Positions 1 through 64,000 of a stretch of DNA of 64,000 nt are shown one piece after another (the first letter of the stretch is position 1; every line of letters starts with the position of its first letter). The notes under the pieces were generated by a model. It worked only from the letters and a program-made list of their open reading frames with translations. It had not been told where the DNA came from and searched no databases. The position numbers and the translations under genes were made by a program. The stretch comes from Malania oleifera (lineage: Eukaryota; Streptophyta; Magnoliopsida; Santalales; Ximeniaceae): positions 5,808,001 through 5,872,000 of the forward strand of contig NC_080422.1 in assembly GCF_029873635.1 (NCBI RefSeq), written 5' to 3'.

Positions 1-382
1 TTTTTCCCTTGAGTATAGCACTTAATTATACGTACACCTGCAGACATATCAACAAGCAAATGAAGTGTTCCCATTACTACTTCTAATCAAAGTTTTTTTT
101 ATTATTTTTTTTTAAAAAAACTTTTAAATCACAAGGCTTACAAATGAACTTTTATTTATTTTAATCGTATGAAGTAGGTCAATGATCAAACGAGGGCATT
201 AATTATGAGTCAATCAATTAATTATCATAATAAATACAAAAAGGATACAGCCCTGCTTAAAATTTGTAACATAAAGGCATTGTGGCAATAACCAGAGAAG
301 AACTCCTGCTTATCAACATGAACATTCATATATTTAAATTTGTTGTATGCTTCATTACAGTTCAAATTTTGAAATGGTTGCC

Positions 383-462
383 GGGGGGGGGGGGGGGTGG
401 GAGAGATGTATATATATATATATATATGTATGTATATATATATATATATATATGTATGTATA
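383..462. repeat. G-run followed by TA/TG microsatellite
   Basis: A run of 15 G (383-397) is followed about ten bases later by alternating TA/TG to 462. It generates false Tyr-Ile repeat reading frames on both strands. Confidence 0.85.
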
Positions 463-668
463 TGGAGGGCAGGAGTGGGATGAGGAAATGGATATTTTGG
501 GGAGGACCGAAAGGCAATGGAACCATGGAAGCAGAAGAAGAAAAGAAGACAGGGGCTCGTGCAATGGTACAGCAAGCAACTGTTGAGGATTGACCTTTCA
601 TGGGAAAGGAAGGAAGAAAATCATAAATGGGTAGGTTTGTTCACATGCAAATACGTACGTACAGGAGG

Positions 669-670
669 GA

Positions 671-704
<34 letters not shown>
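669..704. repeat. GA microsatellite
   Basis: About 17 GA units with minor interruption near the left side. Confidence 0.85.
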
Positions 705-710
<6 letters not shown>

Positions 711-1245
711 ACTTATGAAATGAGAATGGGGGACCTTTCACGAGCTATGCATCCACTATGCAGTACTGTAGCGTTTGCCCACTTGATATTGATGATCAGA
801 AAGTGGGGGAGGGTGAGGGGGACAGGGAGAGAGAGAGAGGGGACAGGGCAGGCTACCAGAAGACCCTTTCAATAATGCCTTTACGTCTTGATTGCAGCTT
901 TGAAGGACATTGGAGGACCCCACCTCCCTAGGTTGATGTATATATGTCTTGTGTATGTATTTGTACATGAATACATATTGTCGACAATCTCATTTTATTT
1001 TGATGATTGATCCATCTCTAGCTACATCTATATATATCTTGTGAGCATATTTTAATATTATTATTATATTATTTATGTATTATATTATTATTTTATCTTA
1101 GAAAAAAAGATATACCTTAGATTGGGTTAGGGTCATTTACTCATGTATCTTATAAATGCATAAGATTAATTATATGAATGTATTTTGAATTTAGGGTTAT
1201 ATCTACTTAATATATATACATAACTTATTTATTAAGTACATGGAG

Positions 1246-1842
1246 TGTTATATTTGTGTGTGACTCTGAGACTCTTATACTTAGTAGGATTCACAAACAA
1301 AGGAAGAAAGGTATGAGTTTTTGAAGTATTCCTAAGTGGCAACAAAAGACTCGTTGACGAACGTCTTGTGCTCGTCGACGAGGAGATCCAGAGAGTAAGA
1401 AAAATTCAGAGATCCTGAGATACCGAGAGTAGGAAAATGGGTTCGTCGACAAATGTCATGTTCTCATCAACGAGTGTCCTTCTTGATCTTGTCGATGAAT
1501 CCCCTGTTCTTGTCAACGAGAAGTTCTAGGCTGTGAACAGTTTTTGAATTTTGAATTTGAACGTTGTGGTGGTTGGGTAATCGGAGGGAAACCTCCAAGA
1601 GATCGTTATATATGTCATTCTAGACATGTATTGAGAAGAAGATTGATCATTTGAGAAGTGTATTGTGTACTTTGTGATTTCCTTAGTGAAATTCTTGTGT
1701 CATTGCTTTAGTGGATGTAGACTTTGCCAAACCACGTAAATCTTGTTGTTGTTCTTGTTGTTTATCATTTACTAGTTGTGTTTCATTTACTTGCTATATT
1801 TATTCTGTCATGCATCTTAATCATTCGATCCATATCACAATA
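1246..1842 (+). repeat. 5' LTR of the Copia fragment
   Basis: It starts TGTTATATTTG and ends just before the primer binding site. It aligns along its length with the 3' LTR at 50536-51084. It contains six copies of the 12-bp GTCGAC-centred palindrome (1350-1520), upstream of an AT-rich promoter-like stretch near 1608. Confidence 0.8.
1350..1520. promoter_or_regulatory. 12-bp palindrome array in Copia LTR
   Basis: Six near-copies of CTCGTCGACGAG start at 1350, 1371, 1442, 1463, 1488 and 1509, that is 21, 71, 21, 25 and 21 bp apart. The array sits in the U3-like part of the LTR, where LTR enhancers lie. A regulatory role is inferred from position and regular spacing only. Confidence 0.6.
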
Positions 1843-4810
1843 AATTTGTTTCAGAGCGATTGTTGTTATGGCATCGGGATCGTCTTCTGCAAGATTTGAC
1901 ATCGTCAAATTTGATGGAATCGGGAATTTTGGTTTATGGCAGAGAAAAATGAAGGACATTCTTGTGCAACAAGGAATGACCAAGGCTCTACTTGATACTC
2001 AACCGGAAGGAATAGATGAGGCAACATGGGTAGATTTGAAAGCAAAGGTCACTTCTACAATACGTTTGTGTTTGGCCGACGAATTACTCTATTGAGTGAT
2101 GGGAGAGGATTCTCTTGTGCCTATATGGTGAAAGTTAGAGAGTCGATACATGTCCAAATCTCTCAATAATAAACTTTTCCTTAAGCAACATTTGTATTGG
2201 CTTAAGATGGTTGAAGGATCAAACTTAGATCAACATATATTAAAGCTTTCAATCAAATTATTAGTGATTTGATGAGAGTTGATGTTAAGTTTGATGAGGA
2301 TGACAAAACTTTGATGTTGTTAAACTCTTTACCCTCGACTCATACCTATGGAAATCTTGTGACTACTCTTACATGGGGAAAAAAACCCTTGATCTAGAAG
2401 AGGTAACAAGTGTTTTACTAAATTTTCATCAAAGATTGAAAATATGTGATGAAAGAGAAAGACTTGTAGTAAAGGGTAATAACGAACGAGACAAGGGAAA
2501 ATCCAAGTATGGATCAAGTCAGAAATCCCAAAATCAATCCAAGAAGAGGAAAGAATCTGGTGTTATAAATGTGGTAAAAAGGGGCATGTGAAATTGGAGT
2601 GTCTGGATTGGAAGAAAGGAAATTCTGAAAAAAAAAAAAAAAAACATTTGGGTACTTCAAAATTTGTAAATGTTGTTCAAGAAGGAGGTTCGGCGTGTAG
2701 TGATAGTGATATTCTATCAGTTTATGCGGGGTTGGATAATCTAACGAACTTTAGGATACTTGACTCGGCATGTTCTTATCACATGACTTCAAACAAGGAG
2801 TGATTTAGCAATTACAGGCTAGTAAATTCTGGATCAATTCTTATAAGTAATGATGTTTCTTGCAAGATCATTGGCATAGGAAATGTAAAGATAAAAATGT
2901 TTGATGGTGCTGTAAGAACGTTGTGTAATGTAAGACATATAATAGAGTTGAGGAAGAGTTTGATATCACTCATGAGTACTTTGGATTGTAATGACTTTAA
3001 TTACAAGTCCAAAGGTGGAGTTCTGACAACATGAAAAGGTAATCTAACTGTAATGAAAGGGCAAAAACTGGATAAGAATATCTACACATTACAGGGAACT
3101 ACCATTGTAGGTGGAGCTGCAGTCATAGATGCTGAATCAGATGAGACCGTCTTGTGGCATATGCGCCTTGGATATATGGGGGAACACGACATAAAAGAAC
3201 TACACAAGAGGAAATTGTTGAAGGGCTTGAAATCATGCCAACTGGAATTTTGCAGGATTTTTGTTCTTGGAAAATAGAACAAGATAAGGTTGAGATCAGC
3301 TATACACAAGACAAAGGGTATTCTTGATTATATGCATTCATATGTTTGAGGTCCGGTTAGAGTTACATCCAATGGTGGACATGTGTATTATGTGAGTTTC
3401 ATTAATGATTACTCACGGAAGGTCTGAGTTTACTTCATGCGTCACAAATCAAATACGTTTGTCAAGTTTAAGATTTGGAAGGCTGAAGTGGAAAACCTTA
3501 TAGGGAGGAGAATCAAATACTTAAGGTCGGATAATGAGACCGAGTATGCTGATTCTCGGTTTATAAAGTTTTGTGTAGAGCATGGCATCAATAGACACTT
3601 TACAATTCTCTGAACACCTCAGCAAAATGGTGTGGCAGAATGGATGAATCGAACTCTTTCTGAAAGGACTCGGTGTCTCAAATTAAATGCAGGGCTACCG
3701 AGAAACTTCTAGGTCGAGATAGTAAGTATGACTTGTTTTCTAATAAATCAATTACCAAGGGCATCACTAGAGGGTAAAGTGACAAAAAAGGTTTGGACGG
3801 GAAATGCACTAGACTACTCCGGATTGAAGGTATTCGGATGTCCAGCCTATGTTCACGTATTAAGTGGGATGAGGTCTAAGCTTGACCCAAAGTCTTGTCG
3901 TTGCATCTTTTTGAGATATCCATAGGGTATAAAGGGGTATAAGTTATGGGACCCAGTGACAAATAAGGTGGTGATTAGCAGGGATGTATTCTTTGATGAA
4001 AAGGTTATGGTAAAGCGTACTCAAGAGTATGATGAACAGAAAGAGGAGCCAGAAAGCTAGGACAGTGATGAACATGTTGTGCAAGTGGAGTTGGAAGCTT
4101 AGAGCAACGGAAATGATCATGGTCCTATGGTTGCAGGGAGCTCTAACTTGGGAAACCAGCAAGTCGACGATATTCCTATATGGAGATCCAGATCCACTAT
4201 CAGACCTCCACCAAGGTATGGATTTGAAAAGTTAGTATCTTATGCTTTTCTTATTAGTTGCAACGATCCAACTACATTTCAAGAGGCACTGCATGACCAG
4301 GAGAAAGATAGGTGGATGGGTGCGATGATTGAGGAGATGAAATCATTACATAAGAATCAAACTTGGGATTTGGTGGAGCTTCCAGATGGGAAGAGACTGA
4401 TAGGTTGCAAATAGATATATAGGAAGAAGGAAGAAATTTCACAATAGGAATGAGAGAAATTCAAGGTACGGTTGGTAGTAAAAGGATACTCACAGAAGAA
4501 GGGGATAAATTATAATGAGATCTTTTCTCTAGTGATTCGACATACTTCTATCATAATTGTGTTGGAGTTGGTAGCTCATTATAATCTTCATTTGGAACAA
4601 ATGGATGTAAAGACGACGTTTCTTCATGGTGACTTGGAGGAACAAATCTATATGGTACAGCCGGAGGGATTCATTGAACCGGGAAAAAAAAAATTTTGTT
4701 TGCAGGTTGAAGAAATCTCTTTATGGGCCGAAACAGTCTCCAAGGCAATGGTATAAATAGTTTGATTCTTATATGATCAAGATTGACTACAAGAGATGTG
4801 AGTATGACTA

Positions 4811-7399
4811 CTAAGACTCCCTAAGACCATTGACAATCTCCTCAGCTAGTTTTTTTTCTCTTAATTATGAATGATCATCACGATTTGTCCAACACATAAA
4901 TCAAGGTACAATTCTAGTGTTAACAATTATATTTACACAAAATGTACATACACTATATCTCACTTGCATGAAAAAATAACCAACACATATGATTGGTATA
5001 TTACTATAACAGTCATCCTCCAAGATTTTCTTATGATAAAAAAATAAATTTATTATATATTAAAGTAGGGAAAGTCAACATATTGCCACAAATTTTATAA
5101 TATACTAATAATGAAAAATCGACAGAAAGAGTTGTATACTAAAATTTGACTCATTATCCATATAGTTTATTTTTTAATTAGCACAATATATCTATAAATT
5201 TTGTATATCAGAATTAAGAAAAGAATATTGGGAAAAAGTATTCAAATTTCTATTGACTAATGAAATAATATGTAGAATCAATTTTTGTACATGTATTTCT
5301 TACAACAAATAATAATATTCATTCAATCACATAATTAGTTTTGCGGACTTCAAATTCTCGTGAGATGAAAGAGTACGAAAAGAAAGGGAAAGAGATGAGA
5401 TGGAGATGGGAGAGGGGACGCGTGGCAGAGAAAGCTGCTGTACTGAATGCTGTCAAAAGTGACCTCAATTCCTCCCAACACTAACTGCAAAAAGTACCTT
5501 TTTATCACAAGTTGAGGGGGCCCCACACGGTGACCCAAAATTCGTCCTGGGTCTGGGCCTGGGCCTGGGCCTTGGTGTCCTTCACTAGGGCATGTGACCC
5601 ACCAGCTGGTACCAACCCCAACCCCCGCTGCGCATTTCCATGTGTGCCCCTTCCCTACCCTCTCGACCAAGTCCACATTCTACAAAATTCTCAATTCAAT
5701 TTTGTTTTATGCTATAAAGCTATTTTTTTTAAATTTTGGGGGTCCATGAAATTTGTATTTTTGCCCTTAAAAATTAATTTTATTTTTTGTGCTCCCCCTC
5801 CCATGTAAATCCAAAGAGCCTCGATCGGAAGTCAATTGAACGAGATTACGAGACAAATCACTTATTATCCGGTTACTTAAAGACTAAGTGGGCACGAGGC
5901 AAGCGGAGAACTTCACCTAAGAAGTCAAATAAGATGAATAATTAAATACCAAATTGCTTGATGAACACTTAGATGACAAATTTCACTCAATCAGTTGGAG
6001 GTTCGCGTAATTATCAATCAACAAGACAGGTGAGCATAGGCAAGTGTGTCGACTATAAAAGATCAATTATAATAACTAGGCTTTTAGTATTTAGAAAAAA
6101 TTTCAATTTATAATTATACTCTTGATATTTAGGCATGTCCTCTATAACTTTCAAAGAAAAAATTGGTTGTCCTTTTTTTTTTTTTCTTTCAAGATTTCAT
6201 TTTATTTATAGATAAGTGTCTTACCCAATTGTTGCATTTTCGCAGCTTAAACATTTTAAATGACCTCCGATGATTATTTCACATAATTAGACTGAACTGG
6301 GCGATTATTATTTTGTGTTTGATATGTTGTTTTTTCAAAGCATATGATAGAACATTTGTATATATTTTTTTATGTTGTTGGACTTTTGTACCTTTTAGAT
6401 CTTAATACATTAAAAATAGGGCGAGTGTACTTATTGAAGCTTAATGAATGAAACAAACTCGCCCTTAAAAATTATGCCCACCTTCTTTTGCCTCTTCCTT
6501 AGGCTAATTAAGATTATGCTACGCAATAAAAACAATCCGTCCTTACTTGGAATTTCTTTCACATTGCATTTAAGTGAAGCCAAAGATCAACTTAGTGCAC
6601 TTGTCATGACCATGATTATGAGCTCAAACTTCATTCCCTCTCCTATCCAAAATACTCAGAAAAAAAAAAAAAAAAATCTAACCTACTTAGAGCAACTCTG
6701 GTAGACTTGTTTAGAATAGTTTTGCTTGCCCATGTACCTTACACATGGTTGCTCTCGTGAGATCCATTCTTTATGTCACCTATAACGGGCTCTATTCCTA
6801 ATAATTGTTAAATAAACAATTTTATTGGGTTCAATTTCCAAAGAAAACAAAAAAAATAGTAGATATAAGTGGACAATTTAGTTTTCTAAATCCATTTAAA
6901 ACTAATTTCCATTTAATATATTCTATTAAAAACACCCAAAAAAAAACTATATAAATTATTTACTTCCGCACCAAATGACAACTTAATTAACTAATCAAAA
7001 TTTAGATAAAATTTAAAGAAAATATGGAATTATAGATGTAAAGTATTTTATCAAGTCTACTCTTGCCTCTCATTCACAAACTTAAAAATAATATTATACT
7101 CTAGAATCCCCCTTTATTCCCAAGTTTTATTAAGCTAATATGTTTTGGGAATTTGAATTTAATGTTTGTCACTTTATTCATGTGCATAAGAATTGGAATT
7201 TGTTGGACCATAACCTTTCTAGGATGGCTGTTAACTATTATAAGTTTGTTTTTTTCAAAAATTGTTTTTTTCTTGAAGGGCACTTTAGTCATCTGGAGAA
7301 AGGCCAATGTAAAATATTAGACCAAAAAACAGAGCACCAGGATGTGAAGTTGTGAACACGGAGTGAAAAAGTCCAATGTAGGATGCTGTACTATGCATC
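4811..7399. other. intergenic region upstream of the ERF gene
   Basis: Mostly AT-rich DNA without a recognisable gene. A GC-richer patch at about 5390-5680 contains a short GGGCCT-type repeat (about 5551-5570) and open frames on both strands, but none resembles a known family. The last several hundred bases form the upstream region of the ERF gene. Confidence 0.55.
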
Positions 7400-7407
7400 T
7401 ATAAATA
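7400..7407 (+). promoter_or_regulatory. TATA box of the ERF gene
   Basis: TATAAATA lies about 450 bases upstream of the ERF start codon and is followed by a long CT-rich leader, which is usual for plant 5' UTRs. Transcription would start near 7430. Confidence 0.6.
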
Positions 7408-7526
7408 TTCACAGAGACAGAGGCCAACCTTGTACTCAACCAAGCAACTAGTTTAGACCCTTTTCTTCAACACCTCAAAAGCTTCTCATCCCTTCTCTTC
7501 AATTCAAAGTGTTAAAGGGTTTGCTT

Positions 7527-7610
7527 ATGCAAATCTCTGTCTCTGGTTTTCTGAAACCCTCAAAACATTCTTCATCTTGGGATTCAAATCTCTCCTCATT
7601 TCTTCTTTGA
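7527..7610 (+). promoter_or_regulatory. upstream ORF in the ERF leader (27 codons)
   Basis: The only clear ATG seen between the putative transcription start and the ERF start codon opens a 27-codon frame beginning MQISVSGF and ending TGA at 7608-7610, about 245 bases before the main ATG. Such uORFs often lower translation of transcription-factor mRNAs. Whether the peptide matters is unknown. Confidence 0.4.
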
Positions 7611-7856
7611 TCCACCTTTTTTTTTTTGGATCGCTTGGCTTCTGAGCAAGAATCAGAAGCCCTTTTCTTTTATCCCTCTCTCCTGATCTGCGTTCTCTGT
7701 TTTTTGGACAAGTCTAGTTTTCAATTTAGTTTTTCAGGCTTTCTCCCCTCATTTGCAGTGGAAAAGGGATCAATTTTTTAGTACCCTGTTTCCTGCACGT
7801 TATTTTCTGTGCACTCTGCAAACCCCTAATTCTCAACAGAGAAATTTTCAAAAATT

Positions 7857-8786
7857 ATGGAAAGAATGCAAGAAAACAGCCTTCAATTCCCACTCGCCCA
7901 TGGCGAAAACATCAGGTCTTCCTTATCTCAACTCATATTAAGTGGTGGCACCAACACCTTGGACTCAATTTTCTCCCATTACCCTCCATCAACCTCCATC
8001 GCCGCCACTGTTGTGGAACCACTTGGCACTTCTGTCTACCTGAAACAGAGAGATATGCTACAAAAGTTCTGCCAAGGAAACAGAGAAAATGGCTATGGCA
8101 CAATAGCAAGCAGTTCTCTAACCAACCCACTTCAAAATTCTGCATACAGAAGCTCATATATTAACCCATGCAAAAAGAAGTTATACAGAGGAGTGAGGCA
8201 GAGGCATTGGGGGAAGTGGGTGGCCGAGATAAGACTCCCCCAGAACAGAATGAGGGTCTGGTTGGGCACTTATGATTCTGCAGAAGCTGCAGCCTACGCT
8301 TATGATCGCGCGGCGTACAAGCTCCGGGGAGAGTATGCTCGCTTGAATTTCCCAAACCTGAGGGATGCAAGCAAGCTTGGATTTGGAGATTCTGCAAGAT
8401 TGAATGCTTTGAAGAGCTCTGTGGACGCCAAGATTCAAGCAATTTGCCAAAAGGTGAAGAGGGAGAAGGCTAATAGGAGCAGAGAGAAGAGCGGAAGCAA
8501 GGGAGATGGTGATGGTGGAGGAGGTGAGACGGCAGTGGGGGGGAACTCATCTTTGTCATCTTCACCGTTGCTGTCGCCGGTGGGTTTTGGCAATGGATGG
8601 GGCGGCGAATTGGTTTCACCAGCTGTTTCTGAAGATGGATTTGGGAAGGGTGATAATTCTCCACCATCCTCTGTTTCTACAGATTGCCCCGTTCTTTGGA
8701 CAGAGGAAATGGGTTTTGAAGATTGTTCACTGGCAAGGATGCCTTCATTCGATCCAGAGCTGATTTGGGAAGTTCTTGCCAACTAG
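7857..8786 (+). CDS. ERF061: AP2/ERF transcription factor, DREB A-6 / ERF group I (ERF061-like)
   Basis: An intronless 309-residue protein with one AP2 DNA-binding domain at residues about 109-166: YRGVRQ at 110-115, WVAEIR at 121-126, WLG at 135-137 and an AYAYDRAA helix. The Val of WVAEIR is the DREB-type residue; the [15 protein letters not shown] stretch and the LNFPNL end match group I factors, ERF061 best from memory. Flanks are low in complexity: a Ser/Thr-rich N-terminus, a basic Lys/Arg stretch after the AP2 domain (about 198-213, possible nuclear localisation), a Gly/Ser-rich linker and an acidic C-terminus ending [11 protein letters not shown] that may activate transcription. The family acts in the nucleus on GCC-box or DRE-type promoter elements, often in stress or development. 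The first ATG was taken as start. Single-exon structure is normal for this family. The exact orthologue is unconfirmed. Confidence 0.93.
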
Positions 8787-11553
8787 CATAGCGATCGAGA
8801 TCCTCTAATGTTACTCTTTGATGGAGTTCTATGGAATTGAAGAACTGTGATGCAGTATTATCAGTAGTGTTAACAAACACTTAACTATGTTTCTTTCCTT
8901 GCCATAGCGTTTTTTTTTTTCTAGATCTGAGATTGCCAAACAATGCTTTAGATTTAGAGAAGCATTTGTCTGCATGTTGAGGTCTGCTACATGTAAATGG
9001 TAGATTTGGGTGATGGAGTACTTAATATGTTTTTTAGTAATTTCGTTCTTCAATGCTCTGTTTTAAGGTTTTGTGTGTTCCAGTAATTTTGGTAGAGCTC
9101 CTTCCCATTCTCTTGTTTTGCTTTTTGTGTTGGGCATGAAAAAAGGTTTGGTTGATTATCTGGAAAATCTGGATAGGGGCAACTGGAGTTTGATAATGAA
9201 GAAATAATTGACTCTCTCTCTCTCTCTCTAAATACCGGTCCTTAAAGTTCGTACTAAAAATTTGAATGCCAAGTTGGGTTTGGACTTAGCTTGAGATAGC
9301 AGCCTAGCAGATCTCATAAAAATAAAATTACCTTTTCATTTGTTGAATTTTTTTTGTCACATATGTTTATTAATGTTGTCATATGTAAACATAACATGAA
9401 ATCTTGAAACTTTTGATACGCTTGTCAGCATGTTAACTCAAACCATGATATCTTGAATTCATAATTATTTTCTAATTTTATTTTATTTTATTTTAAATTA
9501 AGCTTCAGACACAATTTTATTCAATTGTATATTAAAGTATTTTTTCGTTGTGAATTGCACAAACTCAGTTAAAAACATAATAGGCTGAGTTTAAATTTAA
9601 ACATCATAGAAACATAGGACCATGTGTGGACACACATTGGAGCAGAATTTTCAAGCACTAATTTTGACAGAACAAAAATGTTGGATAAATAAATAACATA
9701 TCAACTAAAAGGTACGAAATGTGAGTTTTAAAATGAATGACTAATGTGTTAAAAGTTAAATTAAGGAATGAATGTATTTGCAGTAAGTCAGTGATATCAT
9801 CAAAAGAAGATAAGATAAGATTCGATTTAAATAGTTTTGAGTATTTGAAATGCATGCCAAATAATGCACCAGTAAAAAGGAGTGAGTTATTATTATTAAT
9901 TGTAGAAAGGGTAGAAGTAAAAATAAAATAACTTTGAACAAAATAATGAGAAAGAATTTATTAACTTTTAAGTTAGTAAAAAGAAAATATCTTAATCATG
10001 AAAAAAGATTCATACAAGTAAAATTTAGAGCAGAGTGTGTTTCTTCTCTATTTTGTTGGCTTATAGGCTTTGGCGCCCATTTTTTAAAACTATTGGAGAT
10101 TAAATTTATCATTTGAAGACATGAATATTGAGCCATAGTGCTACATATACTGGGCTTGATGAGCCTTTTTGTTGATGTATCAAGTCATTTTCATTTTTCA
10201 TTTGGTAGCTTTAATTGTTCTTCTGCGGCAGCTACAAGAGGGAGCTCTGAATTTTGTTTTTTTTTTTTTTTTTTTTTTTTGGGTTATTCCCTTGGGTACA
10301 TATAGTGGGGCTTGAGATTGAATTTTGTTATTTTCATTTCTAGATGGATTTTTTTCAGTTGACAGATTGTGGATGCCATTTTTCGTCGCTTCATATTTGT
10401 GGTATAGGTGCCAAATGTAGTGTCCAAAGGCAACAACAATAATGACTTGGGGACTGGCTGTGAAGAGAATTGATTGCTAATTGCTTAGATTTTAGATGAT
10501 GTGTTCTTTTATTCTTATTTTTCCATTGTTACATGGGACGGTTGGGATTTGAAAAAAATCAAAAAGGGATTGGCCCTAGTTTCTCGTGAGGACTGACTTG
10601 AGCTTAAACTTTAAACAGCGCATGGCCGAAGTCAATTTATCCAATTGACAAGCCCACTTGATGGCATAATGTACACACATCTAAAAGGTTGAAGTTGAAA
10701 CTTGAAACCTCAATCACCACCTGTTGTCTGTTGATGGATGGAACAAGTCACATTCTTTTTGGGGTTGTGCTCTATAGATAACACATCTCAAGTTGCAGAA
10801 GAAAATGCAGAGGGCAAAATAAAGAAGGAAATAAAGAGGGGATTGGGGGATTTTATTAAGAGGTAGGGGCAAAGAGGTGGCCTGACTTATTACGAGAATG
10901 AGTCGGCCAACGTTTCCCAGCTTATCCTCCACGCACTGCTGCTGCCTATGAATGATGCAGAAAGCTGCTTAAGAAGTGTGTGTGGTCCTTCTGTCCCATA
11001 TCATTCATGCATAAATAGATGTGCAAAACGTGTAACACTCTTCTCTATTCATTTTTCTTTTATGAGGCTCTGGGCCGTGATTCCAGTTTTTGTGAAACAA
11101 GACAGGTAGCAGTGCAATGACCCAGTTTTAATTTAGGTCTTTAAAATATCTATGCAATGTATGCAACTATTCCATTCATGTGCAATGCCCCTCCCCCCAA
11201 AAACAAAAAAAAGAAAAAATACAGACTATTAAGATCGAATTAGCATATAAAAGGTCTGGCAAAATCACTAATGCAGCTAGAAATACCCAGTTGGGATATG
11301 GCTCTGAAGGGTGAATATAACATGTACCAAAAACAAAATATATGTTTTCTTTCCCTGGTTGAGAGATCGAAACAGTATCGCTTTCTTAAATTTCTTTCTA
11401 AATTGTTAAAGGGGCAGGATAATTTTACAACTTGACAACAGTACATAAAATTACTAACATTTTTTTTTACATTCATTGTTAGGCATAATTCTAGCATATA
11501 TTGTTGAAAACCTTGGAAACCAGGCAAGTAATGATGAAGCAGATAAAAGAGCA
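8787..11553. other. convergent intergenic region between ERF and primase genes
   Basis: This holds the ERF 3' UTR and, at the right side, the primase 3' UTR (minus strand). The middle is AT-rich with a CT microsatellite (about 9211-9228) and a T-run (about 10257-10280). No further gene, RNA gene or clear transposon was recognised. The open frames here are short and lack domains. Confidence 0.55.
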
Positions 11554-14500
11554 CTACCAGGTCAATGAATTTTTTGATTGCTGAAGTTTTGCATTATAGG
11601 AATTTTCCATTTCTTCCTGCATCATTCATAGGAAGTAATTCAAAAACTGTGCATCAAGATAAGAAACATTTATACATTCGCAGAATGCAACTAAATCAAG
11701 CTCCTTGTGCTCATAAGTCTGTTATCAACAAAAATTGGGTTTCTTGAGTTGCAGACACAAAATGGGGTATGTCCTTGTAGCCATTTCAATGCTAAAATAG
11801 CAAATTCATAGAGCTGCAATGGTTCAAACTTTTAAAAATTAACGCACTAATTTTCCCTATAGGCATTTTTCCCTATATTAAGATAGGGTATGTCCTTGTA
11901 ACCATTTCAATGCTAAAATAGCAAATTCATAGGGCTGCAATGGTTCAAACTTTTAAAATTAACTCACTAATTTTCCCTATAGGCATTTTTCCCTATATTA
12001 AGAAAAATTGGCCCACTGACTCCCTAACCCATTGACCGGCCACCTTTCACAATCGAGTTTTTTAAGAATTGTCTAATTCTCCTCTCTAGGCCCTCTCCCT
12101 CCCATTCAACAACTTACTATGGATCTTGGAATGTCATTGGCATACCAAGATAGCTCCCAAATTAAAGGCAAATTCCTAGATTTAAAACATTAAAATAAAC
12201 TAGTAAACTACATATAAGACAACAGGTGAATCGCATTATCCTTAAGAAAACAAGATGACATAAGTACAAGATAAATACCTTACAAGCTTTCAGCAAAGGC
12301 TGCAAGAAGGATGATCTGAAAAATCTTACTGATTTTCCAAGTGTAGTTCTATCACATTCTGCCATCAAATAAAGCAAAATTTTAAACTGTTGATGATCAA
12401 TTATAGAAAAAAAAAAAAGTCAATATTGAGTCCTGGATCGATAAAAATACCAACATTAATAAAAATTCTAAAACTGGGACTAGCAATTATCAAATAATTG
12501 ATAGAATTGATAAGAAACGTCTTTTCTATCCCACAATTCATCAAGAAATCAACCCATCTAATTCCAAAAAAATCTTTTTGGATTGAATGGGAATGAATGA
12601 AGAAATACTAAATTGTCCCATATCATATATATAAGACTTTGGTTCTTCCCAGAATTTGTGGAAGAAAAAATTAATAAATAAATAAATAACTCCTTTGGTA
12701 TCAGCCCATCTATGGACTTCTCAAATTCCATTATCCCCCAAAACAGAATTAAGGAAACTAAGAGGAAAAACAAGTCCCACCCTTGCATCATTCTATATTA
12801 GTATTGGTGTTAGTAAAATGTATTTGTTAACCACCAAATGGAATAATTCACAGATTTAGTGACCATACCATGAATTATCAAGGGGAGTAAAAAGCAGAAG
12901 AGCAGTAGTTACGCACCATTATCTACATCAGCTCTTAAACCTCCCACATTGAGTTCTTCCAGAAGCTGTAAGATTGAAAAATTAGAAATGGATTCATACT
13001 ACGGAATAAAATAATCATTTACCAAAAAAGAAATCATGATGCAGCACTTAATGCTACAGTTTATGCTTCATCATTCTCTACTACAACATGTAGAAGGATC
13101 TAAAGCTTAAAGAGTTTGTTTAGACATGCAAAACAATTTTCATTTTTTATTTTTAGATTTCAAAATAATTTCAAAGACAACTTGTTTACCAATTTTCCAA
13201 AACTTATATAAGATAATATTTGGAATTATATATTTGGAGCTTGAATTTGGATTTATGTGGATTTAGAGGAAACTCTAAACATAATCTATACAAATTAATA
13301 TCCAAGATTATGCTCCCATATGCAAGAGTAAGAAATCTAGAAAAATAATGAGAATATACTTTTGGACTTTTCTACATGAATTTGGAAAATTGGAAAACAA
13401 GGTGACACTTTGGTAACTATTTGAAAAATTAAAAATAAAACTATTTTCACAAGAAAATAATGCTAAAACTGTTTATTTTTGTCCATGTATTTTATACAAA
13501 TGTTGTACAACAACAACAACAAAACCAAGCCTTAAGTCCCTCTAGATGGGGTTAGCTATATGAATCCTTTTCCACCAATTTATGCGATCATAGACCATTT
13601 CTTTTGACAAATTCAGGGATATTAAATCTTTATTCACTATCTCCTCCCAAGTTATTTTAGGTCCACAACTAAACAGGCCCTTTGATGCTGAAAGATAGTT
13701 GGAGGATCTCATTCTCACCCTACATTCATGAGACGTACAATGTTACCTAGACAAGGAATGGGAAAAGGATCACAGCATTAGCACATTCTCTAAATTGCAG
13801 TACATCACGAAGGCTTACATAAATATACAGGTGAAAATGCATGATAGTCCTTAGATATTCTAATGTTGATGTGTTCCCAAATTAAAAGAAAATGATAATT
13901 CAAGTAGATAGATAATACCTTGGAAAAAAGTTTTAATGTGATAATTCCCCTCTCCTCACCCCCACCCATAAAGATATATGACAAGAAAATTATTGAATTG
14001 AAACTTCGATTGGCTATATGTTGTGTTCCAAAACATGAAAGCACAATGCACCCAATTTGCAGCTTGCTAGTCTGTTAGCATTTAGGGTAACTATGAATCA
14101 GAATAACCAACGCAGATGGATGAAGAGGGAAAAAAAAAAAAAAGGCGGATGGATGAAGAAGCAAAAGCCAAATACAAATCATGTTTGAAATACACATACT
14201 TCAGAGCAACAACATAAGTCGGAGCCTTTTTTTTTTCTTTTTTTTTTTAAAAAGAGGGCGGCACCTCCTATCTTTATTAGAAAACCCCTCACTTATGGTG
14301 GAGGAATACCGTGGTTCCAACCTTGAGACTTGAGAAAAGCAAAATCAAACCCCAAGAATCTAAAACTGACTTAACCAACCTATTCAAAACCAATAAACCA
14401 ATGACCAACAACCAAACAAATGAATAAGAACTAAACAACTATAAGTGAAAAACAAACAAAACTACGGAAGAACTAAACATAAGTCGGGAGCCTGAATTTA

Positions 14501-17500
14501 AAAAACAGAAAATAAATGAAGGTTAGCCCATACAATATATGGATAAATGAGGGATGAACCAGCAACCTCAATGGACATTGAGCAATGAGTGGCAAAGGGA
14601 AGGGAAGGCAGACTTGGTTAGTCCTGTTTAACAAGGACAGCATCCAAGAGACCAAGGTTGCTTCTCTGTAAAGGCAATGAAATGATCAAAGGAATACAGT
14701 TAGAAAAGGGAAATTTTCAAAATCAGAACATAGACCTCTTAGGTACCAGGTCATACCATATTAAATGCTACATATATTTGGGGTAAGTTATAAATGATGG
14801 ACATGGCAGTGAACCAACTGCGAGCTACAAAAGTACCAGAGTAGCAGGGGCTGTTGCAGCATAAAATCAACTGACCGAACTGATGCTCAAAACGAGGACA
14901 ACGATACCTTAAGTCCCAATTGATCTCTTCCTCAAATTCATATTCAAAGTGAAAGGAAATAGCAAAATGACCAGATAATGGCCAAACATAATTCTTAAGT
15001 CCCTCACTTGTCAGGATAGCTATACTCTCTTCAGCAACTCTTATCATCACAAAAAGGCAACCATAGAATGATAGAACAACGGGATGATGAAAGAAAAATG
15101 ACAAATTTTGAGGAAAAAAAAAAGTTGCATTGCCTAATTCCCAGCATTCCTGTTCAGATATTCAATTATTCTTCAAAAATCAGTTAGCAGATGGATTTGC
15201 ATTGTATACAGGGTATATCAGATACCAAATACCCTGTCAGTGATTTGGTCATCACTTGTCAGGATAGCTATACTCTCTTCAGCAACTCTTATCATCACAA
15301 AAAGGCAACCATAGAATGATGGAACAACAGGGTGATGAAGGAGAATGACAAAAATTTGGAGGGGAAAAAAAAAAAGTCGCATTGCTTAACTCCCAGTATT
15401 CCTGTTCAGATATTAAATTATTCTTCAAAAATCAGTTAGCAGACAGATTTGCATCCTATACAGGGGATATCAGATATCAAATACCACGTCAATGATTTGG
15501 TCATTTTCAAAATTAGAACACATATTAAGCAGGATAACTGAATTCTCCAGGTAAGCAACCATGCAATTGATATGATGCATTAACATAGTAAATGCATACC
15601 TTGGATAAGGTTGGTACAGTGGCCGGATCAAATTCCTCACAATGGTCTGGGTCAATGGGAACACAGACACGGCCTGAAATAAAACTGAAAAATTACTAGC
15701 AAGGAAATGAGATTAAAAACAAAATAACATTACAACCTAAGATCATAAAATATGGTTGCACAACGCATCCTCAAAGTTCCCTAAAACAAGCATGTATAAG
15801 TTCCAAAATTTATACAGATAATCATTGTGACCTTGCACTCCTGAAACAATTTTACTCAAAAAATCAACTACATTCAAGCTGCATCTAATAAAAAAACTCC
15901 AATTGCAATTTTCCATATGATGGCCATTCATATTTCACTACAAAAATTCAGTTACTAACCTGTTTTTGGATGTACGCAGAATGGTGCCTTCAATAAATGG
16001 TTCATGTGCCTCGAAACCTGAGAGACAAGTTCCATGTGAAGAGTTAATCCATTCAAGACGAGAATGGATCCAAATTAGTAACATTCTCTCTATAGAAATG
16101 ATCTTAAACAACAGTGTGCTGCAAAAATCTCAAGCCATTAAAATGTATACAAGAGGTGCCTGGCGAGGAGACGGCATAAGGGAAGTTGCACAAACCTCCA
16201 TGTCAAGCCTGGGGTAGGTATAAGAAAACACAATTTCTTCAACGCATCTGTGAATCCCCTGTGCCTGAAACAGGAATAGAATTGAAAATGGAATTGATGT
16301 CAGAAACAAGTGGCAGATAGTCCAACATCAAAAACTTGCTCCCTGCAATGAATCAAACACACATTAATGCCAAAAGGTTGGAAGTGCGTATTCTTCAAGA
16401 TTTACAAAATTTATACTATAAATAGGAAAATAGAGAACAGATAAAAAAAAATGCAGTTCAACATCATAAAGAGTATAAGGAAATAAAAATAGAGGTCAGG
16501 TCAATACCATATTAGTAAAGAATGAAGAAAGCTTTTGTTTGGCTGTTTGCTGCACTAATCTACATCCATGTCCAAATTCCAAACCATAAGAGATATTAAA
16601 TGGAGCTTAACAAGCATATCAACTACTACTACTTTAAAGCAAATCTGCTACTGCTGCTTGAAGATGAATAGCCCAACCATCGGTGGTCAGCTATATGAAT
16701 CCTTAATCCATTAGGCTAAATTTAAGCCACCTCTACTGTCAAATTAGATTTTAATAAACAATATTTGATTGCTTTAATCACCACTCTTCTTGGCTTACTC
16801 TTATGATACAATGTAGTCATCATTTTCTTATGGTGCATTTATAGGTCTCTGTTGCACACTTTCAAACCAGCTTAACCAGTTCTCTTATGCTGTCTCAAAT
16901 TGGTACTACATGTGATCTCTCCAAATGCAAGCATTTTTTATTCTTCGTATCCTCATTGTTGACTCATTCATCTCAAAAACCTCATTCTGTGAACATACTT
17001 TTTCAACTTGATGGGCATTCACAACACAAAATGATCATGTCAGAGTGAGGAGAGATGAAGCTTGAGCACACCTACAATGGCATAAAAAATAGTCCAAGCC
17101 CCACGCACAATCATAGTGCACATGCAAGTGTGTGTGTGCATGCGCGCACACGCATAATCTATGTAGGTGTAAATGAGCTGCTTGTGACTTGGACTGGGGG
17201 CTCATCTCATGGCACACCACAGGCTCTCAGGTTTCAAAACCTGGGAAAGCCACACCGTGGCTCTTAAGAAGATCGAGCAACCTCAGCCCCACACCCACAC
17301 AAAAAAAAAGTGGATTGTACCAAAAAATAAAATGCAGGCATAAAAAAATTAATTAATTAATTAAAAAAAAACACACACATAAAATTTGTTTGAATAAATA
17401 TATTTTCATCACCAATATCCAGCTTTTTTGTAACTTCTGCCTTTGCCTAATTGCTATGGCCCTATGCAACTAGTTCTACATGCAATGTCAAGTATCCTCT

Positions 17501-20500
17501 TACAGATAATACCAGAGAATGCATCATTATAGGCATGTTTACCTATCATCAGAGTTCCCATAAGTTCTTAAAAATACCAAGGGTGCAAGTTAGCAGAAGA
17601 AACTCATGAAACCTACTGCTCAACTGCTGCAGCCATATAGTTTGCATAATTCATGGATAAATTACCTATAATACAATAAATTCAACCAACGCAACATTTA
17701 TCATCCAAAACTGTACTATTAGATTCCTAAGCAATCCTCAACTAGGTTGATGACACCGAAACAAATGAAGTGGTGGATCCTCCATGTCAGAGATATCTAT
17801 CAAAATTCATGTGTTACTCACAATAAGCATGCTCGGCACAAGGAACCAGCACAAATTTGCATACTTAGATATGATGTTAGCATAGACATTCCATACCTTC
17901 TGTTTCCCAGATTGCAGCAAATTTTTTAGCAGCTCCCATCGAACAACATTGATGTCTTTTGAAATGGATGACCGCCTGTTCTCCAGCCACTTCCCCCTAA
18001 GATCAGAAGTGAGAGCTGCAAAGATATCACTTTACATTACATGCGACTGACAATGGTTGACAGAAAAAAGCTTATTTTTATGGGAATGGAAAACAAAGGG
18101 GAAACAAAAATAGGTCTTATTTCAAATTCGCATACATTCATCAGGAATCATCTCTAGGATCTTCTCAAATCTCTCCTCAGTTGAAAATAACTTTTGACTA
18201 CAAAGCCATGTCTCCTCAAAGAAATCCCTCAAAACTTCAGTGTATGATCTCCTGCAGCCATAATATGACTTGGTAGATTTAAGGTGAAAAATAAAATTTT
18301 GGAAGAGGGGGGGGGGGGGGAACCTTACGCAAGGAAAGGATGAAGAGGACCCATGAAAGAAACTTTCTTGTGACTGTTTTCATTGCCCTGAACCAAAGAA
18401 AATAAAAAATCAACAACTTACATCAGGATTTTAATGTTATCAAAGATCTGTCAGAAACACCAATCATATTGTGAAACAATAGTATACAACCTTGTATACA
18501 CGGAAATAGTCAGCAATAGCTGCTCTCTGTTCATTAGTCAACCTATCAGAACGATGGCAATTAATTTCAACCTTCAAATTTCCATTACAAAGAAAACCAA
18601 AAGAAGTGAACTTTCAGTTTCAAGTTTTCTACAGCATTACCTTCTTGCTCTCCCATCACAAACCCAACAATGGACACCACGTCGACCACTATATACCCAG
18701 AGAATGTGATTAAAGCCAAAATCATCTGTTTTAAAAAAGTTAATGGAAGGCATAAGACCAAGATATAAACCACATTATGCTCTGATGATTATATAAGCAA
18801 ACAATAACAACAACAACTAGCCATCATGCCCACACAATACGTGTGAAAATAATTGTCTAAGACCAACTTCACATACGCAAGCAATGCTATCAAGTAACAT
18901 CTTTTCTTTGTTCTCATAATAGTAATTCTCATGGATGACACTACTACTTTTCATTATCAAATCTCTGCAAAGCATATGTTCCTAGGGGATAGGCTGTTAC
19001 CAAATGTTACAGAACTGTCATAGTCATTATCACATTAATTGAGAGCACAGTTCCCATAACAATTCATACCCATTGAACTTCTTGACACAAATCATCAGCA
19101 TATAAATGTAATATCCATACCTCTCAGGGCAGTATCAATCACTTTAATAGCCACTGTCATCAGTGGCCAGCAGTCTGAGCAAACATCAGCTCCTGAGCAG
19201 CAATATCTAACATCATCATAGTCTGTTATATCCTGTGGGGAAAAAACTAATTAAGCACAAAATATTCCATGCTTTGTTACATCAAAATTGCTTATTTGCT
19301 TCAAATTTTGATTAGCTTACAATGTCAAAAACGAGCTCCCTCTCCACTGGAGTGAAAACATTATCACCAGCTTGTGCATAAGCATGTCTCTTGGCAGGCT
19401 GCAGCATAAATAAAATATAATGATTAAAAATGAAAAAGGCATAAAAGTTGCCATGTGGGATTCGGTACAGATTATAATTCACCAGAAAGTATACATGAGT
19501 CCAGCATTTAATGCATGAGTAGTGAATATGAAGGCTTAACAATTATTCAAAAGCAATGCACGCTTCAGTTGGTGATTGGTCAATAATGTCATTGGTCAGT
19601 TATGCAGCTCAACATGAAAGAATTGGAAAAAAGAAATAAATAATAACATAAACTTTGGAAAGCTCCAAAAGATAAGCCTTCATGAAGTTACCTAAGGCCA
19701 CACTGTGGCACACATATTCTACAAATAACATTAATTTAATTGTTGCGAAAATCAAGCTTTAATTGTTGGAAATCAGGGTTAACTGACTTTCAAGCTTGCT
19801 TGAAAGAACAAAAACGAGTGTGAATCTTACATCCACACTGTACACTGGTCCAATATCAATTTTGAATGGGCACTTCTCTTTGATTGAATTTTCGAGTTCA
19901 GATGCACTGCTAAATGACTGGAACCGCAGATAAATGTCATTATCCAGTGTAAAAGAAAACTCTCTTCTGCCAAAATAGGACCAATCACATGCAGGATGCT
20001 TCCCATCTGCAGATAAGCAATAAACTCAAACAGTGAGAAAACAGAAGAATATCTATGCATATACGAATGCACAATTGTGCACATCTGAAGGAGCGAAAAT
20101 GAATGACCAAAGAGGAAACTTAAATTACCATTTCCATAAGACATCCATTTATATAGATCAGCATGTGGGAAAAGCTTCCCTGCAACAAGTAATGTATCCA
20201 CACTAATGAGAAGATACTATCATCTTTTTTCATACGTAGAGAGTAACAGCACAACCTCTCTGAGCAAAAATAACATTTGTCAAAACCTCTTAACAAGTCT
20301 TCAACCATAAACACCAGCATACAAAAATAATGTAATTAAACATATTTTGGAGAATTCCTAATGTGAGCTTTCATGAGTTGAAATTAAATTTGTGAAAAAC
20401 AGATTGAACTAATCTATTACAATTGAATCAGAGGACATGATGATGATTATGGACTTTGGTGCCTCTAGCATAAGCAGGCCTAGTGCAGCCCACGATGTAA

Positions 20501-23500
20501 AAGGAAAGGGCAGTGCCCTGTTCACCAAGGAATCCATGATGGGTGCTTTGAGTCCTAGAGCATTTAGAGATATGCCTAAAACCCAAAATTCTTTGTATTA
20601 TTTTATTGTGTCCTAGTATCTACGTCTAATTTGGAAGTATTTGACTAGGATCTTACAATATATGCATGCCAATAGGCAGGAATTCAAGTTAATAGCTATT
20701 GAGAATAGCTCATGACCAAAAAAGAGACCGTTGCCAGTATTGTGTATATAGAAATCAACAGCACCAACCACTTTTTTCAGACAGTCCCAAATGAATTGGC
20801 TTATTCAGAAAATGTCTTGTTCTTTGGAAAATCTACCTGAAGTGTGGCAGTTGGAAAAATATTTGATTTTATCAATTCAGAAAATGGCTTATATCACTGA
20901 TTGATTGCAGTTAGAAAACCCATCATCCGTCCATGCAAATAAAAGGAGATTCTTCCACTTTGCAGCATCCCTTTTTGTTCCCTAAAATATCCCTATATAA
21001 ATAGGATTTGGATCATCTCATTCTAAGCAAGGTCGTATTCTCTTGATTTATACAACTAGTGAAAAGACTAGTGAACAAATGGAAATATATATATATATAT
21101 ATATGTTAGATAAAAAACTAGTGAAAAGACATAAAAGCACACTAATAGCAATAGAGAACATGATTGTCAAATTGTCATGTTGCTCTCCTAACATGTGAGG
21201 ATCCAAATCCATACAAATATTGATTGAAAATCTAATTGTTACCTTAAAGCTTAAGTTGTTAGATTGTAGGCCAACAATGTGTGAGGTAAGTAGAAGTCCA
21301 CCACCATTTTGTGGGCCCCATGTCAAAAGAATAATAAGAAGAAAAAAAAGAGAGAAGATTGAAGAAAGGAGGCAGATGGTGAAAATTTGGTCAACTAGGG
21401 GTGGCAGTTGTTATTACTACCGTACCGCACAATACTACTACTATACTGCACTGTACTACTACCATACCACACAATACTACTATTGTACCGCACAACACTA
21501 CTACAAAACCGCACAATACTACTACAGTACTCATATTTTGATTACAAATAGGTTCATCCCATCTCATTTGAATCATCCCTAAAAATTTAGAATTCCTTGT
21601 ATTTTGAAGGCTTGTTAACCAATTTTGTATTTGGGTTTGGAAAGAGAACTTGAGAGTTTTTCTTTTGTATTGTTGTATTCTCCTTATTTGAATTAGTGAA
21701 TTGCTTCTAGCTGCTCCGTGGTTTTGTCTCCAAATTGGAGAGTTTTCCACATAAAATTCTAGGTGTTGTATTTGTATGGCTTGTTCTTTATTGCCTTTCT
21801 CTATATCAGTTGGATCTTGAATTGGGTATAAAAGAAGTGGTATTAGATGAAGGAAATTTTGTATACATTACTGTTTACGTATATACAGATACTATTTGAC
21901 CACGCTCCTGACAATTCGTATAAGAGCCATATACTTGATTTAGAGAAAGATGGGTACAAGCAGTTCCAAAGCTACAACCATTGCAATTTCAAACATAAAT
22001 TTTGAATTCAAAAAATTTGATGGAAGTAATAGCTTTGGAATGTGGCAATGTGAAGTTATCGATGTCCTTCATCAACATGGACTAGACATAACGTTGGAAG
22101 ATAAACCCGAAGACATGAAGGAGGTAGACTAGAAAGAACTGAATCGAACAGCTTGTGGGACGATCCAACTGTTCCTCGCAAAAGATGTCAAGTATGTCGT
22201 CATGAGAGAAAACATAGCCAAGACGCTATGGCAGAAGCTGGAAGACAAATACATGATGAAGAGCATCCAAAATAGGCTGCATTTGACAAAGAAACTCTTT
22301 CGATTCCAATAAAAGGAAGGTACGTCCATGATCGATCATTTGAATATTATGAACAAACTACTAGCTAATTTGTTAAATCTAGATGAAGAAATTAAAGATG
22401 AAGATAAAGCTATTATTTTTCCAAACTCCATGCCTGATCCTTAAGAGCATTTTGTAACCACCATAATGTATGGGAAAGATACTCTTTCTTTTAAGGATGT
22501 CTCAAATGCATTAATGAATCATGAAGTTGGTAAAAAGGATAAAGAAGTTGAAAGTAATGCATCGGAAGCTATGGTGGTACGGGGGAGGTCCAAAAGCCGC
22601 ATAACATATAAAAGGAACAACTCTCGCTCCAAATCGAGAGTAGTTTCTTCGAATGGAAGATCCCTTGCTAAAGATGAATGCGGATTTTGTCAAAACAAAG
22701 CCATTGGAATAAGGACTGCCCTAAATTGAAGCACAAGGAGAAGCAGAATGCGAGCGCCAACACAAATGCTAATGTAGCTGATGAATCTAATGAGGACATA
22801 GACATAGCACTTATCTCCACAACAAAATGTTAGCCTACTGAATGGATCCTAGATTCAAGATGCACCCATCATATGACATATAATAAAAGCTATTTCACTA
22901 GTCTTGAAATAGTAGATGGTAGAAAAGTACTCATAGGAGATGACCATCCATGCCAAAATAAAGGAGTTGGTACTGTTCAATTGGAGTTGCATAATGGAAC
23001 AACTCTAAAGCTAACAAATGTTTGGTATGTACGTGATTTGAAAAAGAATTTGATTTTAGTAGGTTATTTAGATTCCAAAGGATTCAAAATCACCATTGAA
23101 AATGGAGTTATGAAGGTGATCAAAGTTGTTCTTGTTGTTTTAAAGGGCACAAGGAGAAATAACTTATATTTTTTTCAAGGACACATAGTTATAGGGTGGA
23201 GCCAACACCGCCGTGAAAAAATCAAAAGGAGACACTTCTGATACTACAAGGCTTTGGCACATGCGACTTAGACATGCCAGTGAAAAAGCTATGCAAGGGC
23301 TGGCAAAACAAGGCTTGTTGAAAGGTGCCAAAACTTGTAAATTATAATTTTGTGAACATTGTGTACTTGGAAAACAAACAAGAGTGAAGTTTAGTACTGC
23401 TGTCCACCAAACAAAAGGCATTTTGACTATGTATATACTAATGTGTGGGGTCCCACTAAGACTCCATCATTAGGCAGCAAACATTGGTTCATCACTTTTG

Positions 23501-26500
23501 TAGATGACTTCTCTAGAAGACTTTGGGTGTATATCATGAAACATAAAGATGTAATCCTGAACGTGTTCTTAGCTTGGAAGAAGATGATTGAAAACCAAAC
23601 ATGAAGAAATATCAAGTGCCTACAATCAGACAATGGTGGAGAATACAAGTCTAATCTGTTTCAAAAATTTTGCAAAGATGAAGGAATCAGGAGGCATTTC
23701 ACCGTGAAGGGAACTCCACAACAAAATGGCATAGCAAAAAGAATGAATTGCACTTTGCTGTAAAAGGTAAGATGCATGCTATCCAACGTTGGTTTGGGTA
23801 AGGTGTTTTAGGCGAAAGTTGTTACATACGCCAGTAGGGGTGGCAAAACGGGTTCACGGGTCAAGTCATAAACAGGTCGATGTTAAATGGGTAACAATCA
23901 TATAAACCTTAAGCCACCCGTTTATTAAACGGACGGGTCACGGGTTATCCGTTTAAAAAAAAAATTATAAATTTTAATTTTTTAAAGTTATTTTTTAAAG
24001 AAAAATAGTCTTATTTTATTTATTAAATCTTTAAAAAAATCGTAAAATGTAATAAAAAAAATGCAGATGGAGATTGGAGATGGACTAAGAGAGCCGAGAG
24101 AGGGAGATTGAGGTATGAGAAGCTGAGAGTGAAGTCGAGACTCGAAGACTGAGAGTGAGAGGGAAGGGGAGACTGAGGGTGAGATGAGAGATCGTGAGAG
24201 GGAGGGGGAGACTGAGGGTGACTGGGTGAGATTGTGAGAGGGACTAAGGGTGAGGGAGACTGAGAGAGAGGGCGAGGGAGATTGAGGGGGAGATGAGAGA
24301 TCGTGAGAGGGAGGGGGAGACTGAGGGTGATTGGGTGAGATCGTGAGAGAGACTGAGGGTGAGGGAGACTAAGAGTGAGAGGGAGGGGGACTGGCGAGAG
24401 GCGGGAGGATCTGCAACTACCGGCGAGAGGATCTGCGGCGACGGCATGCTAGTGCTGCAGTGTTGGGCTATCGGAAGAAGAATTGAGGAGCTTAAAGATG
24501 AAATCTTGGCTGCCGAAAGAAGAAGTGAGGAGATTGAAGATGAAATCTTAGCTAGGCTACAGGCGGTGTGCAGTGCTGTCGTACTGGGGCAGAGAACATT
24601 GAGTGTGGAGTGGGTAAGAAATTAGGGTTTGGTTAAATGTGTGTATATATAGGTAAATAAACTGGGTGACCCAACCAGAACCGGGGTTGACCCGTTTATA
24701 AACGGGCGAGTCACGGGTTGGCTTCCATAAACCCAGACCCGTTTTAACTGGGCCACCGGGTCAGGACCCGTTTTGCCACCCCTATATGCCAGCTATATCA
24801 TCAACAGACTGCCATACGCAATGCTTGAAAGGAAAACACCCATTGAGGTATGGACTAGAAAACTTGCTACTGATTATGATTCCTTACGTATTTTTGGTTG
24901 TCCAGCTTATAAACATGTACCTAATGGTAAGCTCAATCCCCGAGCAAACAAAGTCATTTTTCTTATCTTTAGCAGTGGTGTGAAAGGTTACAAATTGTGG
25001 AGTAAAGAAGCGAAAAAGTTGACATTTAGCAGGGATGTCATTTTTTACAAAAGTCGAATGCTCGCAAAAAGAAAAGAAAATGCACCCTTTGAAAAAGACT
25101 AACAAAGGTAATTTGCAAGATATACAAATTAAAAAGGCCATTATAAGACCTCAATCTGAATATATTCCTCCAGTCACAAAAGAAAATGATGAAGGATATG
25201 ATGAAGAGGAGGAACCAGCAGAAGAGCCACAAAAGCAAGAAGAGTCTATTGCAACCAAGTGGAAGCCACTGCGGTATACAAACATGGTTGCATATGCCCT
25301 GCCTGTAGTTGAAGATGATATTCCTTACACATATAAAGAAACTGTTGCATGTTCTAAAAATGTGGAATGGAATAAAACCATGAATGAAGAAATGCAATCT
25401 CTTCAAAAGAATGATACTTGGAAGCTTGTAAAGTTTCCCAAAGTAAAGAAAGCAATTGGTTGCAAATGGATCTTTGCCAAGAAGAAAGATCCAAGTAAGA
25501 AAGAGAAAGTCAGATTCAAGGCTCGATTGGTGGCAAAAGGGTATGCTCAAAAGAAGGGAATTGACTATAATGAAGTTTTCTCTCCAGTAGTGAAGCATTC
25601 CTCTATTAGAATTTTTCTATCCATGGTAACCCAATTCGATTTGAATTTGGTTCAACTTGATGTAAAGACAGCCTTCTTACATGGAAATCTTGAAGAAGAA
25701 ATTTATATGACACAACCAAATGGCTTCAAGACAAAAGGCAAAGAAGACTGGGTGTGCAAGTTGAAAAGGTATTTGTATGGTTTGAAACAATCTCCAAGGC
25801 AACAGTACAAGAAGTTTGATCAATTTATGAAAGACCATGGCTACATAATAAAAGCCAATATGATCATTATGTTTATCTTAGGAAATTGAATGATGGTTCT
25901 TTCATATATTTGCTCTTGTATGTCGATGGCATGTTGATTGCAGCCAAAAGTACAAAGGAGATTGAAGAATTGAAGACCAAATTGAAGATGAATTTTGAGA
26001 TGAAAAATCTTAGTGAAGCCAAGAAAATTCTTGGAATGGAAATCACTCGTGACAAGGAAAAAGGTGTTGTGTGCTCAACCTAAAAGCAATATTTGAAGAA
26101 GGTACTAGAACAATTTGGCATGAAAGAAAATACAAAAGCAATAAGTACTCCTCTAGCTCTCCATTTTAAACTTAGTGCAAAACTATCCCCAAGCACTGAT
26201 AAAAAAAAGAATATATATGGAACGAATACTATATGCTACTTTGGTGGGAAGCCTAATGCATTTGATGGTATGTACTAGACCTGATATTTCTCATGTTGTT
26301 GGTGTAATTAGTAGATATATGCATAATCCAAGTAAAAAGCGGACCAGACAGCTAGAGATCTAGTTTGCAACCCACACTTGCATTATCTACAACAGAAGCA
26401 GAATATATGGCAGCTGGAGATGCTACAAAAGAAGCCATTTGGATTCATGGTTTGATTGCAGAATTGGGAATTCACCAAGAAAAGGTGATGGTGTACTGTG

Positions 26501-28873
26501 ATAAACAAAGTGCTATCCATTTAGCAAATAGTCAGGTCTATCATGCTAGAACTAAGCACATTGATGTTAAGTATCACTTTCTTCGTGATATAATGAATAA
26601 TGGACAGTTTTGATTCCAGAAAATAGACATGAAGGAGAATCCCGTTGATATGTTGACCAAAGTAGTAAATGGAACTAAGTTCAACCATTGCTTGAACTTA
26701 GCCAATATTGTAAATGTCTGAAAAAGAATGAGGAGCAACGAGAGGCTTGAGCTGGAGGGGGAGAAACATAGAAGTTAGAATTTTTGAAAGAAAATCTTAA
26801 AGATTAGAAGCACCCCCAAATTGGTAGTGAGGTGAAGATTTGAAAGGTAAGTAGAAGTCCACCACCAATTTGTGGGCCCCATGTCAAAATAATAATAAGG
26901 AAAAAAAAATTTAAACAAAGTGGCAGATGGTGTAAATTTGGTCAAAAAGGGGTGGCAGTTGTTATTACTACCGTACCGCACAGTATTGCTACTGTACGGC
27001 ACAATACCACTACCGTACCGCACAATACTACTACTATACCGCACAGTACTACTACCATACCACACAATACTACTGCAGTACTCATATTTTGACTATAAAT
27101 AGGTACATTCCATCTCATTTCAATCATCCCTAAAAATTTAGAATTCTTTATATTTTGAAGGCTTGTCAGCGAACTTTGTATTTGAGTTTGGAGAGAGAAT
27201 TTGAGAGTTTTTCCTTTGTATTGTTGTATTTTCCTCAATTGAATTAGTGAATTGCTTCTAGCTACTCCGTGGTTTTTCTCTCCAAATTAGAAATTTTTCC
27301 ACATAAAATTATGGGTGTTGTATTTCTATGGCTTTTTATTCATTGTCTTTCTCTATATCAATTTGATCTTGAATTGGGTATAAATAAGTGGTATCAGGTG
27401 AAGTTGAATTTGTATACATTACTGTTTAAGTATATACAAACCTGTTCAACCACGCTCCTAACACAATGTATATCAAGCCTTAACAATTAGGGAATGGAGA
27501 AATAGAAATTTCCACATTAAAATTTGATAATAGTCATTCTCTTCCATGTTGGTTGGAATGACACCAACTTGTTCATGGTCATTTCCACCCTATTACCACT
27601 TTACAGCTTAAGCTGTTATGTTGTCAGCCAAGAATGCATATCAGGCCTTAACACACTCCCCTGCACGAGCAGCCCAAAACACATAGTAATAACACCCATT
27701 AGGAAATAAAATATTTTTTTTAAATACCACATAATAAGCATGGGCAAGAAGACTAGAAGGGGTTGGCCTACAACCTAACATGGAAATGTCTATTGCCCCA
27801 TTCCACATTGCTTAAATACTTGAAATAAAATCAACATTTGCATGGTCATTTGCCATAAAATGGTACTGTCTTTTTCCTAAAGTTGAAAACTATCACACAT
27901 TCATAACTATACCTATCCTATCCCATTCTAAAAAAGGATACAGTTAATTGATCACATTTTCCCAACAAATTACAACAATTCATATTATAGATTATAGAGA
28001 GAATTTAATTAAATTGTCAAAATAGAAAAATATTTTAAAATGCAGAGAAATATTTGTTGGAGTTTCAATTTTGAAACTACCAAAGGTTATTGTATACTTA
28101 ATCCAAAGGTTACGGGAGTTTGTTTTTGAAACACCAAATGTGGTCCAACGTTGAAGGAGTCACCATCATGTTCCGCTGCAATTACCCATGATCTTCCTTG
28201 ATTTGTGGCAACAAAACAGCACGAAGCCGTTTTTAAGTTTGATGGGGCTCGGCTACTATATACTGTTTTTGATCCCTAGGCTCACTCACTTGCTTCCTTA
28301 AGATATATACCATCATAATTGAGTGAGGTTAGAACTTGGAAACACCAAATCAGAGAAAGAAAAACAAATTGCAAGTTTTCGTCAATGGCCAGAGGTAACT
28401 CGTGATCCTTGGCTCTTGCATTTTTTTTTATACCGTTCTTGCAATGATGATTGGATTGGATCAGTTTTAGACTTTCAATATTGCACTAAAAAAATAAATA
28501 CACATAACCTAAATTTCAATTAAAAAAAAGGATACTATTACTTGATCATATTTGCCCAACATCTATCACTAATTCATATCAGGGATGTAAAAAACATAAT
28601 TTAATTAAATTATAAAAACATAAAAAAAAAATGTAAAAAAATGTAAAAAAATATTTACTTGCACTAAAAATAGATAAGTGAATACATTGCACTTATATCG
28701 ACCAAACACGAATTAGAAACACAAAAACTCATACCGTAGTAAACTCTGATATAATTAGGGTTAAATTCATTGGGAACGGTATTGCCTTGCCCCTGCTCAG
28801 GACCTTGGGGGGGTTCATGGCCATCAATTACCATGCCATCGCTTCTTCCATCATCAACTTCCTTCTTTGTCAT
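11554..28873 (-). CDS. POLA3: DNA primase small (catalytic) subunit, PRIM1/POLA3 type, 16 coding exons
   Basis: Small subunit of the DNA polymerase alpha-primase complex, which makes RNA primers for nuclear DNA replication. Coding exons in gene order: 28735-28873, 20129-20179, 19831-20006, 19321-19398, 19121-19232, 18641-18725, 18491-18542, 18329-18387, 18136-18251, 17897-18015, 16196-16264, 15960-16017, 15600-15673, 12917-12965, 12279-12358, 11554-11616. All have GT-AG borders and the phases agree, giving 1380 bases and 459 residues. Landmarks: [19 protein letters not shown] (44-62), GRREFSFTL, catalytic FDID (Asp147, Asp149), TDYDDVR (151-157), zinc cysteines 159, 160, 166 and 169, [10 protein letters not shown] (198-207), and FDP with the third catalytic Asp (387). 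The start is the first ATG after an in-frame stop. Introns hold tandem duplications, a LINE fragment and, in the 8.6-kb intron 1, a Copia element. No damage to the coding sequence was seen. The family assignment is very secure; exon 1 is slightly less so because it lies far away, though it fits motif and phase. Confidence 0.95.
11765..12002. repeat. 121-bp tandem duplication in primase intron 15
   Basis: Two adjacent copies (11765-11885 and 11886-12002) share nearly every base, from GGGTATGTCCTTGTA to CCCTATATTAAG. This is a recent local duplication inside the last intron. Confidence 0.9.
13502..13665. repeat. dispersed-repeat fragment with CAA tract
   Basis: A CAACAACAACAA tract followed by AAGCCTTAAGTCCC and GGTTAGCTATATGAATCC resembles a repeat tail seen in many plant genomes, of SINE or RTE-LINE 3'-end type. 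It lies in primase intron 13. The class is assigned from memory only. Confidence 0.4.
14227..14475 (-). mobile_element. 5'-truncated L1-type LINE fragment in primase intron 13
   Basis: Read on the minus strand, the sequence ends in an A-rich tail (T-rich on the plus strand, 14227-14248) preceded by the GGAGGTGCCGCCCTC motif (complement of GAGGGCGGCACCTCC). The same 3' end occurs in the larger LINE at 54228-55604. It is flanked by a near-perfect duplication AACATAAGTCGGAGCC (14211-14226) and the same with one extra G (14476-14492). This is a classic target-primed insertion, heavily 5'-truncated to about 250 bp, with no coding part left. Confidence 0.85.
15005..15500. repeat. 248-bp tandem duplication in primase intron 13
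   Basis: Two copies, starting CACTTGTCAGGATAGC at 15005 and at 15253, match over their length with roughly one difference per ten bases. Some spans just upstream of coding exon 13 also lie in the second copy. Confidence 0.9.
16676..16830. repeat. possible dispersed-repeat fragment in primase intron 10
   Basis: The stretch GTCAGCTATATGAATCC and the following 130 bases resemble the repeat at 13502-13665 (GTTAGCTATATGAATCC), so both may derive from the same non-LTR family. Identity outside the shared core is low by eye. Confidence 0.3.
17160..17290 (+). mobile_element. possible tRNA-derived SINE remnant
   Basis: A GGTTTCAAAACCTGGG stretch near 17228 resembles the B box of a Pol III promoter (GGTTCRANNCC), and the sequence ends close to an A-run (17301-17309). 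No clear A box or TSD was found, so this is tentative. Confidence 0.2.
21280..21913 (+). repeat. 5' LTR of the intronic Copia
   Basis: Begins TGTGAGGTAAG and ends CTCCTGACA (TG..CA). Contains a 21-bp-periodic array at 21415-21535. Confidence 0.9.
21415..21535. promoter_or_regulatory. 21-bp periodic TACTACTACCGTACCGCACAA array
   Basis: TACTAC-type starts lie at 21415, 21433, 21454, 21475, 21496 and 21517: one 18-bp step, then four 21-bp steps. The same array with the same steps is in the 3' LTR (26966, 26984, 27005, 27026, 27047, 27068), just upstream of TATAAATA near 27094. Probably the LTR enhancer; function is inferred from position. Confidence 0.65.
23835..24784. mobile_element. hAT-type MITE nested in the intronic Copia
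   Basis: Terminal inverted repeats TAGGGGTGGCAAAACGGGT and its complement bound 950 bases. The flanking 8-bp duplications TACGCCAG (23827-23834) and TATGCCAG (24785-24792) match at 7 of 8 positions, as for hAT elements. Subterminal ACCCGTTT/AAACGGGT motifs recur at both ends. The interior is not transposase: about 24090-24400 is a GAGA-rich minisatellite with a 110-bp duplication, followed by a GC-richer stretch (24400-24620) of unknown origin. Confidence 0.85.
26841..27463 (+). repeat. 3' LTR of the intronic Copia
   Basis: Begins TGAAAGGTAAG and ends CTCCTAACA, matching the 5' LTR along its length. A TATA box lies near 27094. Confidence 0.9.
27464..27720. repeat. older dispersed repeat that received the Copia
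   Basis: AGCTTAAG..TTGTTAGATTGTAGGCC just left of the Copia and TATATCAAGCCTTAAC just right of it together match a second, intact copy at about 27603-27656. The Copia therefore landed in a pre-existing repeat of unknown class. Confidence 0.5.
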
Positions 28874-28898
28874 ACTTGAGGTCTGTTATTGCCGTTAT

Positions 28899-28925
28899 CC
28901 TGTCAAAAACAGACAAAAAAAATGC
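28899..28925 (-). other. likely 3' splice site of a 5'-UTR intron of the primase gene
   Basis: On the gene strand a pyrimidine-rich tract ending TTTTTGACAG stops at 28900, 26 bases before the start codon. It has the look of a plant acceptor. The matching donor, probably between 28980 and 29300, could not be fixed. Confidence 0.4.
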
Positions 28926-29012
28926 AGTTCAGCTCAAATTTGGGGGGAGGATCGGTTTCTATCAACAGCTAAATAAGTTGCAGATAATGAATTTAAAGAG
29001 TGAACAGCGAGG

Positions 29013-29026
29013 AAACCCTAACCCTA
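29013..29026 (-). promoter_or_regulatory. telomere-box motif upstream of the primase start
   Basis: AAACCCTAACCCTA (plus strand) is a double telo box. This motif is common near transcription starts of plant replication and ribosomal-protein genes and works in either orientation in the family literature. It lies 140 bases upstream of the ATG. Confidence 0.5.
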
Positions 29027-29413
29027 GAGGCTAAATCAGGGAAAATATACGGCGTTGCAGAGGAAGTTCTAAGTTCTAAAATTAAAGTTTTATATCCAAA
29101 AAACACGACAGTAGAGGCTGCTGGCAGTGCTGGACAAGGCCTCGTGCCGATGCTGTAGCAGCCGCACTGCATGGCCAAAGGAGGGAGCTCCCGCATTCAA
29201 ATAGCAGCGGCCATAATGGAAAGAGGGAGAGAGAGAGAAAGAGAGACCTTGAGAGGCAGCGCCGGTAGCTGAGAAGCGGAACCTGGGCCCCTAACAGTAA
29301 CGGAAGAAGAGATCGGAGATGAGATCGGACTGTGAGGTCGGAGAGAAGAAGACTGGCGATTGGCGAAGCTGGAACACTAACTGAGGAGGGACGAAAAGGT
29401 TTTTTCTTACCAA

Positions 29414-29456
29414 TTGGCGGGAATGGTAGAAGACATGGTTCTTTTTTGGCGGGAGA
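29414..29456 (-). promoter_or_regulatory. two E2F-type sites in the primase promoter
   Basis: TTGGCGGGAA (29414-29423) and TTTGGCGGGAGA (29445-29456) read on the gene strand as TTCCCGCCAA and TCTCCCGCCAAA. Both fit the E2F consensus known from plant S-phase genes. They lie 541-583 bases upstream of the ATG, close to where a promoter would be if the 5' UTR holds an intron. Confidence 0.6.
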
Positions 29457-29512
29457 TCAGCAAGATAATAAAAAGAAAACCTAAAATAGTTAAGAGAGAG
29501 AGAGAGAGAGAG

Positions 29513-30347
29513 GGAAAAAATAAAATTAACCATTTTCGCTGATTCTATCTTTGATTAATTAATAAAGTTGATTAAATTTTGAGAGATCTGTGAAATTTTA
29601 GAGGATATGATAATAAGAGATGGATTATATAATTTAAATATCACAAATCTTTAATGGGTCCTAAAAAAATAATTATTGGAATTAAAAGAAATTATGGTTT
29701 TTAAGATTATGTGTTCTAAAAATAATGATTTTGATAATATTAAAGGCTGCTATATTTTAATTATATGTAGGATATGTGTTTGTGGTATATATGAAGTTTA
29801 AATATTTATAAAATATTGTTTGTTTCCATTAATCACAGTTATTAAGGTTAGAAAATAAAAGTTAAGAGGATAAGGAAAAAATGTTGAAAAGGAAAAGGGC
29901 GTACAACTAAACTAAATCAAATTGTTTATCAATTTTCATTCAATTTGATTCAACTTTGCAATTCAAATTGATCTTTCATTTTTTTTTATTGCATGAGCTA
30001 GCATTTGTCATTTGTTACGGGGTTCACTTGCTCAATTTGGTGTAATGATTTTGACACTTTATCATTTTACTATTTTCTATCATATGATGGTTTTACTTTA
30101 AATGAGATGCACCATTAACCTTTTCATTATGTGAGAGGGAAAAAAAATGTAGAATGGATGATACTTCTAGGATTAGTTTGAATTAAAGATCTTTGTAGGA
30201 AAGAAAAGAAAGAAAAAAAAACTCATTTTTGTACTATATTTTCTCTCTATTACCAAATATTACCAAAAATAAAAATTTATTTTAACATTGTCGCAATGTC
30301 CCATAGGAAGGATCCAAAATGGCCGTAGTTGATATCAATATTGATGA
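29513..30347. other. AT-rich intergenic DNA left of the nested stack
   Basis: After a GA microsatellite (about 29489-29512) the sequence is AT-rich with no open frame of note and no recognised repeat until the LTR at 30348. Confidence 0.55.
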
Positions 30348-32177
30348 TGTTGGAAATTGTGTGATCCTAAGAGGGAGGTGAATTGGACATTTAAAATTTT
30401 TCGCTAATTTAAACAATTACGCCGATTCACCGCATCTCGTATCTTATTCAAAATAAAACATGCATGTAAAGCAACTGAGCAATGTGTGCATACATAAACG
30501 TGTGCTGCTTATCTCATTTAAATTAATTTTGTGCGCATGCAAGATAGTTATAACAAAACATGAACAAGCTTACACATACTGAAATTAAAGTACGGAAAGT
30601 AAATGAGATAAGGAGAGAGAGACACATGATATTTGTTATCGAGATTCGGCTAAACCAACAAACATCCCCGCCTTAGGTATACCCCCCAAGAATAACATTA
30701 AACCTGCTCACTTAAATGGGTGGAGAAGAAGACGTTTACATCCTCTCCTTACGGGCGAGGAAAACCCCAGCTCAATTACCAGGCTGAGCCCAACTGGTCT
30801 TCCTTACAGGGCGGAGACACCCTAGTTCAATTTCGAGGCTGAACTGAACCGGTCTCACTTACAAGGTTGAGACTCCCCAGTTTAATTAATGGGATAAACT
30901 CAACCAGTCTATAAAAATATTTTTGTACATAAAAATATTTTTTAAACATACAAGCAGAAATGTATACGTTTAAACTCTAAATACATATACTTTAATATGA
31001 TATGCAATAATGTTCAGTAGAGTAAGAATGTTTTTCTAAAAATGATTTTGCAACTAAATGAAAGAGAGTTTTGGAGAGAAAATATTTGCCCCAAGAAAAT
31101 AGTTTTGCAATAAAAACATGTTTTGGGGTACTTTGATTATGATAAAATTAGAGAGAAAAGTTGGCTAATCAAAGTTGCTAATTAAAGTTATGAAATGGGT
31201 ATTTATAGTTTTTCAACGAAATATAACCGTTGGGAACCTATTAGGAATTTTAGAAAAGTTTAATTAAAGTTTAACCTCAATTATCTTTAATTACTAGCGG
31301 TAAAAATGTGGCAACTCGAAAGTTTCGGTCGTCCGGTTCTTCGGATCGGTTGCTCAATCAGACACACAGAGAAAAGTTAAGATTTTGAGTTCGGGTGACC
31401 GAGGAAGAGTCCTGTTGGTTAAACCAAGGCGATTTCCCAAACCTTCGAGGTTCGGTTGACCGGTGAACGGTTCGGTCTGCCAAACTTCATAATTTGGTCG
31501 CCTGGGAGGATTTTTAACTAATTGTTCGGTCGCTAGGGGACAGTGGAAATGTGGCTTTTAAGCATTCAGTCGACCGGAGACAGTTAGTTCAATTTAAGTT
31601 CAGTCTGCCAAGCAAAGTCAAAAGTTGACTTCCTAGCTGTTCGGTCTACCGAGGCGTTTATAGCATTGATGGTTCAATCGACCAAGGTCTCTTAAAAACT
31701 TTTATTCTTCTTTTGATCTTATATGATTTAATTCCTATTTGTATGTGTTTGCAATTTTGGCTTAAGGGACTTAGTCATGATGTATCCTATGGTCAATTAT
31801 GGCATTGAGAGTTAACCCCAAAAATCCGACATCGGTCAACCGAATTCCCAAAGTCAAATTATGGTATTTCGTTCCCTACGGTCAATCTACGGTTCTATCT
31901 GAGCATTTAATTCATATCATACAGATGCATGTATTATTACATACCAAAATATAAAAATAAATGCAATTACAAAATAAATATTATGTTTTCTTCTTCTCCT
32001 TTACTCTTTGACATCATGGAATACGCTAAATTTGAGTTTTAAGTGTTGTCTTGGCTACCATGTTTTCTTTATCTTATATGTGACCTGAATTATACGTGTT
32101 TACACGCTAAAATACGCACATAAAAGACACTTGTGTTTGTTAGCATCAAAATAGAGGTCGAACTCAGAAAACCAACA
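30348..32177 (-). repeat. complete 3' LTR of the SIRE-like element
   Basis: Its ends on the minus strand are TGTTGG and CCAACA, with the family-typical CCAATTCACC stretch near the end. About 1.83 kb. Confidence 0.8.
31324..31685. promoter_or_regulatory. degenerate TTCGGTCGACCGAA array in LTR
   Basis: Ten imperfect copies of TTCGGTCGACCG start near 31324, 31390, 31451, 31471, 31493, 31524, 31565, 31599, 31640 and 31673. The same series is present in the other LTR (about 43400-43700). The core GTCGAC is the same as in the 12-bp palindrome arrays elsewhere, but the arms and spacing differ. Confidence 0.5.
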
Positions 32178-34255
32178 ATCTCCTCCTTTTTTATGATGAC
32201 AAACACATCAGAGTAAAATGGGTACAGCCTGAAAAGACTCCCCCCAGCAATATGCATAGAAAATATAAACAGCAAAGTTCAAGCATATTCACGAAATAAG
32301 ACATTACAAATGATCATGCATGTAATTTTAGCATTCAAGCACAAACTCAGAAATTGGTCCCTATATTATTTGCCCTCAAGAAATTTCTCCATTTTGGTCA
32401 TAAACATTTTACTCATAAAAATTCTCCCCCTTTTGGCATCAGCAAAAAGGGTTAAGTTAAGTAAAAAACTTTTAAATATTTAAAAACACACTTAGCAAGA
32501 GAACTCCCCTTCTTGGAAAAAAAATTCAATTTGTTTAGAAAATACTCTCCTTTTATGGTTTTGGTATTTAATTTTCATACAACACAATATAACTGGTTAT
32601 AAAAAAATGTCATGATAAACATGGTCAAACCAGAAGTATACACAAACCAATTCATTTTAAACACAACATAAGACTTGCAAAAGATTGAAATTTAAAAACA
32701 TGCGGCATATGATTGCAAGTGATGGTTTAAGCATAAAAGTGGTCCAACTAGTTCATATGCATTTCATGAACAATCAATGAACCAGTTATGTAATATAACA
32801 TCCTTAAAAGATTTTATGACATAAAATTTTAATTGAGAGAAAACGTAAGTCACGAAGGCATTAAAACCACACAAGCAAAAAATAAGATGTATTCTATGAA
32901 GGTTCATTTCTTGCGTTTGAAATATGTATATAAATAAATATATGTATAAAATATATATCCCCTTATGATCTTTGATGAAAACTGGGGGCAATGCTTGCTG
33001 AAAAATAAACTTTAATAGAAAGTTCAAGCAAGCATAATTTTCCTGATTAATCATTTGAGCATGATTCATAATATGACTAGAAAAATGCAACCATATAGAT
33101 CTAGAGATGTTAAATAAATTTAAAAACAGAGATCATATGTAAAAACAAAGATTTGTGGCCAAGCAACATTTTAATTCAAAAGATTTTCAATGTAAACATC
33201 ACATTTAAGCACATGCCACAATAAATTTAAAACAAATTAAAGCCCTATTGGTGAGCACAACGAAATAGAAAATCATTTTAAGATGCTACCCCTATCAATT
33301 TGACTACGTGCTTAGATACTATTAGCTACTTATACTGATATTAATTGTGAGAACTCATTGAGTGTTTAACACAGTATATGTAACGTCCCAGACCCGCCAC
33401 GTGAGGCACGGAGTGTTATGAGACCAATTATACGTCTCTGATATCATTCACACAATAGAATTAATTAAATAACTTCAAACAAATTACTAGAGTACTATAT
33501 TTACATATGCAAACCCATAAAGTACAATCTCATTCTTCATATTACATAACCAAGACAAAATATATTAAACATAAAACTAAACACATATCTGTTTTGGTAT
33601 CCACTCACAAAAACTAACCCCACCCTAGAGCTATCTAAGCTCGATCACCTGGAAGACCTGAAAAGATTAAATATTCGCCGGGGTGAGACACCTCTCAGTA
33701 AGAAAGAAATAAGTTACAATAATGCGTGGCTGAAGTGTTTAATATATAATTACAAGATATACATACAATTGCATTTCACTATCAATAGCAGCCAAGAAAA
33801 CGCATTCATAATCACACCATTGTCAACTTCTTTGTCACCCAATCACACACACACATACATAATTATTTTTACTGATAATTCCCGAGAATAGGGAAGTCTA
33901 CCCACCCATACAAGTAGATTCCCTCTACTTTAATACTAATACCAGGGCACTCACATTTCTCAGTAAGCTTGCGGGTTATGTATCAAGGCAAAGTCTTCGA
34001 GAATAGGGAAGGTCACTCGCCCATACAGGTGGCTTCCCCCTACCCTCGTATCCACAAATTATTACTAGAGCACTCTCTATCCTCAGCAAGCCCTCAAGTG
34101 GAGAATTTAACTTCACCATAAATACTCATGTAATTTAAAGTTACACATATCCAATGTCGTCATTTCATAGAGTTCCACACTTATACGCATATCACAACCA
34201 ATCCACATAGGATAATTGGTATAGTTTTCATTCACACCCACACAGGGTTCCTATA

Positions 34256-35201
34256 TAGGGGTGAGCAAACGATCAGTTCGGGGAAATTCGGTTAATTAAT
34301 TGATTTAACCGAATATTGCAGTTAATCAATTCCATTAACTGAACCGACCGAATAAGAGATGTTAACCGAACCTCGCCCGATCGAATTACCTATTCAGGTA
34401 ATTCGGTTAACCGAATTTAACCAAAATTATTAAAAATAACACGAGCATGACAAACTTTCTTAACCTCACAATCACAACATAAACCCCTGAAAAATGACTA
34501 GAAACCAAATTCTCAATCAATATGCAAAGCTTAAGAACAATTCCTCAAGGGAAAAATAACTCATAGAGGCTCTCGATTTGAATCTTCGGGTTTCTGTCGA
34601 GTACTTCTCTGCAAACAAAAATAAATAAATAAATGCAGAATAAAACACAAAAAATAAAAATATTCATATAAAATTAATGAAGCAAGGATTACTCCTAAGT
34701 GGAGGTTGAAAATATCGATAATTGCGGGTTTAGATTTTAGAAGGGTGGAACTGGACCAACTGGTAAATCCTGGAAGCTGATCTCTGGTTTGGATCCATTT
34801 CATGTCAGTTGGGAAACGTTAATGGAGTCCCAAACCTGAAAATTTTGAGTAGTCGGTTGTCTCCACTCTCCACTATCATCTGAGAAAGGAAATAGAGAGG
34901 GGAAAGGCAAAGACTTTTCCGCAGACCAGCAAACCCTACTACCCTGGCCCAGTAGCCCTCCTCGCCGTCCTTGGCTCCTCCACTCCACCTTTTTTCCCCA
35001 ATCCCTAACAAATTGTTTGAAATGTAATTACTTATTAAATCGGTTAAAAAAAATTTATATTTTCTGTTCACCAAACCGAAACCTGATTAACTGAATTTTG
35101 GTGAAGCCCAACCGAACCGATTTTTTTACCCGAACCAAACCGACTAATTTCGGTCGGTTAAATCGGTTAATTCAGGTTTCCCCAAATTATACTCGCCCCT
35201 A
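34256..35201. mobile_element. hAT-type MITE nested in the solo LTR
   Basis: Terminal inverted repeats TAGGGGTGAGCAAA and TAGGGGCGAGTATA bound 946 bases. The flanking 8-bp duplications TTCCTATA (34248-34255) and TTCCTATC (35202-35209) match at 7 of 8. Subterminal AACCGAATTCGGTT-type motifs are abundant at both ends, while the middle (about 34440-35030) is unrelated DNA without transposase. Confidence 0.85.
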
Positions 35202-36254
35202 TTCCTATCCACATAGAATACAATGTCCACACAGGACTCTAATCCACATAAAATACGTGTCCACACATGGCTGGTCTACACAGGACTATCAACTACACAG
35301 GTTACATGGTCCACACAAGACTAATCATCACACAGATTACAACACATACCACCCTATTTATGATAAATAGGTAAAACAACTCTTCATACCATTGCCAATG
35401 TTTTACCCGCCAATATAAATGCCCATATAATGACCTCCTTATACCATTGCCAATGTTATATGACGGTTATATCAGGTACAATATAACGACCTCCTCATAC
35501 CTTTGCCAACGCTATATCGCAATTTACACGAACTACGACACAGATCAATAACAAAACCAACAATTCAAGCACATCCACGCATCTACCATAGTATACACAA
35601 TTAGACAGTATCCACAACCAACCAGAATTCGCAATCCAAAAAGTAGCCACCAGTATCAGTCAAAATCAAGCAACACCCACGACCATTTAATTACCAAAGT
35701 TGTTTTCATGCCACACGATTTTTTCCAATATAATATATATTAAAAAAATAGTATTTTCAATGCCTGCACCGTTCAAAATAATTTGCCTAAATATTTAGAA
35801 TTTTATACCCAAAAATTAACCAGTTTAAAATTAATAAAACCTGATATAACGTACTTCCCCTTCCCCGCTCATCGGGATTCAGCTTAAGATTGAACAAAAA
35901 CGAGACCCTGTAATCCAAAATTCCCAACTCACTCAAATCTCAGAAAAATACTCATTTAATACGTCTTAGGTTCCATATATTTCAAAATAATAATAAAACC
36001 ACAAAATATTTCACCTACCCTGGTTTTGGGATGTTTCCCAAACTTCTCAAATCGAAATTATGCTCCGCCTATATTACAAAGAATCTTCTTAGGAGTCTTG
36101 TGGTAGCTTCCAATGGTTGAATTAGGCTAAATCTGAGCCAGGTTAGAAGAGAGAAGGCAGAGGGGCCATTTTTAGAGAGAGAGAAACAAAATAAAAATGA
36201 ATTCCTTTCTGAAATTCTGATTTTTGCCTATTTATAGGCAACTTGCCACGTGGC

Positions 36255-36444
36255 CTCGTCGACGAGACATCAGGACTCTTCGACGAGCCCAAGAACACCG
36301 TTCATGGACAAAAGCGGGAGCTCATCAATGAAATTCAGATATGTGAGAACCTCTCTCAGTAAATCCTCGTCAAGGAGACATACATACTTGACGACGAGGC
36401 TCAGAAGATAGCTGGTCGACAAGAAAATCAAGTTCGTCGACGAG
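36255..36444. promoter_or_regulatory. 12-bp palindrome array in the solo LTR
   Basis: Eight copies of CTCGTCGACGAG-like palindromes start at 36255, 36276, 36301, 36321, 36366, 36387, 36412 and 36433 (steps 21, 25, 20, 45, 21, 25, 21). Confidence 0.6.
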
Positions 36445-38360
36445 TGCCTGCTTGTTTCCTTTTTTAAAATTTCTTCTCCTTTTTCTTCTATTTCCCCATT
36501 TTTCCTTTTATTATATTCCTTATTATTTTAAATAGTTAAAATTTTTCGAATTGTTACAGTATAAGTACTGGAACAAATCAGACACTAAAAGTGAAAACAA
36601 TAATAATGTGGGTCCACGGGTCAGGTGACTTTAATCCTTTTTCAAAGACGGGCTTAAACTCCCCCGTATAATCTCAAGCACACATGAGTTCATTCACGGT
36701 CAAGGATGAATTTCAATTAAGCACATTCAACACATGTTCATCCTTCAAAACAAAACTCAGCACGCAAGAGAATATATACGTTAAGCTCTTATTTATTTTT
36801 CCTAAAAGTGGGGCTAAAGCTCCCATGTATATCTGCGTGCACACATACTTGCATTATAGTTCAAGGATGATAGTCATTTAAGAACGTTCCTTGTATATTC
36901 ATCATTTCTAACGATTTCAATATGCAACAATTATTAGACATTTAGCACATAGCATGACATATTGCATTTCAAGTTGAAAAACGATAGCCAATTAGGGCTA
37001 TACTCAAGGTAATGCAATGGGGGTTCAAAATGGATGACATAACTCAAGAATACAATGAGTGCGTGCGAAATGAAAAACTCGCCTTAAGTCATACAATTCT
37101 CCTAATTTATGGACCATCATCAGAATATGTGACGTTTAATTTCAAGGATGATGTTTTACCATTTAGGTCCCGAGTGAGAGTACATAACCCAAAGATTTAG
37201 ACCAAATGGTGTCCACGCACAAGTTTCTCCTAGGTCAATAAAATGTGAACATGTTTTTAATTTTTATAGCATTTTGGATTCTGCATGTACTAAATAATTT
37301 AATTATCCAGCAACCTAGGAAATAGACATGAAGACTAAGCATGTTTTTAAGTTTAGCACATACTATTTGAAATTTAACATGTACCAGCTAACTATTAGAT
37401 TATTTTGCATGCATTATGAGAATAATCATAAAATTTACCTAGCATGCATTTTATCATCATTTATACTAGTATATCGCTTCACTTTTAGGAAAAGTTCTAC
37501 CAAAATTTCGGTAGCACGTCGTCTGTAAATTGAACATTTTTTCCTTTTTTCATGTACCAGAAACTTGATAGATTCATGCAAACAATTCAAAAATAATCTG
37601 CATCATGCAGAAATCATTTAGATTGAGCATGTGAGAACCTATATCCACTACCAGCATGTAATTCACATCATTGCATCCGTCATGCAGAAGACATTCAATA
37701 CAAGCATGCCTTCAGTAGTTCAAACAACAGTTCATAAAAATAAACTATCCATAATATATTCACTTTTACAAGTAATGGACAGTAGCATTCAATTCAAAGA
37801 AAATTATTCATTCGTTAGAGAATATAATTATTTAGCACAAATGGATATTTGCGTTCAGTACCAACAAATCCTCTAATAAAAGTATCATAATAAAACATTT
37901 CCAAAATTAAGCATATTGCAATAAAGAGCTTATTGGATGAGATTTTAAATTTTCTGCTCTCCCTCAGTTATGTAGCCAAAGAATTTTAAATTCACTCAAT
38001 AGTATTTGGCATAACCAATATTTTCTAATAAGAGGATGAGCTTAGAATTTCTTAGATTAAATTTATCATTTTAAAAGGAACTATCATTTAAGCTCAATGA
38101 TGAGTTTAGGATTTTACATTACATACCATAAGATAGATTTCCTAAAACTCATTACTATGTGATGGACAAATTATGCTATATTTAAGATTCTTATATTTAA
38201 GCATATATAGCATTAAGAGGTATTTCCACGAATAGAGCTTCTTTGTCCATTTGAAGGGGATTATATTTTAAACATGCTTATGAGATTTAAATTTAAAAAA
38301 TGACAGTTTTGTATAAGCATGATATAACCAATATTATCATATATTATCCAATCATAATGA

Positions 38361-38373
38361 TATATAAATATAA

Positions 38374-38433
<60 letters not shown>
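38361..38433. repeat. TA microsatellite
   Basis: About 35 TA units, imperfect at the left. It gives rise to a false Tyr-Ile repeat frame. Confidence 0.9.
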
Positions 38434-38436
<3 letters not shown>

Positions 38437-39365
38437 AAGCTTAGATTGGATATTTCAATAACACTCACATATTGGCTAGATTTTCTCAGGGTTCTTAGTT
38501 TGATAATAGTGTATACTAAAATTATGAATTTTAAGCACAAACACTATTTAAGCATTTAAAGCATCAAAACCCTTTACATATTGACTCACCCGAAAAATGA
38601 GTAGCTCGGAAGCTATCCCAAGTATAGGAGTTCAGTCATGTAATAATTAGCTTAAGGGTCAGATCGTCTCCTCAGGGAATGCAATCTAATTCCAAATTTC
38701 GTGTAATTCCAACCGAAAATAAAAAACAAAAGGGTTACTGAACACAGTTCAGATTTGGGTTTTCTAGGATGTTGAGATTCTTTTTTGACGAATTAAAAGA
38801 ACGTGCAATTTAAATTATGAGTTATAACACAAAGTAAATTTAACAACGACAAACGGGAAAAGACACAATAAAATAGACTATAACAGAATTAAATACTAAC
38901 CACAATCCTATGTTTGAAATTCCAGATAAAAGCATAAAGATTAAAACTTTACTACGTAATTCTAGTATGCAACTCTTAAAAAACTCAACCAAATACAAAC
39001 CTAAACAAAAACCATTTTTTTAACGCAATCAAGGACGCAAACTTAACTCTTTAACAATTTAACAATAAACGAAAACACGGTAAAAAATCAGACTTTAATT
39101 AAACTGAAATTAAAATAAACCAAACCTAACAAAATTTAAATCATAAATAAATTTTTTTTAAGAGACCAAATCAACTTTAATAATGAAAAATAAACCAAGC
39201 AAGAATTAACTTCTAACAATAATATTAAATAAGAAAAGAAAGTAAATAAATAAACTTTAATAATAATAACCCAACAAAAAAAATTAAAAGTTCAAAACTT
39301 TAATATAAATTTTACTGAAAATAAATAATAAACATTCAAATATTTAAGAGCAAGAATAAGGAAAA

Positions 39366-39890
39366 AGAGAGGGAGAGGGAGAGGGAGAGGGAGAGAGAGA
39401 GCAGTGTGGCTGGTTGGCCATGAGTGAGCAGCAGCAACAAGGAGGCTCTCGGGTTGGCCTTGGATGGCAGCACGCAGCGGTTACAACAATAAGGCTTCTC
39501 TCGGGTTCAAAACAGCAACAGCAATAGAGGACGGTGGCTTCTCTTGGGTTTAGAACAGTAGCAGCAATGGAGGATGACTGGGGTGTTCACGGACAGTAGC
39601 AACTGTGGCTATGGTAGGAGCAAAGAGCAGTTGCAGCAACAAGGGAAAGCAGATTGAGGTCAGCTGAGAGTTAGAGAGAAGAGTGAGGTTGAGATGGAGA
39701 GAAGGGAGAAGGGAAGAGAGGTCGAGAGAATGAAAAAAACAAAGGAAAGGAAAAGGAAGAGAGAAGGGAAGAGAGGACGAGAGAATGAAAAAAAATAGAG
39801 GAAAGGAAGAGGAAGAGAGGTTGAGAGAATTAAACAAAATAGAGGAAAGGAAAAGGAAGAGAGAAGGGAAGAGAGGTGCGGCCGAATGAG
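39366..39890. repeat. GA-rich minisatellite tract
   Basis: GGGAGA repeats (39366-39401) are followed, after a region with two similar GGCTTCTCT..GGGTT units, by three to four copies of an AGAAGGGAAGAGAGG-containing unit (about 39705-39890). Both strands show long open frames, but these are low-complexity by-products. Confidence 0.75.
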
Positions 39891-41059
39891 AGAAAAAAAC
39901 AATTTAAAGGCTCTTCAGGAGCCTTACACAACCACACGCACAAGAGGCGGCTAGGTCAAATCATTTTATTATTATTATTATTATTATTATTTTTTCTTTT
40001 CTTCTCTTGTTTTTTCTTTTTTCCTTTTCAATTTCCCAGTGCACAAGCCCAATTTTTTGACCTTCCTCAAGCCTGTATATCTCAAATCTTAAAACATGAA
40101 AATTGTAGTGCACTTTCTTACCTTTCCATAGCATTTTGAATCACCTCGATCGGAGCTTGGATGGGATAATTATACCCAAATTACGACCATCGGCTTTAAT
40201 GTCCACTAGTTGCCCTGCAATAATAAAATACCAAAAATTCATAAATTATTCAATAAAACTCAAGTATTATAAGTAGAACGTAATGTTAAACATAATTAGG
40301 CATTTAATTAAAAATATAATCCTTAATGCATGAATTTAAATGCCTAATAACACAATTTAGGCGCGTAATCACATATTATATCCTAATAAAGATCTTATAA
40401 GTGTCAAATAAAGTTCCTATTTAGCTTCTCATAAGATGACCTACAAAAATTACATAATCCATACAAAATTAATACAATATACGCATTATGAATCATGCCA
40501 TAAATTCAACGCTAAATTCATCATATGATTCACAGATAAAACTAATACAAGATATAATACATGAATCAAAATATGAATCAGCAACAAAGTAGAAGGAGGA
40601 AGTTATACCATATCAGTTTACTCCTTCTTAGACATTTAAGCTCGGAGTGGTGTCATTTTCTCTCCCAATTTTTCTATACCACTAATGGTTCCCAAAATCC
40701 TTAGCGCTAAGAAACAATATGAATTTGTGAAAGCATTAGTGACTAAAGCACAATGAAAATATGCATGAAAATCAATTGATATGCATTAAAACACATGTCA
40801 TGCAAATTTAAATCATTTTTAGGTTTGGGAAACATTCATTCTAAAAGCATTTTTCTATGGGATATGATTTTCTTTTGCAATTTTTTTTCCAAATCCTCCA
40901 ATAATTTGATTTTACAAAAACATTTTCAAATTTCAATAGTAAAATCTACCCAATAAAAATAGTGGAGGATTTGCAAAGAGTTGACCCTCAAAGCTGGGAT
41001 ACACTGAAAAGTGAGTCGTTGCAATTTTTATGCAAATGCGGTTAAGCTTATTGCAACCG

Positions 41060-41074
41060 GACTCTAATACCAAT
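41060..41074 (-). other. primer binding site of the SIRE-like element
   Basis: On the minus strand ATTGGTATTAGAGT follows the LTR end CCAACA directly, one base off the TGGTATCAGAG tRNA-iMet site. It fixes the orientation of the element. Confidence 0.7.
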
Positions 41075-41496
41075 TGTTGGAAATGGTGTGATCCCAAGAT
41101 GGGGGGTGAATTGGACATTTGAAACTTTTTCGCTAATTTAAATAATAACGCCGATTCACTATATCTTATATCCCATTCGAAATAAAACATGTATGCAAAG
41201 TAAGTGAGCAATGTGTGCACACATACACGTGTGTTGTATATCTCATTTAAATTAATATTATGTGCATGCAAGATGGTTATAACAAAACATGAACAAACAT
41301 ACACATACTGAAATTAAAGTAAGGAAAGTAAATGAGATAGGGAGAAAGAGACACATGATATTTGTTATCGAGATTTGGCTAAACCAGCCAACATCCCTGC
41401 CTTAGGCATACCCCCCAAGGATTATACTAAACTTGCTCACTTAAACGAGTGGAGCAGAAGACGTTTACATCCTCTCCTTACGGGGCGAGGAAAACC

Positions 41497-41518
41497 TGTC
41501 ACGACCTGCTTATTTTCA

Positions 41519-41563
<45 letters not shown>

Positions 41564-42683
41564 ATGTCATCATAAAATCAACACCACACATCTCACATGT
41601 CAGCTCAGTAGATCACAATCCACCTGGACCCGTGGGTTCCAGGGATACATCATAACATACAGCAGAAGCCTACGCAGCAGGAAACATACAATCACATGCA
41701 TCTAATCATTTCATATTTTACACTATACTAGAGTTACTACATCCGTTGCACTTCCATACATACATCCCAAAAATGAAATCTAGGGACAATCCCCACAAAA
41801 AAACCTAACCATCCCTACAAGACTTACCCTTCATAGAGGGTAGATATACAACACTATATCAATGGGGCTTTTCCCGCTCGCCTATCCGGGGCTCCTGAAA
41901 AGTTTATAAGATTTAGGGGTGAGACACCTCTCAGTAAGGGAAATAAAATAATACTAGTGTGTGGCGACATGAGTATTCTCTGCTCTACATATACCATACA
42001 TAACATATTCAATACTGTATATCAAATATGGGAAAACATATGTATATCAAAACATGATAGAACATACTGCATTTTCATAAACATTTCTCATCTCATATCA
42101 TAATAATAATATCATAAAACAATTTTGGTAGGTTAGTTGGCTGTTGTCATGTATTACCCCCACATGACTGGGTTGTGTGGCCAGAAGGCGGGACCTGACA
42201 ATGGTTATCCGACCACTGCCAAGTCAATAGTCCAGTAGTGGTGACTTCGGATTGTTGATCCGGCGAAGATCTGGCCTGAAATCGATGAAAGAAAAAGAGG
42301 GGACCGAAGAGGAGAGAGAGAGAAGAAGAATAGCTTAATTAGGAAGTTAAATCTAAATTTTTCATATTTATAGGACAGTGGAATTCGTTGACGAGCCCGA
42401 CCTTCGTTGACGAATTCTTTACTAATTTCGTCAACAAAATTCAATCGTCTCATCCCCCCTCTCGGTATTTTCTCGTCGATGAGTCCCCTGTATTTGTCGA
42501 CGAATTATCTGAAGCCTTCATTTACGAATCCCCTGTATTCGTCGACGAAGCCCTGCTGATCCCCCTTCCGTTATTCTTTCCAAAGTTCAATGTCGTCGAC
42601 GAAACTCGACTGCTTCCTTCTATTTCCGGTTCCATTTCCCCCTCTTTATTATTTAAATTTTATTTTAAATTCGGGTCGTTACA
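41497..42683 (-). mobile_element. solo LTR (TGTAACGACC family), minus strand, fossil
   Basis: It starts TGTCACGACC and ends GGTCGTTACA on the plus strand with a perfect 5-bp TSD AAACC (41492-41496 and 42684-42688). The uninterrupted LTR at 30348-32177 shows the empty site. Minus-strand start TGTAACGACCCGA matches the start of the copy at 44371. Contains a TA microsatellite (41521-41561), a palindrome array (42384-42603) and, on the minus strand, TATAAAT near 42370. Confidence 0.85.
42384..42603. promoter_or_regulatory. 12-bp palindrome array upstream of TATA in the solo LTR
   Basis: Copies of TTCGTCGACGAA start at 42384, 42403, 42427, 42472, 42493, 42517, 42538 and 42592 (steps 19, 24, 45, 21, 24, 21, 54). 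The copy nearest the minus-strand TATA box is about 11-13 bases away. Confidence 0.6.
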
Positions 42684-43700
42684 AAACCCTAGCTTAATTA
42701 TTAGGTTAAGCCCAATTGGTCTCCTTTACGGGATGAAGATACCCTAATTTAATTTTGGGGCTGAATCAAACCGGTCTCACTTACGAGGTTGATCCATAGT
42801 TCAATTAATGGGATGAACCCAACTAGTCTATAAAAATATTTTTGCACATGAAAATGCTTTTTAAACATACAAGCAGAAATATACACGTTTAAACTTTAAA
42901 TACATGTACTCTAATATGATATGCAATAATGTTCAGTAGAGTAAGGGTGCTTTTCTAAAAATGATTTTACAATCTTTGAAAAGAATGTATATAATAAAAA
43001 GTTTCAAAGATTTAAAGCCTACAAAAGATTTTCTCAAAACAATATTTTTCAAGAACAAACCGGAGAACCTAGGGTTTTGGTTTCAAATGATGTTACACAA
43101 CAAAAATGCCTATACAAATTACTCTTTTGTAAAAATGATTTACAATTAAAATGAAAGAGAGTTTTGAAGAGAAAAGATTTTCCCCAAGAAAAGAGTTTTT
43201 CAATAAAAATGTGTTTTGGGGGTACTTTGATTATGATAAAATTAGAGAGAAAAGTTTGCTAATCAAAGTTGCTAATTAAAGTTATGAAAGTTTTTCAACG
43301 AACTATGACCATTGGGGACCTATTAGGAATTTTAGAAAAGTTTAATTAAAGTTTGACCCCAATTACCCTTAATTACTCTTGGTAAAAATATGGCAACCTG
43401 AGAGTTTTGATTGCTCGGTTCTTCAGGTCGGTGGCCCGAATAGGCACACAAAGAAAAGTTAAGATTTTGAGTTCGGGTGCCCGAGGAAGAGTCCGGTTGC
43501 CTGAGTCAAGGCGGTTTTCCAAACGTTAAAGGTTTGGTCAATAAGTGAACGGATCAATTTGTCAAACTTCATAATTTGGTCGACCAGGGGAAGGATTTTG
43601 AACTAAACGTTCGGACGCCCGGGGACAATGGAAATATGGCTTTTAAGCATTCGGTCGACCGGGGACAGTTAGTTCAATTTAAGTTCAGTCGGCCAAGCAA

Positions 43701-44253
43701 AGTGGGTCATATCTGCTTGTGTAAGAAGCATTTGTTTGTGTGAAAGTTCATTATTCGTTGTATTCCAGGCGTGGGTTCAAAGAGGGAGACTAGTCCTGTT
43801 GAATAGTCTTGGATTTGCTTTAACCTGGTTAGGGAAGTTAGGTGCACCATCCTAGTAAGGTGTAGGTTAAGGCCAGCCCCGCTAATTGACCTGGTTGTAA
43901 TCGGTGCCGCTCTACCCGTTAAGTGAGCTTTTGTGGAATCTTCGGGCTTGCGAGCTAGAGGCGGGGACGTAGGCGGCTGGCCGAACCCCGATAACATATC
44001 CTGTGTCATTCTCTTTCCTTGCACTACTTAATTTTCAACAGTTATTTGTTTATATTTCAAATTCTACGAATGCTTGGGAAATACTGAGATTGTGTTAATT
44101 GTTTAAATATTTGCTCAATTATCTATTTGCGTTATTAAGGAATGCTTAGACAACCTTAGGTTGAGTTATACTGTTGTAGGATTAGATAATCTTAGGAAGA
44201 ATTTTTTAAATCTCCAATTCACCCCCCTTCTTGGGATTGCACCAAAGCTAACA
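43701..44253 (+). mobile_element. LTR 3'-end fragment of another SIRE-like element, plus strand
   Basis: The last 30 bases (CTCCAATTCACCCCCCTTC..GGGATTGCACC..AACA) are the usual end of this LTR class, here in plus orientation, opposite to the neighbouring LTR. Only the last 550 bases are present and no primer binding site follows. Confidence 0.55.
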
Positions 44254-44430
44254 AAATTTATTGTGTACTTTGATATTTCCTTAGTGAAATTCTTGTGTCA
44301 TTACTTTCGTGGATGTAGGCTTTGCCGAACCACGTAAATATTTTTGTTGTTGTTATTGTTTTTTTGGTTGTGTAACGACCCGAGTAATAATGGTATTTTA
44401 ATAATAAATAGGAAGGAGAAATTATCAGGT

Positions 44431-44618
44431 TTCGTTGACGAACATAGGGGATTCGTCGACGAGGGTATAAAGGGACCTCGTCGACGAAGACAAGATTCGT
44501 CGATGAGAAGATACCGAGAGGGGTTTTGGGTAGTCTGAATTTCATTGACGAGGAGGTAAGGTTCATCGACGAAATTACTTAAGGACTCGTCGACGAGGTG
44601 ATGTGTCTCATCGATGAA
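44431..44618. promoter_or_regulatory. 12-bp palindrome array directly upstream of a TATA box
   Basis: Eight copies of TTCGTCGACGAA/CTCGTCGACGAG start at 44431, 44452, 44477, 44496, 44541, 44562, 44586 and 44607 (steps 21, 25, 19, 45, 21, 24, 21). The last ends 8 bases before TATAAATAG. Confidence 0.65.
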
Positions 44619-44673
44619 TCCGACCCTATAAATAGTGAAAATTCGGATTTTTATCACATTTCAGCACAATTAC

Positions 44674-44676
<3 letters not shown>

Positions 44677-44728
<52 letters not shown>
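44677..44728. repeat. CT microsatellite
   Basis: About 26 CT units, about 45 bases downstream of the LTR TATA box, in the presumed transcribed leader of the LTR. Confidence 0.9.
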
Positions 44729-44731
<3 letters not shown>

Positions 44732-45247
44732 ACGGCCTCTCCTCCTTCTCTCTTTGATTTCGGCACCATTAGTCGCTGAATTGGCGATCTGAGGCCATCA
44801 TGACATTCCTGGCGGAGTTTTCTTGAAATCTGCCGGAGCGGATCGTTGGTGAAACAAAGTTTGAATTCATTCCAAATTCAAGGTAAGACCTTTTAGTCAA
44901 TTTTTGGCATTCTGACAGTTGTAAGAAATGATGTAGGCAAAGAAATATTGATATTCTATTCTGGAAAATGTTATTTTCAGGGTGTTGAGTGGAGAACCCT
45001 GTGGGTGTAGGACCCGTCTCAGTAGGGGATTTTTTGCAGGAAATGTGTAAGAGAAATATGCTATGCTAGGTAGTTTTAAAATGATTTCCAGTATGAAATG
45101 TATATTTTTACCAGTTTATTATTCACAACAGGACATTATACTGTTTATTAATTATGAATATTATGTATTAAATTATTATGTGGCATGAGAATATAAATAT
45201 AGTACAAAAGCAAGTTTTACAGTATTTTCAGGGTATGTTTTTATAGA

Positions 45248-45385
45248 TTATACAGTTTAAAGTACCATGATTATACAGTTTACAGTACCATGATTACACA
45301 GTTTACAGTATCATGATTATACAGTTTATAGTACCATGATTATACAATTTACAATATCATGATTATATAGTTTCCAGTACCATAA
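45248..45385. repeat. 23-bp minisatellite
   Basis: Six copies of a unit containing TATACAGTTTACAGTACCATG; AGTACCA-type starts lie at 45261, 45284, 45307, 45330, 45353 and 45376, exactly 23 bases apart. Inside the solo-LTR-like insertion. Confidence 0.85.
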
Positions 45386-48300
45386 CCTACAGATTAGAGT
45401 TTAGTTCAGAAATACAGTTGACACAGTTACAGTTTATTTCATTGTCATGATTAATACAGCTATTTCAGAATCATGGTAAAACAACTACTTGTATATAGAA
45501 ATATATTATATAATATCAGACCCTGTTGGACCATACAATTATAAAGTACGGTACCGTAGCTACAGATATTTCAGTTATGAGTGCAACCACCTATTTAGAT
45601 AATACATGGTAGTAGATCGATCATGCCCAAACGTGGACAGGCTCCCCATCAGATATGGGTTGAGGAGTAGCCAATCTGACTGAGGGAGAATAGTGGTTTA
45701 CCTTGGTCGGCCAGCCAAGGTAGATCCCGGCTACGGGCCGCACAACCCTGTCATAAGGGGTTAAATCATGACATACAGTTATCCACAGGGAAGTTTTCAG
45801 TTGCTATTACGTATATATAGATTTACAGAGACAGAGAATATACTTATGTACATTAGAATTATTTTGAGTAGAAACCTGAAATACAGATATGTTAAGCAAC
45901 ATGGAAATGGTAGTGGTTTCTATTACTTGTACTATATTTACAGATCCAGTTATATATGATTATATAGAAACAGATTTTCATAGTATTGTAACTCATCTGC
46001 CACACACTAGTAATAGTATATTTCGTCTTACTAAGCGTTGGCTCATCCCAATTACTTTAACATTTTTCAAGTGATCCATGTAGGTGAGCAGATCAGGCTC
46101 GTAGATAGAAGGGTCTCAGTATTGTCCTGATATTAGAATGAGTACTTTTAGGAGTATTTTTTTATAGCCCTAGTCAGTTGAGGATATTTCTGGGGAACAG
46201 TTATATATGTATATTTTGGGAAACAATTTAGCACTCTAGTATTGTATATAATTACATATGGTTATGTTTATTTGATTTCTGCTTCTCGCTGCTTAGGTCG
46301 ATGATTGGGTTTAATCCAATATGGTATCAGAGCATGTTAAATGTCATAAAAAAAAAACCCAGTTAAATAGTAGGTCGTTACAGGTTGTGTTTCATTTACT
46401 TGTTTTATATATATATATATTTATTCCACTGTGCTTTGTATTTGTCCCATCCATATCACAACAAATTGGTATCAGAGTGATTGTTGTCGTGACATCAGCA
46501 TCATCTTCTGTACGATTTGACATTGTAAAATTTGTTGGAAATGGGAACTTTGGTTTATGGCAAAGGAGAGTGAAAAACATTCTTGTACAACAAGGAATGG
46601 GAAAGGCATTGCTTGGTGTTTAACCGAATGGAATGGATAGGGCAACATAGGGAGAATTGTAAGCAAAGACCGCTTCTACAATACGCTTATGTTTGAACAA
46701 CGAAGTACTCTATCGGGTGATGGAGGGGGATTCTCAAGCGGCTATATGGTGAAAGTTAGAGAGCTGGTACATGTCTAAATCTCTCAATAATAAAATTTTT
46801 CTTAAGCAACATTTGTATTGGCTTAAGATGGTTGAAGGATCAAACTTAGATCAACGCATTAATACTTTCAATCAAATTATTAGTGATTTGATGAGAGTTG
46901 ATGTTAAGTTTGACGAGGATGACAAAACTTTGATGTTGTTAAACTCTTTGCCCTCGACTCATACCTATAAAAATCTTGTGACCACTTTTACGTGGGGAAG
47001 ATAAACTTTTGATCTTGAAGAGGTAACATATGTTTTGCTAAATTTTCATCAAATATTGAAAATATGTGATGAGGGAGAAGGACTTGTGGTAAAGGGTAAT
47101 AATGACCAAGGCAAAGGAAAATCCAAACATGGATCAAGTCTGAAATCCCAAAATCAATCCAAAAATAAGAAAGAAATTCAATGTTATAAATGCGGTAAAA
47201 GGGGCATGTGAAACTGAAGTGTCTGGATTGGAAGAAGGGAAATTCTGAGAAACATGAGGGTACTTCAAAATATGTGAATGTTATTCAAGAAGGAGGTTCA
47301 GCATATAGTGATGGTGATGTTCTATCAGTTTCAGAGGGTTCGGATAATCTAACAGACTCTTGGATACTTGACTCGGCATGTTCTTATCACATGATTCCGA
47401 ACAAGGAGTGGTTCAACACTTACGGGTTAGTGAATTCTGGATCAATTCTTGTGGATAATGATGCTTCTTGCAAAATCATTAGCATAGGAAATGTAAAGAT
47501 AAAAATGTTTGATGATGCTGTAAGAACGTTATGTGATGTAAGACATATACTAGGGTTGAGGAAGAGTTTGATATCACTTGGAACATTGGATTGTAATGAC
47601 TTTAATTAAAAGTTCAAATGTGGAGTTATGACAGTATGGAGAGGTAATCTAATTATAATGAAAGGATACAAACTGGATGAGAATATCTACACATTGCAGG
47701 GAACTACCGTTGTAGGTGGAGTTGCAGCCATAGATGCTGAATCAGATGAGACCGTCTTGTGGCATATGCGCCTTGGGCATATGGGGGAACACAACATGAA
47801 AGAACTATACAAAAGGAAGTTGTTGAAAGGCTTGAAATCATGTCAACTGGAATTTTGCAGGATTTGTGTTCTTGGAAAACAAAATAAGGCAAAGTTCAGA
47901 TCAGCTATACACAAGACAAAAGGTATTCTTGATTATGTGCATTCAGATGTTTGGGGTCCGGTTAGAGTTGCATCAAAGGGTAAACATGTGTATTATGTGA
48001 TTTTTATAGATGATTACTCACGGAAAGTCTGGGTTTACTTCATGCGTCACAAATTAGATACGTTTGCCAAGTTTAAGATTTAGAAGGCTGAAGTGGAAAA
48101 CCTGATAGGGAGGAGAATGAAATACTTAAGGTCAGATAATGGGACCGAGTATGCTGATTATAGATTTATGGAGTTTTGTGTGGAGCAAGGCATTAAGAGA
48201 TACTTTATAGTTTGCCGGACACCTCAACAAAATTTTATGGAAGAACGGATGAATCATATTCTTTCTGAAAGGGCTCGGTGTCTCAGATTAAAAATAGAGC

Positions 48301-50535
48301 TACCAAAGAACTTCTGGTTCGAGGTAGTAAGTATGACCTATTTTCTGATAAACCGATCACCAAGGATGTCACTAGAGGGTAGAGTGGCATAAGAGGTTTG
48401 GACGAGAAATGCAGTAGACTACTTTGGATTGAAGGTATTCGACTATCCATCCTATGTTCAAGTATCTAGTGAGGAGAGGTCTAAGGTTGACCCAAAGTTT
48501 CGTCGTTGCATCTTTTTGGGATATTCAGAGGGTGTTAAGGGGTACAAGTTATGGGACCCAGTGGCAAACAAGGTGGTGGTCAGTAAGGATATAGTCTTTA
48601 ATGAGAAGGTTATAATGAAGTGTACTCAAGAGTGTGATGAACAAAAACAGGAGCCAAAAAGCTGGGGCAGTGATGAACATATTGTGTAGGTAGAGCTGGA
48701 AGCTTAGGGCAACAGAAATGATTATGGTCCTATGGTTGCAGAGAGTTCTAGCTCGGGAAACTAGCAAGTCGACGATATTCATATACAGAGATCCAGATGC
48801 ACTATCAGGCCTCCACCAAGGTATGGATTTGAAGAGTTAGTATCTTATGCTTTCCTTACTAGTTGTAACGATCCAACTATATTTCAAAAGGCAATGCACG
48901 GACAGGAAAAAGATAAGTGGATGGGTGCAATGATTGAGGAGATGAAATCACTACATAAGAACCAAACTTGGGATTTAGTGGAGCTTCTAGATGGGAAGAG
49001 ACCGATAGGTTGCAAATGGGTAAATAGGAAGAAGGAGGCAATTTCAGGAAAAGTGGGAGAGAAATTCGAGGCACAGTTGGTAGCAAAAGGATACTCACAT
49101 AAGGGGATAGATTACGATGAGATCTTTTCTTTAGTAGTCCGACATACTTCTATCACAATTGTGTCGGGGTTGGTAGTCCATTATGATTTTCATTTGGACC
49201 AAATGGGTGTGAAGACGACTTTTCTTCACGGTGACTTGGAGGAACAAATCTACATGGTACAGCCGGAGGGATTCATTGAATCGAGAAAATAAAATTTAGC
49301 TTGCAGGTTGAAGAAATCTCTTTATGGGCTGAAACAATCTCCAAGGCAATGGTATAATTGGTTTGATTCTTACATGATCAAGATTGGCTACAAGAGGTGT
49401 GAGTATGACTGCTGCGTTTATATGAACAAGCTTGAGGATGGTTCTCTTATTTTCTTGTTATTGTACGTCGATGATATGTTGATAGCTGCAAAAGATTTAA
49501 CTGAGGTGAATAAGTTAAAGGACCTGTTGTATAAGGAATTTGACATGAAGGATCTTGGCTCGACTAAGAAAATACTTGGGATGGAGATTCGTCATAACAG
49601 AACTACAGGGAGATTATGACTATCTCAGGGTGGTTATATACATAAGGTGTTGGAGAGGTTTAGCATGGCTGATGCAAGACCGGTGTATACACCTCTAGCA
49701 AATCATTTTAAGTTGTCTACTACAGATTGCTCAAGTACGGATGAGGAAATCCGGGACATGTCAAAGGTCTCCTATGCTAGTGCTGTGGGGAGTTTGATGT
49801 ATGTCATGGTGTGTACGAGGCTAGATTTGGCTCATGCGGTGAGCGTGGTAAGTAAGTTTCTCTCTAATACAGGAAGGCAGCATTGGGAAGCCGTTAAATG
49901 TATACTTAGATACTTACGAGGTACATCGGGATATGACATCTTGTTCGGTAAGCAACAAGGTTGTCCTTCAGTTATGGGGTTTGTTGATGCTGATTATGTT
50001 GGAGATATGGAGCAGAAGGTCTACAACGGGATAGGTGTTTACCCTTGTAGGAGGACTGGTGTGTTGGACATCCATGGTACAGTCTCTGGTAGCATTATCC
50101 ACGTATAAGGCGGAATATATGGCAGTTGCCGAAACTGCAAAGGAAGCCTTATGACTTACTAATTTAGTGAGAGAGCTGGGATTATAGCAATATGGAGTGT
50201 TGTTGCATTGTGATAGTTAGAGTGCCATTTATTTGACGAAGAATCAGATATACCATGCTAGAACCAAGCACATTGATGTGATGTTCCATAGGGTTCGGGA
50301 ATTGATTGCTTCAGGTGAGCTTGTGTTGTAGAAAGTTCACACGTCTGAAAATGCAATAGATATTTTGACAAAATCGGTTACTTCTGAGAAGTTCAAGCAT
50401 TGCTTGGACTTACTCCATGTCTCCAATTGATAAAAGGGAGACAAACCCAAGCAAGCATATCAAGTTCAAAGTGGAGCAGTTAGACATTTTTTTTCGAGAT
50501 TCTCTTAAGGGGTGTATAATCACCAAGGTGGAAAT

Positions 50536-51084
50536 TGTTGTTTGAGGTGTGACTCTTATACTTTGGTTTTATTAAACAAAGAAGTAAGAAGAAAAACATA
50601 AAGGGGCAACACAACAGGGACTCGTCGATGAGTACCCTATGCTCGTCGACGAGTAAATCCCGAGAGCAAGAAAATCGTAGAGCTCTGGACTCGTCGGCGA
50701 ATGCCCTGTTCTCGTCGACGAGTGGTCTTCTATGGATCATCAACGAATCCCTTGTACTCATTGACGAATGCGCTTAGGCTGTGAGTAGTTTTTCTAAATT
50801 TTAAATTTGAACGTTGGGTGGTTGGGTATTCGGGGGGAAACCTCTGAGGGACTATTATATATGTCATTATGGGCATATATTGATAGAGAGAGTAATCATT
50901 TGACAAGTGTATTGTGTACTTTGAGATTTCTTTAGTGAAATTTTTGTGTCATTACTTAAGTGGATGTAGGCTTTGCCGAACCACGTAAATCTTGTTGTTG
51001 TTCTTATTTTTCTGGTTGTGTTTCATTTACTTGTTGTATATATATTTCGCTGTGCTTCGTATTTATCCCATCCATATCACAACA
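50536..51084 (+). repeat. 3' LTR of the Copia element
   Basis: Begins TGTTGTTTGAGG and ends CATATCACAACA. It contains six palindromes of the array family at 50621-50768. Confidence 0.85.
50621..50768. promoter_or_regulatory. 12-bp palindrome array in Copia 3' LTR
   Basis: CTCGTCGACGAG-type copies start at 50621, 50642, 50690, 50711, 50736 and 50757 (steps 21, 48, 21, 25, 21), the same 21-25-21 pattern as in the LTR at 1246. Confidence 0.65.
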
Positions 51085-53082
51085 TTAAGATAGAAGGAAG
51101 TGAAAGATAAGAGAAAAGAGAATAAAAGACAGTGGGTTCTATTTTAGCATTAGGCTATTGCATTGTTACATGTTGAGATTATTTGAAATATCTATTACAA
51201 GATAGTTGTACCTCTATTTAATTATACTCTTTTTGGGTCAAAACTATATAAATTCTAAGGTTACAAATTCTAAACACAAATTATAAATCCTGATAATAAA
51301 TTTTGGTATGTTATTAAACATTAAAAGCATTATGATAATTTAGGATTGTTTTAAACATTAAACACCTAATTATTATAGTTAACAAATTCCATGCTTATCA
51401 CTTGATGACTAAGCGATCCCTAAATGATAGAGTGACATTTGTCGCATGATGACTTGGCGACCTCCATACCTGGTAGCCACTTGAGTGATGAATGTCTATC
51501 TACTTTTTTTTTTTTCTACCTTAAGGTGATCTGACAATGATTCATTTGCCTCGTTTGGTGACTAGGCGATTTTCGTTTTGATGACTAGGTGAGTATCGTC
51601 ACCTTATTAGCCATTATGGTTTGCGTGGCTACTTGATGCTTTTGGGTTGCCTAGGCAACAAGTAATTTGTTTCATCCAAACAACTTTTCATTATAACTCA
51701 TCGGACATTTTCCTTTGGCAATTGTCACCTTTTTAGGAGTGCATAAATATGGTAGGAACAAAATGTATGTGTTATTTTGAATTTGTGAAAATTCTCAACT
51801 TTTTGTCAAATCTAAGGGGAGTTAAGTAGTTTTTGTCATTTTATTATGTTAACTATGTTTTTAATTATTAGTGACAATAACTAATGCAAATTCAATTAGA
51901 ATTTTAATTTGTTTTTGGTTTGAAAATATTAACAAACACGTTACTATTTTTTTAGAATTTTTAATTTTTATTCATATATTTTTTTCATATGGTGATGCTA
52001 AACGAGCCACTAACTTTTAATTTTCCATCCAACCACAGTATGGAATATGCATAAGATGAGTCAAAATCCTCCACTCTAATAAAAAACCATTTCGGAGTTT
52101 CTTTATTTATTTATTTTTTAAGTGACTTGTATCTTGTTAATTTCATTTTCACTGCACCCTTTTGTTCTTAATAAAGAAAATATAAATTAATTGACTAATT
52201 TTCTTGAACACAAAAAGTCGTGTACTTGCTCTGCTCTTGATGAATGCAATAGGCACTTTCCTTTTTTTTTTATTTTTTATTTGAGACTCTTTACTTTAAA
52301 CGTCGTTCAATTTTCTTATTACATCTGTCACAAAAACAACACAAAACAACATAATCAAAAGAAAAATGATTCAACCCATACTATTTAAACACAACCATTT
52401 TATTTTTATTATTGTAGCTTTGAAAGGATTGTTGATTAAATCATATTCTATACAAGGCAACAGCATAAACAAAATTTGAATAGCTCCACTACCTATTATT
52501 TGGACATCAAGAAAATTATAACCCACTTTTAAATATAAAAAAATTAGAGTGCCCCTAATAATGGCATAGTGATGTCTTGAAGTGGGATTTTCACCCCCAC
52601 CCCAAAAAAAAAGTATAGTAGAGTACTAATTTCCCACTCAACATTATAACTATATATAGAAAATGAAAAGGTCAAGCTATAGCTGCACTAGTTATGCGGC
52701 TTTCCAAATTTTAATAAAGTTTTTGAGTGGAAAATGTAGAGGGTTGCATGTTCTTGGCTAGGTATTTTTCATATTAAGAAACTGCAAAGTGGAAGTGTGC
52801 ATTCATTAAAAAAATTGCTATTAAAGGTATTGTTTTTTTGCATGCAGGTCCTTTCAATGAGGGTAACCCTACCCTGAAAATGCCCTCCCCAAGTTATCTA
52901 CCTAGAGAACAGTTGAAGTGGAGGCCATCCTCCATTATCATAAGCATGGTGTTGAGGTACTTTTATTACTTTTATTTATTTATTTATTTTTAAATTATGT
53001 TTATGGAAGTTCGGAGTTCGAATTTGAATTTAATTTTTTGTAGAATTGGAAAAAGTACGGTGAAAATTTGTATTAAGCTTAG
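51085..53082. other. AT-rich intergenic DNA
   Basis: No gene recognised. At about 51404-51600 a GATGACTAGGCGA-like motif recurs four times, which may be an LTR remnant. The rest is AT-rich without structure I can name. Confidence 0.5.
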
Positions 53083-53500
53083 TGTAACGGTCCTGGATCA
53101 AATTCTAGTGAGGTATTAATCGCTTTGGCCCACTAGTCTCACGAATTTGTCATATAAAAGAAGTCTCACATAGTTGAGTCCAAACCATTCTTATAAGTTC
53201 AAGATCTCCTTAGTACACATCCGATGTGGGACCATGATAGACTCTCCCATCCAATCTCTGATGATCTCGTCAGAATGACTTATACCTCTGTGTAGGATCC
53301 ACTCACATGTGATAGTATCCGTAGGGTAGTTATGATACCAGATGTAATGGTCTTAGACTCAACTCCAACGAGAGATTGTCTACTTTGACCTATTAGCCTC
53401 ACAGATTTATTCTATAAAAGGCTTTTCATATAATTGGAGTCCAAACCATCCTTATAAGTTCAATATCTCCCTAGTATACATTTGATGTGGGACCGTGACA
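53083..53500 (-). mobile_element. TRIM (tiny non-autonomous LTR retroelement), minus strand
   Basis: Two direct repeats of about 157 bp (53083-53239 and 53343-53500), both with TGTAA(C/T)GGTC at the left edge, CATATAAAAG/CTATAAAAGG inside and GATGTGGGACC near the right edge, flank about 100 bases. Next to the right repeat, TCTGGTATCAT on the minus strand is a tRNA-iMet type primer binding site. The flanks CTTAG (53078-53082) and CTCAG (53501-53505) match at 4 of 5, a likely TSD. No coding capacity, as expected for a TRIM. Confidence 0.75.
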
Positions 53501-54213
53501 CTCAGTATAAGTACATATCTAATATTTTCAGATCATTATGTCTTACTAGTTTTGAAGAATATAGATGACTTCTTAATCATGCATTTTTCTTCTAGAAGAC
53601 ACATCGTTTTCAATTTATTATTTTTCCTGTTTGATTTCAAATTGTTTTAAAAATTAATAGAAGGTCGATGTTGCATGAAAAGCTTATGATTGGTTAATTT
53701 AAGGTAAAAGGCACATCATTCACTTATTCAATTGGGTTTCTTTAGAATATATTTGAATGTTACTGTAACCCAAAAAAGTAATTGAATTCAAGTATATAAA
53801 TAAAGAAGAAAATGAAGGGTTGATATGTTGCAAATGACACATTATGAAGGGTTTAGAAATTTGGGAATTTTTTTTTTGGGGGGCATCTACCAGGAGGCTT
53901 AATGGGAAATAAATTAATTAGATATCTAACCCATGTCAGGAGTGTTCACTTGAATATAAATTTAATTATATATACAAGAAATCTGAATTTAGAATATTTG
54001 AATTGATAGATCTATCTAAGTGTTTATTCTTGATTTTGAATTATCTTCATACATATTTACTTTATACCTTCATAAAAATATGTAAAGGAGATTCTTCATG
54101 TACAATTTTTATTTTTTTTCTTCACAAAAATATTGATTGAATAGTAAAAATAACATAATAAAAAAGATGTTAAACAATCTATAACCATTTAAAGATAACA
54201 CATTAAAATATCG
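53501..54213. other. AT-rich intergenic DNA between TRIM and LINE
   Basis: No gene or clear repeat recognised. Confidence 0.5.
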
Positions 54214-54227
54214 TAACTAGCCAATAG

Positions 54228-55604
54228 TTTTTTTTTTTTTAAACTAAAGGAGGGCGGCACCTCCAATTATTTATTGATATACCCTCACTTTTGGTTGAGG
54301 AATACTGTAATTACAAGACAAGTATTGGGAGATTATCGATAAAAAAAACATTAAAGGCCTTCCAAAAACAACACCAACAACCAACCAAAATAGGACTATA
54401 AATCCAAATAAGATTAAATAAGAAACAAATCTAAACAAGTCTAGCAAAAAACAAACATAATAAAATAAACTAAAAGAAAAAAAACTAAACTGACCAAACA
54501 AAAATTAAGAGAATGAACTAATGACGAAGGGAAGTGAGACCCAACTTATCCATCCAAAAGATACCTTTCAGAGAACGTGGTAAAAGATGTTGTTCTTCGT
54601 AAATGACATTGTTTCTCATTTCTCATTCTCTAGCGAGAAAATCAGTTGCACTATTGCCTTCCCTATATTAATGGATCACTATGAAGTTCACTCCTTCTAA
54701 CTCCACCACGAGGTCCTCCCAAAAATCTCAAAGATATCACAAAATACATCTACCTTTCCAAAATCAATCAACAACAATTCTTGAGCTACTTTCAATAATC
54801 ATATTAAAATAATGAAGTCATTTGCATAAACGAATTCCTTCCATAATTGTTTTTAATTCCGCACTATTGTTCGTACCATTACCAAAATAGCTTGAAAAAG
54901 CCGCTTTCACCATGCCATGATAGTTCTAAATGATTCTTCCACCTCCTGAAGTACCCGGATTATCCCTACAGCTTCTATCACAATTAAGTTTTATCCATCC
55001 TGTTGTGGATTTAACACACGAGATAATTTTTTCAAGCTTGATGCAAACTCCCTGATGTGGAATTTGAAATTCTTTCAAAATGGTAATGTTCAATATCTTC
55101 AATTTTCGAAAAGAATTAAAGCTCTCAGATAAAAAACTAACCCAGTATCGAACACTTCTCCACGTCTGATTTGTACTTTGATAAACTCGTTCCATTCTCG
55201 TTTTGCATCTTCGATTCTAGAGGTACCATGTAATTAAACACGGAATCAGACCGATTAAAAATACCTTTAATAGATGATTTTCGAGCATAGTGGAACCAGT
55301 TTGCAATTCTGCTTTTCCAAGAAAGGAATCGTCAGAAAGGAATCCCTGACACCACACTAACCTGACGCCAAACCTCTTAAGCCACCTCGTTGAAAGAAAG
55401 AATGTGATAAGTGTTGTCCTAACTTCTCTGCACGCAGCAATCACAAGCCAAAGCCATGGATATTCTTTTTGCCTGAATTCTATCATCTACTGCCAGACAT
55501 CTAAACTAGACTTTTTATAAACACATTGAGACTCTTTTAGGTTATAGAGAATGTCAAAACTAGTCATTCCACTCAAAATTATCACTTCTGCTCCTCACAG
55601 CCTT
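54228..55604 (-). mobile_element. 5'-truncated L1-type LINE with RNase H remnant
   Basis: The insertion is flanked by a perfect 14-bp TSD, TAACTAGCCAATAG (54214-54227 and 55605-55618). On the minus strand it ends in a poly-A tail (54228-54240). About 54650-55050 encodes an RNase H-type domain: GWIKLNCDRSCRDNPG with the first catalytic Asp, then after a reading-frame break NNSAELKTIMEG with the catalytic Glu, then REGNSATDFLARE, the usual end of the domain. The part upstream to 55600 resembles the LINE region between RT and RNase H. The RT and ORF1 are absent (5' truncation). Its 3' UTR matches the shorter copy at 14227-14475. Confidence 0.88.
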
Positions 55605-55618
55605 TAACTAGCCAATAG

Positions 55619-58600
55619 CTTAGTTACCTATACAATTTTTTCTTTGGTATTTATTTTTCAATATCCTAAGATACTCAAAAGAAGTTACGAAACCTATTTT
55701 GTTGGATTTGTAATGTATTTTATATTCATGACCACATGGATGTGCTGAGAGATATGCATATAATTATCAATGATCAACTTATGTCAATATCAGTTCTATA
55801 ATAATTTACTCTTATATTTTCTCTCTCTCTTTGATTTAGTCTTTAACAAATAATATTCTCTATAGTCAATCTTATGTTTGGTTTAAGTCATAGAAATTTT
55901 ACTGAACTTGATTGGGTGGTAGGAGGAATCAAAAGTCCTTCATGTAGTAGCTGGAGTGACTCAATCCATTAAAATTGTGATTATGCACATAGCCTTTCTA
56001 TTTAGAGTGATCCTTAATGATACACATATTAATAATGTATCTTCCTTTTTTTTAAATGCATCTCAAGAGACCATACAATAGTTATTAAAAATATATGACT
56101 CTTATTATTGCATCCTATAGATTCAATAAATATGATACTTTACATTGGTCAATGTATCTCTTATTATAAGTTCATGTGGTCATGAAAATCAAAGTTGGTG
56201 GTTTGGATTGAGTTTAAGTATTCAAATATGTTTATTGCACAGGTGTAGACCTTGTGAAAGAATAGAACGTTGGGTACCCTCCAACACAGACGATGACCTA
56301 CATACGTGTGAAGTGGTCGTGCCTAAGCTAAATCCATGTCCAAGTTAAAGAAGAAGATATTTATTATTGGTTGTAATTACTTAGTTGTTGTGCAATGGAA
56401 TTTTTCATTTATTTGTTTGAAGATGAATGATCATATTTGGAAAAGCAAATTCAATTAAATGCGAAGTAATTCAGACAAAACATTTTCCTTAGAACAACAA
56501 AAGAAGGAGCGAGGGAGAGAAGAAATGCTAGTTTGCTAAAAATTTTGGATTGAAGGGGCTTGGGTAGTCAAGTTGTTCTTGATGATTGGATGACGATTTC
56601 CAATTTAATTGAGTTGGATAGTGTGATTTTCTTTTAAATCTCTCTAGAATTGGTTTCATAAAAAGGACAACAACTTATATCTTTTTTTTTTTTGTTGAGA
56701 CCTATCTATTTTTATTCTTATTTGATTCCACTTTCTTGTCAACCATTTTCGTATTGTATTGTTCATGATTGTTAAGAATTTCCTATAGTTTATAGGAGAC
56801 TTATCACAATCTACTTTTGTGAAACAGTAAAAGAGTAAAAGCAAACTCGAATCCCACTATTTCTCAACTAAAATACAAACATATTACACATACATTACAT
56901 GTATCAATGGCCAGAAACATACTTTCTCGATCCATTTGTCGTTTTAGGGAATCAAGTGTCATGATTTCGCACCAATTGTCCACTAAAGGGATCTCAATCA
57001 CATAAAAATGCTTACTACGAAACAAAAGTGACAACAGGATGTGCTAAAATGAACAATATTTGACCGAAATTGAGGAGAGAACTTTGCATCAATCAAGTGG
57101 GGGAAGTGGGAAGAAAAAGAAAGAAAGAATCTGGTATGTTTTCTCCACATTCACTCACAGGATGTTCTGCTTCACCAACCAAGCAAGCTGAGGGGAATTA
57201 CATTCCTTTCCACACCATTCTTAAATATTTGTATGCATTCATTTCACCCTTTTCCAAAAGCAGTGTGAGATTCATAGTTCATGCCCCCTTCTAGACACTT
57301 TGGGTCTCTCACCATATTCTTTGAATAGAATAAGGCTCCCAGCAGCAGCCACCATTTCAATTAACTATATATTATCTGCATATGTCCCACAAAAAGTTTT
57401 TCAATCTTTAAACCCTAAGTTTTGTGCGTGTGTATGTGTGGGGTTAGATGATAATAATGTTCGAATCTCGAAATGGAAGTACTGGACTTCGGTATTTTAT
57501 TATAGAGGTTTAGAGAAAAAGGTTCGTTATCTTGGTGAGTTGATTGAGTGATCAAAGTGTCTCTAGCACAAATAATTAAAAAATGAAAAGCATCTCGAAC
57601 ATCTTCGTATTTCTAAAAAAATAATAATGACTGTTTATATTAACGTATTATGATTTGTGTTCTATGTATGTCTCTGTGTAGTTATTTATCTCTTCCTTTA
57701 GCTCCTTGTCAGAGTGGCTCAATGCCACAATCCCATAATCCTCCTTCCCATCATAGGAAATATTTAAAGTGTTTTTGTTTTTCCTAAATGTCCTTTTCAT
57801 CCGCAAACTTTTCAAATGTTCTATCTTAATTCACGAAGAAAAATGTTTATATTTTTGAGTTTAAGGATAAATTTAAATTGGACTTTGACTAATTAAATGA
57901 GCACATGATAATTGGATCGTGATGCTTGCATTACTTGCAAGAAAGTTAATGTTATAATGTCATGTGAGTGCACATCACAAGTCATCATGTACTTATTTGG
58001 TCAATTCTTCTCTTTCTATTATTTTAATTATCATGGAATTTGATAAATGTATGATAATTGGGATCTAAACAAGTACTTAGAGGACCAAAGAAGACCTTTA
58101 CCTCAACAAAATTTAATAATAATAATAATAAAAAGGCAGTCAGGTGCACAAAGCTCCTACATATGTGGGTTCTGGAGAAGGGACGAACCACAGTTGGTCT
58201 ACAGTACGCATTCTTACCTTAATTTTCGTACAGAAATTTTAAAATAAATTAATAAAATTTTATATTTATAAAATTTAGATTCAAAATTAAAATTTAGAAG
58301 TATTTTTTACTATAAAAAGTCCCTAAACAGCACGTGTTATGTTCCCTTGGGAATAACGTGAAAATGTATTTTTTATTTGCATAAAAACTGCACTAAATGC
58401 AATAATTATGTATTGTCTTCCCCCAAAAGTCTTAGCTCGGTAGTCCATTGACGAGTTTATAAGAAACTCGAGATTGAAAATGTGGTGCTACTTCTTCTAT
58501 CCTAAATAAAAACTTACTCTTATTGCATATTAAAGTGATTAAAACAACATTGATTACTTGATTCTTTTGAAATAATATTTTTAAATTTATAAAGTTAAAG

Positions 58601-60338
58601 CTATTTTCAACCAAAAAAAAAAACTCGTGATTAACGTGAATGTATATATATATTTCATTTGCAAACATAATTGCATCAAACACTAATTGTGTCTTGTCTC
58701 CTTTCAAAAGTCTTAACTCAAGCAGTTAATTGATTTATTAAAAATTTGATGTTGAGAAACGTGCTTTTATCCTTTTGTCAGGGTTAGGACCACTAAAACA
58801 ATATTAATTAACTTAAATATTTTTCTATCAACTAATTTTCTCGAATTTAACACACTTTTTTTTTTTCAATTTTCTTATCTTTAAGGTTATGATAAAAGTA
58901 ATGATTGAAGATGTGCAAACTCTTTTGTAAACAACATTGGATGCAAAGTAAGAAAAACATATGATTAATTGGATATTTGTAGGAATGCTCAATTACAACA
59001 CGCGAGAATGGTACAAAAAAGTCTATCTCTACTACAAAAAAGTCATTCACAATTTATGCTACTGGCACTTTATTTAATTAATGCAAGTGCTTATGCACCA
59101 TCATTTGATATTTTTAATTAATATTCTATATCGAATATTACAAAATATTTTTCTGGTGAGAAGGGATTTGGAGGCACTCTAACCGTCTTGACTGTTATAG
59201 TCTATTTTCTATCATGATTCTAATTAATAGTTGTTGATACGATTATAATCTCCTATTTGTCTTCTATTTCGAATGAAATCTCTTCTTTCGCTAAAAGTAA
59301 AATAAAAATAAGAAATTGTTGTTGTTGTTAGAAACTGTGGTTGGTAAAAAAAAAGTTATAATTCAAATAGCTTAATCTTTCTTAAGTTTAAAAATATTTC
59401 TCAATTGTTAAAGTCTTAGCTCAAGTTTGAATCCTAAACCGAGTTGGGAGTGATATGAATTGAGATAGAGACCATCTCTTATTATGTAGTCCAAGCCTGG
59501 TGTGGGTTCACAATTGACCTAGGAATTTAAAAAAAAAAGGCATGTGTTCTTAATTTCATTAACTCTGACACTTTCACATTGACTTAAAACATGACATGTG
59601 ATGCTTTTTATTAGACATTTTTACATTACTTTAATTTGATTTATCTGGAAAAATAAACACTAGTGCTTATTTTCTTATTTTACCATGCACAACACGCATT
59701 TCAAGTGATTACTCGATAATTTTTTACTCTTATATTTTTATTTTTCTTAACAATATTATTTACCAAAACAAATATAATTACCTCAATGAAGTATATGTCA
59801 ATATACATAATTTTATCAAATCAGAGATTTCGAAAGTTACATTTATTTTTGTTAACTGTTTTGTATTTTCTTCTCACTATATTTCAGAAATTTTGACGAT
59901 AAATCTTAAAATTAATGAATATTAAATGATGAAACACGGGAAAGAAGGAATCATTTGGCATTTATAAATACTTAAAAAAACTAAAGGAGTAAAGTATCAA
60001 TCAAAGACATTAAAAAAATTCTTCAAATGGATAAGGCAAACACGTCCTATATGTCTATCTATAGGCCTATCAACTTGGAACATGGCCCAACATTTTACCC
60101 CATTAAACGTATAGGGACAATTTGGAAAACAAATAATGTTAATTGTGTGTGCTAGTAGTATTGTGCGCGCTTTGCGGTTGTTGGCCACCACTAAAATCAC
60201 GCGGGAGAGTAGGCCGCAGACGACGTCGTTTCCGCTAAGCTGCTCCCCCGCTTTGGCAGCTTGCGCCTTTTCGTATAATTGCACCGTCCGTCCACTTGCT
60301 CACCCCACTTTTGGCCCAAACGATATAAACAAAAACAA
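55619..60338. other. long AT-rich intergenic region upstream of the PYL gene
   Basis: No gene recognised in about 4.7 kb. The open frames lack domain similarity. A diverged repeat pair lies at about 58356-58470 and 58633-58745. The last few hundred bases (from about 60120), richer in GC and with a GACGACGTCG stretch near 60218, probably form the upstream promoter of the PYL gene. Confidence 0.5.
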
Positions 60339-60346
60339 TATAAAAG
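60339..60346 (+). promoter_or_regulatory. TATA box of the PYL gene
   Basis: TATAAAAG lies about 290 bases before the start codon; transcription would begin near 60375, leaving a leader with a long GA tract. Confidence 0.55.
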
Positions 60347-60426
60347 ACAAACAACCGGCGATTGGATGAGAATATATATTCATATCACACAGAGGAGAGA
60401 GAAAGCTCGGCAGAGGAGAGAGAAAC

Positions 60427-60478
<52 letters not shown>
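60427..60478. repeat. GA microsatellite in the PYL leader
   Basis: About 26 GA units between the TATA box and the start codon; GA tracts in plant leaders can bind GAGA-type BBR/BPC factors, but here this is only a possibility. Confidence 0.9.
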
Positions 60479-60481
<3 letters not shown>

Positions 60482-60502
60482 CGCTACTGGAGCATTCATT
60501 CG

Positions 60503-60529
60503 ATGGAGATGAGCTCTGGAGCCATCTGA
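60503..60529 (+). promoter_or_regulatory. 8-codon upstream ORF in the PYL leader
   Basis: ATGGAGATG opens a frame MEMSSGAI that stops about 100 bases before the main start. It could reduce translation of the receptor. Confidence 0.35.
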
Positions 60530-60626
60530 CAATCCCTTCGTCTACTACCCTTGCCGAAACCCGTGACCTGAATTCTCACTTACCATACCGACTCGCTGGC
60601 CTGAGATCGCTGGTCTTCGCCAACCG

Positions 60627-63194
60627 ATGATCTTCGCGATGAACAACGGCGCCAATGGATTCGGCAGGGCGATGGAGGAGGAGTACATCAGGCGGCACCA
60701 CAGGCACGAGATCAGGCACAACCAGTGCAGCTCTTCCCTCGCCAAGCACGTCAAGGCTCCTGTCCACCTCGTATGAAGCTAAACTATATATTTACTCCCT
60801 TCGTATTTTTTTATAAATTTTTTTTTTGTGCTCGATTGAATTCGTGAGTTATGTTTGAGTTATTTAGATGTGGATGACGATCCAATAAGTTTTGTTTTGC
60901 TGTGCGGGTTTTACTGTGGATTTTTTTAATGTTTGATCGATCTGCGGATCTGAGTAGCTTAGCCCTATCTTGCTTGAACTCTGTTTTTTTTTTTTTTCAC
61001 TGTGTACGCTACTGTTCCTCTTAGCGTTTGGAGAACTCGTATTGTGGTGTTCTGTTTACTCTGCTGGGGTGATAAATTTTTTGTTAGTTTTTGGATGAAT
61101 GTTAGGAAGAAAAAATTTGCTGGAAAGCCGAGTGGTCGTGGTTAGCAAATATTTTTCGTACGGCTGGTTGATCTTTGGTGGAGATATACTCAGTTTTCCC
61201 CTTTAATGTATATATTCGTTTAATATCGACAATATTTCATTCAAATTTTCAGTTCAAATTGGTAAGATATTGTTCATGTCGAAAGTAATGAATATGCTTG
61301 CCACTTTTTTTGGGGGAGGGGGGGGGGGTAGGTGGGTAAGGTGAGTACCGCTAGAATTTCTCTAACTTGTAATCGATGTGTGTTTCATTTTTTTTATTAT
61401 TTATTTATTTTATTGTGTACAATCCAGTGATTCACTGGCCTATTGCCCGAGTGGCATCATGCCCCATGCTTTATATGTCTACGATACTGAGTTATCAGTT
61501 CAGAGTAACTCTTCTTTGTGTTTTGAGAACACGAATTTAAGGCAGCAAATTTGAAAATATGTGGATTTGGACGAAAATTCATGCAATTTTGTATTCAAAT
61601 TTATCCAAATCCACACAATTTTTAAAAATTCAGTCCCATATTCATATGGCTGCACTAATATGTTTCTTTGGCATGTGCCATTTTTCTTAAATGGCCATAA
61701 ATGGAGAGAAAAAGGAGATGTGAGAGATGAAACAGAATTTCCTTATTTGATGTCATTTCCTAAATTTAATGCTTCTTTATTTGGACAATCAGGTATGGTC
61801 CTTGGTGAGGAGATTTGATCAACCACAGAAGTACAAACCCTTTGTAAGTAGGTGTAGTGTGCAGGGTGATCTTGAAATTGGTAGTGTTAGAGAAGTTAAT
61901 GTTAAATCAGGACTTCCAGCCACAACTAGTACAGAAAGGTTGGAGCTTCTAAATGATGAGGAGCATATCTTGGGCATGAGGATTGTTGGTGGGGATCACA
62001 GGCTTAAGGTATGGATTTTAATTTTTATTGTTCTGATTGTCTTAATTTGCATTTTTTCCTTTTACTTGCTTTCCCTTAGGCTTGAGAATATGTTATTAAT
62101 TAGGCTTAGGACGTGTTGGTTAATTGGTTTTGTCTGAAATGAAGCCTAGGATCTTTCATGGTTTGGAGACTAATAAATTTAATGATATAATAGATTTATA
62201 CTTAGAATTTTTACTAAATTCTGCCCTCACTGGCAATTATAATTGGAACCACTCCTTTACTTCAAAATTATGTATTTCTTTCACAGATAACTAGTTTTTT
62301 GTTGAGATACTTGCTTGCCTACCAAGTTCTATATTGTCTTATGCAGCTAGAATTGTTGGTTTGATTAGTTTGGTTACCGTATGGCCTGAAATCCATTTTG
62401 CAAGAATGAATCACCCATAAAGGTGGCATCAAGGTTGGAATATACTGAATGGCATGGCGGTGCCACAATTTTGGGGTCAAAGTTGGATGTGACTATTGGA
62501 ACTTTTGCATAATTGACAAAGATATGATCATGCTATCGCTCTTCAATAATTTGTGATGTGGGACATAAGATGAAGCCTCCTTATAAAATTTATCTATATA
62601 TCATGCCTGCCACAGATTGAGATGCACTCATTTTGTGAAATATTGCTATCAAACTACTCATTTAAACATCAGAATTTGTTCTAGCTTACTGTTATTGTAG
62701 GTTTTTATTTCTGGTCAGGCTATTATGAAGTTGTATTTTCATTAAACAATACCACACTTAGATGTTGCTTTAGCCACAGGCACCTAGACTGTTTGATTAA
62801 AGTTCTAAGTCAATAATATTTAGTAAAAAGTAAAAAACACTTATGTTCCTGCTTAAATAGGAATGCATTAGATCTGTTTGTGTTTCTGATTGTCAGTGGT
62901 CTCTTTGTGTGTGTAACTTTTGTTGCATAAAAGTATAAATTTACTCTAAAACCCCATTCTTATTCAAACCTGCAGAATTACTCCTCCATCATTACTGTTC
63001 ATCCAGAGATCATAGACGGGAGACCAGGGACGTTGGTGATCGAATCATTTGTGGTGGATGTTCCAGATGGGAATACCAGGGATGAAACATGCTACTTCGT
63101 CGAGGCCTTGATCAAATGCAACCTGAAGTCACTGGCTGATGTCTCAGAGCGTTTAGCTGTGCAGGACCGAACCGAGCCAATTGGCCAAATCTGA
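60627..63194 (+). CDS. PYL8: PYR/PYL/RCAR abscisic acid receptor, PYL8/PYL9 type, 3 exons
   Basis: Soluble START-fold (Bet v 1-like) receptor that binds ABA and then inhibits clade A PP2C phosphatases, releasing SnRK2 kinases. Exons 60627-60770, 61793-62008 and 62976-63194, all GT-AG and phase 0, give 192 residues. Seen: gate loop SGLPA (87-91), latch HRL (117-119) in GGDHRLKNYSS, the ABA carboxylate-binding Lys63 in KYKPF, Glu143, Asn169, and the C-terminal helix [16 protein letters not shown]. The QYKPF-like region, SERLAVQD end and intron positions fit the monomeric PYL7-10 subfamily; SERLAVQD and EYIRRHH favour PYL8. The start at 60627 gives MIFAMNN..; the in-frame ATG at 60639 is an alternative giving 188 residues, the length of Arabidopsis PYL8. 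The gene looks intact. Introns are 1022 and 967 bases. Confidence 0.96.
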
Positions 63195-64000
63195 TAAGAT
63201 AGGGTTCCAAGTGTAGAGAAGTCCAATCATTGTGGATGACAGGTTTTGAGGCTTTCTGTTGTGAGAAGCATGGACCCTTCCTTTCCTTACAGTTTATGCT
63301 TTGGTTTTTCCATCTTTTTATTTCAAAAGTGATCTTGACTGTCCATAGTAGCTCGTGATCAATCCCGTCTAATAGCTTACACGTTAAAAAACAAGCTTAG
63401 ATGATATTCCTCCATGGTTTTGCTTGGTCTTTAACCATGAGGGTACATAGAGATCCTTGATTGTAAATATCCATGCTTGCTGAACCCGATGGTCATGAAT
63501 CTACCTTTGCATGTTTTAATTTACCTCTAGAAAGGGGTGTTGCTTGGAGGGTACTTGCGTGCATCCACCCACTTTCACTAGGGTACATTCAAGCTAAGTT
63601 TTGACCAACTAGGATAGTAAAGTTCAAGACTCGGTTAAACCCAACTAGTTATAAAATAATATTATACATATACACAAATTATTCATAAAACAATGGAGTA
63701 TTAATTACCAAAATTATTAAAAAAGTCAAACTTGATTGTCAAACTACTAACTCAACTCATATTTGAATTGAATTGAGCGGAGATATACTTAACATGCCTG
63801 ATTAGTGATTACTTTTTGACCTAACTTGGTTCTGATTTTTCGCACACTAGTTGAACAAGTGGCGACTCAGTAAGGTCTTGAAAACCGAATGGAAATAGTT
63901 ATCCAAAATTTGAAAAGGAAATCCAAAAAGTAAAGTAGAATTTGGCCAAATGCAGAATTTTATAGAAAGCTGACAAGACTGGAGCTCAAAGTTTGGTCTA
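63195..64000. other. PYL 3' UTR and downstream flank
   Basis: The first few hundred bases are probably 3' UTR; beyond that the sequence is AT-rich with no recognised gene or repeat. Confidence 0.5.

Follow-up and report, generated by a model that had tools for sequence, protein, structure and literature searches.

Why LTRs of unrelated retrotransposon families should carry the same array of evenly stepped palindromes, and what such an array might do, is the question raised by a locus in Malania oleifera. The locus lies in a 64,000-nucleotide stretch of DNA (NC_080422.1, positions 5,808,001 to 5,872,000; hereafter the window). A sequence-only reading had described five LTRs in the window with six to eight palindromes each, centred on GTCGAC and set at fixed start-to-start steps. 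All five arrays and their step series were recovered with sites of up to three mismatches (Table 1).

Table 1 LTRs, palindrome arrays and associated elements in the window.
Feature	Position	Strand	Remarks
Ty3/gypsy-type LTR, TGTAACGACCC...GGTCGTTACA	44371..46382	+	apparently solo, within a copia LTR; GGTTG as 5-bp repeat at either end
Palindrome array, 8 sites	44431..44618	+	steps 21,25,19,45,21,24,21
Centre motif GATACCGAGAG in 45-bp gap	44510..44520	+	read from the letters; offset from site checked genome-wide
TATA-proximal 9-bp spacer GTGATGTGT	44598..44606	+	read from the letters
TATA box TATAAAT	44627..44633	+	8 bp past array end
Gypsy-type LTR	41497..42683	-	apparently solo; 5-bp repeat AAACC in flanks
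Palindrome array, 8 sites incl. one distal extra	42384..42603	-	steps 19,24,45,21,24,21,54
TATA box	42366..42372	-	11 bp off array
Gypsy-type LTR	33379..36558	-	apparently solo; 5-bp repeat GTATA in flanks
Palindrome array, 8 sites	36255..36444	-	steps 21,25,20,45,21,25,21
GCCACGTGGC filler, array to TATA box	36245..36254	-	occupies the extra 10 bp
TATA box	36230-36236	-	18 bp off array 36255..36444
Copia LTR	1246..1842	+	borders from initial reading; 81% match over 318 bp downstream of array to LTR at 50536
Palindrome array, 6 sites	1350..1520	+	steps 21,71,21,25,21; TATATAT at 1607, 86 bp downstream
Centre motif GATACCGAGAG in copia array	1419..1429	+	element-relative direction as at 44510
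Copia 3' LTR, 549 bp	50536..51084	+	full-length matches 1-549; pol pieces at 47.2-49.3 kb precede
Palindrome array, 6 sites	50621..50768	+	steps 21,48,21,25,21; TATATAT at 50856, 87 bp downstream

The three LTRs of the TGTAACG type in the window have 5-bp direct repeats at their ends, as read from the flanks, and look like solo LTRs. Nesting of the LTR at 44371-46382 in a copia LTR explains its copia-like flanks but not the sharing of the array; otherwise, the flanks of copia LTRs match no other LTR flanks. Nested insertion or misplaced LTR borders were rejected as the cause of the sharing, since the array at 44431..44618 lies within the borders of its own LTR. The DNA between the elements includes, at 7830-8783 of the window, a 318-codon open frame whose product has an AP2 domain; it may be a host gene for a transcription factor.

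Searches of the whole genome (1,494,336,490 bases) returned 37,861 copies of the palindrome TTCGTCGACGAA, as against 67 of the reversed word and 7 of a control palindrome, TTCGACGTCGAA, which has the same letters and likewise three CpGs. The window and 20 random 10-kb stretches (264 kb together) hold 64 sites with zero or one mismatch, and one such site for the reversed word. Arrays, defined here as at least two sites with zero or one mismatch, are present in 11 of the 20 random stretches (C1-C9), 11 arrays in all. Extrapolation to the whole genome gives some 80,000 arrays as an order of magnitude, a coarse estimate from 11 events. The 25 matches in viral_contigs, with a GC content of 0.60-0.73 and 2-25 loose sites each, were provisionally taken as chance, and viral relatives were set aside.

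Each site contains three CpGs. In 167 sites from 24 arrays (excluding the sites of L001 before position 1450, as in the TATA and step counts), the 1,002 CpG letters carry 163 C>T or G>A and 18 other changes, and the 668 non-CpG letters 10 changes. As the sites were found by their own sequence (up to three mismatches), figures for their conservation and change are inflated. Decay at CpGs is what one would expect in every plant transposon that is methylated, and is no evidence of function. The outer letters, Y and R, are self-complementary in only 182 of 307 sites; the effective core is therefore TCGTCGACGA and the site (Y)TCGTCGACGA(R).

The arrays occur in LTRs of Ty3/gypsy elements, of a short Ty1/copia family and of a Sirevirus-like copia family, and the coding domains assigned by Pfam bear out their presence in unrelated superfamilies. 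The copia element at 46.4-51.1 kb of the window encodes Pol_BBD, gag_pre-integrs, rve and RVT_2; the short copia family has a 549-bp LTR, and on C11 and C6 its LTR pairs are separated by about 4.65-4.9 kb. TGTAACG-type LTRs are found as same-strand pairs 6.6-9.1 kb apart, between which lie RVT_1, RT_RNaseH, Integrase_H2C2 and SH3_Tf2-1 in one case (L094, with RT-RNaseH before integrase) and RVT_1, RT_RNaseH_2 and SH3_Tf2-1 in another (L095). The Ty3/gypsy assignment is based on these two members, their LTRs being paired by strand and distance only. Among the gypsy clades of M. oleifera, Del has the highest prevalence according to the available part of one report (PMC6377399).

Eight further arrays, termed the H group (L007, L008, L014, L076, L083, L085, L086 and L092), lie in LTRs whose starts differ from the TGTAACG type. 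One of them, L014, carries RVP_2, so the H group is probably gypsy too. The gypsy-type arrays proper (G class, 32 arrays) are a leftover class, L001 and L090 among them, two loci that gave no flank matches. The family of L078 encodes zf-CCHC, Pol_BBD, rve, SH3_retrovirus and RVT_2 in copia order (L096, + strand), its LTR-LTR match extends over at least about 1.5 kb, LTR matches lie 8.8 kb apart on C12, and four AAGGGGGAG-like PPT runs precede the 3' LTR (L097). By published criteria, applied to one C12 copy, it is Sirevirus-like; Sireviruses have a published mean length of 10.55 kb, classic copia elements one of 5.6 kb. The L078 array was analysed as displayed, opposite its coding strand.

Distances between neighbouring sites form sharp peaks at 19-21 and 24-25 bp genome-wide, so the fixed spacing proposed from the window alone is upheld. 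Exact sites are paired 13,307 times at steps of 19-21, 262 times at 22-23 and 6,282 times at 24-25. Starts with an exact pair at steps of 15-45 number 28,165, so that 8,314 remain whose nearest step is a different one; among the first 100 places listed, these other steps were 15, 26 and 43 (one each) and 44-45 (26 cases).

The arrays compared in detail number 44, with 326 sites: the five of the window, the 11 of the random stretches (C2-C9 being sampled in the first 90 Mb only), the eight loci L001-L008 (first matches on C1), and 20 of our own choice among 58 clusters at the start of C1. Among their steps of up to 40 bp, 218 of 224 fall at 19-21 (145) or 24-25 bp (73), the remainder being two at 22, two below 19 and two above 25. 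Of the 44, 21 show the 4+4 plan in full (21-25-21, centre gap, 21-25-21), several of the others being cut at the edge of the stretch or having decayed slots; L080, L082 and perhaps others of the 20 end at a stretch edge, where missing sites do not signify decay. At L081:362-597, a proximal-type block (spacer GTGACGTGG) is seemingly repeated distally, which suggests block-wise recombination.

The copia gaps of 48 and 71 bp are counterparts of the centre gap and hold (AT)CCGAGAG-like letters. Genome-wide, ATACCGAGAG follows CGTCGACGAR within 30 bp in 3,494 and 2,965 matches on the two strands, against 0 for the control. The motif stands exactly 3 bp past a full site at 57 of 100 places listed and 22-28 bp past one at most of the others, as though a site nearer by had been lost to decay. 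When one change is allowed, CCGAGAG is found in 19 of 41 gypsy-type gaps (40-75 bp) and 5 of 9 H gaps, some gaps being decayed sites; the copia gaps have it three times forward and once reversed, and the L078 gaps in neither of two cases.

A match to TATA[AT]A[AGT] lies within 20 bp of the array end in 33 of the 44 arrays, mostly at 8 or 18-20 bp, two clusters about one helical turn apart; the distance is that from the nearer of the two array sides, which gives chance two tries. No match was found within 130 bp in seven of the 44, and one further (L077) was missed through its wrongly assigned direction, which also entered the flank comparison; in three copia arrays the box is 86-90 bp away. 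A TATA box some 10 bases past the array had been noted for two of the TGTAACG-type LTRs in the window and is present there, at 8 bp (44431) and 11 bp (42384), while that of the third (36255) is at 18 bp. The last, TATA-proximal spacer contains ACGT in 16 of the 32 gypsy-type arrays, and an ACGT word stands directly past the array in seven; none of the eight H-group and three copia arrays has it in either place. In the Sirevirus-like LTR, with the coding strand as reference, TTATATAA lies at the array's upstream end (L098:2296-2303).

The proposal that the sites face the same side of the DNA applies to pairs 19-21 bp apart, near two turns, but does not extend to whole arrays. With 10.5 bp to the turn, the mean pair step misses two full turns by 19 degrees, and the 24-25-bp step is 2.3-2.4 turns; in an idealised array, successive pairs are rotated by roughly 85-105 degrees. 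Phase coherence at 10.5 bp was 0.25, no better than the 0.31 of random positions (32 arrays with at least seven sites), and with the 24-25-bp steps off phase, helical phasing of whole arrays was rejected.

Identity of the spacers is 82% within the copia family (18 blocks) and 33-47% between groups and families, with 33% expected by chance. In the latter range, it is highest within the gypsy-type group and lowest for reversed gypsy against copia. The four invariant T/A letters of the sites have 95-99% identity between groups and families. These comparisons used the 18 of 20 copia copies with a complete proximal block, and a shuffle test added W1350 and W50621 (20 blocks). In that test, the spacers of 19 of 56 other blocks were copia-like beyond their own shuffles at p<=0.01 and 25 of 56 at p<=0.05, and 31 of 56 were not alike at p 0.05. 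A 9-base spacer, TCCCCTGTA or its complement TACAGGGGA, is present in copia, gypsy and Sirevirus-like (L078) arrays.

The spacers had also been described as alike around CCCCTGT and as reading in the opposite sense in copia LTRs, and each description fits a part of them. A CCCTGT-like word (five of six letters matching) is absent in either sense from 71 of 104 gypsy-type short spacers and from all 28 H-group short spacers. It is opposite to the copia sense in 29 of the 104 and in the copia sense in four; moreover, the gypsy blocks L006, L084 and L087 match copia spacers in the same sense, and opposite sense as a general rule was rejected. Since the CCCTGT spacers and the centre motif differ in relative direction between copia and most gypsy LTRs, transfer of a single block does not explain both. 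Every site, being palindromic, is a direct and an inverted repeat at once, so recombination between sites could flip modules, and this would account for CCCTGT and ATACCGAGAG being found in mixed directions.

The reading favoured here, with moderate confidence, is that the array would be a U3 enhancer bound by a dimeric, probably host, factor, with its parts exchanged between superfamilies. A single sequence-specific DNA-binding protein, most likely a transcription factor of the host, would occupy each palindrome as a homodimer, and two dimers 19-21 bp apart, placed on almost the same face, would bind co-operatively. A full array would comprise four such pairs, in two four-site blocks around a ATACCGAGAG-like centre element, with an ACGT-core word in the last spacer of half of the gypsy-type arrays sampled, and would bring RNA polymerase II to the TATA box close by. 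Recombination among the Ty3/gypsy, short Ty1/copia and Sirevirus-like families is the putative route by which arrays or array parts were exchanged; selection would then have kept sites and steps while the spacers drifted. A literature search for the palindrome sequence gave nothing relevant to a binding factor among the matches listed.

A bolder form, in which a modular cassette (4+4 palindromes, 21-25-21, ATACCGAGAG centre) was traded among the three kinds of element and tens of thousands of LTRs answer to a single host regulator, is tentative and somewhat more doubtful than probable. LTR enhancers are usually thought to be family-specific. If the proposal is correct, regulatory DNA crosses superfamily borders, and a single host protein may govern how active much of the genome's retrotransposon load is. 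One 12-bp word and one spacing rule would then offer a handle for finding the binding protein and for asking whether LTRs link host genes to it.

VANDAL elements are DNA transposons. The study of VANC21 target arrays is said to be that of Hosaka et al. 2017. Arrays of a short motif in VANDAL21 are read by one protein, VANC21, and motif density matters there (available part of PMC5735166). By analogy, the arrays could be targets of an element-encoded or domesticated anti-silencing protein whose binding would strip methylation from the LTR. This is unlikely, although the arrays are likewise dense, of one motif and near a promoter, and their sites, with three CpGs each, decay as if methylated (163 of 1,002 letters C>T or G>A). 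Such decay is, as noted, the expected fate of plant transposons. In the same part of that source, the VANC21 motif (YAGTATTAY) is repeated in the same orientation, the binder is encoded by the transposable element and targets differ between related VANC proteins, whereas here unrelated kinds of element have one palindrome in common.

Very little probability is given to hairpins in RNA or DNA, in which palindromes 21 bp apart would form a 12-bp stem and a 9-base loop and act through small RNAs or RNA dimerisation. Two sites with a 9-base spacer are in themselves an inverted repeat, and the outer letters of pairs 19-22 bp apart are complementary in 95 of 139 (odds ratio 5.0, p 1.5e-5); the families are not independent, however, so this association may be inherited. 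The inner letters of such pairs are unassociated (76/144, odds ratio 1.27, p 0.61), and lend RNA hairpins no support. Hairpins need complementary arms, but neither one word across all families nor a fixed 24-25-bp step.

The kept spacing would be functionless if a 46-bp unit of two palindromes had been amplified by slippage in one ancestral LTR and inherited as a neutral minisatellite. The Sirevirus-like linker array reads as degenerate 46-bp units and the copia short spacers are alike among themselves, as this would predict, but sites and steps persist where the spacers have diverged nearly to the chance level, the centre gap (mostly 44-51 bp) interrupts the 46-bp rhythm, and the array is common to superfamilies without flank similarity; neutral amplification is accordingly improbable. 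Equally improbable is independent evolution of site and steps in unrelated LTRs for one host factor, with no exchange of DNA. Palindromic motifs of related shape do occur in many Sireviruses of low sequence homology (available sections of PMC2829016), partner proteins could bind at CCCTGT and ATACCGAGAG, and 31 of 56 blocks lack likeness to copia spacers at p 0.05. Against this, the 19 blocks share copia spacer letters beyond their shuffles and the 9-base spacer recurs in all three kinds of array. Sharing of a cassette is favoured because part of the spacers, and not the sites alone, are alike, and the sequence comparisons on balance favour exchange over pure convergence. The U3 enhancer remains the likeliest reading.

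LTR motifs of this kind are known; the array generalises them, being shared and strict in its spacing. Tnt1 and Tto1 have repeated short enhancer boxes in U3, which resemble the arrays in being repeated U3 boxes and differ in being confined to one family each. The palindromes of maize Sireviruses are reportedly the subject of a 2016 paper. Although the sequence-only reading knew of no description, palindromic LTR repeats upstream of TATA are described in Sireviruses as RM boxes, where they are called Sirevirus-specific and absent from classic copia elements (Bousios et al. 2010, PMC2829016, available sections, which also name Tnt1 box I). What holds of the claim concerns the combination: no description of the same palindrome and spacing in both gypsy and copia elements was found in the searched open-licence literature, among the matches listed.

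As with the RM boxes, several copies of the palindrome lie in the LTR close to TATA (no more than 20 bp away in 33 of 44 arrays here), and the RM motif of Vitis, CGGTCGACCG, has the same GTCGAC centre. According to the available sections of PMC2829016, the RM motif varies between elements and its core is CGG-CCG except in Tnd-1; the core here, CGTCGACG, also differs from that signature. Unlike RM boxes, the arrays are not confined to Sireviruses, being present in gypsy elements and in copia elements with 549-bp LTRs as well, and they repeat one CGTCGACG word at fixed steps in gypsy, short copia and Sirevirus-like elements, whereas those sections give no spacing rule.

The CpG islands in the LTRs of Del elements (Ty3/gypsy) are similar, in that a stretch rich in CpG lies towards the 5' end of the LTR (Cruz et al. 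2014, PMC4029996, available part). They differ in that a no-island pattern predominates in the cluster with all the eudicot elements (same part of PMC4029996), and neither palindromes nor tandem repeats are mentioned by those words in the main text of PMC4029996.

Nine Sireviruses have extra RM copies in the linker before ENV (available sections of PMC2829016). The linker of L097 holds four sites with 1-3 mismatches, and the three frames scanned there matched no domain family. At L097:486-610 it contains degenerate 46-bp units, each with two palindromes and the spacer CACAGGGGA, a possible source form of the LTR arrays. A second class of palindrome (TTGGTCGACCAG, TCGGTCGACCAG) adjoins the array at L001:1254-1450 and is close in sequence to the Sirevirus motif of Vitis.
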